Source: Asticcacaulis endophyticus (GTDB taxonomy: Bacteria > Pseudomonadota > Alphaproteobacteria > Caulobacterales > Caulobacteraceae). From it: 64,000 nt of DNA. The stretch lies in contig NZ_BMZB01000002.1 of NCBI RefSeq assembly GCF_014652575.1, positions 391,482 through 455,481 of the forward strand. Reading direction: 5' to 3'. The translations under genes and the position numbers were made by a program. The stretch's first letter is position 1, and the number at the start of each line of letters is the position of its first letter. Shown one piece after another: positions 1 through 64,000 of this stretch. Under the pieces are notes generated by a model, which was not told the DNA's origin, ran no database searches, and worked only from the letters and a program-made list of their open reading frames with translations.

Positions 1-984
1 GTCGATCCGGCAAAGCGCAAAACCACGCGCGCCAACCACTCGGCGGCGCACTTGCTGCATGCTGCGCTGAGAAACGTGCTGGGGCCGCATGTGGCGCAAA
101 AAGGCCAGTTGGTCGACGCTGAGCGCCTGCGTTTTGACTTCAGCCACGGTGGTCCGGTCACGGCCGAAGAGATCGAGCGCATCGAATCCGAAGTCAATGC
201 GGTCATCCTGCAAAATCAGGCGGCGGCGACCAAGATGATGTCACCCGAAGCCGCCATCGAAGAAGGGGCGGTCGCCCTGTTCGGTGAAAAATACGGCGAT
301 GAAGTGCGCGTCCTGTCGCTCGGCACCAAGTTGGCAGGCGAGGGCGGTTATTCGGTCGAACTGTGCGGTGGCACCCATGTGGCGCGCACCGGCGATATTG
401 CCCTGTTCAAGATCGTGTCTGAAACCGGCATTGCCGCCGGTATTCGCCGGATCGAAGCGGTGACCGGTGAGGCGGCGCGGCAGTACCTGCTGGAACAAGC
501 GGGTATCGCCAAGGGATTAGCCGATCAATTCAAGGTGCCGGTGGCGCAGGTCTCCGCCCGCGTTGAGGCCCTGATCGCTGATCGTAAACGCCTTGAGAAA
601 GAGCTGTCTGACGCCAAGCGCGCTTTAGCGGTCGGTGGCGGTGGGGCCGCGTCTGGCCCCGAAGAGATCAATGGCATCAAGGTTATTGCTCGGGTGCTTG
701 ACGGGGTCGGGGGCAAGGATTTGCGGCCACTGGCTGAGGATTTTAAAAAGTCGATTGGGAGCGGTATCGTCATATTGGTTGGAACTATTGATGGTAAAGC
801 TGCTAACACTGTTGCTATTACTACTGATCTAATAGGCACCTACAACGCTGTGGACTTGGCTAAAGCGTCTGTTATCGCTATGGGCGGTCAGGGGGCAGGC
901 GGAAAACCTGACTTCGCGCAAGGCGGCGCACCAGATGCCTCAAAGGCACAGGCCGGTTTAGATGCAGCTAAAAAGCTGATTTAG
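1..984 (+). CDS. alaS: Alanine--tRNA ligase, C-terminal part (5' end outside window)
   Basis: Alanyl-tRNA synthetase charges tRNA-Ala in the cytoplasm. The reading frame is open from the first base, so this is the last 327 residues of a protein usually near 880. Visible in the fragment are the zinc-ligand pair HxxxH (His13/His17) and the second pair in CGGTH (Cys122/His126) of the editing (tRNA_SAD) domain. A charged helical stretch follows at about 170-205, then the DHHA1 domain ending in the family-typical GGKPDFAQGG segment. The last ~250 bases (from about 735) use A/T-rich codons such as GCT, ACT, GTT, CTA and ATA, unlike the GC-rich remainder. Identification is firm; the upstream catalytic domain lies outside the window. 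Confidence 0.97.
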   Translation, partial: VDPAKRKTTRANHSAAHLLHAALRNVLGPHVAQKGQLVDAERLRFDFSHGGPVTAEEIERIESEVNAVILQNQAAATKMMSPEAAIEEGAVALFGEKYGDEVRVLSLGTKLAGEGGYSVELCGGTHVARTGDIALFKIVSETGIAAGIRRIEAVTGEAARQYLLEQAGIAKGLADQFKVPVAQVSARVEALIADRKRLEKELSDAKRALAVGGGGAASGPEEINGIKVIARVLDGVGGKDLRPLAEDFKKSIGSGIVILVGTIDGKAANTVAITTDLIGTYNAVDLAKASVIAMGGQGAGGKPDFAQGGAPDASKAQAGLDAAKKLI

Positions 985-1056
985 CCAGTTTAAGAAATTG
1001 CGTTTGGGGTGTTCCCATTGACGCAAAACCGCTTTATAGATGGTGGCAACAACCCG

Positions 1057-1079
1057 CGCCCGGCCGAAAAGGCCGGGCG
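1057..1079 (+). terminator. GC-rich hairpin after alaS
   Basis: A perfect 9-bp stem (CGCCCGGCC / GGCCGGGCG) closes a GAAAA loop 73 bases after the alaS stop and 67 bases before trcR. There is no T-run, so it may be a Rho-assisted terminator or a structure in the trcR leader. Confidence 0.45.
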
Positions 1080-1145
1080 TAGCCGTTTCTGAATGGCGGT
1101 TTTCATGATGAGAGCCGACATTCCCCGCTCAGGAAAGATGCATCT

Positions 1146-1847
1146 ATGTCTGATATTTTGATGCCAAAAGCGACCGCTGTGTGGCTGGTCGACAATACCT
1201 CGCTCTCGTTCGAGCAGATCGCCGATTTCTGTGGCCTGCACTTCCTTGAAGTCAAGGGCATTGCCGATGGCGAAGTCGCTCGCGATATCCGCGGCGCCGA
1301 CCCGATTGCCAATGGTCAGTTGACCCGCGAAGAGCTGGATAAGGCCGTAAGCACGCCGTCCTACCGCATGAAGGCGCTGGTCAGCCGTCACGCGGAATTG
1401 TTGAAGCCCGCCAAAAAAGCCCCGCGCTATACACCGGTGTCGCGTCGTCAGGATCGCCCGGACGCCATCAAGTGGTTCGTGCGCCACCACCCCGAAGTGA
1501 CCGACGCCCAGATTTCTAAGCTGCTCGGCACCACCAAATCGACCATCGAGCAGGTGCGCAACAATACGCACTGGAATTCGACCAATATCAAGCCGGTCGA
1601 TCCGGTGACGCTCGGCCTCGTGTCGCAGATTGAACTTGACGCCGCCGTGCGCAAGGCTGCCGCCGTCAAGATCAAGCAGGCCGAAAAGCTGGGTATCCCG
1701 CTCGACGATCCGTCGCTGAAACCGGCAGCCGCTATCATTCCGGATGAGGAAGAAGATACCTACAACAGCCGCCCTGACCTCAGCGTCGAAGACGTGTTCG
1801 GTTCGGCACCGTCGCGTCCCGTTCACGATGAGGACGACGAGGATTAA
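1146..1847 (+). CDS. trcR: Cell-cycle transcriptional regulator TrcR (DUF1013 family)
   Basis: A 233-residue protein matching the alphaproteobacterial DUF1013/TrcR family, described as a transcriptional regulator tied to the cell cycle. The N-terminal ~60 residues resemble a helix-turn-helix segment (SFEQIADFCGLH), and a second one lies around 120-140 (TDAQISKLLGTTKSTIEQV). The C-terminal tail is acidic (VHDEDDED). The start at 1146 has GGAAAG about 8 bases upstream. It sits alone between alaS and a strong terminator, so it is probably a single-gene unit. Family assignment is confident; its targets cannot be read from the sequence. Confidence 0.88.
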   Translation: MSDILMPKATAVWLVDNTSLSFEQIADFCGLHFLEVKGIADGEVARDIRGADPIANGQLTREELDKAVSTPSYRMKALVSRHAELLKPAKKAPRYTPVSRRQDRPDAIKWFVRHHPEVTDAQISKLLGTTKSTIEQVRNNTHWNSTNIKPVDPVTLGLVSQIELDAAVRKAAAVKIKQAEKLGIPLDDPSLKPAAAIIPDEEEDTYNSRPDLSVEDVFGSAPSRPVHDEDDED

Positions 1848-1868
1848 TCCTTAAACATAAACGTCATC

Positions 1869-1896
1869 AAAGGCCTCCCGCGTGGAGGCCTTTTTT
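1869..1896 (+). terminator. Rho-independent terminator of trcR
   Basis: Stem GGCCTCC / GGAGGCC (1872-1878 and 1884-1890), extended by A-T pairs, followed by six T residues. It lies 22 bases after the trcR stop. Confidence 0.9.
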
Positions 1897-1999
1897 GTGT
1901 GATAAATCCTGAAAATATAATGGCCGGGGCGGGTTGTCCGTTGCAGGGGCACGCGTTAACTTTAGCGCTAACATAAATAATAATTCAGGGAAGATTCAC

Positions 2000-3952
2000 A
2001 TGAAGTTCGCTGCGATCGCAGGCACGCTTTGTGCCGTGCTGATGAGTTTGCCCGCGGGTGCGCAAACCCCGTCAAACCCGCCGCTTTTGGCCGAGATGTT
2101 TCAGGATCATGCGGTGCTGCAACGTGATCGCGCCGTGCCGATCTGGGGGCAGGCGGCCCCGAATGAGGCGGTGACCGTCAAGCTGGGGGCGCAGACCCTG
2201 ACGGCCAGGGCGGATGCGAAAGGTCAGTGGCGCGGCAGCTTTCCGGCGACACCGGCGGGTGGGCCGTACACGCTGGAGGTCGTGACCGCTTCCGGTGCAA
2301 AGCAAACCGCCCGTGACATGGTGTTTGGTGACGTGTTCCTGTGTTCGGGCCAGTCTAACATGGAATGGAATGTTCAAGGCACGATAGGATCTCAGGGGGC
2401 GATTGCTACGTCCAAGGATGACGCCATTCGTATGATGACGGTGGCCAAGACCCAAAGCCTGACGCCGTCCGATAAGTTCCTTTCGCCCGTCCACTGGCAG
2501 GTGGCGTCGCCGGAGACCGTGCCGAACTGGTCGGCGGTGTGCTATTACTATGCCCGCGAACTCAAGCGCACCATTAATGTGCCGGTCGGCCTGATTAATG
2601 CGTCGTGGGGCGGATCGAATATCCGTCCATGGATGAGTGAAAAGGCTCTGCGGGACAATGGCGGCTATAATGACCAACTGGATCTGATAACGTTCTATGC
2701 CAGGGATGCGTCCGCAGGCACAACCCGCTGGGGCGCGGGGTTTGAGACCTGGTGGGCGGCCAATGTTGGTGAGGGTAAGCCGTGGGCAGTCACGGCCAAA
2801 TCCCTTGCGTCGTGGGATAAGGTGCCCGACATTTCAAAGAACTGGGAGCAGTGGGGGCTTGGCGAATTTACCGCCTATAATGGTGGTCTATGGTATGCCG
2901 CGACGGTGAAACTGACGGCGGCACAGGCCAAAGGGGCGACTACCTTAAATCTCGGCACGATCGATGAAATCGATCAAACCTGGGTCAATGGCAAACCGGC
3001 AGGCTACACATCGGGGGCGGGGACGCCGCGCGTTTATAAACTGCCGACGGGTGCGCTTAAGGCCGGTGACAACACCATCGTCATCAATGCGGTCGATACC
3101 TGGGGGGCGGGCGGTGTCTATGGCGACGGGCCGCGTAATCTGAGCTTCGCCGATGGCACGACCGTCGCGCTGACCGACTGGCGGTTCCAGCGTGTGGCGA
3201 AAACTGTACCTCAGCCGCCACGCGCACCCTGGGATGCCACGGGTGGGTTGATGACGCTCTATAACGCCATGATCGCGCCAATCGGGCCGTATGGCCTGAA
3301 AGGGGCGCTGTGGTATCAGGGTGAATCCAATGCCGGCGAGGCGGATAGCTATGCCAGGCTTCTGGGCGGTATGATGAAAGACTGGCGCGGCCAGTTCGGG
3401 CCGGATTTGTCGTTCCTGATCGTGCAACTGGCCAATTACGGGGCGCGTCCGACGCAGCCGGTCGAGTCTGGCTGGGCGCGTTTGCAGGATCAGCAGCGGC
3501 TGGCCGTGGCGCGTGACGGTAATGCTGCTCTGGCCGTTACGATTGATATCGGTGACCCGAACGATATCCACCCGCTTGATAAAAACACGGTCGGCAAACG
3601 GCTGGCGCGGGGGGCGCGGGCCTTGATCTATAAGGAAAACATCGCGCCGTCGGGGCCGCAGCCACAGTCGGCCACACGCGCAGGCGACATGGTGACGGTG
3701 ACCTTTACCGATATCGACGGCGGGCTGATTTCCTATTCGACCGATAAGCCGATCAGTTTTGAACTGTGTGATAGCAACCGCGGGCCGTGCACCTATGCCG
3801 CTGCCCAACTGAGCGGCAATAGTGTCACCCTGAAAGCGCTCAATGCGGCCACCGCCCAATATGTGCGCTATTGCTGGGCCGATAGCCCGACCTGTACGCT
3901 CTATGACCGCGCAGGCCTTCCGGCCGGGCCATTTGAAATCGTTATCAAGTAA
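2000..3952 (+). CDS. Exported sialate O-acetylesterase-like carbohydrate esterase
   Basis: A 650-residue exported hydrolase of the sialate O-acetylesterase/SASA (DUF303) group, which removes acetyl esters from sugars. The ATG at 2000 gives a clean signal peptide (MKFAAIAGTLCAVLMSLPAGAQ) and has GGGAAG upstream; the longer frame from 1934 would bury it. The nucleophile block SGQSNMEW contains Ser119, the WYQGESN block follows, and the DIHPLDK block carries the likely catalytic His524. A galactose-binding-like insert sits between the two halves, around residues 285-390. No sugar-utilisation genes flank it, so the natural substrate (plant polysaccharide or sialic acid) is not indicated. Confidence 0.85.
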   Translation: MKFAAIAGTLCAVLMSLPAGAQTPSNPPLLAEMFQDHAVLQRDRAVPIWGQAAPNEAVTVKLGAQTLTARADAKGQWRGSFPATPAGGPYTLEVVTASGAKQTARDMVFGDVFLCSGQSNMEWNVQGTIGSQGAIATSKDDAIRMMTVAKTQSLTPSDKFLSPVHWQVASPETVPNWSAVCYYYARELKRTINVPVGLINASWGGSNIRPWMSEKALRDNGGYNDQLDLITFYARDASAGTTRWGAGFETWWAANVGEGKPWAVTAKSLASWDKVPDISKNWEQWGLGEFTAYNGGLWYAATVKLTAAQAKGATTLNLGTIDEIDQTWVNGKPAGYTSGAGTPRVYKLPTGALKAGDNTIVINAVDTWGAGGVYGDGPRNLSFADGTTVALTDWRFQRVAKTVPQPPRAPWDATGGLMTLYNAMIAPIGPYGLKGALWYQGESNAGEADSYARLLGGMMKDWRGQFGPDLSFLIVQLANYGARPTQPVESGWARLQDQQRLAVARDGNAALAVTIDIGDPNDIHPLDKNTVGKRLARGARALIYKENIAPSGPQPQSATRAGDMVTVTFTDIDGGLISYSTDKPISFELCDSNRGPCTYAAAQLSGNSVTLKALNAATAQYVRYCWADSPTCTLYDRAGLPAGPFEIVIK

Positions 3953-3970
3953 GACGTGGGGTAAATAAAC

Positions 3971-4002
3971 AAAAACGCCGGAGATCACTCTCCGGCGTTT
4001 TT
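3971..4002. terminator. Bidirectional terminator between convergent genes
   Basis: A 14-bp palindrome (AAAAACGCCGGAGA / TCTCCGGCGTTTTT) with a TCAC loop. A-tract and T-tract flanks let it work on both strands, ending the esterase gene (+) and the DUF465 gene (-). Confidence 0.92.
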
Positions 4003-4027
4003 TCCACATCAATGATATTTTACGGGG

Positions 4028-4228
4028 TTATTGCAGCACCTTCATGCCATCGCCCTGTCGCATAACATCTCTGATGCGTTCGATTTCTTCTTTGAGCTTA
4101 AGTTTTTTGCGCTTCAGCTCCTTAAGGTATAGAGAGTCCACGGACGGATTTTTCGCTTCGCGTTCAATCGTATGCTTGAGGGATTGGTGACGCTGATCCA
4201 ACTCGCGTACTCTGGCTGCTATGGTCAT
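4028..4228 (-). CDS. YdcH/DUF465 family small coiled-coil protein
   Basis: A 66-residue, highly charged, all-helical protein of the YdcH (DUF465) family. The core YLKELKRKKLKLKEEIERI is typical. The start at 4228 (MTIAARVRELDQRH) has GAGGA about 10 bases upstream; the longer frame adds a non-family extension. Function in the family is unknown. A second, larger protein with the same motif lies at 5540-5950. Confidence 0.85.
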   Translation of the reverse strand: MTIAARVRELDQRHQSLKHTIEREAKNPSVDSLYLKELKRKKLKLKEEIERIRDVMRQGDGMKVLQ

Positions 4229-4372
4229 ATTGCAGGGTCCTCTTTGTCTATACCGGTCCGAACCCCATGTCCGAACCTGCTTAGGGAACACCCGAAATGG
4301 CTGCATGTAGAATCACAATGGATTACAATTGATCACGGAACTGAGAGATTATTAGTTTATAAAATATGAATC

Positions 4373-4969
4373 ATGAGTATCCACATGCCTGACACACCGC
4401 GTTTGATCATCGCCATTTCCGGCGCATCCGGGGCTATATATGGCCTTAAGGCGCTGGAGGCCGTGCGCGCGCTTAAGATTGAGAGCCACCTTATCGTCTC
4501 GAAAGCGGCGGCGCTGAGTTTGTCGGCGGAACTGGACATTACCTTGTCTGATCTGCATGCCAGGGCCGATGTGGTCTATAAACCCGCCGATATCGGGGCT
4601 TCGATTGCATCGGGATCGTTCCGCACATTGGGCATGCTGGTGGCGCCCTGTTCCGTTAAGACCCTCAGCGAAATCACGACCGGGGTGACCTCATCCCTGA
4701 TCAGCCGGGCCGCCGATGTGACACTGAAAGAACGGCGCCGGCTGGTTTTGATGGTGCGCGAAACCCCGCTGCATCTGGGCCATCTGCGCTCGATGGCGGC
4801 GGTGACGGAGATGGGCGCGATCATCGCCCCACCCATGCCGGCCTTTTATACCCGCCCGCAGTCCCTGGATGAGATGGTGGAACAGAATATCGGGCGGGTG
4901 CTGGATCTATTCGGGCTGGAGGCACCGTTTAAAAAGTGGGGCGAGGACGTATCGCTAAACCATGACTAG
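4373..4969 (+). CDS. ubiX: Flavin prenyltransferase UbiX
   Basis: Makes prenylated FMN, the cofactor of UbiD-type decarboxylases, notably in ubiquinone synthesis. The N-terminal IAISGASGAIYG loop binds FMN, and the family segment VAPCSVKTLSEITTG is present around residues 82-96. Two start codons are possible, 4373 and 4385 (MPDTPRL); neither has a strong ribosome site, and homologues commonly begin close to the second. The 3' end overlaps the next gene by 8 bases, suggesting translational coupling. Length (about 195-198 residues) is normal. No ubiD is present in the window. Confidence 0.93.
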   Translation: MSIHMPDTPRLIIAISGASGAIYGLKALEAVRALKIESHLIVSKAAALSLSAELDITLSDLHARADVVYKPADIGASIASGSFRTLGMLVAPCSVKTLSEITTGVTSSLISRAADVTLKERRRLVLMVRETPLHLGHLRSMAAVTEMGAIIAPPMPAFYTRPQSLDEMVEQNIGRVLDLFGLEAPFKKWGEDVSLNHD

Positions 4970-5474
4970 CTTCTGGGATTGGGCGGTTAAGGCGTACGGG
5001 ACAGACGGGGTGGCGGCGCAGTGCCTTGGCCTACAGGACGATCATGATCAGTGCGTGCCGCTTTTGCTATGGGCGATCTGGGCGGGCACAAATGGCGGCA
5101 AACTTAGCGCCGATACTGCCGAAGAGGGGGTCGATATGGCACGGTCATGGAGCGAGGCTGTGATTAAGCCGCTGCGAATACTTCGCAACAAACTCAAAAA
5201 ACCTTTGTCAGACATAGATGATGTGGCCCGTGAGCGTATTCGCGCGCAGGTAAAATCGGTGGAACTGAGCAGTGAACGCGAGCTGATGGCGGCACTGGAA
5301 GCGTTGTCCATTGTTGATTTTTCTGAGACGAAACAAAATCTTACCGCTCTGTGCACGGATAATGTGGCGATGGTGTCAAAAGCATGGGGGCCAAAAGTGC
5401 CGCGACCTCAGTTGATTAGTCTGATTGGCACTCTTTCGGACGGCGGATTTTTAGAGTATACTCCTGCGTCTTAA
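4962..5474 (+). CDS. TIGR02444/DUF2390 family protein
   Basis: A 170-residue protein whose N-terminus (FWDWAVKAYG, then CVPLLLWAIWAG) matches the TIGR02444 (DUF2390) family of unknown function, which is common in alphaproteobacteria. It has no signal peptide, is mainly helical and looks cytoplasmic. Its ATG lies inside the last codons of ubiX (8-base overlap), so the two are probably co-translated. A functional link with UbiX is suggested only by position. Confidence 0.75.
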   Translation: MTSFWDWAVKAYGTDGVAAQCLGLQDDHDQCVPLLLWAIWAGTNGGKLSADTAEEGVDMARSWSEAVIKPLRILRNKLKKPLSDIDDVARERIRAQVKSVELSSERELMAALEALSIVDFSETKQNLTALCTDNVAMVSKAWGPKVPRPQLISLIGTLSDGGFLEYTPAS

Positions 5475-5539
5475 TGTCCTGAATACTTTGGGGCCGAAAG
5501 ACTTCAGATCGGGACGTGATCTAAGGAGCGGATGTTTAC

Positions 5540-5950
5540 ATGCATGACGATCAGAGCAATATAAGATCGCTGTTTCCGACCCAGGGCCTCACCCTCGTGA
5601 AAACCGGTGCGGGCGAAGGCGGAGCCGATATTGAGCGCCGTGTCTTTGGCCGTCGCGATGTCGATGCTGAAAATTTCGATGATATTGCCGAGGACGTTCT
5701 GGATTACCAGAAGGACGACCTCGATCCGACCGTACGCGAATTGCCGATCAGCGTCGAAACCGTCAAGATGCGCGGACAGGTGGCGCATCTGCGGATGGAG
5801 CATAAGGATTTGGACGAATCGATCAGCGCGCTCGAATCCATGCCCTTGCCGGATCAGATTCTGATTGCCCGCTTAAAGCGCAAAAAACTGGCCCTGCGCG
5901 ATCAGATTACCGAGATCGAAGACAAAATCCGCCCGGACATTATCGCCTGA
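5540..5950 (+). CDS. DUF465/YdcH-domain protein with acidic N-terminal extension
   Basis: A 136-residue protein. The C-terminal ~60 residues (HLRMEHKDLDESISALE through RLKRKKLALRDQITEIED) form the YdcH/DUF465 helical hairpin. The N-terminal ~75 residues are acidic (DVDAENFDDIAEDVLDYQKDD) and not recognised. The start is the ATG at 5540, with AAGGAG rather far upstream (about 11 bases after the GGAG). Function unknown. A terminator follows directly, so it ends the ubiX-side transcript or is its own unit. Confidence 0.75.
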   Translation: MHDDQSNIRSLFPTQGLTLVKTGAGEGGADIERRVFGRRDVDAENFDDIAEDVLDYQKDDLDPTVRELPISVETVKMRGQVAHLRMEHKDLDESISALESMPLPDQILIARLKRKKLALRDQITEIEDKIRPDIIA

Positions 5951-5974
5951 TGTGATCAACATCATTGACGTGAC

Positions 5975-5999
5975 AGGCCGGGGTAATCCCGGCCTTTTT
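5975..5999 (+). terminator. Rho-independent terminator
   Basis: An 8-bp stem AGGCCGGG / CCCGGCCT with a short loop and a run of five T, 24 bases after the DUF465-gene stop. Confidence 0.88.
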
Positions 6000-6017
6000 A
6001 TTTGCTGAAAGTCTTAC

Positions 6018-6842
6018 ATGCGACAATTTCTGATCGACGCCTTTGCGCGCGCGCCGTTTATGGGCAATCCGGCGGCGGTGGTCGAGCCGTTCGATGCGTG
6101 GCCGTCCGACGATTTCATGAGCCGTCTGGCCATGGAAAATAATCAGGCCGAAACCGCCTATATGGTCAGAACGGCTGAGGTCAATGTGTTTGGCCTGCGC
6201 TGGTTCACCCCGGCGGTCGAGGTCAATCTGTGCGGCCATGCCACTCTGGCGGCGGCCCATGCCCTTTTTACTGAGCTGGGGCTGGAGGCCGAGGTTGTGT
6301 ATTTCGATACGCTTCATGCGGGCCGGTTGAGCGTGCGTCGTATGGGCGGCCAGCTTGAAATGGACTTTCCGGCCTATCCGGTGCAGGCCATCGCGTCCGT
6401 GCCTGAGATTGAAGCGGTGATCGGTCAGACGGCGGTGGCGACCTTTGGCGGGCCGATGCTGATCCTGCAACTGGCCTCAGAGGCCGCCGTGCGCGATCTG
6501 AAATTCAATGCCGGTGAGATAGGCTATCCGCAAGCCTGCACTCTGTTTGATGCCGCCCATGTGGTGGTGACGGCGTTTGCGGATGAAGGCAGCCCCTATG
6601 ATGTCATCAGCCGGTTCTTTGCCCCCGGCTTTGGCATTGCCGAAGACCCGACGACGGGGTCGATGCACTGCGCCCTCATGCCGCTCTATGCGGGCCTGAC
6701 GGGTAAGACTGTGATTGAGTTCCATCAGGCCTATCCGCGTCGCGGTGGCGATCTTAGGTGCGAACTGGCCGGTGACCGCGTGAAACTGCGCGGGCGTGCG
6801 ATCACCACCCAGAGAACGGAAGTGTTAATCCAGCCGGTTTAA
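6018..6842 (+). CDS. PhzF family isomerase/epimerase-like protein
   Basis: A 274-residue member of the PhzF family (diaminopimelate-epimerase fold). The catalytic Glu45 lies in NQAETAYMV, and the family blocks NLCGHATLAA (around 75) and DPTTGSMHCAL (around 213) are intact. Most such chromosomal proteins have no assigned substrate, and nothing here suggests phenazine synthesis: no other phz genes are present. The stop codon overlaps that of the opposing lipoprotein gene inside a 19-base palindrome. Confidence 0.87.
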   Translation: MRQFLIDAFARAPFMGNPAAVVEPFDAWPSDDFMSRLAMENNQAETAYMVRTAEVNVFGLRWFTPAVEVNLCGHATLAAAHALFTELGLEAEVVYFDTLHAGRLSVRRMGGQLEMDFPAYPVQAIASVPEIEAVIGQTAVATFGGPMLILQLASEAAVRDLKFNAGEIGYPQACTLFDAAHVVVTAFADEGSPYDVISRFFAPGFGIAEDPTTGSMHCALMPLYAGLTGKTVIEFHQAYPRRGGDLRCELAGDRVKLRGRAITTQRTEVLIQPV

Positions 6843-6849
6843 CCGGCTG
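6831..6849. terminator. 19-base palindrome across two overlapping stop codons
   Basis: CAGCCGGTT-T-AACCGGCTG is a perfect inverted repeat with 9-base arms. It contains the TAA of phzF (+, 6840-6842) and the TAA of the DUF4349 gene (-, 6841-6839). A hairpin here would serve both transcripts, although T-runs are absent. Confidence 0.45.
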
Positions 6850-7720
6850 TGGGCTTGGACTTTGCTTTACGCTTGCGCCATAGCCTCCAACCAAACCAGC
6901 CGAGCGGTACAACGATCAAACCAAACGGTAGCAGAGCGGCGATCACCAGAATTATTGCGCCCAGACTGCTCATGGCCACACGGGTGAAGTCTGTCAAAGA
7001 GTCCACGACCGGAGAAAAGGCTGAACCGGGAGTGGCCAATGTCTCTGAGCGGTATTCCAGTGTCAGCCGTACCGTGGCCACACGTTTGCGCATAACCGCT
7101 AATGAGGATTGCAGGCTGTCAATCTCGGCCTGCACATTAGCCAGTGTGGTCTCTGCTTCGATAAGATCGGCAATCTTTCCAGGTTTTGATTTGATGATGT
7201 CGATCAGCCGGTCACGCAATGCGGTCTTGTTCTTAAGGCGCGCTTCGGAATCGACAATTTGCAGGCTCAGGTCTTCGCTGTTGATGTTTTGTGAGGTCAA
7301 CTGGCCACGGGACTTCTTGAGGTCGCCCTCAAGTCCGGCCTGAAAGGTTTTCAGCCATTGGGTAGATACGCGCAAAGCCATAGTTTGGCTCTTTTGTCCC
7401 GAAGCCTTGTTGCCGTATGAATTGGATGTGATCATCAGGCAGTTTTGCGGGCCCGCCTGATCACACAAGCTCTGATGGCTGGCGATCAGGGTATCAAGAC
7501 CGCGCAAAGGGGCTTCCATCGTATAAGTATATTCATAGGCCAGTTGCGGGAGGGCAAGTTCCTGACCCGGAACGGCGGTACTCTTCTTTACCGGCTCTTC
7601 GGACAGGTCAACCATATGAGTGGATATGGCTGCATCTTCATAGGCGCCTTCGGCGGGTTTTGAGCATGCGCCGATCAAAGCCAGCCCGGCTAAAAGACCA
7701 AACAACCGAATATACCGCAT
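6839..7720 (-). CDS. DUF4349 lipoprotein
   Basis: A 293-residue envelope lipoprotein. The signal sequence MRYIRLFGLLAGLALIGAC ends in a lipobox (LIGAC), favouring the start at 7720 over 7735. A DUF4349 region follows, with an antiparallel coiled-coil at about 140-210 (AETTLANVQAEIDSLQSSL). One membrane helix lies near residues 245-270, before a basic C-terminus (WRKRKAKSK). Function unknown. Confidence 0.82.
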   Translation of the reverse strand: MRYIRLFGLLAGLALIGACSKPAEGAYEDAAISTHMVDLSEEPVKKSTAVPGQELALPQLAYEYTYTMEAPLRGLDTLIASHQSLCDQAGPQNCLMITSNSYGNKASGQKSQTMALRVSTQWLKTFQAGLEGDLKKSRGQLTSQNINSEDLSLQIVDSEARLKNKTALRDRLIDIIKSKPGKIADLIEAETTLANVQAEIDSLQSSLAVMRKRVATVRLTLEYRSETLATPGSAFSPVVDSLTDFTRVAMSSLGAIILVIAALLPFGLIVVPLGWFGWRLWRKRKAKSKPTAG

Positions 7721-7780
7721 TGAAAGTCCCCCCATTTTTCTGAAATGCTAACACGGGCAATAAAAACGGGCAATGCTTAC

Positions 7781-8953
7781 CTAGACCACCGACAACGCCC
7801 GCGCCAGTGCCTTGATCAGGTCGTCGGCATCTTCGAGGCCGATCGACAGGCGCAGTAGGCCGCCGGTGATACCAGCCGTAGCTTGCGCTTCTGGTGACAT
7901 GGCGGCGTGGGTCATGGAGGCCGGATGGACGATCAGGCTTTCGACCCCGCCCAGAGATTCGGCCAGTGAAAACAGATCAACCACATCCAGAACGGCTTTG
8001 ACGGCGTCCAGCCCGCCCTTAAGCTCAAAGCTCATCATCGCGCCAAATCCGGCCTGCTGACGGGCGGCCAGATCGTGCTGCGGGTGGGATTTCAGGCCGG
8101 GATAAAAGACCTTTGATACCACCGGATGGCTTTCCAGATATTCGGCCACGGCCTGCGCCGACTGCTGCTGCTGTTTGATGCGCACAAACAGGGTGCGCAC
8201 GCCGCGTAAGGTCAGATACGAATCGAACGCGGGCGCGGTCGAGCCGACGCAATTGGCCCACCAGCGGTAAAGCGTCAGGTCTTCTGCGGTCGTGCAAACC
8301 AGCGCCCCGCCGATCACGTCCGAATGGCCATTGATATATTTGGTGGTCGAATGAACCACAAAGTCTGCGCCGAACTTGATCGGGTTTTGCAGGGCGGGCG
8401 AAAGAAAGGTGTTGTCAACCGCGACCTTGGCCCCCGCTTTATGGCCGAGATCAATCAGCTTTTGCAGGTCAACGACGCGCATCAGCGGATTGGACGGGGT
8501 TTCAATCAGCAACATGGCCGTCGGCTGCGACAGGGCCTTAAGCACCGCCGCGTCATCGCCCTGATCGACATAGACGAGGTCAATCAAACCTTGTTTAGCG
8601 CGGGCATTCAACTGACGCTGGGTGCCGCCGTAGCAATCATGGGGGGCGACCACGCGGTTGTTGCCTTTCTCAAGCGGCTGCCACAGCAGGTCAATCGCCG
8701 CCATACCGGACGCCGTCATGACCGCGCCAATGCCGCCTTCGAGTTCGGCAATGACCTCAGACACGACTTCGCGTGTCGGGTTGCCGGAGCGGGCATAGTC
8801 AAAGGTGCGCTTCTTCCCAAAGCCTTCAAACGTGTAGTTCGACGACAGGTAGATCGGCGGCATGACCGCGCCGTGAGCCGTATCCGTATCGATGCCGATA
8901 TTGATGACGCGGGTCGAAAGCTTGGCGTCTTTGAGATAATCTTTTTTCGACAT
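7781..8953 (-). CDS. metB: Cystathionine gamma-synthase/trans-sulfuration PLP enzyme
   Basis: A 390-residue Cys/Met-metabolism PLP enzyme. Lys205 in STTKYINGHSD is the Schiff-base lysine; SGNPT (56-60) and the ETPSNPLMR block are family hallmarks. It would join an O-acylhomoserine with cysteine to form cystathionine (gamma-synthase) or use sulfide directly; sequence alone does not separate these from beta- or gamma-lyase activity. The gene starts 5 bases after metX on the same strand, behind the SAM riboswitch, which supports a biosynthetic role. Confidence 0.85.
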   Translation of the reverse strand: MSKKDYLKDAKLSTRVINIGIDTDTAHGAVMPPIYLSSNYTFEGFGKKRTFDYARSGNPTREVVSEVIAELEGGIGAVMTASGMAAIDLLWQPLEKGNNRVVAPHDCYGGTQRQLNARAKQGLIDLVYVDQGDDAAVLKALSQPTAMLLIETPSNPLMRVVDLQKLIDLGHKAGAKVAVDNTFLSPALQNPIKFGADFVVHSTTKYINGHSDVIGGALVCTTAEDLTLYRWWANCVGSTAPAFDSYLTLRGVRTLFVRIKQQQQSAQAVAEYLESHPVVSKVFYPGLKSHPQHDLAARQQAGFGAMMSFELKGGLDAVKAVLDVVDLFSLAESLGGVESLIVHPASMTHAAMSPEAQATAGITGGLLRLSIGLEDADDLIKALARALSVV

Positions 8954-8958
8954 GATAA

Positions 8959-9951
8959 TCAGTCTTCAAGTGAGTGTTTGACGATATCGGACACGCGCGC
9001 GATCTCTTTAAGGAACGCATCGTGGCCATAGAGGGATGGCAATTCAATGAACACGCTGTCCGACAGGCTTTCATACAAAGCCACCATGTCGGCATAGGGC
9101 ACCAGGCGGTCGGTCGGCACGGCGGCAAGGAATACCTTTGCCTTGATGTTCTTTGGGTCAACGCGGTGGCGATCGAGCGAATCCGACAAAGACACCCAGC
9201 GGTTCACATCCGACGCCGTATAGGCATCGCCGCGCGCCCGCAGGTAGTTGCAGACGGTATAGTTTTCACCAGCGACATCGGGGGCTACGCCATCAAAGCG
9301 TTCCAGAAATTCCTGCTCAGAGCGGTAGGTGGTCATGGCCAGTTGCCGCGCCAGGGATATGGCGTCGCGTTCATGGCCGGTTTGTTTCCCGAACATCAGT
9401 ATGCGTCGTTGCAGCCCGCGCATGGCGGTGGCCATCGGGTGGGCGCGATGAGCCGCAGAGATCACGCACAAACGCTTGACGACATCCGGATACAGCTCGG
9501 CAAAGGCAAGCCCAATCATGGCGCCGTAAGATGCGCCGATAAAGTCATGCACTTCATTCACGCCCAACTGATCGAGCAGCAGTTTCACCAGCCGCGCCTG
9601 ATCGTGGGTGGAAATGGTATAGACCTGATCGGCGGGCAGGGACGGGGCAAAGTCGATGCTTAAGACCCGCCAGTGATTAAGATCCAGCGCCTGATTAGGC
9701 CCCGCAACCCCTTCCCACCAGCCGGGGGCGGTGTCGGTCGAGTCTTCTTTTTGGAACAGGACACGGCTGGCTGAAATGCCGCCGATCGCCACGACCATAG
9801 GTGCGCTGGCCGGGCCATAGACACGGCCGATGGCATGGCTTTGCATCAGCTTTTGTCCGCTGGCGAGCCGAAAATCGGCAGGGATCGGTGCTGTCACATC
9901 AACGCCGGTCAGGTCGGGCAAGTGGTCCAAAGTCGCGGTCATGTCATCCAT
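8959..9951 (-). CDS. metX: Homoserine O-acyltransferase, MetX type
   Basis: An alpha/beta-hydrolase-fold enzyme that activates homoserine for methionine synthesis. The nucleophile elbow is GASYGAM, the acid lies in VPTDRLVPY, and the catalytic His is in SLYGHDAFLKE near the end. The frame stays open to 10131, but that extension translates the SAM riboswitch and its expression platform, so I place the start at the ATG at 9951 (or 9942); neither has a strong Shine-Dalgarno. About 330 residues. Whether the acyl donor is acetyl- or succinyl-CoA cannot be read here. It forms an operon with metB. Confidence 0.83.
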   Translation of the reverse strand: MDDMTATLDHLPDLTGVDVTAPIPADFRLASGQKLMQSHAIGRVYGPASAPMVVAIGGISASRVLFQKEDSTDTAPGWWEGVAGPNQALDLNHWRVLSIDFAPSLPADQVYTISTHDQARLVKLLLDQLGVNEVHDFIGASYGAMIGLAFAELYPDVVKRLCVISAAHRAHPMATAMRGLQRRILMFGKQTGHERDAISLARQLAMTTYRSEQEFLERFDGVAPDVAGENYTVCNYLRARGDAYTASDVNRWVSLSDSLDRHRVDPKNIKAKVFLAAVPTDRLVPYADMVALYESLSDSVFIELPSLYGHDAFLKEIARVSDIVKHSLED

Positions 9952-10051
9952 ATGGGCATCAAGCAAAACGGGCTCAATCGCGACCAGAAAATTATCATGA
10001 CGGGTGAGAAGATAAGACAGCTCTGCCGCAGACGGCGCGTGGCGTCTTCCT

Positions 10052-10161
10052 CTCATCTGTCGAAGATAAATCTTCGCAGGAGTTGGCACCATGCGATCCC
10101 ACGAATGGAAAAGCGGTTGCCCCAGCGTCAATGGGCCTGTCCCTCGGCTGGTCTCGATGAG
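10052..10161 (-). promoter_or_regulatory. SAM-I (S-box) riboswitch controlling metXB
   Basis: Read on the minus strand, P1 is CTCATC / GATGAG (10161-10156 and 10057-10052). P2 is CCAGC / GCTGG. The conserved core GAGGGACAGGCCC, GGGGCAACC and GGTGCCAACTCC appears in order, and P4 is CGAAGAT / ATCTTCG. These are the hallmark S-box sequences that bind S-adenosylmethionine. Downstream, TGAGA and AAGAC near the 3' side of P1 can pair with a later GTCTT...TCTCA, giving a competing hairpin. There is no clear U-run, so control may act on translation or by a Rho-type mechanism. Confidence 0.93.
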
Positions 10162-10169
10162 TAGGTTTC

Positions 10170-10198
10170 CTATGCCGTATTTTCTATAAAACCGTCAA
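10170..10198 (-). promoter_or_regulatory. Promoter of the metXB leader
   Basis: On the minus strand, TTGACG (10198-10193) is followed after 17 bases by GCATAG (10175-10170). Transcription would start about at the first base of riboswitch P1. The TTGACG element fits the alphaproteobacterial housekeeping consensus. Confidence 0.65.
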
Positions 10199-10280
10199 GG
10201 GGGATATGTGGCCATCTTGATTGCTTTAAGGCGCAGGGCCATGTTAGGCGCTTAATAATACCGCAGTGCCGGAGATGATC

Positions 10281-11810
10281 ATGACCACCCCACTGACTGG
10301 CGATCTTCTGATCGGCGCCCGCACCATAGCTCGGCCTGAGCGCCAGCCGTGGGCGGTCAATTCCGCCACGGGTGAGGTGCTGGAACCAAGGTTTGTTGAG
10401 ACCAGTTCGGCGGATGTCGATCAGGCCGCCGAACTGGCCTGGCAGGCGTTTGGAGTTTTTAGGCGGACTTCGCCGGATGTACGTTCACAGTTTTTGCTGT
10501 TGATCGCGCAAAAATTGGTCGCTCTGGGTGATGAGCTTATCGATCGGGTTCATCTGGAAACCGCCATTCCCAAAGTACGGGTGGTGCTGGAGCGCGACCG
10601 GACGGTGTTTCAGCTTCGGTTCTTCGCCCATGTCGTGCGCGAAGAACAGTTCCTCGACTACACGATTGATCCGGCGCGGCCTGAGCGGCTGCCGTTCCCA
10701 AAGCCCGATCTGCGCCTGCGTCAGGTGGCGCTGGGGCCGGTGGCGGTGTTTGGCTCCAGCAATTTCCCGCTGGCCTTTTCGGTGGCCGGTGGGGATACGG
10801 CCTCGGCGCTGGCGGCTGGGTGTCCGGTGATCGTCAAGGGCCATCCCGCTCACCCCGGCACCAGTGAGATGGTTGGTCGCGCCATTCAGGCGGCTGTGGC
10901 CGAGCTTAACCTGCCCGAAGGGGTGTTTTCGCTACTGACCGGCGGGATTGATGCCGGTGTGGCGCTGGTGAAGCATCCGCGCATCAAGGCGGTCGGCTTT
11001 ACGGGCTCACGCGGAGGCGGCATGGCTCTGGTGGGGCTGGCGGCGGCGCGGCCTGAGCCGATCCCGGTCTACGCCGAAATGAGCAGCGTCAATCCGGTCT
11101 ATCTGCTACCCGCAGCGCTTGAGGCGCGGGCAGAACAGATGGGTGAGGACTATGTCGCGTCGCTGACTGTATCCGGCGGACAGCTTTGTACCAATCCGGG
11201 TATCGTCATTGCCCTGCAAAGTCCGGCGCTGGATCGCTTTGTAGCTTCGGCCTCGGCGACGCTTGGCCAGGTCAAGGCCATGCCCATGCTGACGGCAGGT
11301 ATCCACGCCAACTATGCCAACGGGCTCGCGGCCTTTGCCGAACACGCCGATGTCGTGCTAGAGGCCCGCGGCATCGAAACCGGCAAGATCAACTGCACGC
11401 CGGGGGCAATATTCTCGACCACTGCCAAAGCGTTTCTGAATGACCCGGCGCTGAGCCACGAAGTGTTTGGCGCCTCATCGATCATTGTCCGCTGCGATAA
11501 CGTGGATGAGATGATGCAGGTGACCGAAAGCCTTGAAGGGCATCTGGTCGGCACCCTGCATCTGGAGCCTGGCGACACGGAAATGGCGCGCACAGTTATG
11601 GAGGTGCTGGAGCTTAAGGTCGGGCGGCTGGTGGTCAATGGCTGGCCGACCGGGGTTGAGGTCAGTCCAGCTATGGTGCACGGCGGCCCGTTTCCGGCCA
11701 CGTCCGACAGCCGCTCAACCTCGGTCGGCACCAGCGCCATCCGACGGTTCCTGCGGCCGGTCAGCTATCAGAATGTGCCGCAGACGCTACTGCCGGACGG
11801 GTTGAAATAG
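10281..11810 (+). CDS. NAD(P)-dependent aldehyde dehydrogenase, ketoglutarate-semialdehyde dehydrogenase type
   Basis: A 509-residue aldehyde dehydrogenase. Cys303 (GGQLCTNPG) is the nucleophile and Glu266 (YAEMSSVNP) the general base; the cofactor loop FTGSRGGG is present. The overall pattern resembles the alpha-ketoglutarate semialdehyde dehydrogenases of non-phosphorylated pentose or sugar-acid pathways, but no other gene of such a pathway is in the window. GGAG six bases before the ATG at 10281 decides the start over the upstream GTG at 10266. It is divergent from the met operon. Confidence 0.85.
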   Translation: MTTPLTGDLLIGARTIARPERQPWAVNSATGEVLEPRFVETSSADVDQAAELAWQAFGVFRRTSPDVRSQFLLLIAQKLVALGDELIDRVHLETAIPKVRVVLERDRTVFQLRFFAHVVREEQFLDYTIDPARPERLPFPKPDLRLRQVALGPVAVFGSSNFPLAFSVAGGDTASALAAGCPVIVKGHPAHPGTSEMVGRAIQAAVAELNLPEGVFSLLTGGIDAGVALVKHPRIKAVGFTGSRGGGMALVGLAAARPEPIPVYAEMSSVNPVYLLPAALEARAEQMGEDYVASLTVSGGQLCTNPGIVIALQSPALDRFVASASATLGQVKAMPMLTAGIHANYANGLAAFAEHADVVLEARGIETGKINCTPGAIFSTTAKAFLNDPALSHEVFGASSIIVRCDNVDEMMQVTESLEGHLVGTLHLEPGDTEMARTVMEVLELKVGRLVVNGWPTGVEVSPAMVHGGPFPATSDSRSTSVGTSAIRRFLRPVSYQNVPQTLLPDGLK

Positions 11811-11863
11811 CGGATAAGATAACAGCTTCATTCGTAGGCCGAAACAGGCTAAGGCTAACACCA

Positions 11864-12259
11864 ATGATCCAGAGCTTACGCACCTTCTCAAAACGTGTCG
11901 TGGCGCTGTGTACTTTACTGTGCATGGCTGCGGTTCTGAATGCGGGCTTTGTGTCGATGCAGAATGCCACCCTGGATATCCGCCATGCGGCCAGTGGTGA
12001 TGTGAAGCTGGCCGATGGCGGCTGGGTTGAAACCTGCGCTGCGGATGACTGCCACAGCCATGTGGAGCCGCCGGAACATATCCATGACGGCTTTGATCTG
12101 CATCACCACCACAGCAGCGATGTGCCAACGCCCCCGCTTGAGCGACGTAGTGAAATACCACAAACCATATTGGCCACGGTCGCCGATCTGATCCCTGCGG
12201 CTATGGCTGTCCCCGCCGGACATATCCCCCATATGCCGGACCAGCCGCCGCGAGTCTGA
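11864..12259 (+). CDS. Exported His-rich CzcI-like protein
   Basis: A 131-residue protein with an N-terminal hydrophobic segment (residues 12-30). A short Cys/His-rich region at about 62-86 contains CAADDCHSH, HIHD and HHHH. It opens the czc efflux operon, as CzcI-type periplasmic metal-responsive proteins do in other czc systems, so a role in sensing or buffering Zn/Co/Cd in the periplasm is inferred. Alternative: an unrelated small His-rich metal-binding protein. No strong ribosome site is visible before the ATG. Confidence 0.6.
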   Translation: MIQSLRTFSKRVVALCTLLCMAAVLNAGFVSMQNATLDIRHAASGDVKLADGGWVETCAADDCHSHVEPPEHIHDGFDLHHHHSSDVPTPPLERRSEIPQTILATVADLIPAAMAVPAGHIPHMPDQPPRV

Positions 12260-12325
12260 ACCGTTCCTGTAACGTCATGCGCCGATTAAGCGCATCATTT
12301 CAGACCTTCGCGAAAGCTTTTCATC

Positions 12326-13621
12326 ATGATATTTTCCAAGTGGCACCGGTTCGGTGTCCTGAGGGCGTCTGGCCGCGTGGCCGGACTGACCCTGCCTGCG
12401 GTCCTGTGCGCGGGCCTTTGCCTGAGTGCGGTGGCACAGGCCGAAATTCTTCCCTTATCTGTGGCTATGTCGCGGGCGGCTCAGGCTGATCCGGCGGCGA
12501 TGGCCACACAAAAACGACTGGCGGCGACCGAGGCGGGTATTCGTCAGGCCGGTGTACGGCCAAACCCCAGTGTCGGGCTTGAGGCCGAAAATGTGCTGGG
12601 CTCCGGGCCCTATAGTGGCCTCAGTCAGGCCGAAACCACGCTCAGCTATCAGCAACCCTTAGAGCGTAAATCCAAGCGTGAGGCCCGCATCGGGGCCGCC
12701 TCGGCGCAAAACGATCTGGCGCGCGCCGAAGGCCGTGTCCGAACCTGGGAAGCGATGACCGCCGCGCAAAGACTGTGGGTTGAGGCGGTGGTGGCTGAGG
12801 CTGAAACGGAGCTTGCCGGTCAGCGGTTGAAGCTGGCTGAACAGTCGCAGGCCGAAATTCGCAGACGGGTTACGGCGGCGCGCGATCCGTTGTTTGCCGG
12901 CTCTCTGGCTGAGACTGAGGTGGCGACCGCCCGGATTGCCCATGATCAGGCGGCGGCTAAGGTGCGCCAGCTTAAAACCCAACTGGCGGCCCTGTGGGGC
13001 GGGGCGGCGGAGTTTGAACTTGAGGCCAAATGGCTTGAAGGCACCCCGGTGATCTCTGAGCCCGCCCTGATGGAAACGCCGGACATCGAGGTCTTGCGGG
13101 CGCGTCAGCGGCTGTCTGCGGCTCAGCTTAAGGTGGAGACGACGCGCCGGGTTCAGGACCCGACCGTCTCGGCCGGTATCCGCCATTTTCAGGGTGATGG
13201 CGCCGTCGCATTTATCATAGGCGGGTCTATTCCGTTAAATCGCAATGACGCCTATCGGGGCCATATCGATCGGGCCCGCGCGGACTCTGAGGCGGCATCG
13301 GCTGACATCGAAGTGGCCGAGCGCTATCGTCAGCGCGACATTACCGCCGCCACCCTGCGCATGACCGATCTGGCGCACGAAGCCCAACGCATCGAGACTG
13401 AGGTCATCCCGCAGGCTGAAACCGCACTGAGGCAGGTACGGGAAGGCTTTGTGCGTGGCGGCTTTACCTATCGCGACGTGATCGGGACTCAACAAACCCT
13501 GATGGCCGCCAAGGCCCGCCGCCTTGAGGTTCTGAAACAATTTCATATCGAACAAATTAATCGCGATCGTCTGAGCGGCAAGTGGCTGGCCCTGCTGCCT
13601 GACGTGGAGGCTGCCCAATGA
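12326..13621 (+). CDS. czcC: Outer-membrane efflux protein of CzcC type (TolC family)
   Basis: A 431-residue TolC-family protein that would form the outer-membrane channel of the metal efflux pump. The signal peptide ends near SAVAQA (about residue 38). Two long helical coiled regions carry the repeated motif seen in TolC proteins (QPLERKSKREARIGAASAQ in the first half and IPLNRNDAYRGHIDRARAD in the second). It overlaps czcB by ATGA, indicating translational coupling. Confidence 0.88.
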   Translation: MIFSKWHRFGVLRASGRVAGLTLPAVLCAGLCLSAVAQAEILPLSVAMSRAAQADPAAMATQKRLAATEAGIRQAGVRPNPSVGLEAENVLGSGPYSGLSQAETTLSYQQPLERKSKREARIGAASAQNDLARAEGRVRTWEAMTAAQRLWVEAVVAEAETELAGQRLKLAEQSQAEIRRRVTAARDPLFAGSLAETEVATARIAHDQAAAKVRQLKTQLAALWGGAAEFELEAKWLEGTPVISEPALMETPDIEVLRARQRLSAAQLKVETTRRVQDPTVSAGIRHFQGDGAVAFIIGGSIPLNRNDAYRGHIDRARADSEAASADIEVAERYRQRDITAATLRMTDLAHEAQRIETEVIPQAETALRQVREGFVRGGFTYRDVIGTQQTLMAAKARRLEVLKQFHIEQINRDRLSGKWLALLPDVEAAQ

Positions 13622-14880
13622 CATATAATCTCAATCAATCCCGCCGCTTCTGGCTGCTGGGTGCGGCCAGTCTGTCCGCCATAGGGCTTGTCGCCTGCGG
13701 TAAGTCAAAACCCGAAGATGATCATGGTCACGCTGACGGGGGCGAAGACGACTTTGAGCGCGGGCCGCACAATGGTCGCCTGCTGCGCACTGGCGATTTT
13801 TCGCTGGAAGTGACCATCTACGAAAGTGGTGTTGAGCCGGAATTCCGCTTTTATCCCTATTGGCAGGATAAGCCCGTGGCGCCAAACGCCGTTACCGTCA
13901 TGACCCGTCTCACCCGACTGGGCGGTAAGGTCGATAGTTTTACCTTCCAGCCGCAAGAGGATTATCTGCGCGGGCAGGGCGTGGTTGAGGAGCCTCATTC
14001 CTTTGATGTGCGCATTGACGCCCGTTATCGCGACAAGGCTTACGCTTGGGCTTACGCGTCCTATGAGGGGCGCACGACCATTAGCCCCGAAGCGGCCACG
14101 ACCGCCGGGGTTACGCTGGAACAGGCCGGACCCGCCACGCTGATTGACCGGATCGATCTGTCCGGACGCGTGGAGACCAAGCCCGAAGGCCGAAGCGAAG
14201 TGCGCGCCTGGTATCCCGGTCGGATCATGGCCATGACTGTGGAACTGGGCCAAAGCGTGCGTAAAGGCCAGGTCATTGCCCGCGTTGAATCGAGCGAAAG
14301 CCTGCAAATCTACGCCATTCCGGCCCCCATTTCAGGTGTCGTCATTGAGAAGAACGCCAATGTCGGCGGCGTGGCCTATGACGCCCCGCTCTATGTCATT
14401 GCCGACCCCAACGCGCTTCATGCCGAGTTCTTCCTGTTTCCGCGCGATGCCGAAAAGGTGCGGGTGGGGCAGAAGGTTGAGGTGCGCGCACTGGACCGGT
14501 CTCATATACTCATGGCTGAGGTCGAGGCCATCTTGCCCAGCGTCAACGAAGCCACCCAGACCGTCATGGCCCATGTCCATTTGCCGGGTGGCGACGGGGT
14601 GTTCCGCTCAGGTCTTGGCATCGAAGGCAGCTTCTTTACGGGCGAGCAGGGCGTGCCTCTGGCGGTGCGTACCGAAGCCATCCAGACCTTCCGCGACATG
14701 CCGGTGGTCTACGCTAAGGTCGGCAATGTTTATGAAGTCCGCATGATTAAGGTGGGCCGAAAGACACCGGAATGGACCGAGGTTTTGGGCGGGCTTGACC
14801 CCGGTGAGACCTATGTCGTCAAGGGCGCCTTCCTCATCCGCGCGGACATCGAAAAGTCCGGCGCGAGCCATGATCACTAG
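13618..14880 (+). CDS. czcB: RND periplasmic adaptor, CzcB type, lipoprotein
   Basis: A 420-residue membrane-fusion protein linking CzcA to CzcC. The signal sequence ends in a lipobox (GLVAC), followed by a short His/Asp stretch (DDHGHADGGEDD) that could bind metal. The barrel-sandwich hybrid (lipoyl) halves are visible at GQSVRKGQVIARVESS and ISGVVIEKNANVGG. The start is the ATG that overlaps the czcC stop. Substrate assignment rests on CzcA. Confidence 0.88.
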   Translation: MTYNLNQSRRFWLLGAASLSAIGLVACGKSKPEDDHGHADGGEDDFERGPHNGRLLRTGDFSLEVTIYESGVEPEFRFYPYWQDKPVAPNAVTVMTRLTRLGGKVDSFTFQPQEDYLRGQGVVEEPHSFDVRIDARYRDKAYAWAYASYEGRTTISPEAATTAGVTLEQAGPATLIDRIDLSGRVETKPEGRSEVRAWYPGRIMAMTVELGQSVRKGQVIARVESSESLQIYAIPAPISGVVIEKNANVGGVAYDAPLYVIADPNALHAEFFLFPRDAEKVRVGQKVEVRALDRSHILMAEVEAILPSVNEATQTVMAHVHLPGGDGVFRSGLGIEGSFFTGEQGVPLAVRTEAIQTFRDMPVVYAKVGNVYEVRMIKVGRKTPEWTEVLGGLDPGETYVVKGAFLIRADIEKSGASHDH

Positions 14881-18030
<3,150 letters not shown>

Positions 18031-18038
18031 CAGTAAGG

Positions 18039-18063
18039 GGGCGCGGTTTTAACGACCGCGCCC
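18039..18063 (+). terminator. Hairpin after the czc operon
   Basis: Stem GGGCGCGGT / ACCGCGCCC with a TTTAACG loop, 8 bases after the czcA stop, followed by only three T. Confidence 0.55.
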
Positions 18064-18148
18064 TTTGACTATGCGCGAACAGTGATCCGCAGGCAGACAG
18101 GCGGCGTAGACAAACCTGACGGGACAATCAGTTCAACAGGGTATGGTT

Positions 18149-18664
18149 ATGCTTCGCCGAAATTTCATGCTGTCCGTCATGGCCGTGACCTTAAGCGCAC
18201 CGAACGCTCAGGCCGAAACGCCGGATATACTCAAACATGTGCCGGAGGCCCGCAAAGTCGGGGCGGGCCGCTACAGCCATCTGGGGTTTGATATATTCGA
18301 TGCCACCCTGTATGCGCCCCAGAGCCGATATAATGCCGCTGGGCCTTTTGCGCTTAAGCTTGAATACCTGCGCAATATCAAGGGCAAGACCATCACCGAT
18401 AATTCGGTCAAGGAAATCCAGAAGCAGGGCGTGAGTGCCGATAAGCTGAACCGCTGGCGCGATCAGATGGCGGCGATTTTCCCCGATGTCGCCAAAGGGG
18501 CCAGTATTACGGGAATACGTGATGCCAGCGGGCATGCGCTGTTTTACAGCGGGGATAAGCTGATCGGCACGATTAAGGATGCTGAGTTCAGCCGGGCGTT
18601 CTTTAATATCTGGCTGGGGCCGAAAGCGCCGCAAACCTTTCGGGATAAGCTGTTAGGTGCCTGA
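18149..18664 (+). CDS. Exported chalcone-isomerase-like protein
   Basis: A 171-residue exported protein of the chalcone isomerase-like group, seen through the segments HLGFDIFDATLYAP and FNIWLGPKAPQTFRDKLLG. Bacterial members are mostly uncharacterised periplasmic proteins, and flavonoid chemistry should not be assumed. The ATG at 18149, seven bases after AGGG, gives a signal peptide ending near NAQA. The last 12 bases overlap the opposing EamA gene. Confidence 0.75.
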   Translation: MLRRNFMLSVMAVTLSAPNAQAETPDILKHVPEARKVGAGRYSHLGFDIFDATLYAPQSRYNAAGPFALKLEYLRNIKGKTITDNSVKEIQKQGVSADKLNRWRDQMAAIFPDVAKGASITGIRDASGHALFYSGDKLIGTIKDAEFSRAFFNIWLGPKAPQTFRDKLLGA

Positions 18665-19597
18665 TTTAGGCCGTCCAAGTTCGGCCAGCGTAATTCCCGC
18701 ACAGACCAGCGCCAGAGCCACAAAGTGAAAGCCGTGCAAGGGTTCGCGCAGGATCAACACGGATAGCCCTACCCCGAAAATAGGGATCAGGTTGATAAAC
18801 AGGCCTGCCCGGTTGGCCCCGATCAGTTCAACACCCCAAACGTATGCCACCTGCGCGACCAGAGCGGGCAGCAGGGCGGTGTAGGCGACAATCGCCCAGC
18901 CGGTCGCGTCGGGCCAGATTATCTTGCCCGCCACCCCTTGCAGGGCCAGGGCCGGAAAACAGGCCAGCACGGCGCCCAGGGCTGAAACCGCCATCAGGCT
19001 TTGCCAGTGGATGTCAGGCTTGAAGCGCAACGCAATCGTGTATCCGGCATATAAAAGCACGCACAGCCCCATCAGGGCATCGCCGCGATTGAGGTTCAGA
19101 TGGATCAGCGACATCAGGTCGCCGTGGCTGGCCGTGACCAGAACGCCAAACAGGGTCAGGCTGAACCCGGCGATCTGGGCCACACTGGCCCGCGCCCGGA
19201 AGATGGCATAGTTGAGCGCGAAAATAACGGCGGGCATGGCGGCGTGTTCAATCACCACATTGGTGGCCGAGGTCAGGCTGAGCGCCGAATAGAGCACAAT
19301 ATTGAACAGACCAAACCCTGCCGCCCCATAACCCAGCAACAGTGGCCAGTGGCTGCGGATTTTCGGCCAGTCGCGGCGCAAAGGCTTAATTGAAAAGGCG
19401 GCTACCAGGCCAAAAGCGCTCAGCCAGCGTAATGTGCTCAACGTAACCGGGTCGATGTGGCCGACCGCCATCTTGCCCGCCACCGTATTACCGGCCCACA
19501 ACAGACCCGCGGTCGCCAAAAAGCCATAGGCTTTGAGCGAAGCGGAGATTGCGGGTGTAGCAGGCGGTGACAAGATGGAAATTTCTTTTGAAACCAA
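18653..19597 (-). CDS. EamA/DMT-family transporter
   Basis: A 314-residue membrane protein with about ten hydrophobic helices arranged as two EamA repeats (for example LLWAGNTVAGKMAVG in the first, and GANRAGLFINLIPIFGV near the end of the second). Members export amino acids or other small metabolites; the substrate is not indicated. The frame begins with TTG at 19597 and has no in-frame ATG before the first helix. It converges on, and overlaps by 12 bases, the chalcone-isomerase-like gene. Confidence 0.85.
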   Translation of the reverse strand: MVSKEISILSPPATPAISASLKAYGFLATAGLLWAGNTVAGKMAVGHIDPVTLSTLRWLSAFGLVAAFSIKPLRRDWPKIRSHWPLLLGYGAAGFGLFNIVLYSALSLTSATNVVIEHAAMPAVIFALNYAIFRARASVAQIAGFSLTLFGVLVTASHGDLMSLIHLNLNRGDALMGLCVLLYAGYTIALRFKPDIHWQSLMAVSALGAVLACFPALALQGVAGKIIWPDATGWAIVAYTALLPALVAQVAYVWGVELIGANRAGLFINLIPIFGVGLSVLILREPLHGFHFVALALVCAGITLAELGRPKSGT

Positions 19598-19749
19598 TTG
19601 GGTGCGTTATATGATCGCCATAACACAATTTGCCGGATGGCTTATCTTTTTCCTTTGAATTTCGGGTCAGGTCTTATAACCACGCAAGCCTTAACTCTTA
19701 AAATTTGTCGCCTGCCGTATGGGCGCAAACTCATGATCGGAACTTTGAT

Positions 19750-21417
19750 ATGTCTAACCTTGTTGTGAAATTCGGCGGTTCAGTCCTGACGTCTGAGGGT
19801 GCGCTGCACCGGGCTGTGGCTGAGATTTATCGGTATGTGCGCGACGCCCATAAGATTATTGCCGTGGTTTCTGCCTTCAAGGGTGATACCGATCAGCTTA
19901 TGCGGTTGGCGGTTTCCTATACGCAGGCTTCGACCTCTTCGGCCACGCCGCACCTTTTGGCGACCGGTGAGATGAAGGCGGCGACCCTGCTGGCTATGGC
20001 CTGTGAGCGGTCGGGCATCGTAGCCAAGTTTCGCTCGGCCTATGAAATCGGCCTGACGGCGGAAGGCGATCATTTCAACGCCAACCCGACCGGCGTGAAT
20101 GCCGATGTGCTTAAGGGTGATCTTGAGAAATTCGATCTGGTCGTGGTGCCGGGCTATGTGGCCGAAAATGCTTCGGGTGAGCCGGTCCTGCTGGGGCGCG
20201 GCGGGTCTGATCTGACCGCGGTTTATATCGCTAAGGCGCTGGATGTGCCGGTTAAGCTCTATAAGGACATCGACGCCGTCTATGACGCTGATCCGGCGCA
20301 GGTCGGCGACAGTGCCAAGCCCTATGAGGCGTTGGCCTGGGATGAGGCGCTGAAAATCGCCCATCCGGTCGTCCAAAACAAAGCCATGCGCTACGCCAAG
20401 GACAACGGCATGACCGTTGAGGTCGCCGCCTTGACCAAAGGCTATGAGACGGTGCTCGGTGGCAAAACCAGCGTGCGCAAGGCCGCGCCGTTGAAACGCA
20501 AGCTGCGCATCGCCGTTATGGGCGCTGGCGGGGTCGGTGCCAAATTCCTTGAGCGCGCGCAGGAATGGGATGACCTGATCGAGATCGACCGCGTGCTGGT
20601 GCGCGATGTCTCAAAGCGCCGCGATCATCCGCTGGCTGCCAAATTCACCTCGGATGCGCGATCGTTTGCCAAGGGTGATGTCGATGTGTTCGTCGATATC
20701 GGCACCGGCGTGTCGCCATCGGCCGAACTGTTGGAAGCCTTCCTGAAAGCCGGTGTGTCGGTGACTTCGGCCAACAAGCAGGCGGTGGCGGCCTCGGGCG
20801 ATAAGCTGCGGGCGGCATCGAAAGCGTCAGGCGCCATGCTGACCTATTCGGCCTCGGTCGGCGGCGGCGCACCGATCATCGAAGCGCTGAAACGGGCGGT
20901 CAAAACCCATAAGATCAAAAGCTTCTGCGGTGTGCTTAACGGCACGTCGAACTTCGTGATTGATCAGGTCGAGGCCGGTAAGACCTTTGACGCCGCCATG
21001 GACGAAGCCCGCCGTCTGGGCTTTGCCGAGCCGGATTCGACGGCAGACCTTGATGGCACCGATGTCGGGGCGAAGCTGAAACTGTTACGCGAAATCGCCT
21101 ATCCGGGCCTGACGCCCAAGCACCTTGAGGTCGGCGCGATCACTGAGGACTCGCTGATCATCCCCGACGGCAAGGGCCTGCGCTATGTGGCGCGTTGCTG
21201 GCGGACTGAGGACGGCATCGACGCCTCGATGAAGCTTGAGGTGCTGGACGCCGATCACTATCTGGTCGGGGCCAAGGGCGAGCAGAACCGCCTGATCCTC
21301 GAACTCGACAACGATGAAACCTGGTACGTCACGGGTAAGGGCGCGGGTGCGTGGCCAACATCTGAGGCCCTTCTGGCCGATGTGCTGCAAATCGCGCGTG
21401 AAGCTAATTTGAAATAG
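19750..21417 (+). CDS. Fused aspartokinase-homoserine dehydrogenase without ACT domains
   Basis: A 555-residue bifunctional protein. Residues 1-240 are an aspartokinase domain (VVKFGGSVL; GRGGSDLTAVYIA). From 251 comes homoserine dehydrogenase (RIAVMGAGGVG; VLNGTSNFV; FAEPDSTADLDGTDVGAKL with the catalytic Lys/Asp). Together these would phosphorylate aspartate and reduce aspartate semialdehyde to homoserine. The ACT regulatory module normally between them in ThrA/MetL is missing: the two domains are joined by about ten residues. Start at 19750. The next gene begins on the base after its stop. Confidence 0.88.
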   Translation: MSNLVVKFGGSVLTSEGALHRAVAEIYRYVRDAHKIIAVVSAFKGDTDQLMRLAVSYTQASTSSATPHLLATGEMKAATLLAMACERSGIVAKFRSAYEIGLTAEGDHFNANPTGVNADVLKGDLEKFDLVVVPGYVAENASGEPVLLGRGGSDLTAVYIAKALDVPVKLYKDIDAVYDADPAQVGDSAKPYEALAWDEALKIAHPVVQNKAMRYAKDNGMTVEVAALTKGYETVLGGKTSVRKAAPLKRKLRIAVMGAGGVGAKFLERAQEWDDLIEIDRVLVRDVSKRRDHPLAAKFTSDARSFAKGDVDVFVDIGTGVSPSAELLEAFLKAGVSVTSANKQAVAASGDKLRAASKASGAMLTYSASVGGGAPIIEALKRAVKTHKIKSFCGVLNGTSNFVIDQVEAGKTFDAAMDEARRLGFAEPDSTADLDGTDVGAKLKLLREIAYPGLTPKHLEVGAITEDSLIIPDGKGLRYVARCWRTEDGIDASMKLEVLDADHYLVGAKGEQNRLILELDNDETWYVTGKGAGAWPTSEALLADVLQIAREANLK

Positions 21418-21777
21418 ATGACCCTTGATGACCTGAACGCCTTCTGTGCTGCCTTACCCGCCACGACCCATGTGGTGCAGTGGGGCGGCTCAGATGTGTG
21501 GAAGATCGGCGGTAAGGTGTTTGCGATCGCCACCGCCCCGGACGGTCAGTTCCGGGTCAGTTTCAAGGTCACGCCGGTCGGGTTTGAAATCCTGCGCGAT
21601 CATCCCGACTGCATCCCGGCCCCTTATCTGGCCTCACGCGGCATGACCTGGATACAGGCGCGTGGCCCTGTTGAGATGAGCGATGACGAATTGCGGGGTC
21701 ACCTGCGTGGATCGTATGACCTGATTGCGGCGGCCCTGCCTAAAAAACTGCAGCGTGAACTGGGACTGATGGAATGA
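21418..21777 (+). CDS. MmcQ/YjbR family protein
   Basis: A 119-residue protein of the MmcQ/YjbR family (CyaY-like DNA-binding fold). Visible signatures are WKIGGKVFAI and the C-terminal DHPDCIPAPYLASRGMTWI segment. Its ATG follows the TAG of the upstream gene directly, and its end overlaps rlmJ by ATGA, so all three are translationally coupled. The biochemical role is unknown. Confidence 0.85.
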   Translation: MTLDDLNAFCAALPATTHVVQWGGSDVWKIGGKVFAIATAPDGQFRVSFKVTPVGFEILRDHPDCIPAPYLASRGMTWIQARGPVEMSDDELRGHLRGSYDLIAAALPKKLQRELGLME

Positions 21778-22646
21778 ACTACCGCCACGGCTTTCATGCC
21801 GGAAACTTTGCCGATCTGGCCAAACACGCGGCGGTATTGAGCTTCCTCAAGCATTTGCGCGGCTCTGTGGCCCCGCTGACCGTCATCGATACCCATGCGG
21901 GGGCGGGCTATTATGACCTGTCCGATCCGCATTTTGCGCGCTCAAAAGAAGCCGAGGCGGGCATCAAATATCTGCTCAGTTCCGATGTGCCTGACAGCCT
22001 GAAACCGTTGGCCGGTTATGTGCGCGCCAAGAATGAGCGGGCCGGATTTCGCGACTCGATCGGTCTTTATCCGGGCTCGCCGGTGTTGACGCTCGATCAC
22101 CTGCGGGTCGGTGATGCTTATGTCGGCTGTGAGTTACGCCCTGACGATTTCCGCTATTTGCAGGAGGCGATTGTGCCGCGGGGCAAGGCGCAAAATGTCG
22201 ATGGCTACAAATTTGCCGTCAATGCCGCTCAGATTGATGATCCGGCTGATATGTTCTGGCTGATCGATCCGCCGTTTGAGCGGTCTGATGACTATACGCA
22301 GATTGTTGATGCGTTGAAGGCGGGCCTTACGGCGCGACCAAACCTTAAGGCCTTGATCTGGCTGCCGCTGAAAGACCTTGAGACGTTCGATCGCTATCTG
22401 CGCGATATGGAGCATGAGTTATTTGCCCATGAAGATTCTGATGGCGAAACCCACGAGCCGGACCTGCTGATTGCGGAACTGCGTCTGCGGCCGCTATGGA
22501 ACCCGATGAAGATGAACGGCTGCGCGTTGGTGGCGGTCAATGCGCCGGTGGGCTTTGAGGCCGATCTGCGCTCGATTGCCGCCGATGTGGTCACCGTGTT
22601 TGGCGACAAGGGCGGGTTGGCCAAGGTCTGGACGCTTAATCCGTAA
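21774..22646 (+). CDS. rlmJ: 23S rRNA (adenine-2030-N6)-methyltransferase
   Basis: A 290-residue SAM-dependent methyltransferase that modifies A2030 of 23S rRNA. The N-terminus MNYRHGFHAGNFADLAKH is highly characteristic of RlmJ. The SAM-binding loop is DTHAGAGYYDL and the catalytic motif is DPPFE (around residue 163). Last gene of the three-gene coupled unit. Confidence 0.94.
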   Translation: MNYRHGFHAGNFADLAKHAAVLSFLKHLRGSVAPLTVIDTHAGAGYYDLSDPHFARSKEAEAGIKYLLSSDVPDSLKPLAGYVRAKNERAGFRDSIGLYPGSPVLTLDHLRVGDAYVGCELRPDDFRYLQEAIVPRGKAQNVDGYKFAVNAAQIDDPADMFWLIDPPFERSDDYTQIVDALKAGLTARPNLKALIWLPLKDLETFDRYLRDMEHELFAHEDSDGETHEPDLLIAELRLRPLWNPMKMNGCALVAVNAPVGFEADLRSIAADVVTVFGDKGGLAKVWTLNP

Positions 22647-22648
22647 AT

Positions 22649-22674
22649 CCAAAGTGCCTTATAAGGCGCTTTGG
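22649..22674. repeat. 26-base near-perfect palindrome after rlmJ
   Basis: CCAAAGTGCCTTA / TAAGGCGCTTTGG are inverted arms with one G-T mismatch, starting 3 bases after the rlmJ stop. No T-run follows. It could form a hairpin that ends or stabilises the mRNA, or be a protein site. Confidence 0.5.
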
Positions 22675-22846
22675 CAAGACCGACCGGTCGCCCGAACTTA
22701 TGTGAGGAGCCATGCGGCGTTTGAGCTAAATAAATGCGTATTTATGCCGCAGTGCAATAACGCGCCTGTGATGCCGACTTCATGGTCAGCGCGCGTTTTC
22801 CATGTTACGCTGGGTTAACCCCAACTTCATTTACGGAAACATGCCT

Positions 22847-23395
22847 ATGGCTGACGATACTGTCGAGTTTGCTCCGCTGGCTCAGGCTGAAGAGGCCGGA
22901 AAAGCCGTGCAGCAGGCGTCTGAGCGCATGGCTAATTTCTGGATGGGGGCGCTGTCGCCCATGTGGGTGCCGTTTTGGGCGGCTACCTCGTTCGGGATCA
23001 GCGCCTGGAGTGTTACGCAGGCGCTTAGTGCGACTAAGGTTGCGGGCTCTGGCGGGAGCAAGCCGTTAGGGTTCATCAATCCGTGGATGCCTGACAGCTC
23101 TGTGATGACCACGATGCTGGCCGAAACTGAAAGCGCTATCCGCGACACTCAGCGCGCGGCCATGAAGATGATGATGGAGGCCGAAGAGGTCGCCACCGAA
23201 GCCGTCGAGCGGATGCCGCATGTCGACATGCACCCGGCCTTTGTAGCTGAAAATCCGCTTGAAGCGGTCGCCGAAGCCGTCAAACCCGTGCCCGCGCAAG
23301 CGGTTGCGGCGGCGATGGATACGGCCGCCGACAGTCTGGAGCCGCTGGTCAAGCCTGCGCCTAAAAAGAAACGCACACCAAAAGCTGACAGTTAA
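22847..23395 (+). CDS. Hypothetical protein with Ala/Glu-rich helical C-terminus
   Basis: A 182-residue protein I do not recognise. A hydrophobic stretch at about 33-55 (MGALSPMWVPFWAATSFGISAW) could be a membrane-associated helix. A helical Glu/Ala/Met-rich region follows, and the tail is Lys/Pro-rich (KPAPKKKRTPK). The composition loosely resembles phasin-like granule-associated proteins, but no definite motif supports that. GGAA eight bases before the ATG at 22847 favours this start. The stop overlaps the opposing gene's stop in a TTAA. Confidence 0.65.
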   Translation: MADDTVEFAPLAQAEEAGKAVQQASERMANFWMGALSPMWVPFWAATSFGISAWSVTQALSATKVAGSGGSKPLGFINPWMPDSSVMTTMLAETESAIRDTQRAAMKMMMEAEEVATEAVERMPHVDMHPAFVAENPLEAVAEAVKPVPAQAVAAAMDTAADSLEPLVKPAPKKKRTPKADS

Positions 23396-24321
23396 GGCTT
23401 TGGCCTGATCGGCGTCACTTCGACCATGATCGGCAGGTGATCGGAGCCGTAATAGGGCCCGATCGTCTTTGGTGACAGGTGCAGGCCGTCACGCGCCAAG
23501 GCGTTATCGATATTGACACGCAGGGGTACAGGCAGCCGCGCGGGCCACGTTCCGCCGAGGCTTGCGGCGACATGCAGCCTCTGCTCCTTCATCAGAACAT
23601 CCAGAAGACGGGCGTGGGGGGCAGAGTTGAAATCCCCGACAATGAGCGTGCCCTCATCGGTTGATTTGTGCAGATAATCGGCCAGGAAATCGCGTTGTCT
23701 TACTTGCGCGGCGGGCGGCTGAAACGGCCAGGGGCGGGTAAAGTGCGTCACCAGAAGCGTAAATCTGCCCTGTGGCGCCATCACATCGACCCGGTGCAGA
23801 TTGCGATGGTCAATATAGCCTTTGGCATGGGTCAGTGGATACCGTGAGAAGACATGGCTGTCCCACGTCTCAAAATGATAAGGATACTGAGCCTTCATCA
23901 ACGGCATGAGGCGTTCTTCGGCTCTGGGCCCGTCTTCGATATAGACGACGATATCGGGGCTGGTCTGCGTCACCCAGTCGGCCAGCCGCTCAGGGGTTTT
24001 GTTATTGACCCACAGATTGGCAAACATGACCCGCACGGGCTTGGCATCCGTTGCGGCGGGGTTGCCGGCGGGCAGCGCTGTGGGCCAGAAGCCTATGCCC
24101 ATCGCAAGACAGGCCACAAATGTCATCAGGCACGCTACATGCCGCCTGAGCAGCAACATCAGCACCGCAAAACACGCGGTCCCACTCAGCAAAGGTAAGG
24201 TGAATATATCAATCAGATAAAGCTCACGCCCAGCCGGATTGAGCGCGACCATAACCCCCACACCCAAAAAGGTGGCGGCTGCCAGAAAGCATAGGATTTG
24301 AAACAGGCGGGTGATCAGCAC
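23392..24321 (-). CDS. Endonuclease/exonuclease/phosphatase family protein with membrane anchor
   Basis: A 309-residue protein with three N-terminal membrane helices (about 5-28, 37-58 and 63-83). A C-terminal EEP (DNase I-like) domain follows. Metal and catalytic blocks visible are VMFANLWVNN, VVYIEDG, VVGDFNSAPHA-like (IVGDFNSAP) and GSDHLPIMVEV. The architecture suggests an envelope phosphodiesterase acting on the periplasmic side; the substrate is unknown. Confidence 0.83.
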   Translation of the reverse strand: MLITRLFQILCFLAAATFLGVGVMVALNPAGRELYLIDIFTLPLLSGTACFAVLMLLLRRHVACLMTFVACLAMGIGFWPTALPAGNPAATDAKPVRVMFANLWVNNKTPERLADWVTQTSPDIVVYIEDGPRAEERLMPLMKAQYPYHFETWDSHVFSRYPLTHAKGYIDHRNLHRVDVMAPQGRFTLLVTHFTRPWPFQPPAAQVRQRDFLADYLHKSTDEGTLIVGDFNSAPHARLLDVLMKEQRLHVAASLGGTWPARLPVPLRVNIDNALARDGLHLSPKTIGPYYGSDHLPIMVEVTPIRPKP

Positions 24322-24324
24322 GGA

Positions 24325-24654
24325 TTAGCGCAGACGGACCGCGGTGCCGGAGCAGCTAACCATCAGCATAGTGCCCTGACCGACGGTTTGGTAGTCGATG
24401 TCGACGCTCAAAATCGCCGTACCGCCCAGCTTTTCGGCTTCGATCTGCATTTCCTTGAGGGCCGCATCACGGGCCTGACGCAGGACTTTTTCATACGATC
24501 CGGACCGCCCGCCAATGATATCGCGGATGCCAGCGAACAGGTCGCGGAATATGTTGGCGCCCAGAATGGCTTCGCCGGTGACAATGCCGAGATAGGCCTC
24601 GACGGGGCGGCCTTCGACCGTGTTGGTCGTGGTCAGGATTATTCCCTCGGACAT
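24325..24654 (-). CDS. YbjQ (DUF74/UPF0145) family protein
   Basis: A 109-residue protein of the YbjQ family. Key segments are [34 protein letters not shown] and [13 protein letters not shown]. The family forms pentameric rings and is sometimes annotated as a heavy-metal-binding domain; function is unclear. It lies 3 bases downstream of the EEP gene start region, on the same strand and upstream in transcription, so the two are likely co-transcribed. Confidence 0.9.
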
Positions 24655-24738
24655 AGTATTTCCTTTTGATTTAAGCTGTGCCTAAATGGCAGGTGATTGC
24701 ACGGATTAATATCCACATCCTTGCGGGGGGCAAGGCCT

Positions 24739-25200
24739 ATGTTTGTGAAATCTCATGAAGATGTGAACCGAGTCTATGAACAGATCGGCACGATTAAGCG
24801 CCTGTCTGACCGCGTGGTAGGCCTTGGGCCGTTCGGTATCGGGCTTGACGGGATTCTGACCTGGATACCGGGGGCGGGGCTGATTTACAGCATTGGTGCC
24901 AGTATTATTATCCTGCTTCACGGTATTCGGGCGCGTATGGATTTGCCGACTTTTCTGATGGCAGTCGGCGTTCTGTTTATCGATAACGGCGTAAGCTCGG
25001 TACCGGTGGTCGGCCAAGCCGCCGACCTGTTCTTTCAGGGCCATCTCTATGCTGCTAAACTGGTGCAGAACTATATCGACAAAACCCACTATGTCGCCGC
25101 CAGTAAGCGCGAAGCCCATGCGTCCGGGGCGCATGCCGATCATGTCGCGGCCATGAAATCGGTTAAGGGCAAAAAGCGGGTCATTTATCTTCATCCATAA
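24739..25200 (+). CDS. DUF4112 domain membrane protein
   Basis: A 153-residue protein of the DUF4112 family. The region IKRLSDRVVGLGPFGIGLDGILTWIPG followed by two hydrophobic helices is typical. The C-terminus is basic (KSVKGKKRVIYLHP). The start at 24739 (MFVKSHEDVN) is chosen because the longer frame begins in non-conserved sequence; ribosome binding may use the G-rich stretch GGGGGGCAAGG. Function unknown. Confidence 0.8.
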   Translation: MFVKSHEDVNRVYEQIGTIKRLSDRVVGLGPFGIGLDGILTWIPGAGLIYSIGASIIILLHGIRARMDLPTFLMAVGVLFIDNGVSSVPVVGQAADLFFQGHLYAAKLVQNYIDKTHYVAASKREAHASGAHADHVAAMKSVKGKKRVIYLHP

Positions 25201-25275
25201 TTATCCCCGCATCTGTGCCCGCACCCGGTTACGCCGCCATCCTGACCTCAGACCCATTTTATCTGAGGATCAATT

Positions 25276-26934
25276 GTGCCCGACACCCAGACACCGCGTT
25301 TGAACCTTGCCCTGCTGGCGGCGGGGCAGAGCCAGAAACACATCACCCTGAACGAAGCCCTGATGCGCTGCGACGCCCTTATCCACGCCCGCGTCTTAAG
25401 TGTGAGCGTGACCGCGCAGCCCGCCACGCCGGCAAATGGTGACGCCTATATCCTGCCGTCCGGGGCGGTAGGCGCGGATTGGGCTGGACAGCCCAATGGG
25501 GCGATGATGCGCTATGATACCCACCTATGGGAGGGGATCAATGTACCCGCCGGTGCGCTGGTTTATGTCGCCGATACCCAAAGCTTTGTGGTGCGTACGG
25601 ACACCGGCTGGGTGGCGCTGGAAAGTCACCTGAAAGCGATAGATAACCTGCTTCGGCTGGGGATTGGCACCGGTGCCGATAGTTATAACCGGCTGGCGCT
25701 CAAAAGCCCGGCGGCGCTTATGTCGGCCGAAGATGGTGGCAGCGGTGATTTCAGTCTGGCGCTCAACCGCAGTGCCGATGACGCCGAGGTTCAGATGCTG
25801 TGGCAGTCAGAGTACGAGACCCGCGCCCTGCTGGGGCTGCTGGGGGGGGATGATCTGACGCTCAAGGTCTCGGACGGCATAAGCTGGCGTGAGGCGTTGC
25901 GGGTCAATCACGTCTCCGGGCGCGTGCGGTTTGCCTCGGCGCCCTTTAAATCACCTAATGTCGTTCAGCGCCGCCATGTGGCGGGGCAGGGGTGGCTGAA
26001 CAGCACCACACCTGCTGACCATGACTGGATGGGCCTGTGCTGGTCGCCGGAGTTGGGCCGGTTCTGCGCCGTGGCCGCGACGGGCACTGGCAACCGCATC
26101 ATGACCTCTGAAGATGGCGTGACGTGGACGCAGCGCACCTCCGCCGCCGACCAAAGCTGGATGAGCGTATGCTGGTCAGCGGAAACCGCGCAGTTTTGTG
26201 CCGTTGCGGCCACGGGCACCGGCAACCGCGTCATGACCTCCCCTGACGGTGTGACGTGGACGGCGCGAGCCTCGGCGGCGGATCATAACTGGTCGAGTGT
26301 GTGCTGGTCGCCGGAGCGGCATCTGTTTTGCGCGGTCGCCGCATCCGGCACCGGCAACCGCTTCATGACCTCACCCGATGGGGCGGTGTGGACGGCGCGA
26401 ACGACCCCGGCTGACCTTGATTGGCGCAACGTGGTGTGGGCCGCCGAGATCGGTCTGTTTGTCGCGGTAGCGTCATCCGGCACCGGCAGTCGGATTATGA
26501 CCTCGCCCGACGGACTATCTTGGACGTTACGTGCCTCCGCCGCCGACTACGACTGGCAATGCTTAAGCTGGTCTGCGGAACTAAACCGGCTGGTGGCGGT
26601 GGCGTCATCGGGTTCGGGCAGTCGCGTCATGACATCCGACGATGGCATCACATGGACTTTGCGCACCACCTCCGCTGATCTGGACTGGCGCAGCGTGTCT
26701 TGGGCGGCGGAAATTGGCCTGTTTTGCGCGGTGGCGTCATCCGGCACGGGCAATCGGTTGATGATCTCGGCCGACGGTATCAACTGGTCATTGGGTGTCA
26801 GTGCGGCCGATAAGGGCTGGCGCAGCGCGGCGTGGTCGCCGGAATTGGGGCTATTTGCCGCCGTAGCCAATACGGGCACGGGCCAGAGGGCCATGACCTC
26901 AGTGTCAGCGCATAGCTTTAATTACCGGAGCTAA
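25276..26934 (+). CDS. DUF2793 phage-tail-type protein with seven C-terminal propeller repeats
   Basis: A 552-residue protein starting with GTG (GAGG eight bases upstream). The first ~115 residues are DUF2793 (LNLALLAAGQSQKHITLNEAL, GDAYILPSGA), a domain found in phage and gene-transfer-agent-like structural proteins. A linker region follows. From residue 251 there are seven tandem 44-residue units of the form W-x3-xW-xxE...FCAVAxxGTGNRxMTSxDGxxWTxRxxxAD. The last unit lacks its final strand, but a matching STTPADHD precedes unit 1, as in velcro-closed beta-propellers. Probably a surface- or receptor-binding structural protein; inference. Confidence 0.8.
   Translation: MPDTQTPRLNLALLAAGQSQKHITLNEALMRCDALIHARVLSVSVTAQPATPANGDAYILPSGAVGADWAGQPNGAMMRYDTHLWEGINVPAGALVYVADTQSFVVRTDTGWVALESHLKAIDNLLRLGIGTGADSYNRLALKSPAALMSAEDGGSGDFSLALNRSADDAEVQMLWQSEYETRALLGLLGGDDLTLKVSDGISWREALRVNHVSGRVRFASAPFKSPNVVQRRHVAGQGWLNSTTPADHDWMGLCWSPELGRFCAVAATGTGNRIMTSEDGVTWTQRTSAADQSWMSVCWSAETAQFCAVAATGTGNRVMTSPDGVTWTARASAADHNWSSVCWSPERHLFCAVAASGTGNRFMTSPDGAVWTARTTPADLDWRNVVWAAEIGLFVAVASSGTGSRIMTSPDGLSWTLRASAADYDWQCLSWSAELNRLVAVASSGSGSRVMTSDDGITWTLRTTSADLDWRSVSWAAEIGLFCAVASSGTGNRLMISADGINWSLGVSAADKGWRSAAWSPELGLFAAVANTGTGQRAMTSVSAHSFNYRS
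26026..26901 (+). repeat. Seven tandem 132-base (44-codon) repeats
   Basis: Units begin at 26026, 26158, 26290, 26422, 26554, 26686 and 26818, each opening with TGG. Similarity is visible at DNA level too (recurrent GGCACCGGCAACCG and ATGACCTC). Unit 7 is incomplete. They encode the propeller-like units of the DUF2793 protein. Confidence 0.9.
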
Positions 26935-26938
26935 GACC

Positions 26939-27451
26939 ATGACTGTGCTGGATATGATCGGAGGTGCTGGCGCTTTGGGCGGGGTATTTGGGGCGGTGGG
27001 CTCTGGCCTGAGTCGCCTGATCGGCATCTATGAACTGCGCGAAAAACGCAAAGACCGCGCCATGGACATCGCCCATGATCGCGACCGCTGGGATCATGAT
27101 CTGAGGCTGATCGGGGTGCAGTCGGACGCGCAGGCCCGTCAGGCGGATCAGGCTTTAGACCGCGCCGATACCGAAGGTCGTTGGACGGGGCTTGAGGCCT
27201 CGATTGCGGCTGAGGCGAAACTGACTGGCGGCTATGTTTGGGTTGAGGCCGTGCGGGCCTTGGTGCGACCGGTGCTGACGGTGCTGATCTGGCTGGTGTT
27301 CAGCCTGTTGTTCTTCACGGCCTTGGGGGCGCGATTGCCCGCGGCGATCCGAGACGACATTGTCATCACCTTTGTCAACGCGGTGACGTTCAGCGCCTCA
27401 ACCGCGCTGGCGTGGTGGTTTGGCGATCGCGGGCCTGTCCGGCCGAGATAG
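26939..27451 (+). CDS. Holin-like/phage-associated membrane protein
   Basis: A 170-residue protein. An N-terminal Gly-rich amphipathic segment (GGAGALGGVFGAVGSG) is followed by a charged helical region (REKRKDRAMDIAHDRDRWDHD). Two C-terminal membrane helices (about 103-125 and 138-160) end in WWFGDRG. This layout is common in small phage-cassette proteins described as holin-like. It begins 4 bases after the DUF2793 gene with GGAG upstream, so the pair is one transcription unit. No lysin or other phage gene is adjacent, so the name is provisional. Confidence 0.55.
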   Translation: MTVLDMIGGAGALGGVFGAVGSGLSRLIGIYELREKRKDRAMDIAHDRDRWDHDLRLIGVQSDAQARQADQALDRADTEGRWTGLEASIAAEAKLTGGYVWVEAVRALVRPVLTVLIWLVFSLLFFTALGARLPAAIRDDIVITFVNAVTFSASTALAWWFGDRGPVRPR

Positions 27452-27512
27452 TCTCTCTTTAGTCCCTCGCCGGGCGGTGGCTCCGCCACCTTGGCCGCGC
27501 CGTTCGCTGTAA

Positions 27513-29189
27513 TTACTTCGCCGCCAGCAAAGCCGGAAAGCGCCCATCCGTCATCAAAGCGGATTTTTCCGGGTCTGCGGCGATCAGCGCCGACAGGGCA
27601 ATGCGCAGGGCCTCGATCTGTTCGTCGCAGAAACCGTTGACGGTGATTTCCTCGCCGCTGATGGCCTTGCCGAACAAAAAGCCCTGACCGGTCTTGCAGC
27701 CCTGTTCGGACAGCCAGTGGGCGGTCTCAAAATTCTCGATTCCTTCGGCGGTGGTGGCCAGATCAAGGCTTTTGCACAGGCTCAAAATGGCCTCAACGAT
27801 CTTGCGGCTGGCCGGGGTGCGCTGAGCCGCCAGCACAAATGAGGAATCGATCTTGAGCTTATCGATTGGCAGTTCACGCAGATGGTTCAGGTTGGAATAG
27901 CCGGTGCCGAAATCATCGAGCGCGATACGCACCCCCTTAGCTTTGAGGGCAAACAAAATGCGCTTGGCGGCTTCATAATCATGAACCAGCGCGGTCTCGG
28001 TCACCTCGACCTCAAGGCGTGAGGGCGGAAACTCATGACTATCCAGCAAGCTCAGAATGTCTTTCGGTAGCTGATCGTCCTTAAGCTGGCTGGGCGAAAT
28101 ATTGAGCGAAATATAGACATTATCCGGCCAGGCCTGCGCATCGACGCAGGCCTGATCCAGCAGTTGCAGCGTTAACTGATCGATCAGCCCCATGTCTTCG
28201 GCTACCGAAATAAAAGCATAGGGCGCGATCGTACCGGTCTGCGGGTGGTGCCAGCGCGCCAAAACCTCATAGCCTTCGATCTGCCCGGTCGAGAGCGTGA
28301 CCAGAGGCTGGTAATAGGCCCGGATTTCGCCCTTAAGAATGGCCTGACGCATGTCGGCTTCGATCCGAGCGCGGGCCTGAATACGGGCATCCATTTCCTG
28401 ATCATAGTAACGAAACTGACCGCGGCCATCGTCCTTGGCGCGGTGCAAAGCCATATCGGCACGTTTCAAAAGCTCGCTGCCGGTCAGGCTATGGGCCTCA
28501 CACGCCAGGGCAATGCCAATGCTGGCGGCCAGATGGCAGGGGACGGTTTTATCAGTTGTGACCTCAAACGGCGCCTCAAACGCCTGCAACAGGCGAAGCG
28601 CCGTATCGGCATGGGCCTCGCCCTCCGCCGGGGCGATCAGCAGGGCGGCAAATTCATCGCCGGACGTCCGGTAAAGCTGGCCCTGATGGCGCAAGGCATC
28701 GGCCATGCGTTCAGCCACCATCTGTAACAAAAGGTCGCCCGTGCGGTGGCCGTGGGCATCATTGAGCGGTTTGAAGTTATCGAGGTCGATCATCATCAGG
28801 CCGACACGGGCGTGGGGCGACGACAGGGCCTCAGCCAGATCATGGCTCAACTTGCGCCGGTTGGGCAGGCCGGTCAGGGTATCGAAAAAGGCGATTTCGT
28901 TTAACCTGATTTCGGCTTCATCGCGGGTTTTGAGCGCGGCCTTCAGCGCAATGGCGCGCCGGTGCGACAGGGCGTATCCGCATACCAGTAATGCCAGAAA
29001 GACGAAGGCCGCGGCATTGATCCACGATGTCTGATGGCCATGAGCGAAAATAACCAGCCCGCGAAACAGATCGAAATAGGCGCCGATGCCAATGGTTGTC
29101 AGAAAGGCCAGCCCTAAAATCAACTCACGAACGTTTTCGACCCGGAGATGGCGGGGTAAACGAAATCCTGAGCCGTTAGCCTGGGCCAT
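27513..29189 (-). CDS. GGDEF-EAL cyclic-di-GMP signalling protein with altered motifs
   Basis: A 558-residue membrane protein with two N-terminal helices (about 24-50 and 57-74). A GGDEF domain (~100-262) has the active motif changed to SGDEF (176-180) and no RxxD inhibitory site. The EAL domain (~275-540) reads EVL at 308-310. It keeps the other phosphodiesterase residues: NIS, ETAL, DDFGTGYS, KID, AEGIE and the QGFLFGKA loop. Likely a c-di-GMP phosphodiesterase with a weak or GTP-sensing GGDEF domain; inference. Confidence 0.87.
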   Translation of the reverse strand: MAQANGSGFRLPRHLRVENVRELILGLAFLTTIGIGAYFDLFRGLVIFAHGHQTSWINAAAFVFLALLVCGYALSHRRAIALKAALKTRDEAEIRLNEIAFFDTLTGLPNRRKLSHDLAEALSSPHARVGLMMIDLDNFKPLNDAHGHRTGDLLLQMVAERMADALRHQGQLYRTSGDEFAALLIAPAEGEAHADTALRLLQAFEAPFEVTTDKTVPCHLAASIGIALACEAHSLTGSELLKRADMALHRAKDDGRGQFRYYDQEMDARIQARARIEADMRQAILKGEIRAYYQPLVTLSTGQIEGYEVLARWHHPQTGTIAPYAFISVAEDMGLIDQLTLQLLDQACVDAQAWPDNVYISLNISPSQLKDDQLPKDILSLLDSHEFPPSRLEVEVTETALVHDYEAAKRILFALKAKGVRIALDDFGTGYSNLNHLRELPIDKLKIDSSFVLAAQRTPASRKIVEAILSLCKSLDLATTAEGIENFETAHWLSEQGCKTGQGFLFGKAISGEEITVNGFCDEQIEALRIALSALIAADPEKSALMTDGRFPALLAAK

Positions 29190-29404
29190 GGGGTACGCCT
29201 TATGGGGCTGTTTTTAGGTTGTCCCGGTCTTACTGCCGTTTGGGTCTGAGGAAGGCTCGACCTTAGCGGGTAAAACATTATACTTCGTTAAGGGGGTTTC
29301 AGGTTTCGGGCCTGTAATATTTCCCCAATTGAGAGAATTTCGTGTCATTTTTACCCTACCGCAGCGCCACAACGATTCGTGATACGATAGAGCTTGCTAT
29401 CATT
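29190..29404. other. Intergenic region upstream of the CtrA-box promoter
   Basis: About 215 bases with no convincing reading frame. It must hold the minus-strand promoter of the GGDEF-EAL gene. One GANTC site lies at 29374-29378, and the G/A-rich GATACGATAGAGCTTGCTATC segment precedes the CtrA box. Confidence 0.5.
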
Positions 29405-29430
29405 TTAAGAATTTATTAACTTTTTATATA
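29405..29430 (+). promoter_or_regulatory. CtrA box and -10 element
   Basis: TTAA-GAATTTA-TTAA (29405-29419, next base C) matches the CtrA consensus TTAA-N7-TTAA(C). An AT-rich TATATA follows at 29425-29430 as a -10 candidate, placing the box near the -35 region as in CtrA-activated promoters. GANTC (CcrM methylation) sites occur at 29374, 29459 and 29489. Confidence 0.7.
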
Positions 29431-29513
29431 AGGCCCCTATGAAACCTGTGGGGCGAAGGAATCCGAAGCGGCAATATCTTACGCGTAGGATTCTTATTCC
29501 AGATTAGGGCAGG

Positions 29514-29618
29514 ATGAAAATGGAAGCGTTCGTAGGCTTAACCGCCACCGCGATCATGCTTGCGTGTTTCGTAGCGTTCGTGGTGCTTCCTTGGATGCGG
29601 GACCACGAGCATCGCTAA
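29514..29618 (+). CDS. 34-residue single-pass membrane protein
   Basis: A small open frame starting ATG AAA ATG GAA, with AGGGCAGG immediately upstream. The product has one hydrophobic helix (residues ~5-27, VGLTATAIMLACFVAFVVLP) and a charged tail (WMRDHEHR). Such short proteins often escape annotation. It lies about 77 bases downstream of the predicted CtrA-type transcription start, so cell-cycle-dependent expression is inferred. I do not recognise the family. Translation could also begin at the second ATG (29520). Confidence 0.6.
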   Translation: MKMEAFVGLTATAIMLACFVAFVVLPWMRDHEHR

Positions 29619-29662
29619 AGGCACGCCGCAGATCAATGCGGATCAGTACATGTCTTTAAAAC

Positions 29663-29884
29663 TCAGGCGGCGTGAGGCCGGGACAGTATCCCGGCAATTT
29701 CGCGTTCCATCATAGTGATCAACTCGCTGGCGTCATCGCTGTCGCCGGCACGTTCGCCGATCAGTGCCTCAACATAGACGCAGGCGCGGTTATATTCGAC
29801 CGGGCGGGTTCCGAGTTCGTCCATAACGCGGTCAAGCTTTTCAAACAGGGCGCGTTTGTCGTCTTCCGACAATGGCTGGCTCAC
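29663..29884 (-). CDS. Small hypothetical helical protein
   Basis: A 73-residue, acidic, helical protein (LSEDDKRALFEKLDRVMDELG ... ELITMMEREIAGIL) with no signal or membrane segment. AAGGAGG six bases before the GTG at 29884 decides the start against the upstream ATG at 29908. Not recognised; single-gene unit facing the small membrane-protein gene. Confidence 0.65.
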   Translation of the reverse strand: MSQPLSEDDKRALFEKLDRVMDELGTRPVEYNRACVYVEALIGERAGDSDDASELITMMEREIAGILSRPHAA

Positions 29885-29999
29885 AGCGATCCTCCTTATA
29901 ACAAACACATAAAGGCAGAATAATACCGTATCACATGTGTTATAAAGGATCGATAAGTGTCATGTTGCGCTGCGGTAATGAGGCGGTAGAAAAAGACAG

Positions 30000-30734
30000 T
30001 TAATCCTTGGCGGCCTGCTTGCCGCTATTTTCCTCGATCAGGGCGTTTGAGGCGGTCTCGATCCGCTCACGCACCGCACTCATAAACTCGGCGCGCTTCA
30101 TACCGGCCGGCAGGGGCGGCAGGAACTCATAGATCACCGTGCCGGGATAGCGCTTGATGCCGTGGGCGGGCCAGCACTGACCGGAATTGGTAGCCATCAG
30201 ATAACAGGGCGCCTCCAGATCGCGGTAAATTGCGGCGACACCGGGCTTATAGGTCGGGTCTTCGCCCACTTCGGTGCGTGTGCCTTCGGGGAAGATCACG
30301 ATCTGACGCTGCTCGGCTAAGCGTTCTTTGGCCATGACCAGCATGGATTTGAGCGCCTTGGCGGCCTCTTCGCGCTTGATCGGGATCATATGAGCACGCC
30401 ACATGTACCAGCCAAAAAACGGCATACGCGTCAGTTCTTTTTTGAGCACAAAGCAGGTATCGGGCAAGACCAGAAACGGCGCTATGGTATCCAGCATGCT
30501 CATGTGCTTGCCGGCAATCAGGGCCGAACCTTGCGGGGCATGTTCAAGGCCGCGAAACTCGACCTTCACGCCGGAAATGACCTTAAGCCCCCAGATCACA
30601 CCGCGCGCCCAGCCGCGAATAATTGTCATGACCATCTTACGCGGCAGCAGCAGCAGGGGGGAGAGGCCGAAACCGACCAGAAAGATCATGCCGTACAGCC
30701 AGATCTGAAACGCTAAATTACGTAAGGCGCTCAC
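30000..30734 (-). CDS. plsC: 1-acyl-sn-glycerol-3-phosphate acyltransferase (PlsC family)
   Basis: A 244-residue membrane acyltransferase making phosphatidic acid from lysophosphatidic acid. The HX4D catalytic motif is KHMSMLD (His77-Asp82), and the FPEGTRTE glycerol-phosphate motif and a later conserved Pro (YKPG) follow. An N-terminal membrane helix spans ~10-30. Its start overlaps the ydcF stop by 4 bases, making it the last gene of the ftsE-ftsX-ydcF-plsC run. Confidence 0.9.
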   Translation of the reverse strand: MSALRNLAFQIWLYGMIFLVGFGLSPLLLLPRKMVMTIIRGWARGVIWGLKVISGVKVEFRGLEHAPQGSALIAGKHMSMLDTIAPFLVLPDTCFVLKKELTRMPFFGWYMWRAHMIPIKREEAAKALKSMLVMAKERLAEQRQIVIFPEGTRTEVGEDPTYKPGVAAIYRDLEAPCYLMATNSGQCWPAHGIKRYPGTVIYEFLPPLPAGMKRAEFMSAVRERIETASNALIEENSGKQAAKD

Positions 30735-31387
30735 TTTTTAGAGGTCTCCGGGGCTGAGGCAGGGCTTTCGGCATCCTTATCCTTACCGAAAAGCGAAGCG
30801 ACACTCCCTACCAGATTACGCCCCAGTATGGCGAGATATTTGCAATATTCGATCACCAGAACCCGTGACCCCGACGTCGATTTCCACCAGGCCCGCGCAT
30901 CCAGCGACGGTGTGGCCACCGGGTAGGCGTGCAGGGTGGCTTCGGGCAGGGCCTGCTTAATCTCAAGCAAGCTGCGCGGCATATGGTAGTCTGAAGTGAC
31001 CACGATCAGGTCATCATAGTCCTTGGCCCGTGCCCAGGCGGCGATTTCCGCCGCATTGCCGACCGTATCAACCGCATCAAAGCCCAGATCAACGCAGCAA
31101 TCATATAGCCGCTTTGAGCCATCGGTGACCGGCAGCAGTTCGGGACGGCGCACCTCTTTGTTGACCCCTGAAATCAGCAGGCGCTCACCTTTGCGCCGTT
31201 CCAGCAGGCGCATACCTTCGCGAATACGCATGTCGGAGGCGCCGGTCAGGGCCACTATGGCATCAGCCTTGTCTTCGGGTTCAGTAGCGGGTGTCGAATC
31301 GATCACGCGGTCAGCAAAGAAAAACAGACCCGCCACCCACAACAGGATCAGGCTGAGGACAGCCAGCATAATCTTACGCTTTTTCAT
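30731..31387 (-). CDS. YdcF-like (DUF218) membrane protein
   Basis: A 218-residue protein with one N-terminal membrane helix (about 6-25) and a DUF218/YdcF domain. Motifs are DAIVALTGAS, GERLLISGVN and VVTSDYHMPRSLLE, the last with the conserved His. DUF218 proteins such as SanA and ElyC affect the cell envelope. It overlaps ftsX by 14 bases and plsC by 4, consistent with an envelope operon. Confidence 0.87.
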   Translation of the reverse strand: MKKRKIMLAVLSLILLWVAGLFFFADRVIDSTPATEPEDKADAIVALTGASDMRIREGMRLLERRKGERLLISGVNKEVRRPELLPVTDGSKRLYDCCVDLGFDAVDTVGNAAEIAAWARAKDYDDLIVVTSDYHMPRSLLEIKQALPEATLHAYPVATPSLDARAWWKSTSGSRVLVIEYCKYLAILGRNLVGSVASLFGKDKDAESPASAPETSKK

Positions 31388-32303
31388 GTGCTCCCCCCAA
31401 TAGTCGCAACGTCACCATGCGTGCGGTTGTGGCGGAAATCAACGCCACCAGCAACGGGCACGGTATTAATATTAACAGGTCTAACCACGAAAAGGGAAGG
31501 GCTAAGGCAAAGCTTTGTGACGGGGAGATCAGTTTGATGATCACTGTGACCAAACCCGCTGCGGCGGCACCCATGACACCCGAGGTCACGGCAAGGCTCA
31601 TGAAGCGGTACTGAAACCGCTGGGCGATAAAGCCATCGGACGCGCCGCACAGGCTCAAAATCTCAATAATGTCCGATCGTGTGGTCAAACCGGCACGGGT
31701 GGCAAAGCTGACGACGGCCCCTGTGGCGACCGCGACAATCGTGAAAATCGCAAATGATATCAGACGGATAATCAGGGCCGCTTGTTCGATATCCTTAAGC
31801 CAGGTCGAATGGTCATCCAGGCTGGCGTCAATGTCGCGGGCGGTCAGCGCGCTCATGATATCGATGGCGGTGGCGGGGCTGTCCTTATCCAGCCGCACCT
31901 CGACCAGATTGGGTACGGGCAGGTCATCCAGTACCACATCGCCCAGCCACGGCTTGATCAGCTCGCGGGCGCGTTCAGGCTCAAGGGCCGCCGCTTCCTC
32001 GACGCCCTTGACGCCGCCCAGGATCTCAGCGGCCTTGGCGGCGGCCATGGCCCCGGTCTCCAGCCCTGACGGGCGCACCTGCACCGTGACTTCGGCGCGC
32101 AGGTCGCGGGCCCAGCCTTGCGCCGCCCGGTCAGAGGCCATAGCCACAATCGCCGACAGGCAGGCGATGAAACACAGGACGGCGATGACGAAATGCAGCG
32201 ACACTTCGCGGGTGTCTTCGGCAGGCAACAGGTCGGCCCGGACAATGCCAGGAATGGACTCTTTTGGGGGCTTTATTTTCTTACGGCGCAACACGCGGAT
32301 CAT
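31374..32303 (-). CDS. ftsX: Cell-division protein FtsX
   Basis: A 309-residue permease-like subunit of the FtsEX complex, which regulates peptidoglycan hydrolases at the septum. Four membrane helices are visible (about 38-60, 182-205, 235-258 and 272-292), with a periplasmic domain between the first two. The family segment RSDIIEILSLCGASDGFIAQRF lies in the cytoplasmic loop. Its start overlaps the ftsE stop by 4 bases. Confidence 0.9.
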   Translation of the reverse strand: MIRVLRRKKIKPPKESIPGIVRADLLPAEDTREVSLHFVIAVLCFIACLSAIVAMASDRAAQGWARDLRAEVTVQVRPSGLETGAMAAAKAAEILGGVKGVEEAAALEPERARELIKPWLGDVVLDDLPVPNLVEVRLDKDSPATAIDIMSALTARDIDASLDDHSTWLKDIEQAALIIRLISFAIFTIVAVATGAVVSFATRAGLTTRSDIIEILSLCGASDGFIAQRFQYRFMSLAVTSGVMGAAAAGLVTVIIKLISPSQSFALALPFSWLDLLILIPCPLLVALISATTARMVTLRLLGGAHEKA

Positions 32304-33091
32304 GCCCCATGCTCCGGTGTATGGCCCGGTTGCAGGCGTGCCGACAGGTCACGGCTTAAGTCGCGCTTATGGATATTGCCGTGGCGCAGTTCCAGCACCG
32401 GCATGCCTGACGCCTGAATGAGGCTCTCATCGTGGGTCGCAAAGATTACCGTCGCCCCCAGCCGGTTAAGCTCGATCAGCAACCGCATAATGCGCAGGCC
32501 CATGGCGTAGTCGATATTGCCGGTTGGCTCATCGGCCAGGATCAGCGTCGGGCGATGCACCACCGCGCGCGCAATCGCCAGCCGTTGTTTCTCCCCGCCC
32601 GACAGTACCGGCGGCATCAGATGGAGATGGTTTTTCAAACCGACCCAGGTCAGAAGTTCGGTAACATCGCCTGAGTATTCCCGCGGCTTGGTGCCGGTGA
32701 CCACCAGCGGCAGGGCGGCATTATCAAACACATTGAGATGATCCAGAAGCCGGAACTCCTGAAACACGACCCCTAACCGCCTGCGCAGGCGCGTGCGCTG
32801 ATCGCGGTCATCAGGGTTAATTTTTTCACCCATGAGCAAAATCTGTCCGGCACTGGGGTTTTGGGCCAGATAGATCATCTTGAGCAGGGAGGTTTTACCC
32901 GCGCCCGATGGGCCGGTCAGAAAATGAAATGAGCCCGCAGCGATTTGAAAATTAAGGGATTTCAGGATGAACTGATTGGGATCGCGGCTGATTTTGGCGT
33001 CGCGCCCGTAGCCCAGACTGACGTCGATGAACGACAGAATCGCCTGTTCATCAGCGCTATCGGGCGGGGCAGACGGAGCATATTGGCGCAA
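32300..33091 (-). CDS. ftsE: Cell-division ATP-binding protein FtsE
   Basis: A 263-residue ABC ATPase partner of FtsX. Walker A is GPSGAGKTS, the signature is [14 protein letters not shown], Walker B is LILADEPTG, and the switch His is in FATHDES. Compared with ~220-residue FtsE proteins it has an N-terminal extension of about 15-20 residues and a C-terminal tail of about 20. First gene of the envelope operon, divergent from the zinc-ribbon gene. Confidence 0.92.
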
Positions 33092-33187
33092 CGGGCTTGA
33101 TCACTTGTTAAGGGTTTCCGAAGCATAAAACGGACAGGTATTAATATGGGCTTTATCTGGCGATTCGCCAGAATTGATTCTGCTTAA

Positions 33188-34153
33188 ATGATTCTCACCT
33201 GTCCCAATTGCGCGACCAGCTATGAGATCGCCGAGGCCAGCTTAGGTGCGGCCGGGCGCAATGTGCGCTGCGCGGCCTGTAAGACCATGTGGCACGCCCA
33301 AAAACCCGAAGACCCCATCGAACTGCCTTTGAGTGCCGCAGCCGATCCCAAACCGGCGGATAAAAAGCAGGCGGAGGTCAAGGCCAAGGAGTTGCCTAAG
33401 CTTTACCGCACCATGCTGGTCGATAAAAAACGCGCACAGGCGCTGGCGACGCAGGGCATGATCTGGGGCGGGCTGGCCGCCGTGTTCGTCGCCATTCTGG
33501 GCTTAAGCTATTTTCTGCGGGTTGATATTGTGCGCGCCTTTCCCGGTGTCGCCAACGCCTATGCCATGGCCGGTCTGAAGGTCAATGCGGCGGGGCTGGA
33601 GTTCGTCAACTATAAGGTCGAGCCGTCCTTTAAGGGCGGTCGCTTTGTGGTCAGCGTCCATGCCGAGGTGAAAAACCTGCGCGATGAGGATACGCCTGTG
33701 CCGCCGGTCAAGGCCACGATTCTGGATGCTGAGAACCGCACGGTCTCGACCATTCTGGTGCCGTCGAACGGACTGGTGGTTGCGCCGAATGAAACACGGA
33801 CCCTTGTATTCGATGTGCCGGATGCCAAAAATATGGCCGCATCGGTAGAGCTGATGTTTGATCTGGTCGCGATGAAGGCCCAAGGAAAGAGCAAGTCCAC
33901 GCAGCACGCCTCGGCCGATCATAAAACGGATGGCCATGCGGTTCCGGCGGATGGTCACGGCGAAGAGCCCGCCGATCATGCGCCCGCCGCGGCTGATCAC
34001 GCCCAGCAAGCCGCTGATCCTCATGCCGTGCCTGCGGAGGCGGGTCACGATATGGCGGCAGAGGCGCACGATGAGCCTGCCCTGAAACCGGCCTTGTCTT
34101 CAGGCGGTGACGGCCATGCGCCCCCGCCGCTTAAAACGACCCCGCATCACTGA
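33188..34153 (+). CDS. MJ0042-type zinc-ribbon membrane protein with His-rich tail
   Basis: A 321-residue protein. The N-terminal zinc ribbon has CPNC (about 5-8) and CAAC (30-33). A membrane helix lies at ~88-110, and a beta-rich domain of DUF3426 type at ~125-225. The final ~85 residues are low-complexity Ala/His/Asp/Pro with about 17 His, ending TTPHH. The His tail is unusual for this family and may bind metal. Family function is unknown. It lies 8 bases upstream of hpt. Confidence 0.8.
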   Translation: MILTCPNCATSYEIAEASLGAAGRNVRCAACKTMWHAQKPEDPIELPLSAAADPKPADKKQAEVKAKELPKLYRTMLVDKKRAQALATQGMIWGGLAAVFVAILGLSYFLRVDIVRAFPGVANAYAMAGLKVNAAGLEFVNYKVEPSFKGGRFVVSVHAEVKNLRDEDTPVPPVKATILDAENRTVSTILVPSNGLVVAPNETRTLVFDVPDAKNMAASVELMFDLVAMKAQGKSKSTQHASADHKTDGHAVPADGHGEEPADHAPAAADHAQQAADPHAVPAEAGHDMAAEAHDEPALKPALSSGGDGHAPPPLKTTPHH

Positions 34154-34161
34154 GTAGCTCC

Positions 34162-34677
34162 ATGACCGCAGCAACAACCGTTCTGTTAAGCGAAGCTGAG
34201 ATCGCCGCCTGCGTGGCACGGGTGGCTGAGACGCTGGCCCCCCGGCTGCAACCCGACTGTGTGGGGATTTGCCTGCTGACCGGCGGGTTATGGTTCACCG
34301 CCGATCTGACGCGGGCGCTGGCCCGGCTGGGGGTTGACCTGAGTTTTGATGCCCTGTGGCTATCGTCCTATGGCGACGGCCGTGAAAGCGGGGAACTGCT
34401 GCTGCGGGCCGATTTACAGCGCCCGGTGCAGGGCAAGCAGGTACTGCTGATGGACGATGTGCTGGATACCGGTGCGTCGCTCAAATTCGCGCGCGACCAT
34501 GTGCTGCGCGCCGGGGCCAGCGAGGTCATTATCGCCGTCATGGCCCAAAAGCCGGTCGCTCGCTCTATCGAAGCCGATGTGGTCGGCTGGGAAGCGCCGC
34601 TGCGCTATCTGGTCGGTTACGGCCTTGATGACGGCGCGAAAATGCGGGGTTTACCCTACATAGGCGCTTTAGACTAA
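34162..34677 (+). CDS. hpt: Hypoxanthine phosphoribosyltransferase
   Basis: A 171-residue purine-salvage enzyme converting hypoxanthine and PRPP to IMP. The PRPP loop VLLMDDVLDTGASL (about 94-107) is diagnostic of type I phosphoribosyltransferases, and the C-terminal YLVGYGLDDG resembles the base-binding hood of HPRT. The stop overlaps the opposing thermonuclease gene's stop (CTAA). Confidence 0.85.
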   Translation: MTAATTVLLSEAEIAACVARVAETLAPRLQPDCVGICLLTGGLWFTADLTRALARLGVDLSFDALWLSSYGDGRESGELLLRADLQRPVQGKQVLLMDDVLDTGASLKFARDHVLRAGASEVIIAVMAQKPVARSIEADVVGWEAPLRYLVGYGLDDGAKMRGLPYIGALD

Positions 34678-35228
34678 TTATGCCGGTGGCTTTCCGGCGG
34701 GCTGAAACCGTAGGCCCACGCGCCACGGCGCTGATCGCGGGCGGCTTTTTCGAGCGGGACATAGATATCGGAATAGCGGGTGTAGGCCAGCGCCAGCCCT
34801 GATCTGACCTGCTCAGCACCAATATCCTCACTTCCCGCCTTGCAGATGGCGACGATCCGGCCATAGCGGTCGGTATCGCGGGCCCAACAGGTGATGGCCT
34901 GCCCCGCGACCAGTTGCGCCAGATGCGCTTTTGACGCCTGACCGCAGGCGTAAAGTCCGCAGGTCTGATCATATTCAAACGCATCGATGCCATGCAGGCG
35001 GATTTCGTGGTCGCCGATTTTCAGGCCGTCGCCGTCTATGGCGGTGGCGCGGCCCTGTAGCGTGGATTGAGCGGCGGCGGCTTCGGCAGGGGCGGGGGCC
35101 GGAAAGGTCTTATCGTAAATGATGACGCCGACCACGATCAGGGTCACCCACAACAGAGCGGTGCTGAGTACGGTGCGGCTGGCTTTAGGCTGCGCATTAC
35201 GGCGGACAGCCATAGCAAACTTGGTCAT
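34674..35228 (-). CDS. Membrane-anchored thermonuclease (SNase) family protein
   Basis: A 184-residue protein with one membrane helix at ~20-40 and then an SNase-like domain. Motifs are DGDGLKIGD, IRLHGIDAFEYDQ (catalytic Arg/Asp), DRYGRIVA and RSGLALAY. A Ca-dependent extracytoplasmic nuclease role is usual for the family. Two Cys (QTCGLYACG) could form a disulfide. Confidence 0.87.
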   Translation of the reverse strand: MTKFAMAVRRNAQPKASRTVLSTALLWVTLIVVGVIIYDKTFPAPAPAEAAAAQSTLQGRATAIDGDGLKIGDHEIRLHGIDAFEYDQTCGLYACGQASKAHLAQLVAGQAITCWARDTDRYGRIVAICKAGSEDIGAEQVRSGLALAYTRYSDIYVPLEKAARDQRRGAWAYGFSPPESHRHN

Positions 35229-35301
35229 GAATTAATCCCGCGCAGAACGGTGAAATATCTAATTATCCACAGGGGCGTTGCGTAAAGCTTAAGCTACAGG
35301 G

Positions 35302-35871
35302 TTAACCGTTAGGGGGCATATGGCCCATCAGGTTCTGGGATACCGCTATAATCGCGGCCGGGGCGGGCGGGCGATCCTTAAGGAAAGGGTTAAAGGCCGC
35401 GCTGACCTGGTTAATCGATACCGGCCCGATAATCAGGAACCCCAGTACAGCGGCCAATGCGGCCACAAAACGCAGGGCCATCGGGTCACCCTGTGCCAGT
35501 CCGGCCTTGGGCTTGGCCACCTTTAGCTTAGGATGGACCTTAAGATGACGCATGCCTAAGACCTTATGGTACTCATAGCCGTTATCGAGCGCCAGACGGG
35601 CAATGATTTCCTGAAAAGTCGGACGCTTAAACCCCATAAGGCCGCGCCCGACAAACACCACGGTCACGATCACAATTCCGGCCAAAACCCCAGCGTGGGC
35701 CAGCGGCACCAGAAGCGCAAACAAACCCCACTGACCGGCAACGGCAATCAGGGACGCACTTACGACAATGGGGGCGAGGGCGGGTAATATTCGCTCCCAG
35801 ATCATGACCCATTCCGTCCCGGTCATGGCCCGACCGTGATCGGAAAATGGCGATGGTCGCTGCAGTTTCAT
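35302..35871 (-). pseudogene. N-terminal remnant of a DUF4175/TIGR02302 membrane protein
   Basis: A 189-residue frame with three hydrophobic helices (about 30-50, 52-76 and 133-152). Its pattern (WERILPALAPIV; MALRFVAALAA; AFNPFL) resembles the N-terminus of TIGR02302 proteins, which are ~800 residues and often sit next to lysA in alphaproteobacteria. The large periplasmic part is missing, and only 73 bases separate its stop from the next gene, so the rest appears deleted rather than frameshifted. It may still make a short membrane protein; the family call is an inference. Confidence 0.45.
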
Positions 35872-35906
35872 CCGGTCCCCCCAGTCCAGTTCTCTGGCCT
35901 AATTGC

Positions 35907-37205
35907 CTAGTCCGCAAGCCATTCCGGCAAGGTTTCGCGTTTCAGCATGTCTTCATAGCTTGGCCTAGGGCGCACTATTGCCCATTTTTCGTCACGCACC
36001 AACACCTCCGGGGCGAGTGGGCGCGAATTATATTCGCCTCCCATCACCGCGCCATACGCGCCCGCCGACATGAAGGCGATTAGATCGCCCGCTTTAAGTT
36101 CCGGCAAGGTACGGTCGCGCGTAAAGGTGTCACCAGTCTCACATACGGGGCCAACCACATCATAGACAGCCGTTTTGTCGCCGGTGACCTGCGCCACCGG
36201 GCGGATATCATGAAAGGCATCATAAAGCGCCGGGCGCATCAGGTCGTTCATGGCGGCATCGACCACCAAAAACTGCTGGCCGGAATCCTTGCGCTCATGG
36301 ACGTGGATGACGCGCGACAGCATGACCCCGGCATTGGCCGCAATCAGGCGGCCGGGCTCAAAAGTATAGCGAACCCCCAGATTTCCGACCGTCAGCGCCA
36401 CCATCTCAGCAAAGACATCGGGCGAGGGCGGGGCAGGTTGATTGAAATAGGGCACACCCAAACCACCGCCGAGGTCAAGCCGCTCAACGCTTAAGCCCTG
36501 GGCGCGTAGTTCCAGAACCCACGATTTCATGCGCGCAAAAGCCGCCTGCATGGGAGTGAGGTCGGAAATCTGGCTGCCGATGTGGCAGGCGATACCAAGC
36601 GGGGCTAAGTTCGGATCGCTGGCCGCTTCGGCATAAAGGGCAATCGCCTCCTGCGCTGAGACACCGAATTTGTCTTTCGCGCCGCCGGTGGTGATCTTGG
36701 CGTGCCCACCCGCACCGACACCTGGATTGATGCGGATGACGAGCGGGGCAACCATGTTGAGCGAGGCTGCAACTTTTGACAGGCGCAACAGTTCGGGCCG
36801 CGATTCGACATTGAGCTGGTAGATGCCGGCCTTAAGCGCAAACGCCATTTCCGCATCAGTCTTACCCACGCCGGAAAAGACGATTTTTTCCGGCGCAATC
36901 CCGGCATCCAACGCGCGGCGGATTTCGCCCTCAGACACCGTATCGGCCCCGCAGCCCAATCGGGCCAGAGTACGCAGGACGGCGCGGTTAGAGTTCGACT
37001 TCATCGCAAAGGCGATCAGCGGGTCTTCACCCTTGGGGCTTTGCAGTTCCGGCTGATCGATCAGTTCCCCCGCAAACACCTTATAGTGGCGCTCCAGCGT
37101 GGCGGATGAATAGACATAAAGCGGCGTGCCGATATGGTCGGCCAGGTCTTTGAGCGAAACCTGCTCACAGAACATGTCGCCGTCTTTGTAGTCGAAGTGA
37201 TTCAT
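35907..37205 (-). CDS. lysA: Diaminopimelate decarboxylase
   Basis: A 432-residue PLP enzyme catalysing the last step of lysine synthesis. PLP-lysine is Lys69 in AFAMKSNSN. The Gly-rich phosphate loop DLGGGLGVPY, the EPGRLIAANAG block, and CETGDTF with the second-subunit Cys follow. It lies between the LptM-like lipoprotein gene and the DUF4175 remnant on the same strand, in the argH-lptM-lysA order. Confidence 0.95.
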   Translation of the reverse strand: MNHFDYKDGDMFCEQVSLKDLADHIGTPLYVYSSATLERHYKVFAGELIDQPELQSPKGEDPLIAFAMKSNSNRAVLRTLARLGCGADTVSEGEIRRALDAGIAPEKIVFSGVGKTDAEMAFALKAGIYQLNVESRPELLRLSKVAASLNMVAPLVIRINPGVGAGGHAKITTGGAKDKFGVSAQEAIALYAEAASDPNLAPLGIACHIGSQISDLTPMQAAFARMKSWVLELRAQGLSVERLDLGGGLGVPYFNQPAPPSPDVFAEMVALTVGNLGVRYTFEPGRLIAANAGVMLSRVIHVHERKDSGQQFLVVDAAMNDLMRPALYDAFHDIRPVAQVTGDKTAVYDVVGPVCETGDTFTRDRTLPELKAGDLIAFMSAGAYGAVMGGEYNSRPLAPEVLVRDEKWAIVRPRPSYEDMLKRETLPEWLAD

Positions 37206-37222
37206 CGAACTCTTATCTTGTG

Positions 37223-37510
37223 TTACTGGCGCTGAGAGTTGCCGGTGCCCTCAAGCGGGGCGTCCTGCACCTTAACGTTGTTGCTGTAGTAAGGATCGGC
37301 GGCGGCCGGTTTATCGCTGGCGCGCGGCAGTGATTTTTCGGTCTTCTTGCCCTGCGCCTCTGCCGTCTTGATGGCCTCGCGTTCAGCCTTGGCTTCCTTG
37401 CCCCACAATGGCGGCGCTTTTTCAAGCTCGCCCTGCTTACCGCAGGCGCTTAACCCCAGACCCATTGCCACGCCGAGAATGAGAGCGGCTTTCCCCAGTT
37501 TCACCATCAC
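37223..37510 (-). CDS. LptM/YifL-like small lipoprotein
   Basis: A 95-residue lipoprotein. The signal sequence ends in the lipobox GLSAC, and the mature N-terminus CGKQGELEKAPP resembles the LptM (YifL) pattern CGxxGxL. LptM assists maturation of the LPS translocon, and related genes sit next to lysA/dapF in many proteobacteria. The remainder is Lys/Glu/Ala-rich and probably disordered. Confidence 0.72.
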   Translation of the reverse strand: MMVKLGKAALILGVAMGLGLSACGKQGELEKAPPLWGKEAKAEREAIKTAEAQGKKTEKSLPRASDKPAAADPYYSNNVKVQDAPLEGTGNSQRQ

Positions 37511-37522
37511 CTTAAATCCCTT

Positions 37523-38941
37523 TTAGCTTAAGCGCTGTTTGTGGCGCTCGATTTGCAAACGCACCTGATCCGGCGCCGTGCCGCCATAGCTTTGGCGTGA
37601 GGCACAAGACGCTTCGGGGGTCAAAACCTTATACACATCATCGGTAATGCCCGCTTCAAGTTTTTGCAGGTCATTGAGGCTTAATTGCGCCAGATCAATG
37701 TCGCGGCTTTCGGCAAGCTTTACCGCGGCCCCCGTCACATGGTGAGCATCGCGGAACGGCATGTTGAGATTGCGCACCAGCCAGTCGGCAAGGTCGGTGG
37801 CGGTCGAAAACCCGCCGGAGGCTGCCGCCTTCATGCGGGCCGTGTTGGCGGTCAGGTCGCGCACCATGCCGGTCATGGCCGCCAGTGCTAGATCAAGCGA
37901 ATCAAACGCTTCGAATACCGGCGGTTTATCTTCCTGCATGTCCTTGGAATAGGCCAGCGGCAGGCCTTTCATGACCGTGGTCAGTGCCACCAAGGCCCCG
38001 GTGATCCGCCCGGTCTTGGCGCGCACCAGTTCGGCGGCGTCGGGGTTGCGCTTTTGCGGCATGATCGATGAGCCGGTCGAAAAGGCATCGGACAGTTTCA
38101 CAAACCCGAACTGCGGGGTCGTCCAGATGACAATTTCTTCGGCCAAACGTGACAGGTGACCGGCGCAAATGCTGGCGTGGCTTAGAGATTCGAGCGCGAA
38201 ATCACGGGCGGAGACGCCGTCAAGACTATTGCCCATCGGCCGATCAAAACCAAGTGCTGCGGACGTGGCAAACCTGTCGATATTGAACGGTGATCCGGCC
38301 AAAGCCGCCGAGCCCAGCGGATTTTCGTTCATACGCACGCGGGCATCGGCAAAGCGTGACGTATCGCGGCTGAACATTTCGACATAGGCCATCAGGTGGT
38401 GGCCAAAGGTCACCGGCTGGGCGGGTTGAAGGTGGGTGAACCCAGGCATCAGGGCGTCGGCATATTCCTCAGCGCGCTCCAGCAAGGCCTGTTGCAGATC
38501 GGTCAATTGCACGATCGTCTGATCGACCTGAGCGCGCACCCACAGACGAAAATCGGTCGCGACCTGATCGTTGCGCGAGCGGGCGGTATGCAGACGCCCG
38601 GCGGTAGCACCTATCAGTTCACGCAGGCGCGCCTCGACATTCATGTGAATGTCCTCATATTCCGCGCGGAAGGGGAATACACCTGATTGAATCTCTTCGG
38701 CAATTGTCGCCAAACCGGTATCAATCTGTTGGGCATCCTCAGAACTTATGATACCTTGCTGGCTTAACATGGCGGCGTGGGCGCGTGAGCCCGCAATGTC
38801 CTGAGCCCACAGGCGCTTGTCGACCTCAATGGAGACATTGATGGCCTGCATGATCTGATCGGGCTTGGCATTGAAGCGACCGCCCCACATTTTCTGGCCT
38901 TCCGGGGCCGCAGGCTTTTGGGTGTCGGATTGATCGGTCAT
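37523..38941 (-). CDS. argH: Argininosuccinate lyase
   Basis: A 472-residue enzyme of arginine synthesis that splits argininosuccinate to arginine and fumarate. The fumarase-superfamily signature [12 protein letters not shown] and the [14 protein letters not shown] and [16 protein letters not shown] blocks are intact. The start at 38941 (MTDQSD) is favoured over the longer frame at 38992. This ATG shares two bases with the tlpA ATG on the other strand (CATG at 38939-38942). Confidence 0.95.
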
Positions 38942-39659
38942 GGGTGAAGTTCCGGACGAAAACAACGGTGAGACAAAAACTGAGGAAGCCATAGCGCCCG
39001 TTTCCGCTCAGGCCAAGTCCGAACTGGCCGCAAAGTCTAAAATCGTCGAGGGCAAAAAGAATAAGCGCCGTCTGGGCATGGCGCTGGGGCTGGGTGTAGT
39101 GGCCGTGCTTGGGGTTGGGTTGTTTAAGGTTATTTCCCTTATTCCCCCTGCCCGTGTAACTGTGGAGCAGACCGCTCAGGGGCCGCTGAAAGCCTATGCG
39201 ACGGGCACACTGGCTAAATTGATCACCCATGAAACGCCCAAGCCTCTGACCGATATTGAATTTTATGATGGCGACAAAAAGCCGGTTCACGTTAGCGATT
39301 TTGCGGGCAAGGTCGTGGTGCTGAACGTCTGGGCGACCTGGTGCGCGCCGTGCCGGGTCGAGATGCCTACTTTGGCCCGTTTGCAGGGGATGTATCCGGT
39401 CGAGCAGATGAAAGTGCTGCCGCTGAGTGTCGATACCGAAGACAAACTGCCCGATGTCAAAAGCTTTATCGGGGTGCATGAGCCGCTGGGGATCTATAAC
39501 GATCCGCATTTTGCGGCCCCGTCGAACTATGTCATCAACGCCATGCCCACGACCCTGATTATCGACAAGCAGGGCCGCGAAGTCGCCCGCCTTGAAGGCG
39601 AAGCGCACTGGGATAAGCCGGAAGTGAAGGCACTGCTCGACAAACTCCTAACCCAGTAA
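38940..39659 (+). CDS. tlpA: TlpA-like membrane-anchored thiol-disulfide oxidoreductase
   Basis: A 239-residue protein. A charged cytoplasmic N-terminus (~46 residues) is followed by one membrane helix (47-69) and a periplasmic thioredoxin-like domain with WCAPC (134-138) and the cis-Pro segment AMPTTLI. TlpA proteins keep periplasmic thiols reduced, for example during cytochrome oxidase assembly. No ribosome site is obvious because the start lies in the argH start region; the promoter must lie within argH. Confidence 0.88.
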
Positions 39660-39860
39660 AATCGCGGATATTTTAGTTGCGCTACCGCCGCTCGGGCGGC
39701 CCCGTTCACTGCTTGAGCGCCGGGGCCAACTAATACGCAGTCTGCGCTTGCAGGGACTCAATGTACCTGCGGCGCTTGGCGGCTATTATTTGTCTCAAAT
39801 CTCACGATTTTACAGACGGTGGGGTCTAAGTTTTGTGCGCTCATAAGTTGCCCTTTTAGA
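39660..39860. other. Intergenic region with a structured segment
   Basis: About 200 bases with no plausible gene. Inside, TAGTT (39674-39678) and AACTA (39728-39732) flank GGCCCCG (39698-39704) and CGGGGCC (39721-39727), a nested stem-loop downstream of tlpA. It may be the tlpA terminator or a small RNA; there is no T-run. Confidence 0.4.
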
Positions 39861-39900
39861 TATTAAAAAGGGCGGCGATCGGGGATAGATCGCCGCCCTT
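39861..39900 (-). terminator. Strong terminator of the 39993-40763 lipoprotein gene
   Basis: A 13-bp perfect stem (AAGGGCGGCGATC / GATCGCCGCCCTT) with a 7-base loop. On the minus strand a TTTTTAATA tract follows. It lies about 90 bases beyond the stop of the minus-strand gene. Confidence 0.88.
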
Positions 39901-39992
39901 ATATGTCTGCGCGCTACCGGGTTCAGGTTATCCGGGCCGCACCGTGACTGAGGACCACGGCGGAGCTTATGCGCAGATCAATGCCGACCTGA

Positions 39993-40763
39993 TTACAGCG
40001 AGTTGATAGCCAGCTCGATACGGCTGACCGAGGAAACGACCTTGGATTTGTCGACGATCTTGGCGGCCTCTTCCGGGGCCAGCGTCGTTGGCCAGTAGGC
40101 GGCCAGGGCATCGACATCGGCCTTGATGGGGGCCAGTGACTTTTCACGGGCGACCAGATCCTTCAGCGACAAGGCGGCACCTTGTGAGTGCAGATATTCG
40201 GTCGGATCGATGATGCCTTCTTTCAGGACTTCGGCGTACAAACCTTGCGTCAGTTCGGCCATGCCAATGGCGGTGTCCTTGGCCACGCCGGGGTTCTTGG
40301 CGTAGGCGGCGTCGATGGCGGCAATCGCGGCCTTGATGTCGGCCTCAGAGCCGGTTTCCGCAGCCTTGCGCACCGTGGCGATATCGAGACCGGCGGCGGC
40401 CAGTTTCGGCTCCTGCGGATCGAGCGCTTCCGACAGGCCCTGACCGATAACAATGGCCGCCCCTTCGGTGCCGTCAGCCGATTTGGCAACCTTTTGACCG
40501 ACCAGCAAAAAGCCCTTGATGTGCTGCAAACGCAGGGTCAAACGGCTCGATTCCGGGATCGACGAATAGGCCAGAACCGCGCCGCCTTCACCGGCTTCGC
40601 CACCGGCGACAACAGCGGTATTGGCCGCATCCGCACTGGCGGCGGCGTCTTCGGTTGTGGTGGCCGTGCCGTCCTTTGGCTTTTCACCGCAGGCGCTAAG
40701 CGCCCCAAGCATCATCAGGCCGCCGGCCGCGCCGGTCCACAGTTTAGGTTTGAACTCGATCAT
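39993..40763 (-). CDS. Hypothetical lipoprotein
   Basis: A 256-residue envelope lipoprotein, not recognised. The signal sequence ends in GALSACG (lipobox). A ~40-residue Ala/Thr/Glu-rich linker follows. The helical domain (ESSRLTLRLQHIKGFLLVGQKVAKS ... LAAYWPTTLAPEEAAKIVDKS) contains repeated Ala-rich helices. Single gene with its own terminator; the upstream region is shared with the divergent dioxygenase gene. Confidence 0.75.
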   Translation of the reverse strand: MIEFKPKLWTGAAGGLMMLGALSACGEKPKDGTATTTEDAAASADAANTAVVAGGEAGEGGAVLAYSSIPESSRLTLRLQHIKGFLLVGQKVAKSADGTEGAAIVIGQGLSEALDPQEPKLAAAGLDIATVRKAAETGSEADIKAAIAAIDAAYAKNPGVAKDTAIGMAELTQGLYAEVLKEGIIDPTEYLHSQGAALSLKDLVAREKSLAPIKADVDALAAYWPTTLAPEEAAKIVDKSKVVSSVSRIELAINSL

Positions 40764-40888
40764 CTAAAATCACCCGAAATAAGTTGACGCCGTATATCAA
40801 TGTGGTGTGGTCTGTACCGCACTCCCCTTGAGTTTGCAAGTGGTTCGCAATATTAGTTTTTGGCTTACGACGTAATTTAAGGTCTGAC

Positions 40889-41551
40889 ATGCTGCTGATC
40901 AATCGCGTTCTGGATGATGAAGACCTTAAGCGCGTGACGGCCCTGTTTGATGAGATGCGGCTGACCGACGGCAAGCAGACCGCCGGGGCGGCCGCGCGCA
41001 AGGTCAAGTCCAACCAGCAGGCCGACTGGCGTGACCCCAAGGCGATTGCCTTGCGCGGGTTCTTGAGAAAAGCGATGGAGCGGCACCCGCTGTTTATGTC
41101 CTATGTTCGTCCGGCCAAGTGGTCGCGGCTGCTGCTGAGCCGTTATGGTATTGGCAATGCTTACGGCCTGCACACTGACGATGCCATGATGAAGGATGAA
41201 ACCGGCGGGCACTTGCGGACCGATTTGTCGTTTACGCTGTTTCTGTCGCCGCGTGACGCTTACGAAGGTGGCGCGCTGTCGCTGGAAAGCGTCGAAGGGG
41301 TGCGCGATGTCCGCCTTGAAGCGGGAGATATGATTGTCTATCGCACGGGTCTGTTGCATCAGGTCACGCCGGTGACCGAGGGAGAGCGGCGCGCCTGCGT
41401 CGGCTGGGTGCAGAGCCAGATCCGGCGTGATGATCAGCGCGAAGTGTTATTTGATCTCGATCAGGTGCGCGCCAGCCTGCCCGAAAGCGCGCAAAAGCTG
41501 ATGGTTGATAAGTCGGTCGGCAATCTGCTGCGCATGTGGGCCGAGGTGTAG
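40889..41551 (+). CDS. Fe(II)/2-oxoglutarate-dependent PKHD-type dioxygenase
   Basis: A 220-residue hydroxylase of the PiuC/YbiX (PKHD) family. The iron triad is visible as HTDD (His and Asp, about residues 95-97) and the distal His in GLLHQVTPV. The 2-oxoglutarate-binding Arg lies in GERRACVGW. In other bacteria piuC genes go with iron-siderophore receptors; none is adjacent here. The physiological substrate is unknown. Confidence 0.9.
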   Translation: MLLINRVLDDEDLKRVTALFDEMRLTDGKQTAGAAARKVKSNQQADWRDPKAIALRGFLRKAMERHPLFMSYVRPAKWSRLLLSRYGIGNAYGLHTDDAMMKDETGGHLRTDLSFTLFLSPRDAYEGGALSLESVEGVRDVRLEAGDMIVYRTGLLHQVTPVTEGERRACVGWVQSQIRRDDQREVLFDLDQVRASLPESAQKLMVDKSVGNLLRMWAEV

Positions 41552-41555
41552 CGGT

Positions 41556-42053
41556 TTATCTAGTGCAGGCGCCCAGCCGCGTGAACTCATGACGGATAGC
41601 GGTTTGGGACCCGCCGCCGGTAATGCCGGGCAGGGTGGCAGTCACTGTGAAGATGTCGGCATTGGGCTGTTTTTCGATCACATAGGGAATGTCGGCGGCA
41701 GGGCTTGTAATACCCAGTTGTGCAATTTCCATCGGCGGGCATTTGGCCACCAGACGTGCGGTAGAGGGTGTGTCCATCTTGATTTCCATCGGACAGGCCA
41801 GATCGCTCTGGGGGCCGGTCGTGCCTTCGGTCAGCATCTGCGCAATGTCCTGAGCGCTGACGCAGCCGGTGTCATTGGTCGGCTTCATGAACGGCAACTG
41901 CGGTGTCGAGCTTGAGGTATGCTGCCATAGGCCGGGCTTGATCTGATCAAATATTTTAAGCTGGCTGAAATCGAACTGATAGGCGGCAAAGGCGGCGACC
42001 GGTAAGGCCAGGGCGACTGTGGCGGTTGCGGCGATGAGGCGTAATTTTGTCAT
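41556..42053 (-). CDS. Exported DUF3617 protein
   Basis: A 165-residue exported protein with a signal peptide ending around AAFA (residue 23). The DUF3617 pattern includes KPGLWQHTSSSTPQLP, GCVSAQDI and four conserved Cys across the domain, the last two near PMEI and at the C-terminus (GACTR). Function unknown; probably periplasmic. It converges on the dioxygenase gene with only 4 bases between stops. Confidence 0.8.
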   Translation of the reverse strand: MTKLRLIAATATVALALPVAAFAAYQFDFSQLKIFDQIKPGLWQHTSSSTPQLPFMKPTNDTGCVSAQDIAQMLTEGTTGPQSDLACPMEIKMDTPSTARLVAKCPPMEIAQLGITSPAADIPYVIEKQPNADIFTVTATLPGITGGGSQTAIRHEFTRLGACTR

Positions 42054-42130
42054 CAGAAATTCCCATATGTCGGCGCGACCCTAACCGGCTGGGTATAAAA
42101 ATACTGTAAGATTGTGACGTTCAGGTGGGG

Positions 42131-43333
42131 CTATTTCAGGATCGGCATCAGGCTTTGATGGCTTAGAGAGCGCCAGCCCCACTCAAACGGGCCATAGCAG
42201 AAGATGCGCATCCACACACTGCTGAATATAAGTTGCCCAATCCAGATGGCCACCACAATCGGCACAAGGCCCGCATTGCCCACTGTGCCGTATAGCCCAA
42301 GGCCCCAACTTTCCGGGGCGCGACCACCATAAAATATCACCGTCATGATCAGCGATTGCAGCAGATAATTGGTGAAGGCCATGCGACCGGCATCGCGCAA
42401 GGGCGACAGCAGCTTTAAACCGATATCGGTTTTGGCGATCAGGATCAGTGCCGATACATAGCCCAGACTGACGATGATCGACAGATATTCATTGGCGACG
42501 GCATAAAGCCCCATAATCCGAACGGCGGGAAAGCCTTCGTCGATTATCACGGCGGCCTGCCAGCCGATCAGGGCAAGGCTGACCCCGGCTAGGGCGATGA
42601 CCGTAACATAGGTTGCCGTCCGGCTCTCACCCCTGAAAAAGCCGGATTTAAACAGGCCAAGACCCATCATCATCAGCCCGACTGTCACCGGCAGGTAGAA
42701 CAGGATTTCATTGACGATGCTTTGCGACCACATGGCGAAATTACCGCTCAGGGAGCCTGTAAAGCCTGAACGCATCTGATCAATAATCGGATTCAACAGA
42801 TTGGGCAGGGGCGCGGACGGTTCAGGTATAACCCCGATACCGTCATTAATTGCGGGCCACAGGATGATGCCATTGCCGACCAGATAAAGCACGCTGCCCG
42901 CCACCAGTAGCGGCTTGGCTCCAAGGTTACGCCAGCTAAAAAACACGAAACCGCATATGGCATAGAGCAGCAAAATATCCCCGTACCAGATCAGCGCGCC
43001 GTGGATCAGGCCAAAGATGACCATCCATCCCAGCCGTCTGCCGATCACCCGCCCGGTCAATGGCAGGCCGTCCGGTTCTGACGCGCTGATCAGATAGAGG
43101 CTGACCCCTAACAGCATCGAGAAGATCGTGATGAACTTGCCGGTAAAAAAGACCTCATCGACCCACCACACGGCGATGTCGGCGGACGTCATACCCAGCG
43201 GCGACACCGCCGGATTGATGTAGACATGCATCGGCATGGCAAAGGCGACCGCATTAACAAACAATATGCCCAGAATGCTCAGGCCCCGCACGATATCGAG
43301 ATAGACAATACGGCGGGCGTCAGCGTCAGGCAT
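42131..43333 (-). CDS. DUF418 multi-pass membrane protein
   Basis: A 400-residue membrane protein with about ten hydrophobic helices. The N-terminal IVYLDIVRGLSILGILFVN segment and the C-terminal DUF418 block (MAFTNYLLQSLIMTVIF ... FSSVWMRIFCYGPFEWGWRSL) are typical. Members are putative transporters of unknown substrate. The start at 43333 overlaps the upstream gene's stop by 8 bases. Confidence 0.87.
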   Translation of the reverse strand: MPDADARRIVYLDIVRGLSILGILFVNAVAFAMPMHVYINPAVSPLGMTSADIAVWWVDEVFFTGKFITIFSMLLGVSLYLISASEPDGLPLTGRVIGRRLGWMVIFGLIHGALIWYGDILLLYAICGFVFFSWRNLGAKPLLVAGSVLYLVGNGIILWPAINDGIGVIPEPSAPLPNLLNPIIDQMRSGFTGSLSGNFAMWSQSIVNEILFYLPVTVGLMMMGLGLFKSGFFRGESRTATYVTVIALAGVSLALIGWQAAVIIDEGFPAVRIMGLYAVANEYLSIIVSLGYVSALILIAKTDIGLKLLSPLRDAGRMAFTNYLLQSLIMTVIFYGGRAPESWGLGLYGTVGNAGLVPIVVAIWIGQLIFSSVWMRIFCYGPFEWGWRSLSHQSLMPILK

Positions 43334-43781
43334 GGGGAACCGCGGTATCGGGCGGGCTGCGTTTGAGGGCAATCTGTTGCAGGATGATGGATGCCGGAAT
43401 GGCCAGCACCAGTTGCGCCACCACCATCAGCAGGCTGAACCCGGCAAACGGAATAAGGTTATGCGATGTGGCGGGCACCTTATGATGCAGCAGAAATTGT
43501 CCGAACGCCAAGGCACTGCCCAGCAGGCCGATCAGCCCTGCGCAGGTCAGCCCCATCATTACGGCCTTGAGGCGCGATTTTGGTACCTTGAGCGACCACA
43601 GGGCCAGGGCCCCGACCATCCAGAAGAACCCAAGACCGATCTGCCTTTGGGTTTCAACCACAGCATCGGCCCCCTGCGGGGCCAGCAGCCGCGCGAAAAA
43701 CCACACACAGCCGTGCAACACCATCGCCCCGATCAGGCTGGTGACCATCCATGGAAAGACTGGCTGTCTAAGCTGAAGCAC
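43326..43781 (-). CDS. Hypothetical four-helix membrane protein
   Basis: A 151-residue membrane protein starting with GTG. Four hydrophobic helices lie at about 11-32, 48-64, 73-95 and 108-132. The family is not recognised. It is tightly packed (14 bases) behind hbd and overlaps the DUF418 gene by 8 bases, so it is probably co-transcribed with both. Confidence 0.65.
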   Translation of the reverse strand: MLQLRQPVFPWMVTSLIGAMVLHGCVWFFARLLAPQGADAVVETQRQIGLGFFWMVGALALWSLKVPKSRLKAVMMGLTCAGLIGLLGSALAFGQFLLHHKVPATSHNLIPFAGFSLLMVVAQLVLAIPASIILQQIALKRSPPDTAVPHA

Positions 43782-43795
43782 GCAGGGCTCTTGTC

Positions 43796-44680
43796 TTAAC
43801 GGGTCGGGATCGGCTTTTCGCCGCGATAGTCGTAAAAGCCGCGTCCGGTTTTGCGCCCCAGCCAGCCGGCTTCGACATATTTCACCAGCAGCGGGCAGGG
43901 CCGGTATTTCGAGTCAGCCAGACCGTCATGCAGCATTTCCATGATCGCCAACACGGTATCAAGCCCGATGAAATCGCCAAGCTCCAGCGGCCCCATCGGG
44001 TGATTGGCCCCCAGTTTCAAGGCCGTGTCGATAGCTTCGACCGTACCAACGCCTTCGTACAGGGTATAGATCGCCTCATTGATCATCGGGATCAGGACGC
44101 GGTTGACGATAAAGGCCGGATAATCCTCACTATTGGCGGTGATCTTGCCTAAGCTTTGCGCGAATTCGACGGCGGCCTGATAGGTTTCGGGGTCAGTGGC
44201 GATGCCGCGGATAATCTCGACCAGCTTCATCACCGGCACGGGATTCATAAAGTGCAGGCCGATGAACTTGCCCGGACGATCGGACGCGGCCGCAAGGCGG
44301 GTGATCGAAATGGACGAGGTGTTTGAGGCCAGAATGGCGTCAGGTTTTAAGTGCTCACTGACCGATTTGAAGATGGCTTTTTTGATCTCTTCATTTTCGG
44401 TGGCGGCTTCGATGACCAGATCGCAGTCTTTCAGATCGTGGGCGGACGCGGCCGGTTGCAGGCGGCCCATGCTGGCCTTGGCGTCGTCCGGCGTGATGAC
44501 CTCTTTTTCGATCAGGCGGTTGAAGCCCTTATTGATCTTTTCAAGGGCAGCGTGGACGGCGTCGATCTTTTGATCATGCAGGAGCACAGTGTAACCCGCC
44601 TGAGCGCAAACCTGAGCGATACCTGCCCCCATCTGACCCGCGCCGATAATGCCCACTGACTTGATATTCATCATCACCAT
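43796..44680 (-). CDS. hbd: 3-hydroxybutyryl-CoA dehydrogenase
   Basis: A 294-residue NAD-dependent enzyme interconverting 3-hydroxyacyl-CoA and acetoacetyl-CoA. The Rossmann loop VGIIGAGQMGAGIAQVCAQ is at the N-terminus. The catalytic His is in GLHFMNPVPVMKLVE, with its Glu partner, and the C-terminal NHPMGPLELGDFIGLD block is intact. Several start codons are clustered (44680, 44674, 44671); homologues usually begin at MNIKS (44671). It lies downstream of etfBA, a usual partner in fatty-acid/acyl-CoA oxidation, but a terminator separates them. Confidence 0.92.
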   Translation of the reverse strand: MVMMNIKSVGIIGAGQMGAGIAQVCAQAGYTVLLHDQKIDAVHAALEKINKGFNRLIEKEVITPDDAKASMGRLQPAASAHDLKDCDLVIEAATENEEIKKAIFKSVSEHLKPDAILASNTSSISITRLAAASDRPGKFIGLHFMNPVPVMKLVEIIRGIATDPETYQAAVEFAQSLGKITANSEDYPAFIVNRVLIPMINEAIYTLYEGVGTVEAIDTALKLGANHPMGPLELGDFIGLDTVLAIMEMLHDGLADSKYRPCPLLVKYVEAGWLGRKTGRGFYDYRGEKPIPTR

Positions 44681-44755
44681 TACACCTGCTACAAAACTGT
44701 ATCTGTAAGACTATAGGGCCTGACTGCACAATCAAGCCCTGACATCAAAAGAGAC

Positions 44756-44805
44756 ATAAAAGAAAATCCCCCAGAGCCAGCTTAAGGGCGGACTCTGAGG
44801 GATTT
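44756..44805 (-). terminator. Terminator after etfA
   Basis: On the minus strand AAATCCCTCAGAG pairs with CTCTGGGGGATTT across a ~17-base loop, followed by TTTTCTTTT, 24 bases beyond the etfA stop. Confidence 0.8.
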
Positions 44806-44828
44806 GCAATTTTATAGATGCCTGTCCC

Positions 44829-45764
44829 TTAACCGAGGGCAGCCATCAGGGCCGGAACGGCGGTTTTATAGTCCTCAACCAGACCGTAATCCGCGATCTG
44901 GAAGATCGGCGCTTCGGGGTCTTTGTTGATGGCGACGATGACCTTGGAATCCTTCATACCCGCCAGATGCTGAATGGCACCCGATATCCCGACCGCGATA
45001 TAAAGGGCCGGGGCCACGACCTTACCCGTTTGGCCGACCTGATAGTCGTTGGGTGCATAACCGGCATCGACGGCGGCGCGGGACGCACCGACGGCGGCGC
45101 CCAACTTATCGGCCAAGGGCTCGATCACCGCATGGAATTCTTCGGCAGAACCGAGTGCTCGCCCGCCGGAGACAACGACCTTAGCGGCGCCCAGTTCGGG
45201 GCGGTCGGAGGTGACTTTTTCTTCGCCGACAAAGCGCGTACCCGCAAAATCTGCCGGGATTGAGGCCGCTTCAACCGCCGCCGAACCGCCATCAGCGGCC
45301 GTAGCCGCAAAGGTGGTCGGGCGCACGGTCAGAACGACCTTGGCGTCGGAGGTCTGTACCGTCTCCAGCGCATTGCCCGCATAGATCGGGCGCACGAAGG
45401 TCTTGGCATCGATCACTTCGATAACGTCGGAAATGATGGACACGTCCAGAAGGGCGGCAATACGCGGGGCGAAGTTCTTACCTGACGCGGAGGCCGGTAT
45501 GGCGACGGCGTCATAACCGGCGGCCAGGCCTGCAATCAGTGCGGCAACATCTTCGGCGATATCGGCATTGAGACCGGCGCTCTCGGCCGTCAGCACTTTG
45601 CGCACACCAGCAGCTTTGGCGGCCTGACCGGCGACGGTAGCGGAACCCGCACCATAAACCAGCACGTCGATATCGGGCGACAGGGCCTTGGCCGCCGTCA
45701 AAACCTTAAGCGTGGAGTCGCGCAAATGTGTGCCGTCATGATCGGCAATAACTAAAACAGCCAT
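44829..45764 (-). CDS. etfA: Electron transfer flavoprotein alpha subunit
   Basis: A 311-residue FAD-binding subunit that carries electrons from acyl-CoA and related dehydrogenases to ETF-ubiquinone oxidoreductase. The C-terminal FAD domain has VVSGGRALGS, DAGYAPNDYQVGQTGK and LYIAVGISGAIQHLAGM. It follows etfB by one base and forms a stoichiometric pair. Confidence 0.96.
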   Translation of the reverse strand: MAVLVIADHDGTHLRDSTLKVLTAAKALSPDIDVLVYGAGSATVAGQAAKAAGVRKVLTAESAGLNADIAEDVAALIAGLAAGYDAVAIPASASGKNFAPRIAALLDVSIISDVIEVIDAKTFVRPIYAGNALETVQTSDAKVVLTVRPTTFAATAADGGSAAVEAASIPADFAGTRFVGEEKVTSDRPELGAAKVVVSGGRALGSAEEFHAVIEPLADKLGAAVGASRAAVDAGYAPNDYQVGQTGKVVAPALYIAVGISGAIQHLAGMKDSKVIVAINKDPEAPIFQIADYGLVEDYKTAVPALMAALG

Positions 45765-45765
45765 A

Positions 45766-46512
45766 TTACAGCACTCCCGCAGTTTTCAGATTGGCGACCA
45801 GAGCATTGGCATCAGCGACCTTGATACCCGCCGACCGCTTGGGCGGCTCGGTCACTTTCAGCACATTAAGACGCGGGGCGACATCGACGCCGTAATCAGC
45901 GACCTGTTTCGTATCGAGCGGCTTTTTCTTGGCCTTCATGATGTTAGGCAAAGAGGCATAACGCGGCTCATTGAGGCGCAAATCGGTGGTGATCACGGCG
46001 GGCAGCTTCACGCCAAGCGTTTGCAGGCCGCCGTCGACTTCGCGGGTGACTTTAGCTTCATCGCCGTCGATAACCACCTTTGAGGCAAAGGTCGCCTGCG
46101 GCCAGCCGAGCAGCGTCGACAACATCTGGCCGGTGGCGTTGTTGTCGCCGTCGATAGCCTGCTTGCCCATCAGGACGATGCCCGGGTTTTCTTCGGCAAT
46201 CACGGCCTTAAGTAACTTAGCAATGCCGAGCGGTTCGATATCCTGATCAGTCTGGATCAGTAGACCGCGATCAGCGCCCATGGCCAGAGCCGTGCGCAGG
46301 ATGGCCTCGCACTGGGCGACACCAATGGAGACGGCGACGATTTCGGTGGCAATGCCGGCTTCCTTGAGGCGCACAGCCTCTTCGACGGCGATTTCGTCAA
46401 ACGGGTTCATCGACATCTTGACATTGGCCAGATCGACACCAGTCTGATCGGCCTTGACGCGTACCTTGACGTTGTAATCTATGACCCGCTTCACGGGGAC
46501 CAGAATTTTCAT
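45766..46512 (-). CDS. etfB: Electron transfer flavoprotein beta subunit
   Basis: A 248-residue partner of EtfA that binds AMP. Typical blocks are [17 protein letters not shown] at the start, [16 protein letters not shown] and [17 protein letters not shown]. It is the first gene of the pair; the ~270 bases upstream are shared with the divergent gene at 46783. Confidence 0.96.
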
Positions 46513-46782
46513 CAGTCTCTCACCTTAAGACATGAAGCCTTTGCGGTGGCCGTAAAATTGACATACCGCAGCGGCAATAGGCTTATTGTTTCAAACGTAT
46601 CTTAAGAGTCTAAACCCTCAAGATTTGGCCGAGATAAGTGACGAGCCTGCTTGCCAAAGTCAATCAAAGAGATGCATAACAACCGGAAATTCAGGGCATT
46701 TCACAAGAATTTGCAGTGCCCTAAAGTCAATTTGCACCGGCTTTGACGCTATTAGCACCGCCGTTTTATTGGGGAACCCCTC

Positions 46783-47097
46783 ATGAGCCTCATCATGCGC
46801 GTCAAGATTGCCGCCCTGATCGTTTTCGTATTCGCCACCGGCGGTGTATGGGTCTACACGGCCCTGTATGAGATGCCGCGCAAAAAATGCGAAGCGGCGG
46901 GGGCCTGGTGGTCGAACCAGTACCGTATCTGCCGTGCGCCAGTCTATCTGCCGACGATTACCGGCAGAGCGGCGGGTGAGGGCCGGGAAATTCACTGGCC
47001 GACCGAACAGGCCCCGACGACTGCCAATACCGCACCGGGTGCCAAGGCCCCGGAAGTGAAGGCCCCTGACGTTAAGGCAGACGCACCGGCTTCCTGA
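46783..47097 (+). CDS. Small membrane-anchored hypothetical protein
   Basis: A 104-residue protein with one N-terminal membrane helix (about 8-27), a short extracytoplasmic region with two Cys (KKCEAAGAWW and YRICRAPVY), and a Pro/Ala/Lys-rich tail (KAPEVKAPDVKAD). The Cys pair may form a disulfide. GGGG lies about 8 bases upstream of the ATG. Not recognised. It ends one base before the stop of the convergent cobalamin gene. Confidence 0.7.
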   Translation: MSLIMRVKIAALIVFVFATGGVWVYTALYEMPRKKCEAAGAWWSNQYRICRAPVYLPTITGRAAGEGREIHWPTEQAPTTANTAPGAKAPEVKAPDVKADAPAS

Positions 47098-47670
47098 TTA
47101 AGTCGACGGCACCCAAAGGACATCATCCGCGCCCTTATTGTTGGCGTAGCGGGCCAGCACGAACAGCAGGTCCGACAGCCGGTTGAGATATTTCAGCGCT
47201 TCGGGATTTACGACTTCATCCGGCGTATGCATCAGCGCCACCAGATCGCTTTCGGCACGGCGGGCGATGGTGCGCGCCAAATGCAGGTGCGCACTCAAAG
47301 GATTTCCGGCGGGCAGGATAAATGAATTCAGCGGCGACAGTTCGGCGTTATAGCAGTCAATCTCGGCCTCAAGGGCAGTGACCTGCGCGGCCTTGATACG
47401 GATCGGCGTCCATGATTTCGGCTGGCCGTCTTCGGGCACCGCCAGATCGGCGCCTAGATCAAACAGGTCGTTCTGAACCCTGGCTAGTACTGGATCAAAA
47501 TCGGGAGACGCTGCGACATAAAGCCGCGCCACGCCTATCATGGAATTGGCTTCGTCAATGCTGCCAAAGGCGCGGATGCGGGCATCGCTTTTCAGGCGGC
47601 GTGCCCCGTCTGCCAGACCCGTGTCGCCACTATCGCCGGTGCGGGTATAAATCTTGTTGAGTTTAACCAC
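47098..47670 (-). CDS. Cob(I)alamin/cob(I)yrinic acid a,c-diamide adenosyltransferase, PduO type
   Basis: A 190-residue ATP:corrinoid adenosyltransferase producing adenosylcobalamin. The ATP-binding N-terminus VKLNKIYTRTGDSGDTGL, FGSIDEANSMIG, FILPAGNP and the ARTIARRAESDLV helix with its conserved Arg residues are present. The GTG at 47670 is the natural start, since upstream sequence belongs to the preceding gene, which it overlaps by 8 bases. Confidence 0.92.
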   Translation of the reverse strand: MVKLNKIYTRTGDSGDTGLADGARRLKSDARIRAFGSIDEANSMIGVARLYVAASPDFDPVLARVQNDLFDLGADLAVPEDGQPKSWTPIRIKAAQVTALEAEIDCYNAELSPLNSFILPAGNPLSAHLHLARTIARRAESDLVALMHTPDEVVNPEALKYLNRLSDLLFVLARYANNKGADDVLWVPST

Positions 47671-47869
47671 TGTGCGTCGTCCGCCACCACAGTAATACAC
47701 ACAGCAACACGATCGCCACCGCTTGCAGCAGCACGCGCAGACGCATCAGCTTATTGGACCAGCTCTCACGGAACGTGCCGCCCTTGGCCAGGCTGAAAAT
47801 GCCCAGCCCCAGAACCACGAGTACGCCCAGCATGGCGATCAGTGCCAGATTGGTAAGAAATGCGTTCAT
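47663..47869 (-). CDS. Twin-transmembrane HIG1-like small protein
   Basis: A 68-residue protein with two membrane helices (about 7-27 and 44-63) joined by KGGTFRESWSNKLMRLRV, the HIG1-domain pattern. Such proteins commonly precede the adenosyltransferase and ETF genes in alphaproteobacteria. HIG1 proteins in mitochondria associate with respiratory complexes; a like role here is only inference. The start at 47869 is chosen at the first helix; the upstream in-frame ATGs fall in the promoter region. Confidence 0.75.
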   Translation of the reverse strand: MNAFLTNLALIAMLGVLVVLGLGIFSLAKGGTFRESWSNKLMRLRVLLQAVAIVLLCVLLWWRTTHSG

Positions 47870-47942
47870 AACGGATATCCACGGAAAGCTTGTTAAATCG
47901 CGGTCGTTTTCGACCATATAATGGCGGGTGTCGAGGTTTTTT

Positions 47943-47960
47943 GTGTGCATAAGTGCACAC
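47943..47960. promoter_or_regulatory. 18-base dyad, possible operator
   Basis: GTGTGCA-TAAG-TGCACAC is a perfect 7+7 inverted repeat about 75 bases upstream of the HIG1-like gene (minus strand). A T6 tract precedes it on the plus strand. It could be a repressor or activator site. Confidence 0.4.
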
Positions 47961-48143
47961 GTCTCAGGTGAAGGCCATGTTGCCGTCACAAAGGCTGGAT
48001 TAAGTTATTCGCAATTGCAATATGCCGGCGACAGATATGGGCCAGATGCGCGTATATCATATTGTGTCGGGGGATGCGGTCTGATTTTGCCTATTGGATT
48101 ATAAGCTTCGAGTTCTTATATAGGGCTTGGGAGCAGTGTTCAG

Positions 48144-48181
48144 GGCAGGTTTACCTAGGGTAAGCCCTGCCTTATTTTTTT
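48144..48181 (+). terminator. Orphan Rho-independent terminator upstream of tetR
   Basis: Stem GGCAGGTTTACC / GGTAAG-C-CCTGCC (12 pairs, one bulged C, TAG loop), followed by TTATTTTTTT. It reads on the plus strand, yet no plus-strand gene precedes it after 47097. It therefore ends either a small RNA or an attenuated tetR leader. Confidence 0.85.
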
Positions 48182-48206
48182 AGTAATTCGAGTAAAGAGT
48201 AGGCGT

Positions 48207-48869
48207 ATGTACAAGGCGTACGAGTTAAAAGAGAAATTAGCGCGTGAGGAGAGAGTTTTGCCTTTAGGTGCAAGAGCCAGATCCAAGGAGCTGAACCGGC
48301 AAAAGATTCTGGCCTCGGCCAAGGCGCTTTTCCGTGATCGTGGCTTTGAGGCGGCGACCCTTCGCGATATAGCCAAAGAAGCCGGTTTGTCGACCGGGGC
48401 TTTGTTTGCCAATTTTAGCGACAAAAACGAAATTTTTATCAAGGTCGTCGAAGCTGAATCCGCCGTGGTACTGGAGCGGATGATTGATGCTCATGATCCG
48501 GCCCTGCCTCTGGCAGAGCGTCTTCTGAAACAATTGCGCTGCACCTATGAGGCCGCCCACACCGATATGCAGTTAGTCATGTCGGCCTTTGTGATGAATT
48601 GGGCGCGCAAAGATCCCGCCTTTAATCAAATTGCCCGCTTAAGCGACCTTGTGCGCCAGACTATGCTGGAAAGCCTGCAATTCGCGCGCGAAAAAGGTGA
48701 GTTGCCGACCGCTAGTCCGATTGAGAGTGCGGCTGAAATTCTGGAAGACCTGTGCTTTTCTAACCTGCGGCGCGGGTTTCACGGCGATATCTCCGTCGAG
48801 GATTTGATCAGCCGATTGAAACAGCAGATTACCCTGATTATCGCCGGTCTTAAAACGGTGCAGGCATAA
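48207..48869 (+). CDS. TetR family transcriptional regulator
   Basis: A 220-residue regulator. The DNA-binding domain (about 25-75) has the standard TetR layout: NRQKILASAKALFRDRGFEAATLRDIAKEAGLSTGALFANF, read in parts. The first ~20 residues (YELKEKLAREERVL) are a charged extension. The ligand domain is not specific. It lies 25 bases after the orphan terminator and convergent to a porin-like gene; its target is not known. Confidence 0.9.
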   Translation: MYKAYELKEKLAREERVLPLGARARSKELNRQKILASAKALFRDRGFEAATLRDIAKEAGLSTGALFANFSDKNEIFIKVVEAESAVVLERMIDAHDPALPLAERLLKQLRCTYEAAHTDMQLVMSAFVMNWARKDPAFNQIARLSDLVRQTMLESLQFAREKGELPTASPIESAAEILEDLCFSNLRRGFHGDISVEDLISRLKQQITLIIAGLKTVQA

Positions 48870-48902
48870 AAAAGCGGCCTCTCTGATGAGAGGCCGCTTT
48901 TT
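48869..48902. terminator. Bidirectional terminator between tetR and porin gene
   Basis: A 15-bp palindrome (AAAAAGCGGCCTCTC / GAGAGGCCGCTTTTT) with a TGAT loop, directly after the tetR stop and 3 bases beyond the stop of the convergent gene. Confidence 0.93.
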
Positions 48903-48905
48903 AGT

Positions 48906-49595
48906 TTAGAACTTTTGCGTCAGGGTCAGCACCAGACGATCGCCAAAGCGCTTACCGTACTCGTGCTTGTCGGTGTCATAGTAGCGCAGATCAAGGCCGG
49001 TTGCCTTGGTCACCGCATAGCTGGCACCCAGATTATAGCCGGTATAGTCGCGCTCAGGGCTGAGGCGGCGAATGCCCACGCCGCCGGACACGGCCCATTT
49101 GGCGTTCAGCTTTTGCGATACACTCAGGTCATGCCACCAGGCTTCTTCGGTCGCCCCTGATGAATCCGGCGAATAGATCGCGGTATATTTGACCGTCGTC
49201 GACTTATTGAAAGTGCGGCTGATGTCGCTTTGCCATTCATAAAAGTCATCGTCCGTAACCGGACGGGCATTGTTGTTGGTTTTGTACAACAATTGGAGGC
49301 TGGCCTTGAAACCGGCGATGTCGCCCTTGGCCCCGGCAAACCACTGAGTCTGGTCGTCCGTGCCATCCGAGCCCTTGACGTTCTTTAGGCGTATGCCCGC
49401 AAAGAATGGCTTGTAAGTGGCGGTTACCGCACCGACGACCTGAGCATTGCCTTCAGTTTCGGATATGCCTTTGGTGATGCCTTCGCTGCCGACCTTGATT
49501 TCGCCGCCAATGTCGAACGGTCCGACTTCGGTGGCGTTGGCTGCGGTGGCCGCGAGGCCAAACGCGGCGGTGAGGAGAAGTAAAGCTTTACGCAT
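48906..49595 (-). CDS. TorF-family putative outer-membrane porin
   Basis: A 229-residue exported protein. The signal peptide ends at ANA (residue 21), and alternating hydrophobic/polar strands run to a C-terminal LTLTQKF, with terminal Phe as in outer-membrane beta-barrels. The segments DIGGEIKVGSEGITKGIS and GLDLRYYDTDKHEYGKRFGDRLV resemble TIGR02001/TorF proteins. Probably an eight-stranded-type barrel; substrate unknown. Confidence 0.7.
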   Translation of the reverse strand: MRKALLLLTAAFGLAATAANATEVGPFDIGGEIKVGSEGITKGISETEGNAQVVGAVTATYKPFFAGIRLKNVKGSDGTDDQTQWFAGAKGDIAGFKASLQLLYKTNNNARPVTDDDFYEWQSDISRTFNKSTTVKYTAIYSPDSSGATEEAWWHDLSVSQKLNAKWAVSGGVGIRRLSPERDYTGYNLGASYAVTKATGLDLRYYDTDKHEYGKRFGDRLVLTLTQKF

Positions 49596-49605
49596 GGGTT
49601 GTCCC

Positions 49606-50550
49606 TTAAATGGTACGCGTACTAAAATCCGCTATGGCGGTGGTGAATTCCCCCTTCAACCGCGCGACCAGTTCGGCCACGGGCAGAATATCAAAAATAG
49701 AACCGACCCCCTGACCGGCGGACCAGACGGTCTTCCAGGCCTTGGCCTCTGAGTTGAGCTCGTGGGCCATGTCGATGGTATGGTGCGGGTCTTTGGCGGC
49801 GGCCGGATCAAGCCCGTTGGCGATCAGGGACGGCGTGAGAAAATTGGCATTGATGCCAGAAATGGCATCGGTATAGGTGATGTCTTTGGCTGACGTATCG
49901 ACCAGCATGTCTTTGTAGGCGGCGTCAGCGCGGGCCTCAGTGGTGGCGATAAAGCGCGTGCCCATATAGGCCAGATCCGCCCCGGCCATCAGGGAGGCTG
50001 CGACATCGCGGCCCGTTGAGATTGCGCCCGACAGAATGATGGTGCCGCTGAAAAAGCTTTTGATTTCATTGATCAATGCGAACGGATGCTGATTGCCGGC
50101 ATGACCACCAGCGCCGGCTGCCACCAGAATAAGACCATCGACCCCGGCTTCTGCGGCCTTTTTGGCGTGGCGGGCATTGATGACATCGTGAAACACAACG
50201 CCGCCATATGAATGGACGGCGTCGACCACGTCCTTGACCGCCCCTAGTGAGGTGATGACCAGCGGCACCTTGTGATCGACCGTGATCTGAAGATCAGCCA
50301 TCAGACGGGTGTTAGTATTGTGAACGATCAGGTTCACGCCAAACGCCGCATCATCAGGCGTCAGTGCGGATTTGATCTCGGTCAACCACTGCGCATAACC
50401 TTCGGAGGTACGCTGATTAAGCGCCGGAAACGTGCCGATCATGCCGGATTTGCAGGTGGAAATGACCAGTTCAGGGCCCGACACCAGAAACATCGGTGCG
50501 GCTATGGCTGGGAAACTCAGGCCTTTTTTCAGACTGGCAGACAGCGGCAT
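49606..50550 (-). CDS. NAD(P)H-dependent flavin oxidoreductase / nitronate monooxygenase family
   Basis: A 314-residue FMN TIM-barrel protein of the nitronate monooxygenase/2-nitropropane dioxygenase family. Key segments are PAIAAPMFLVSGPEL, HDVINARHAKKAAEAGVDGLILVAAGAGGHAG (FMN phosphate and catalytic His) and GADLAYMGTRFIATTEA. It lies 10 bases upstream of the porin gene on the same strand, so the two may be co-transcribed. The true substrate is uncertain. Confidence 0.88.
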   Translation of the reverse strand: MPLSASLKKGLSFPAIAAPMFLVSGPELVISTCKSGMIGTFPALNQRTSEGYAQWLTEIKSALTPDDAAFGVNLIVHNTNTRLMADLQITVDHKVPLVITSLGAVKDVVDAVHSYGGVVFHDVINARHAKKAAEAGVDGLILVAAGAGGHAGNQHPFALINEIKSFFSGTIILSGAISTGRDVAASLMAGADLAYMGTRFIATTEARADAAYKDMLVDTSAKDITYTDAISGINANFLTPSLIANGLDPAAAKDPHHTIDMAHELNSEAKAWKTVWSAGQGVGSIFDILPVAELVARLKGEFTTAIADFSTRTI

Positions 50551-50650
50551 CAGGTTACAGCTTTCGCTTTATTCAGTGTAGGGACAATAATCCAAAGGGG
50601 TTTCAATAGGTTTAAATTAGGGTTTCGCAAGGGTTAATTTCGCGTGCCAA

Positions 50651-50694
50651 GCGCATCCCGAAAAGTGTGACGCGGTTTTCGGGAACAGATGCGC
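50651..50694. repeat. Intergenic palindromic element
   Basis: Nested inverted repeat: GCGCATC (50651-50657) with GATGCGC (50688-50694), and CCCGAAAA (50657-50664) with TTTTCGGG (50676-50683). It looks like the dispersed intergenic palindromes common in alphaproteobacteria; only this copy is seen in the window. Confidence 0.55.
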
Positions 50695-50795
50695 GATAAA
50701 AACAGCGCAAAGGGCGACAGGGTCTTAAGGTCGCTGCGGCACCCTGTGGTGATTTCGCTTCATTTTTGACCGCTGTGGTATTACAGACGCACACC

Positions 50796-51257
50796 ATGAG
50801 CCATTACACAGACAACCTCACCCAACTGGGGGGCGATGCCCGTCCGGTTGATGATCCGAAAGATGCCGTGCTTGAGCGCGTGCCCAATCCGCATCCCGAT
50901 GTCGATTATGTCGCCCGCTTTACCGCTCCGGAATTCACATCCCTGTGTCCGGTGACGGGCCAGCCGGACTTTGCGCATATTGTCATCGACTATGTGCCGG
51001 GCGAGTGGCTGGTGGAATCAAAGTCGCTCAAGCTGTTTCTGACCTCGTTCCGTAATCACGGTGCCTTCCACGAAGACTGCACCATCTATATCGCCAAGCG
51101 CCTGAAAGAGCTGCTTGATCCGCGTTGGCTGCGCATCGCCGGGTATTGGTATCCGCGCGGCGGCATCCCGATCGATGTCTTCTGGCAAACGTCCGAAGCC
51201 CCCAAGGGCGTCTGGGTGCCGGAGACGGGGGTCCAGAGCTACAGAGGCAGAGGTTAA
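50796..51257 (+). CDS. queF: NADPH-dependent 7-cyano-7-deazaguanine reductase (preQ0 reductase)
   Basis: A 153-residue type I QueF that reduces preQ0 to preQ1 in queuosine synthesis. Cys51 in [10 protein letters not shown] forms the thioimide with the nitrile, and Asp58 is the proton donor. The NADPH motif [15 protein letters not shown] is intact at about 74-88. The start at 50796 (MSHYTDN) gives the normal length; an upstream in-frame ATG at 50766 adds a non-family stretch. I do not see a preQ1 riboswitch. Confidence 0.96.
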
Positions 51258-51311
51258 CAAGGGCCGCAGGCCCTTGACCCGTTAGTTTTTAGCCGTGCCT
51301 ACAAACTCTAT

Positions 51312-51536
51312 TTAGTCGATGTCGTCAGGGTTGAAGTCGCCAATCGGAGGCAACTTGGTTCCACACCAAGGGCAAAAAGATATTTCGATTACGCTGCCAC
51401 CTCCGTCATGCACGATTAACCCATACCCTCCACGTACCTCGGCCATAAGCGCGTCGGGACATTCATAGCGATTTGGATGAAGGTCGCAAACCTGCTCAAA
51501 ATCGTCAGCTATGCGCTCGCAGCAATATTTGGTCAT
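51312..51536 (-). CDS. DUF6980-type small zinc-finger-like protein
   Basis: A 74-residue protein. KYCCERIADDFEQVC at the N-terminus, HPNRYECPD and the FCPWCGTKLP knuckle match the DUF6980 pattern. The CPWC plus N-terminal Cys pair could bind zinc. Function unknown. It is followed by the nitroreductase gene region with separate promoters. Confidence 0.72.
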   Translation of the reverse strand: MTKYCCERIADDFEQVCDLHPNRYECPDALMAEVRGGYGLIVHDGGGSVIEISFCPWCGTKLPPIGDFNPDDID

Positions 51537-51572
51537 GTGCTCGTTTGTACCTTTGATTTCCGGGTGCAGGGT

Positions 51573-52196
51573 CTAAGACCCTGCCCACCAACTGATGCGC
51601 TCGGCGTAGTTGGGGCGGTCGCGCTCCAGCGGGGCCTCGGATGGGGTGCCGAGGAAGATAAAGCCCGCCACCTCTTCGCCGTCCTTCAGGCCCAGGATGT
51701 CTTTGGCCTCGGCATCATAAGAATACCAGTCGGTGATCCAGTTGGCCCCATACCCCAAGGCGCCCGCCGCGATCAGGAGGTTCTGGCAGATGGCGGCGGC
51801 CGACAGTTGCTGCTCCCACAACGGAATTTTGTGCGGCTGAATGGGGGAGGAAATCACCAGCAGGGCTTCCGGCGGGGTGGACAGTTTCAACAAGGCACCC
51901 GCCGCCTGCCGGTCGCCGCGGCTATCTGCGAGGGCTTTTAATTTATCGACCAGATGGCCTTTGGATTCGGGCGTAAAGCGTACAATCCGCCACGGCCCGA
52001 TCTTGCCGTGGTCGGGCACACGCAGGCCGATGCTGATCAGAAGCTCGATCTCATCTTCTGATGGGGCGGGTAAGCCCAGGGTCGGGGCCGGGGCTGACCT
52101 GCGACGCAGCAGGAGTTCCAGAGTTTCCCTTGATTTCATGAGCGGCAACGGCGTGCCAAATTCTATGGGACTTAAATCGAAATCAGGTAAACTCAT
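51573..52196 (-). CDS. Nitroreductase family FMN protein
   Basis: A 207-residue nitroreductase of the YdjA-like small type. Segments RRRSAPAPTLGLPAPSEDEI, RVPDHGKIGPWRIV, AAAICQNLLIAAGALGYGANWIT and EEVAGFIFLG are characteristic for FMN binding. It reduces quinones or nitro-compounds in vitro in related proteins; the natural role is uncertain. Confidence 0.88.
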   Translation of the reverse strand: MSLPDFDLSPIEFGTPLPLMKSRETLELLLRRRSAPAPTLGLPAPSEDEIELLISIGLRVPDHGKIGPWRIVRFTPESKGHLVDKLKALADSRGDRQAAGALLKLSTPPEALLVISSPIQPHKIPLWEQQLSAAAICQNLLIAAGALGYGANWITDWYSYDAEAKDILGLKDGEEVAGFIFLGTPSEAPLERDRPNYAERISWWAGS

Positions 52197-52274
52197 GCAA
52201 ATGTCTCTTTAAAATCAAATTGTAACCGACCATAACTATATTATAGCGCGTCACGAAAATTGCGAGTCTTTCTC

Positions 52275-52901
52275 ATGAAAAATAGTAACCTGCCGCCGTG
52301 GGATAGTCTTGAAGCTGCTGCGGCGCGTCCCGACTGGCAAATCCTGACGCAAAAGATCGAATTTGAAAATCCGTGGATGCGGGTTGAAAGCTATGATGTC
52401 ATCGCCCCCACAGGCAATCCGGCCCATTACGGTATAACCCGATTTAAAAACCGGGCGGTGGCAGTGGTGCCTTTGTTTGACGATGCTACGGTCGTGATCG
52501 TGGGCCAGCAACGGTTTGCGCTCAATACCTATAGCTGGGAACTGCCCGAAGGCGGGGTGCCGGACGGCGAAGACCCGCTGGAAGGGGCCAAACGCGAGCT
52601 GGCCGAAGAGGCCGGATTAAAGGCCGAACACTGGCGCGAAATCATCCAGATGGATGTGTCCAACTCCATTACCGACGAAGTGGCGACTGGCTATCTGGCG
52701 ACCGGCCTTTCGCCCACAAAAGGCGCGTTGGATGAGACCGAAAGCCTTGAAATCAGGCGCGTCCCCTTCAAAGACCTGTTAAAGGCTGTTATAAGCGGGC
52801 AGGTCAGGGACTCCCAGACGGTTGTGTGCGCGTTGCGGATACACCATATGGCAACTACGGGTGACTTACCGCCGCACCTGATTAACGCGATCTTGGGATA
52901 A
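52275..52901 (+). CDS. NUDIX hydrolase, ADP-ribose pyrophosphatase-like
   Basis: A 208-residue NUDIX protein. The Nudix box spans GGVPDGEDPLEGAKRELAEEAGL (read in parts: GG-x5-E, RELAEEAG), intact for Mg2+ binding. The N-terminal beta-domain layout (ENPWMRVESYDVI) resembles ADP-sugar pyrophosphatases. The start at 52275 (MKNSNLPP) is preferred to 52260. Substrate not proven. Confidence 0.88.
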   Translation: MKNSNLPPWDSLEAAAARPDWQILTQKIEFENPWMRVESYDVIAPTGNPAHYGITRFKNRAVAVVPLFDDATVVIVGQQRFALNTYSWELPEGGVPDGEDPLEGAKRELAEEAGLKAEHWREIIQMDVSNSITDEVATGYLATGLSPTKGALDETESLEIRRVPFKDLLKAVISGQVRDSQTVVCALRIHHMATTGDLPPHLINAILG

Positions 52902-52934
52902 GGGATGTATCCCTGTCCCACCGGAGGCAAAGAT

Positions 52935-53762
52935 ATGGCCAATAAGTTTGATGTCATTTCGCGTCACGATACGCCGATTTGGCATACGCTGCGGAACGAA
53001 GCTCTGGAGGCGGCCAAGGCTGAGCCCGCTTTGGCGTCCATGCTGCATTCGACCATATTGTCCCATGATGGCTTAAACTGCGCCCTGTCGTTCCATATCG
53101 CGCGCAAACTCAATGACGCGGGCTTTGGCGAAATGACCCTGCGGGAGATCATCGACGATTACTACGCCAAGGACACTGCCTTGATCGAGGCGGCCGAACG
53201 CGACCTGCAGGCCGTCTATGAGCGCGACCCCGCCGCCAAGGGCTATTTGCAGGCATTTATGTTCTTCAAGGGCTTCATCTCGATCCAGATTTACCGCATC
53301 GCCAACCGGCTGTGGCGGGACGGGCGCTTTACCATGGCCCACCACTTCCAAAGCCGTGTGTCGGAACTGTTCCAGATCGATATTCACCCGGCGGCCACCA
53401 TGGGTAAGGGCATCTTCATGGACCACGGCACCGGCATTGTGATCGGTGAAACGGCGGTGGTCGGGGATGATGTCTCCATGTTGCACGGCGTGACCCTGGG
53501 TGGCACCGGTGCTCACACCGGCGACCGTCACCCCAAGATTGGCAATGGTGTCCTTCTGGGGGCCGGGGCCAAGGTGCTGGGCAATATCAAGATTGGCGAC
53601 CATGCCAAGATTGCCGCGGGCTCAGTGGTGCTTAAGCCGGTGCCGGAACACTGCACGGCGGCGGGCGTGCCGGCTAAGCTGATCAACTGCAAGACCTGCT
53701 CCGATCCGGCCCGCAGCATGGATCAGACCCTGTCGGATGTGGTTTACGACTACGTGATTTAA
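52935..53762 (+). CDS. cysE: Serine O-acetyltransferase
   Basis: A 275-residue enzyme making O-acetylserine for cysteine synthesis. The N-terminal helical domain is followed by left-handed beta-helix hexapeptide repeats. Key segments are DIHPAATMGKGIFMDHGTGIVIGE (catalytic His and Asp) and HGVTLGGTG. The C-terminus ends DYVI, as in CysE tails that insert into CysK. GGAGG lies 7-8 bases before the ATG at 52935. It supplies the sulfur route used by metXB. Confidence 0.95.
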   Translation: MANKFDVISRHDTPIWHTLRNEALEAAKAEPALASMLHSTILSHDGLNCALSFHIARKLNDAGFGEMTLREIIDDYYAKDTALIEAAERDLQAVYERDPAAKGYLQAFMFFKGFISIQIYRIANRLWRDGRFTMAHHFQSRVSELFQIDIHPAATMGKGIFMDHGTGIVIGETAVVGDDVSMLHGVTLGGTGAHTGDRHPKIGNGVLLGAGAKVLGNIKIGDHAKIAAGSVVLKPVPEHCTAAGVPAKLINCKTCSDPARSMDQTLSDVVYDYVI

Positions 53763-53899
53763 TCCCAGAAATCTGCGGGCGGCGCAGCTTTCGGTTTGCG
53801 CTGAAGTGGTCGTCGCTATAGACGTCTAACGCAAAGTTTATCCCCGCTTGCCGGGATTCATGCTTTGATGCCTCACCAATCACGTAGAGACTTAAAACG

Positions 53900-54100
53900 A
53901 TGAACGCTTCGGATATCACCAAGGTCCAGGACTACCTCACCAAAACCTTCGGCACCAAGGGCCTTGAAGTCAAAGCCCGCAAGCAAAAGGATTCGTCGGA
54001 AGTCTATATCGGTGAAGAGTTCATCGGCGTGGTCTATGTCGACGAAGACGAAGAGGGCAGCTTTATCTTCGAAATGGCCATTCTCAAAGAAGACCTGTAA
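53900..54100 (+). CDS. DUF3126 family protein
   Basis: A 66-residue acidic protein matching DUF3126 (DITKVQDYLTKTFG ... KQKDSSEVYIGEEFIGVVYVDEDEEGS). The family is nearly restricted to alphaproteobacteria and often lies next to cysE, as here. Function unknown. About 137 bases separate it from cysE, so it may have its own promoter. Confidence 0.9.
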   Translation: MNASDITKVQDYLTKTFGTKGLEVKARKQKDSSEVYIGEEFIGVVYVDEDEEGSFIFEMAILKEDL

Positions 54101-54129
54101 AAACCTGCCTTTTGGCGCGCAACGTCGTT

Positions 54130-54189
54130 GTTCGGATTTTTGCGGTGCCCGTGTACATTAAGTACACTATCACTCCGCAAAATCCGAAC
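54130..54189. terminator. Long nested hairpin between convergent genes
   Basis: Outer arms GTTCGGATTTTTGCGG (54130-54145) and CCGCAAAATCCGAAC (54175-54189) pair over 15 bp with one bulged T. An inner GTGTAC / GTACAC stem (54151-54156, 54162-54167) closes an ATTAA loop. It may terminate both DUF3126 and the Rieske gene, but it lacks an adjacent T-run. Confidence 0.5.
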
Positions 54190-54244
54190 GCCTAGTATCG
54201 CATCCAAAATTCAGATTTTACGCGGCGGTGTTAAAGAAGGGCTA

Positions 54245-55366
54245 TCAACTCGTCCACTTGAGCGTGGAGGGCTTGACGGGGTTCACAAACGCCCGCTTAT
54301 CCGCCCGCGATTGCACCCATTCCCGCTTTAATTGCTGATACCATTTGGCCTGAGTGTCAGCATCGTCGATCCACAGCAGGCTGGGGTCGTATTTCAGGCC
54401 CTCATTCTGCAAATTGACCATATCGCCGTCCTGCTTGAGGAAGGCCTTTGCGCCCAGCCGGAAAAACGGCGTGATGGCGCGGAAAATGCTGTGATCCGAC
54501 CAGAAAATCTGGGTGATGCGCGTGGTCCCGGCGTCTATAGGCGTCAGACACGTCAGCCCCAGAATCTGGCGCTCTCCGATCACAATATGCTCATAACGTA
54601 CACCGGGGAGACGAAAGGTGATCTCTGTCGCCGGCGCGCCACCTAAAATCCGATAGGCGCGGGAGTTCTTTGACGGGGCATGACGCACCATCGCAAAACC
54701 ATATTCGGTCGGTGCAAACGCCTTTGATTTTTCAAGCTGTTTCTTGGACGACCGCCACCACCATTGCTGGTGCACATAGGGGCCGTGGGCGGGGTCCATC
54801 AGGCCCACAACCGCATGGTCGATATGGCTGTCGAAATCCATACGCTCGACAATTAGGGGCTTACCGCCGACGACCCCGGGCAGGGTGGGGGGCGCGTGAT
54901 CTGGCTCGGGGGTGCGGCGCGGGTCAGAGGTCACATAGACCCAGACCAGCCCCTGTTGTTCCGTAACCGCATAGTTGCGTACGCGGATTTTTGACGCGTC
55001 CATTGCCTGATCTGAGGTCAGGGACGGTATCTTGGTGCAGGTGCCCGCGGTATTGAACGTCCAGCCGTGATAGGGGCATTGCACAATGCAGGCGCCGTGC
55101 TCATCCTTTATCATCTGACCGGCGGACAAAGGGGCGGCGCGGTGCGGGCAGATGTCACGCATGGCGTAAACGCCATCATTCAGGTCACGCCCCAGAAGGA
55201 CAGGTTCGTCCAGCAGCACATAGCGTTGCAGTTTGCCGGAAACCAGTTCCGACGACAGGGCCGCGAAGTACCAGCAGTCTTTCAGAAAACCCTGACCAAA
55301 TACCATTCGCTCACGCGGCGTAATCGCAGGTGACGATATTTCAGAAGGTGCGGCTTGATCGGGCAT
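54245..55366 (-). CDS. Rieske-type aromatic-ring-hydroxylating oxygenase alpha-subunit-like protein
   Basis: A 373-residue Rieske non-heme iron oxygenase. The [2Fe-2S] ligands are Cys73-x-His75 and Cys97-x2-His100 (CPHRAAPL; CPYHGW). The mononuclear iron site appears as DHAVVGLMDPAHGPYVH. No ferredoxin, reductase or beta-subunit gene is adjacent, so partner and substrate are unknown. Cell-associated roles in these bacteria range from aromatic degradation to hopanoid or lipid demethylation. Confidence 0.88.
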   Translation of the reverse strand: MPDQAAPSEISSPAITPRERMVFGQGFLKDCWYFAALSSELVSGKLQRYVLLDEPVLLGRDLNDGVYAMRDICPHRAAPLSAGQMIKDEHGACIVQCPYHGWTFNTAGTCTKIPSLTSDQAMDASKIRVRNYAVTEQQGLVWVYVTSDPRRTPEPDHAPPTLPGVVGGKPLIVERMDFDSHIDHAVVGLMDPAHGPYVHQQWWWRSSKKQLEKSKAFAPTEYGFAMVRHAPSKNSRAYRILGGAPATEITFRLPGVRYEHIVIGERQILGLTCLTPIDAGTTRITQIFWSDHSIFRAITPFFRLGAKAFLKQDGDMVNLQNEGLKYDPSLLWIDDADTQAKWYQQLKREWVQSRADKRAFVNPVKPSTLKWTS

Positions 55367-55501
55367 GAAGGCTACAGATTTAAGTCAAGGGGCAATATGC
55401 TGCCCACTATAGCAGCCCTCAATCGTGCGCCCAAAGTCTTTTATGGATTTCCGCCCCTGCGGCGTGTTGCCACGCTATTAAGTATCAGGGGCGGGGCTTC
55501 A

Positions 55502-55696
55502 CTACTTCGGGCAGGTTTTCTTGCACTGCAGCCAGGATTTCAGGCACTTATCCGAATTCTTATCGGTTTTCTGACATGTATTGTAGGTATTGTCGCAACT
55601 ACGCTTGCACTGAATGGCATTCTGAGCCTGAACCGCCCCTGCCGATAGTAGAGAAACGACCGCAACGGCCGCCAAGACCTTACGCACGCACTTCAT
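55502..55696 (-). CDS. Small exported peptide with symmetric six-cysteine pattern
   Basis: A 64-residue precursor. Signal peptide 1-24 (ending AVQA), leaving a mature peptide of 40 residues. Mature Cys at 30, 34, 41, 51, 58 and 62 give C-x3-C-x6-C-x9-C-x6-C-x3-C, a mirror-symmetric pattern suited to two antiparallel helices stitched by three disulfides. The mature part is Lys/Asn/Asp-rich. AAGGGAGG lies upstream of the ATG at about 10 bases. I do not recognise the family; secreted or periplasmic. Confidence 0.75.
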   Translation of the reverse strand: MKCVRKVLAAVAVVSLLSAGAVQAQNAIQCKRSCDNTYNTCQKTDKNSDKCLKSWLQCKKTCPK

Positions 55697-55810
55697 CGGT
55701 TTTGCCTCCCTTAAGGCTGTCCGTCCTTGGTTTTTAGTGGACGTTAACGTAAAGGAGTGTAGCGCAAATTTGGATTTCGACTACTAAAATTTAACCGCTG
55801 TTAAGAATTT

Positions 55811-55842
55811 AACCCGCTACAGGCGAATGGCTGTAGCGGGTT
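55811..55842 (-). terminator. Hairpin after the 55884-56603 gene
   Basis: A 12-bp stem AACCCGCTACAG / CTGTAGCGGGTT with an 8-base loop, 42 bases beyond the stop on the minus strand. Only a weak T-rich tract (TTAAATTCTTAA) follows. Confidence 0.6.
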
Positions 55843-55883
55843 ACTGTAATCGCTGGCTTTTTTGTTGCGGCTTGCGTCTCGGA

Positions 55884-56603
55884 TCAGGGAACCGCGGGGG
55901 GCGCCTCATAGGCCTGAATGATTTTTAATACGGCAATCTGCATATCAATTTCGGCGCGCTTGTCGATGCCGCCGTCATCAGTCATGCGAACCTTGGTCAG
56001 CTTTTTTTGCGCTTCATTGCTGAGGTCTGCGGTGAGTTGCTGGATTTCCTCGCGCTTGAGGTACAGCGCGTGCTGACGCGCCCCCAGATTAAGCACCTTA
56101 TCCCCTAGTTCTGTGGCAGCAAGGGCGGCAATCGTGGCGATGCGGTACTTATCATTCTCAGATAATGAATTGATATCTATGTAGTTATTCACCTCAAGAA
56201 TGATGAGGCGCATGTGGACGTTATTAATGAAATGACGCGTGATTTCATCGGTGCCATCGACCTCGAACAGTTTACGCATCAAATCGACGCGCTCCAGAAA
56301 GGCCGGGTCTTCGGCGGGGGTAGCGGCCTGCTGGCCCTCGTCGCTTGCGCTGCCCGTAAGCGGCACCAACGGCTGGGCTTTGAGCTCGGCGTCACGAGTC
56401 GCCTTATCGATAATAGCCTTTAGGGTCTGCGCGTCGATCTGAGGCTGGGTTTGCGCCATGGCCTGCTGGCGGATAGGGTCGAGAATCAGCCGGGGCAAGG
56501 CGTTGGGCGCATCAACGGGCCCCGCGACGGCCATCGATGCCGCACCCAAAACCATAGCAGAAACAATAACCTGAATACTAAATCGATACAAAACAACCCC
56601 CAC
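55884..56603 (-). CDS. Exported DUF2059-like protein
   Basis: A 239-residue exported protein with a signal peptide ending near VAGPVDA (about residue 28). A proline/glutamine-rich segment is followed by a helical domain starting LMRKLFEVDGTDEITRHFI, which resembles DUF2059 (whose hallmark is a LL-x-x-G pattern). The C-terminus ends IIQAYEAPPAVP. Function unknown. Its neighbour at 56651-57244 shares the layout, suggesting an old duplication. Confidence 0.55.
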   Translation of the reverse strand: MGVVLYRFSIQVIVSAMVLGAASMAVAGPVDAPNALPRLILDPIRQQAMAQTQPQIDAQTLKAIIDKATRDAELKAQPLVPLTGSASDEGQQAATPAEDPAFLERVDLMRKLFEVDGTDEITRHFINNVHMRLIILEVNNYIDINSLSENDKYRIATIAALAATELGDKVLNLGARQHALYLKREEIQQLTADLSNEAQKKLTKVRMTDDGGIDKRAEIDMQIAVLKIIQAYEAPPAVP

Positions 56604-56650
56604 ACTTGCCCGTTTTGGGCGTCCCCAAATCTTTAGTTTAGCCAGACGAT

Positions 56651-57244
56651 TTAACTCTGGACCTGCTCATTGAAGGTCTTGATGATCTTGACGACCGCAT
56701 CGACCATATAGGTCTGAATTTGCTGGGCACTGGCTTCGGGGGCCATGAACTTGCCCGCATTATAGCGCATGCCCGCATCTGAGCCGTTGGCCTTGATCAG
56801 CAGGCCGATTTCCTCTTCGGAGAATGCCTTGGCCTGAGCGGTCGCCACGGCGTCAATCAGTTCAGCCTCGGTCTGACGCAGAATGGTGTTGGATATCTGA
56901 TCCAGTCGTTGTTCCTGGGCCGGGGTCAGGTTCTTTGACTGATTGCGGTCGATGATGACGACGCGCACCGCCGCCTTGGTATTGAGCATGATGGTGCGGA
57001 TATTGCGCGACGTCCCGTTTAGCTCCATCAGTTGGCGATACAGGCCGGTTTTACGGTCTTCGGCGCGGGCCACCGCCGTGTCATTGACCTGAGCCAGAGC
57101 GTCCTGAGCGAGATCGGTGATGACCGCAGGGGCATGGACGGGGCGGTCGTCAACCACGACCTGAGCCTGCGTGGCATCGGCCAATAACATCGCTACCGCT
57201 GATACCGCGGCTAATCTGTGCAGTCCCACACCCATCATCATCAA
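56651..57244 (-). CDS. Exported DUF2059-like protein, second copy
   Basis: A 197-residue exported protein with a signal peptide ending around ATQAQ. The domain begins LYRQLMELNGTSRNIRTIM, similar in layout to the downstream neighbour, and ends with FSEEEIGLLIKANGSDAGMRYNAGKFMAPEA, the typical late DUF2059 segment. Function unknown. The start could be any of the four adjacent Met codons. GGTTAATGATAGTTAATAGG directly upstream carries a TTAA-N6-TTAA pair. Confidence 0.55.
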   Translation of the reverse strand: MMMMGVGLHRLAAVSAVAMLLADATQAQVVVDDRPVHAPAVITDLAQDALAQVNDTAVARAEDRKTGLYRQLMELNGTSRNIRTIMLNTKAAVRVVIIDRNQSKNLTPAQEQRLDQISNTILRQTEAELIDAVATAQAKAFSEEEIGLLIKANGSDAGMRYNAGKFMAPEASAQQIQTYMVDAVVKIIKTFNEQVQS

Positions 57245-57366
57245 CCCCCAATTCAGGGTTAATGATAGTTAATAGGTTCAGTTGTGGCAATGGCTGAATT
57301 TCTGGCTCTGATTTCAGTGGCTAAGTGTGGCCAAGATGCCCCCACGAACTCCAAATACGTAATCCC

Positions 57367-57405
57367 GTGAAAAGTACACCGAGGCAAAGCCGAGGGACTT
57401 TTCAC
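57367..57405 (-). terminator. Hairpin after secA
   Basis: GTGAAAAGT (57367-57375) and ACTTTTCAC (57397-57405) form a 9-bp stem with a GAGGCAAAGCC inner arm, 7 bases beyond the secA stop. There is no T-run. Confidence 0.5.
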
Positions 57406-57411
57406 GGAGTG

Positions 57412-60279
57412 CTACACTAATGCCCCGTGGCAGTGCTTGAACTTCTTGCCCGACCCGCATGGGCAATTGCCATTGCGTGAGGTGTTTTCCCAGCCCGCCG
57501 GAAGTGATGAATTCGGCAAGGCCGCACGCTGTTCCGGCGTCAGGCTCGACGGATCAGCACCCGCTTCGTTATGGCCGGTCAGTGGATCAAGGTGAATTTC
57601 CTCAAACTGGATCGGATCGAACGCTGCCGGTTGCGGGGCGGGCTCCTCAAAGCGGATTTCCAGCGTCATCAGCCAGCGCGTCGTGTTGTGGCGCAGGTTG
57701 ATCAGCAGGGTTTCAAACAGGGTGAAGGCTTCGGTCTTATATTCATTGAGCGGATCACGCTGGCCATAGCCGCGCAGGCCGATCACGGCGCGCAGGTGAT
57801 CAAGATGCATCAGGTGCTCGCGCCACTGCATGTCGATCATTTGCAGCAGGAAGTTTTTCTCCAGCGCCTTCATCTGATCGTTGCCCAGCATCTCAAGCCG
57901 CTTGGCCATCTTCTCAGCCGCCAGATTTTGGATGCGCTCCTCGATCTCTTCGTTGGCAATGCCTTCTTCGCGCGCCCAGTCCTCAATCGGCAGGTCAAGC
58001 CCCAGCAGGGCGACGCAGCGTTCTTTCAGGCCCTCAACATCCCATTGCTCAGCATAGGCCTTGGGCGGCAGGTGGCGCTCAACCAGATCAGAAATCGTGT
58101 CGACGCGCATTTCGGCGATCAGTTCGGATAGGTCCTCAGAGTCCATAAACTCCTGACGCTGTTCAAACACGGCTTTGCGCTGGTCGTTGACCACATCGTC
58201 ATATTTCAGCAGGTTTTTACGGATTTCGTAGTTGCGCTGCTCAACGCGCTTTTGGGCGGTGGCGATGGCCGAATTGAGCAGTTTGTGGGTGATGGCTTCG
58301 CCGTCTTCGACGCCGAGGGTCTTCATCATGGCGTTGAGGCGGTCACCGGCAAAGATGCGCATCAGATCGTCTTCGCACGACAAAAAGAACTTGGAACGGC
58401 CTGGGTCTCCCTGACGGCCGGTACGGCCACGGAGCTGGTTGTCGATACGGCGGCTTTCGTGGCGCTCAGTCCCGAGCACGAACAGGCCACCGGCCTCCAG
58501 CGCCTTTTGCTTAAGGCCCGCGACGCTGGTTTCGATCTCACCGCGCTTGGCCAGAATTTGCTCGGCTGAGGGGTCGCGTCCGGCTTCGGCTTCGTCTTCC
58601 AGCCATTTCTGGACGCGCAGATCGACGTTACCGCCCAACTGAATGTCGGTACCGCGACCGGCCATGTTGGTGGCGATGGTCACTGTGCCGGGCACACCCG
58701 CGTCGGCGATAATGTAGGCTTCGTTTTCGTGGTGGCGGGCGTTCAGAACGCTGTGGGGGATGCCCTTGCCGGTCTTATAGGTGATGTCATAGGCGTCATC
58801 GCCAAGCTTATTCAGTTCCTTGGCGTCTTTGCCCGCATATTCCGGCTTAACCGTGCGTGAGACTTCGGACTTGAAGCTATATTTCTTAAGGAACTCCGAC
58901 AGCAGTTCGGATTTCTCAATCGACGCCGTACCAACCAGAATCGGCTGGCCGCGATTATAGCAATAGGCGACTTGCGCGGCGATGGCGGTCAGCTTTTCGG
59001 CTTCGGTGCGGTAGACTTCATCGTCGTCATCAATGCGCTTGATCGGGCGGTTGGTGGGGACTTCGAGCACGTCCATCTTATAGATGTCACCAAATTCGGC
59101 AGCTTCGGTCGCCGCCGTGCCGGTCATGCCGCTGAGCTTGGTATACATGCGGAAATAGTTCTGGATGGTCACCGAGGCCAGGGTCTGGTTTTCCGGCTGG
59201 ATTTCGACCTTTTCCTTGGCTTCAATCGCCTGATGCAGGCCTTCGGACAAACGGCGGCCAGTCATCATACGGCCGGTAAATTCGTCGATCAGGACGACTT
59301 CGTGTTCGCCGCGGTCATTGGCCTTGACGATATAGTCCTTATTGGCCGTGTAGAGCGTGTTGGCGCGCAAGGCCTGATTGGCATGGTGAACCAGCGAGAT
59401 ATTGACCGGATCATAAAGACCCGCCGAATCCTCAGCCAGCAGGCCACGGGCCTCAAGCACTTCTTCGAGGCGTTCCGAACCCAGCTCCGACAGCAGCACC
59501 TGACGCTGCTTTTCGTCCAGTTCAAAGGTTTCCGGATCGGTGATCATTTCGCGCATGATGCCGTCGAGGATCTTATATAGCTCGGAGCGATCTTCGGTCG
59601 GGCCGGAGATAATCAGCGGCGTGCGCGCTTCGTCGATCAGGATGGAGTCGACTTCATCGACGATCGCAAAGTTATGGCCGCGCTGAACCTTTTCACGGGT
59701 GTTGTAGACCAGATTATCGCGCAGATAATCAAAGCCGAATTCGTTATTGGTGCCGTAGGTGATGTCGGCATTATAGGCCGCCTTGCGCTCCGGCTGGCTG
59801 ATGCCCTGCACGACCACGCCCGTGGTCATACCTAAGAACTTATAGACCCGGCTCATAAACTCGCAGTCGCGACGGGCCAGATAATCGTTGACGGTAATGA
59901 CGTGGACGCCCTTACCCGCCAGAGCGTTGAGATAAACGGGCAGGGTGCCGACAAGGGTTTTACCTTCACCGGTGCGCATTTCGGCAATGCCGCCGTCGTG
60001 CAGGATCATGGCCCCGGTCAACTGCACATCATAAGGGCGCTGACCAATGGTGCGCCAGGCGGCTTCGCGCACAACCGCAAAGGCTTCTTCCAGCAGCGAA
60101 TCAAGCGAGGCGCCGCTTGCGATTCGTTCCTTGAACAGGACTGTCTGGCCCGAAAGCTCGTCGTCGCTCATGGCCTTATATTTCGGCTCAAGCGCCGAAA
60201 TGCGCGTCGCGCGCTGCATCATGGACTTAACTTTACGCTCATTGGATGAGCCGAATAGCTTTTGGGCAAATGCCAGCAT
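57412..60279 (-). CDS. secA: Preprotein translocase ATPase SecA
   Basis: A 955-residue motor that drives secretory proteins through SecYEG. Walker A is [12 protein letters not shown], the DEAD-like box [13 protein letters not shown] follows, and the [17 protein letters not shown] and [22 protein letters not shown] blocks are intact. A C-terminal zinc-binding SecB-interaction tail ([16 protein letters not shown]) is present. It is divergent from the PpiC-type lipoprotein gene, which could act on exported proteins. Confidence 0.98.
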
Positions 60280-60396
60280 TCGAAGAACTCTATGCTTGAA
60301 TTATATGATGTCCGCGTGAACAGTGCGGAGGGTATCACTGCAAATAGTATGGTTCGCGCCTTATTCAAGCGCGGGGACTGACTTAAGCGGCCAACT

Positions 60397-60416
60397 GGTG
60401 TATGTCAACGTACACC
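60397..60416. promoter_or_regulatory. 20-base imperfect dyad upstream of ppiC/secA
   Basis: GGTGTATGTC / AACGTACACC match at 8 of 10 symmetric positions, 31 bases before the peptidyl-prolyl isomerase start. Possible operator. Confidence 0.3.
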
Positions 60417-60447
60417 GCAGCTAAGGGCATATTTGGGGAGCGGATAT

Positions 60448-61419
60448 ATGGGGTTTGGCATGGGTAAGGGTAAAATAGTTCTGGCGGTGACCGGTTTGAT
60501 GATGGCTCTGGTCATTTCGGCCTGTGATAAACCCTCAATTAATGAGCCTGCGCCGGAGCCCGGTGACACCGCGGTGGCGAAAATCGAAGATCAGACCGTA
60601 TGGGCCTCGGATGTGCGTAACGAAGCGGTCGCGCAAGGTCTGATCGGGGAGGGGGAGCCGCTTGATATCACTTCTGACCTGTTCCGGCGGATGCTGGAAG
60701 AAGTCATTGACCAGAAACTTCTGGCGCGGGAGGCGGTCAAAAATGGCCTTGATAAATCGATTGTGGCTCAGCGCCGTCTGGCGGCGGCACGTGAGCGTAT
60801 CTTAGGCGACATGCTGGTTGAAAATACGGTCGATGCCGCCATTGATGATAATGCCGTCAAAAACCTGTACGAAGAACAGCTCAAACTCGCCAAGCAGTCC
60901 GAAGAAATTCGCGCCCGCCTGATCATGACTCGTACCCGCGAAGAGGGGGAGGCGATCATCAAGCAGCTTCAGGCGGGATCGATGTTCGAGGCCCTGGCTA
61001 TGGAGAAATCGACCGATCAGGCCACGCGGTTTAATGGCGGCGATATGGGTTATTTCACCACTGATGTCATGCCGGCCGCCTATAAGGGTGTGCTGGCCAA
61101 CGCTAAGCCCGGTCAGATCGCCGGTCCGATTGAGATTGACGGCGGCTTTGCGATTTTGAAGGTCGAAGATCGCCGTCAGGAACAGCCTCTGTCGCTGGAT
61201 GAGGCACGGCCGCAGATCCTGCGCTTTCTGACCTATGATCAGGTACGCATCCTGCTGACCAAGCTGCGCGATAAGGCAGAGGTAAAAATGCTGGTCAAGG
61301 ATTCCGACTTTGGCGTCGGGGCCGATGAGGAACCGGCATCGGCGGCTCAGGCGGCCGAAATGGCATCAGAATCGGCCTCCGAGGCGGCCTCAGCCGCGCC
61401 TGTGCCCGCAGCGCGATAG
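60448..61419 (+). CDS. PpiC-type peptidylprolyl isomerase lipoprotein
   Basis: A 323-residue envelope chaperone/isomerase. The signal sequence ends in the lipobox VISAC. An N-terminal SurA-like helical domain (WASDVRNEAVAQGLIGEGEPL ... VIDQKLLAREAVKNGL) is followed by a parvulin domain at ~140-245 (RARLIMTRTREEGEAIIKQL, FNGGDMGYF, GPIEIDGGFAILKVEDRR). The C-terminus is Ala/Ser/Glu-rich. GGGGAGCGG before the ATG at 60448 decides the start. It likely helps outer-membrane or periplasmic protein folding. Confidence 0.88.
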   Translation: MGFGMGKGKIVLAVTGLMMALVISACDKPSINEPAPEPGDTAVAKIEDQTVWASDVRNEAVAQGLIGEGEPLDITSDLFRRMLEEVIDQKLLAREAVKNGLDKSIVAQRRLAAARERILGDMLVENTVDAAIDDNAVKNLYEEQLKLAKQSEEIRARLIMTRTREEGEAIIKQLQAGSMFEALAMEKSTDQATRFNGGDMGYFTTDVMPAAYKGVLANAKPGQIAGPIEIDGGFAILKVEDRRQEQPLSLDEARPQILRFLTYDQVRILLTKLRDKAEVKMLVKDSDFGVGADEEPASAAQAAEMASESASEAASAAPVPAAR

Positions 61420-61496
61420 GTTTGTAAAATCTTTATTTGGCGAACGGTTTGGCCTCTGATAAGGGGCTTAGCCTGTCTGTTTTGTGGAGTTTGCCT

Positions 61497-62906
61497 GTGA
61501 CCAAAACCCCGACTTCCGGTGCCTCATCGTCTTCGCCATCAAGCGGTCTGGAGCGTGCGCTCGACCCGTTGGCGAATGCGCTGAAACGTGCCGTGCAGAC
61601 AGGGGCGGAAATGGCCGGTCTGGGCACGCCTGCGTCGGTTGAGCCCGCGAAACCAACCACAGGCAAGCCCGGTCTTGAGGTGTCGCCGCTGATGCAACCT
61701 CTGCCGGTGATGCCGGTGGTCGCGGGTGTCGAAATTGCCATTGCCAGCGCCGGATTTTATAAGCACGTCCGGCCCGACCTGCTGGTCATGAAATTTATTG
61801 AGGGCACCACGGCGGCGGGCGTCTTTACCCGCCACACCATCGGTTCCGCACCCGTTGACTGGTGCAAGAAGCAACTCGCCGCCAACGAAGGCAGCGAAAT
61901 CCGTGCGCTGGTGGTTAATGCCGGTTGCGCCAATGCCTTTACGGGCAAGCTGGGGGCTGATGCCGCCCGCCGGACGGCGGCGGCCGTATCGCGCAGGCTG
62001 GATTGCCGTCAGCGCGATATCATGCTGGCCTCAACCGGCGTGATCGGGCAGGTGCTGGACGACGCCAAGGTCGCTGCCAAGCTGCCGGAAATTGACGCCG
62101 GTTTCAAAGCCGATGCCTGGCATCAGGCCGCGCAAGCGATCATGACCACCGACACCTTCCCCAAGGGCGCCTACGAATTTGCCGAAATCGACGGCGTCGA
62201 AGTGCGTATCGCCGGGATCGCCAAGGGCTCCGGCATGATCGCGCCCGATATGGCGACTATGCTGGCCTTTATCGTGACCGACGCCAATCTGTCGGCGGGC
62301 GTGCTGCAATCACTGCTCGGGCTCTATACCCGCACGACGTTCAATTGCGTGACGGTTGACGGCGATACCTCAACCAATGACACCGCCCTGCTGTTTGCGA
62401 CGGGGGCGTCACGGTCGCCTAAGATCAGTCGAGCCGGTGACCGGCGGCTGTCCGACTTCCGCGTCAAGTTGGAAAAGGTCATGCACAACCTCGCCATCCA
62501 GTTGGTGCGCGACGGCGAAGGCGCACGCAAACTGGTCAAGATCAATGTGACCGGCGCGTCATCACCGGCATCAGCCCGTAAGATCGCCAAGTCGATCGCC
62601 GAAAGCCCGCTGGTCAAGACCGCCTTTGCGGGCGAAGACGCTAACTGGGGCCGGATCGTCATGGCCGTGGGTAAGACCGAAGAAGAAGTCGACCGTGACC
62701 GTATCTCCATCAAATTCGGTGACCTTGTGGCCGCCGAAAACGGTGCTGTGTCGCTAACCTATAACGAAGCCGCCATGAGCGCCTATATGAAAAACGCAGA
62801 GCTTGAAGTCAGTGTCGATGTCGGCGTTGGCCGTGGCGCCGCGCATGTCTACACCTGCGACCTGACGCATGGCTATATCAGCATTAATGGTGATTACCGC
62901 AGCTAG
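61497..62906 (+). CDS. argJ: Bifunctional glutamate N-acetyltransferase/ornithine acetyltransferase ArgJ
   Basis: A 469-residue enzyme recycling the acetyl group between acetylornithine and glutamate in arginine synthesis. The autocleavage site is ATMLAF with Thr254 as nucleophile. Conserved blocks NAGCANAFTG and GEDANWGRIVMAVGKT are present. The GTG at 61497 follows GGAG by 8 bases. The first ~65 residues are a Ser/Pro/Ala-rich and helical extension (SSSPSSGLERALDPLANALK) not needed for the fold. Confidence 0.95.
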   Translation: MTKTPTSGASSSSPSSGLERALDPLANALKRAVQTGAEMAGLGTPASVEPAKPTTGKPGLEVSPLMQPLPVMPVVAGVEIAIASAGFYKHVRPDLLVMKFIEGTTAAGVFTRHTIGSAPVDWCKKQLAANEGSEIRALVVNAGCANAFTGKLGADAARRTAAAVSRRLDCRQRDIMLASTGVIGQVLDDAKVAAKLPEIDAGFKADAWHQAAQAIMTTDTFPKGAYEFAEIDGVEVRIAGIAKGSGMIAPDMATMLAFIVTDANLSAGVLQSLLGLYTRTTFNCVTVDGDTSTNDTALLFATGASRSPKISRAGDRRLSDFRVKLEKVMHNLAIQLVRDGEGARKLVKINVTGASSPASARKIAKSIAESPLVKTAFAGEDANWGRIVMAVGKTEEEVDRDRISIKFGDLVAAENGAVSLTYNEAAMSAYMKNAELEVSVDVGVGRGAAHVYTCDLTHGYISINGDYRS

Positions 62907-62953
62907 GATTGATCTGGACCAATAAATGGTCTAAGTTATGAGGGGAGGTCACC

Positions 62954-63211
62954 ATGTTTATTTCTGTTACCGATGCCAAGGCTCAACTCACGGATCTGGT
63001 TAGGCGTGCCGAGGCGGGGGATGAGGTTATCCTGACCCGTCACGGGCACGCAGCCGTGCGTCTTGTGCCGGTCAAGGCCCGGCTTAGGCCTGAAGAACGG
63101 CGCAAGCTTTTAGAAGAGTTTCAGAAAAACGCGGGTGCGAAAGTGGCACCAGGCCCCGATGCGGCGCATGCGGCTGATTTCCTTTACGGCGACGATGGTT
63201 TGCCCGGATGA
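62954..63211 (+). CDS. vapB: Type II antitoxin, Phd/YefM type (VapB)
   Basis: An 85-residue antitoxin. The N-terminal Phd/YefM fold FISVTDAKAQLTDLVRRAEAGDEVILTRHGHAAVRLVPV is plainly visible, read in parts. The C-terminal ~35 residues are the likely toxin-neutralising tail. AGGGGAGG lies about 6 bases upstream. It overlaps vapC by ATGA, so both are translated together. Such antitoxins usually repress their own promoter. Confidence 0.9.
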   Translation: MFISVTDAKAQLTDLVRRAEAGDEVILTRHGHAAVRLVPVKARLRPEERRKLLEEFQKNAGAKVAPGPDAAHAADFLYGDDGLPG

Positions 63212-63591
63212 TTGTCGTCGATAGTTCGGCGCTTATTTCAATTGTATTGAAAGAGCCTGCGGGGGACGCCTGCATCGAGGTGCTGGAAGCAGCCGAGAGG
63301 TTACTGGTTTCAGCGGCTATTCTGGCGGAGGTTTCTGTCGTTGCCGGCCATCGTGGCTTTTTGGGGGATTTGCAGACCTTGATAGACCGTCTTGATATCG
63401 AGATCGTTCCCGCAGATGAGCATGTCGCTGAAATGGTCACAGCGGCCTATATGGCGTGGGGGAAGGGGCGGCACAAAGCGTCCTTAAATCTTATGGACTG
63501 TTTTTCCTATGTTACCGCCAAAGCCTATGAATGTCCGTTGCTGTTCGTCGGCAATGATTTTTCCCAAACCGATGTTGTGAGCGCTCTATGA
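63208..63591 (+). CDS. vapC: Type II toxin, PIN-domain ribonuclease (VapC)
   Basis: A 127-residue PIN-domain toxin. The acidic metal-binding residues Asp5 (IVVDSSAL), Glu41 (AAILAEVSVV), Asp97 (LNLMDCFSY) and Asp117 (VGNDFSQTD) are all present, so it should be active. Target RNA unknown. It overlaps vapB at its start and the NUDIX gene at its stop by ATGA. Confidence 0.92.
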   Translation: MIVVDSSALISIVLKEPAGDACIEVLEAAERLLVSAAILAEVSVVAGHRGFLGDLQTLIDRLDIEIVPADEHVAEMVTAAYMAWGKGRHKASLNLMDCFSYVTAKAYECPLLFVGNDFSQTDVVSAL

Positions 63592-63986
63592 AAACCATCC
63601 TGGTAGTCGCCGCCGCCCTTGTGGATGATGACGGTCGAGTGCTGATCGCCCAGCGGCCAGAGGGTAAACAACTGGCGGGGCTGTGGGAGTTTCCTGGCGG
63701 CAAGGTTGAAGCCGGGGAAACCCCCGAAGCGGCCCTGATCCGTGAACTTAACGAAGAACTGGGCATTACCGTCAAGCAGGCGTGCCTGGCGCCATTTGTG
63801 TTCGCGTCCCACACCTATGAGACGTTTCACCTGCTGATGCCGCTGTACCTGATCCGCCGCTGGGACGGGCAACCCACGGCTATTGAGCATCAGGCTATCA
63901 AATGGGTAAAGCCCAATGACATGCGCAGCTATCCCATGCCGCCCGCCGATGATCCTCTGGTCGCCTATCTGGTCGATTTTATATAA
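63588..63986 (+). CDS. mutT: MutT-like (8-oxo-dGTP) NUDIX hydrolase
   Basis: A 132-residue NUDIX enzyme. The box is G-x5-E-x7-RELNEELG (GGKVEAGETPEAALIRELNEELGI in parts), intact. The short length and N-terminal VVAAALVDDDGRVLIAQRP match MutT, which hydrolyses 8-oxo-dGTP. It is coupled to vapC by ATGA, although argJ-mutT adjacency is the arrangement expected in related bacteria. The last 14 bases of the window are non-coding. Confidence 0.85.
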   Translation: MKTILVVAAALVDDDGRVLIAQRPEGKQLAGLWEFPGGKVEAGETPEAALIRELNEELGITVKQACLAPFVFASHTYETFHLLMPLYLIRRWDGQPTAIEHQAIKWVKPNDMRSYPMPPADDPLVAYLVDFI

Positions 63987-64000
63987 CTCCCCCTTCCATC

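Follow-up and report, generated by a model that had tools for sequence, protein, structure and literature searches.

A SAM-I riboswitch in front of metX-metB in Asticcacaulis, with a possible switching role for the aptamer 5' strand

The window (the whole stretch of Asticcacaulis endophyticus DNA analysed here, 64,000 nucleotides) carries what its sequence identifies as a genuine SAM-I riboswitch before metX-metB, with an aptamer that should bind SAM. Control is most likely exerted at the level of translation, as folding models and analogy to a studied relative suggest. The fuller proposal, for which we see the balance of probability as even, is that the riboswitch turns off metX-metB translation at high SAM by means of a switch made by the aptamer 5' strand; we infer both the translational output and the identity of the switching strand. 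The mechanism had been left open by the first-pass annotation, and is narrowed here to probable translational control.

Scanned whole with cmscan, the 64-kb window has a single match at gathering level, to RF00162 (83.0 bits against a cut-off of 44.4, E = 4.2e-18). The match is full length and not truncated, and was kept as the best of its clan over overlapping families. A genome-wide search with RF00162 finds one SAM-I in this Asticcacaulis genome, at the same place, while SAM-II (RF00521) has no match in the window by cmscan or, under stricter filters, in the whole genome. The first-pass annotation had read the element as SAM-I and proposed an Infernal run with both models; its reading is borne out, with SAM-I significant and SAM-II without a match. 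The S-box core and the P1, P2 and P4 pairings that it described are likewise found, since all aptamer helices of the RF00162 model are there, with three model pairs non-standard. The aptamer fits the consensus of the classic Firmicute S-box over all 108 positions. SAM-I aptamers are marked by a kink-turn and by a pseudoknot joining the loop beyond the kink-turn with J3/4; letters fitting both occur in the RF00162 alignment, the model itself encoding no pseudoknot. The riboswitch adjoins the methionine genes metX and metB, a gene context that belongs to SAM-I. Features are collected in Table 1. The span first annotated comprised promoter and aptamer, and the expression platform, 10049-9940, falls outside it.

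Table 1. Positions in the window of the riboswitch, its platform elements and the genes downstream
Feature	Position	Strand	Remarks
-35 element TTGACG	10198-10193	-	28-32 nt 5' of the aptamer in 25/25 Asticcacaulis leaders
-10-like hexamer GCATAG	10175-10170	-	17-nt spacer after TTGACG; hexamer drifts among relatives
SAM-I (S-box) aptamer	10163-10050	-	RF00162 covariance model, model positions 1-108
Aptamer 5' strand CTCATCGAGACCAG (P1 5', J1/2, P2 5'), proposed switching strand	10161-10148	-	13 pairs with 9987-9973
P1 3' strand and next bases	10055-10044	-	pairs with 10018-10005 in the unconstrained fold
Anti-P1 strand GTCTTATCTTCTCA	10018-10005	-	12 pairs with 10055-10044, unconstrained fold
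GTCATG	10001-9996	-	partner CATGAC 9943-9938, covering the start codon in the OFF and unconstrained folds
Proposed switching element CTGGTCGCGATTGAG	9987-9973	-	pairs with the aptamer 5' strand or with 9963-9953
Probable metX start ATG	9942-9940	-	orthologous to starts chosen in relatives
metX, homoserine O-succinyltransferase family (PRK08775)	8959-9942	-	NF006449, 344 bits, cut-off 296
metB, cystathionine gamma-synthase	7781-8953	-	TIGR02080, 562 bits, cut-off 505

Profile models confirm both genes that had been named downstream, and metB starts 5 nt past the metX stop codon. A DUF4349 gene (6839-7735, minus strand) follows 45 nt past metB in the same direction and may belong to the operon. 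From the aligned leaders, the metX start is most likely the ATG at 9942, 108 nt 3' of the aptamer, with GGA at 9949-9947 as a weak Shine-Dalgarno sequence; the starts chosen for the other 24 Asticcacaulis lie 71-113 nt 3' of their aptamers. By that spacing we rejected two earlier candidates, the TTG at 10131 given in the list of open reading frames, which lies inside the aptamer, and an in-frame ATG in P1. A 19-codon open reading frame (9998-9939, minus strand, ATG at 9998) has several Met codons and a stop that overlaps the metX ATG. It was considered as a regulatory leader peptide and rejected, because the leader of a clade member, L004, differs in length such that this frame runs in line with metX.

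The retention of TTGACG at 28-32 nt before the aptamer in all 25 leaders makes a transcript start at P1 plausible on sequence grounds. Of the TTGACG/GCATAG promoter first proposed, the -35 half is conserved and the -10 half variable (GCATAA in 6 of the 25 Asticcacaulis leaders, CATAAG in 5, GCATAG in 4), and a consensus promoter scan reported no promoter-like site, GCATAG included. An aldehyde-dehydrogenase-like open reading frame begins divergently at 10266; its matches fall under the models' cut-offs.

SAM-I is present in every one of the 25 Asticcacaulis genomes searched (74.7-90 bits). Searches of wider samples, run under stricter filters with the loss of weak matches, find it in 77 of 249 genomes of the family, representing 4 of 22 genera, in 8 of 385 genomes of the class sample (7 above cut-off, two from the same family) and in 83 of 398 genomes of the phylum sample. 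The survey of relatives' metX leaders suggested at first pass is answered by these genus and family counts. The model for succinyl-type metX hits 76 of 248 family genomes, one genome fewer having been searched than for SAM-I, and the metX-positive genomes are the SAM-I-positive ones with the exception of G248. That genome is missing from the metX listing, yet metX adjoins its riboswitch in the L160 stretch. SAM-I and succinyl-type metX thus co-occur in the family sample. SAM-II was sought in 99 family genomes under stricter filters; none reaches the cut-off, and 2 have weak matches. Outside Asticcacaulis, 18 loci were scanned from a set of 41, and SAM-I lies close 5' of metX in 14 of them, SAM-II in one.

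The claim that an S-box is unusual in Alphaproteobacteria holds at class level (8/385), in agreement with excerpts of Barrick and Breaker 2007 (PMC2258182), which place SAM-I in some Alphaproteobacteria and call the class 'almost devoid' of it. One point needs correcting: the metX here belongs to the PRK08775 succinyl type, which is itself often accompanied by SAM-I, as the scanned loci show. Uncommon across the class, SAM-I is the rule in the genus and often precedes succinyl-type metX. The usual alphaproteobacterial SAM riboswitch, SAM-II (SAM_alpha, RF00521), is alike in ligand and target pathway, according to excerpts of PMC1273637 and PMC4239095, and differs in fold. Excerpts of Leyn et al. 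2014 (PMC4239095) treat SAH, SAM_alpha and SAM-SAH in Proteobacteria, and those of Sun et al. 2013 (PMC3766115) include four Caulobacterales genomes. Among the matches listed in one open library, no title concerns SAM-I in Asticcacaulis; Rfam-based genome annotation may well mark the element already.

PRK08775 succinyl-type metX is also found in Xanthomonas, and a recent import from there was considered. It is rejected by a MetX tree of 39 rows, in which Asticcacaulis and Lysobacteraceae fall in separate groups. Asticcacaulis lies inside a mostly alphaproteobacterial group (support 99/94, with the fork drawn open), the support for the Lysobacteraceae group is 96/81, and several branches are long.

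Several arrangements seen in these searches depart from that of the window. Both genomes searched from genus g4 of the family have SAM-I before metX-metB (90.0 bits at L072 in G048; 86.8 bits at L073 in G027), and in both a SAM-II-like element lies 87 bp from SAM-I on the opposite strand, the whole arrangement spanning L072 1307-1578 and L073 1501-1771. The SAM-II-like elements score 32.0 bits (L072) and 31.6 bits (L073), under the cut-off of 36, with the GATTTGA, GCTTGC and GCTAAAG core kept; the one in L072 sits before an aspartokinase-homoserine dehydrogenase gene. If real, this back-to-back pair counters the statement, in excerpts of the 2007 study (PMC2258182), that no species carries SAM-I and SAM-II together. 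At L023 and L034, from the same two genomes (G048 and G027), metX and metB apparently share a single open frame, 735 codons long at L023 and 732 at L034. Extra SAM-I copies in the family occur before a MetN-like transporter ATPase (L137 and L151; L137 was tested and falls under the model's cut-off) and before TonB-dependent-receptor-like genes named by eye (L140, L141, L163 and L164). Three matches in other Alphaproteobacteria (L039, L040 and L041) are 83 nt long and lack the P4 hairpin; downstream of two of them, L039 and L041, the longest frame is OsmC-type-like, named by eye. A Gemmatimonadetes MAG has SAM-II (L096 2410-2480, 40.3 bits) before the same metX type.

When the Asticcacaulis leaders are set side by side, a sequence CTGGTC..CGATGA appears a few dozen nucleotides past the aptamer, whose 5' strand TCATCGAGACCAG it matches as reverse complement. 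All 25 leaders have a single CTGGT. In every one of them the element can form a duplex with that strand, through 20 distinct 21-nt strings, and each leader scores below 0.05 against 200 shuffles. In the window, the duplex of the aptamer 5' strand with the element has an energy of -18.4 kcal/mol (0.010 against 200 shuffles). The competing stem noticed at first pass is also recovered computationally, as the 12-pair helix between the P1 3' strand with its next bases and the anti-P1 strand.

In the proposed mechanism, transcription would begin at or just 5' of P1. With SAM bound, P1 and P2 would be held together and the element kept in its hairpin, so that a start clamp, GTCATG with CATGAC and GGAT before the start with ATTT, would hold the leader OFF. 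Without SAM, the aptamer 5' strand CUCAUCGAGACCAG would quit P1 and P2 and pair with the downstream element, while the P1 3' strand would pair with 10018-10005; the start clamp would be broken and the leader ON. The fold computed with P1 and P2 forced has the GTCATG/CATGAC pairing over the start, ATTT/GGAT before it, and the element paired with 9963-9953.

Ensemble energies in the window are -80.4 kcal/mol with P1 and P2 forced, -80.7 kcal/mol with the alternative forced and -83.6 kcal/mol unconstrained, and the alternative lies below the P1 and P2 form in 24 of the 25 leaders, the exception being L002. Forcing the alternative in place of P1 and P2 raises the mean unpaired probability of positions -12..-5 in 23 of 25 leaders and of -18..+3 in 21, with AUG accessibility rising in only 13, and takes the start codon of the window from an unpaired probability of 0.13 to 0.55, a forced pairing that opens the start region partly by construction. 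The unconstrained minimum free energy fold of the window retains the clamp over the start as well as the hairpin of the element. It lies 2.9 kcal/mol under the ON form, so that the computed equilibrium by itself would keep the start mostly closed when SAM is absent. The switch is feasible in the window, and the SAM-free ground state as modelled is still closed.

Whether the pairing of element and 5' strand is under selection was addressed across loci. Since all 25 Asticcacaulis share one invariant aptamer 5' strand, covariation is lacking inside the genus and a within-genus swap control is uninformative. In 83 loci, grouped into 16 clades of our own definition, three of them set by the aptamer strand itself, each 5' strand pairs with its own platform at -13.57 against -11.78 for permuted partners (z -4.3, beating 20000 of 20000 permutations). 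Two composition controls move in the same direction, the reversed strand (z -2.0) and the complement (z -2.1); an upstream decoy gives z -1.1 and the next stretch of the aptamer z +1.7. By part, P1 gives z -3.0, and J1/2 with P2 alone is weak at z -1.6. In an anchored test, which placed the element by its invariant bases alone and could use 49 of the 83 loci (28 distinct rows), Watson-Crick pairing of the variable P2 base occurs in 18 of 28 rows against 9.8 expected, a count reached in none of 5000 permutations. With G-U counted it is 19 against 16.7 (304 of 5000), and the other four positions, by Watson-Crick count, give 371, 512, 130 and 1213 of 5000. Both tests exclude the repeats L165 and L166 (equal to L023 and L034) and the copies not before metX (L137, L140, L141, L151, L163 and L164).

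A clear example comes from L094, L095 and L100, of Thermomonas and relatives, which have ATCCATCAAGACCGG with TTCGGTCTTGCTGGA, L095 reading ...GACCGA. A cross-group swap is ambiguous: Asticcacaulis platforms favour their own aptamer in 16 of 16 cases, and of 32 other family platforms 18 favour a Brevundimonas-like strand and 14 the Asticcacaulis strand. Shuffle scores below 0.05 outside Asticcacaulis are found at 12 of 46 family loci (58 places were available and 12 not used), at 2 of 4 gammaproteobacterial loci and at 7 of 14 others; 4 of the 79 matches outside the family entered this test. Covariation support is real but partial, and weak at most positions; these sequence comparisons are suggestive of selection on the pairing, and not conclusive.

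The same data bear on a simpler translational platform in which only the P1 3' strand switches, the element being a hairpin arm and its match to the 5' strand a by-product. We consider this possible, if clearly less probable than the proposal above. The strongest own-versus-permuted pairing of all belongs to the P1 3' strand extended by 8 nucleotides (z -6.0), though without the extension its value is z -1.5. When the segment is folded in isolation, all 25 Asticcacaulis have the 5' arm of the element paired within a local hairpin, and only 3 have the GATGA-like half mostly unpaired. Much of the element's conservation could therefore be due to the hairpin alone, and an earlier idea, which placed the GATGA half in the loop of this hairpin in many relatives, was dropped on this count. 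Against the simpler platform, the variable P2 base lies outside P1 and, when Watson-Crick pairs are counted, varies in step with the element.

The nearest studied relative of the Asticcacaulis switch is the SAM-I of the Xanthomonas campestris (Xcc) met operon, described in excerpts of Tang et al. 2020 (PMC7270179) as mainly translational. As far as those excerpts go, both have a SAM-I aptamer followed by a homoserine O-succinyltransferase gene and then metB, in neither is a strong intrinsic terminator evident, Asticcacaulis having one weak terminator-like site, and the start region, sequestered in Xcc, is predicted to be so in Asticcacaulis. The Xcc Shine-Dalgarno sequence is hidden there even without SAM, as is the start in the unconstrained predicted fold of the window, and the Xcc anti-Shine-Dalgarno also binds uncharged initiator tRNA, a feature that these excerpts give for Xcc only. 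Xanthomonas loci have an element, CTCGATGGC, complementary to their own aptamer 5' strand, as in Asticcacaulis; platform sequences are otherwise unlike, and in Asticcacaulis the DUF4349 gene, not hom, follows metB. A broader reading is tentative and rather doubtful: a type of SAM-I in which the aptamer 5' strand is the switching strand, the SAM-free state undoes P2 as well as P1, and SAM-I and succinyl-type metX would travel as a cassette in Caulobacteraceae and Lysobacteraceae. As the start is predicted to be closed even without SAM, such a switch might depend on a further input, for example uncharged initiator tRNA, which serves in Xanthomonas.

Classic S-boxes end transcription, and the Asticcacaulis leader could do so when SAM is bound, through Rho or a weak hairpin, which we hold to be improbable. 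A weak terminator-like site lies at 10029-10017, with 5 pairs and the tail CTTATCTTCT (1 found, 0.2 expected), but its U tract is broken and it is seen by eye solely in the window's clade (L001, L003, L004, L005 and L021). In this the leader differs from the classic Firmicute S-box, having no proper U-tract terminator; the absence of a U-run stated at first pass is broadly right, this one weak site excepted. In Xanthomonas, excerpts of PMC7270179 give about 24% repression for a transcriptional fusion but about 98% for a translational one. It is very improbable that the aptamer has decayed into a relic that regulates nothing: nothing but the three non-standard model pairs was found for it, and the aptamer is kept throughout the genus and is distributed in the family sample as its metX gene is.

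The finding places SAM-I throughout a genus whose class has been called almost devoid of it, and links the riboswitch with a single type of metX in two classes. It is solid and mostly ordinary, and switching by the aptamer 5' strand, if it occurs, is its one testable twist.
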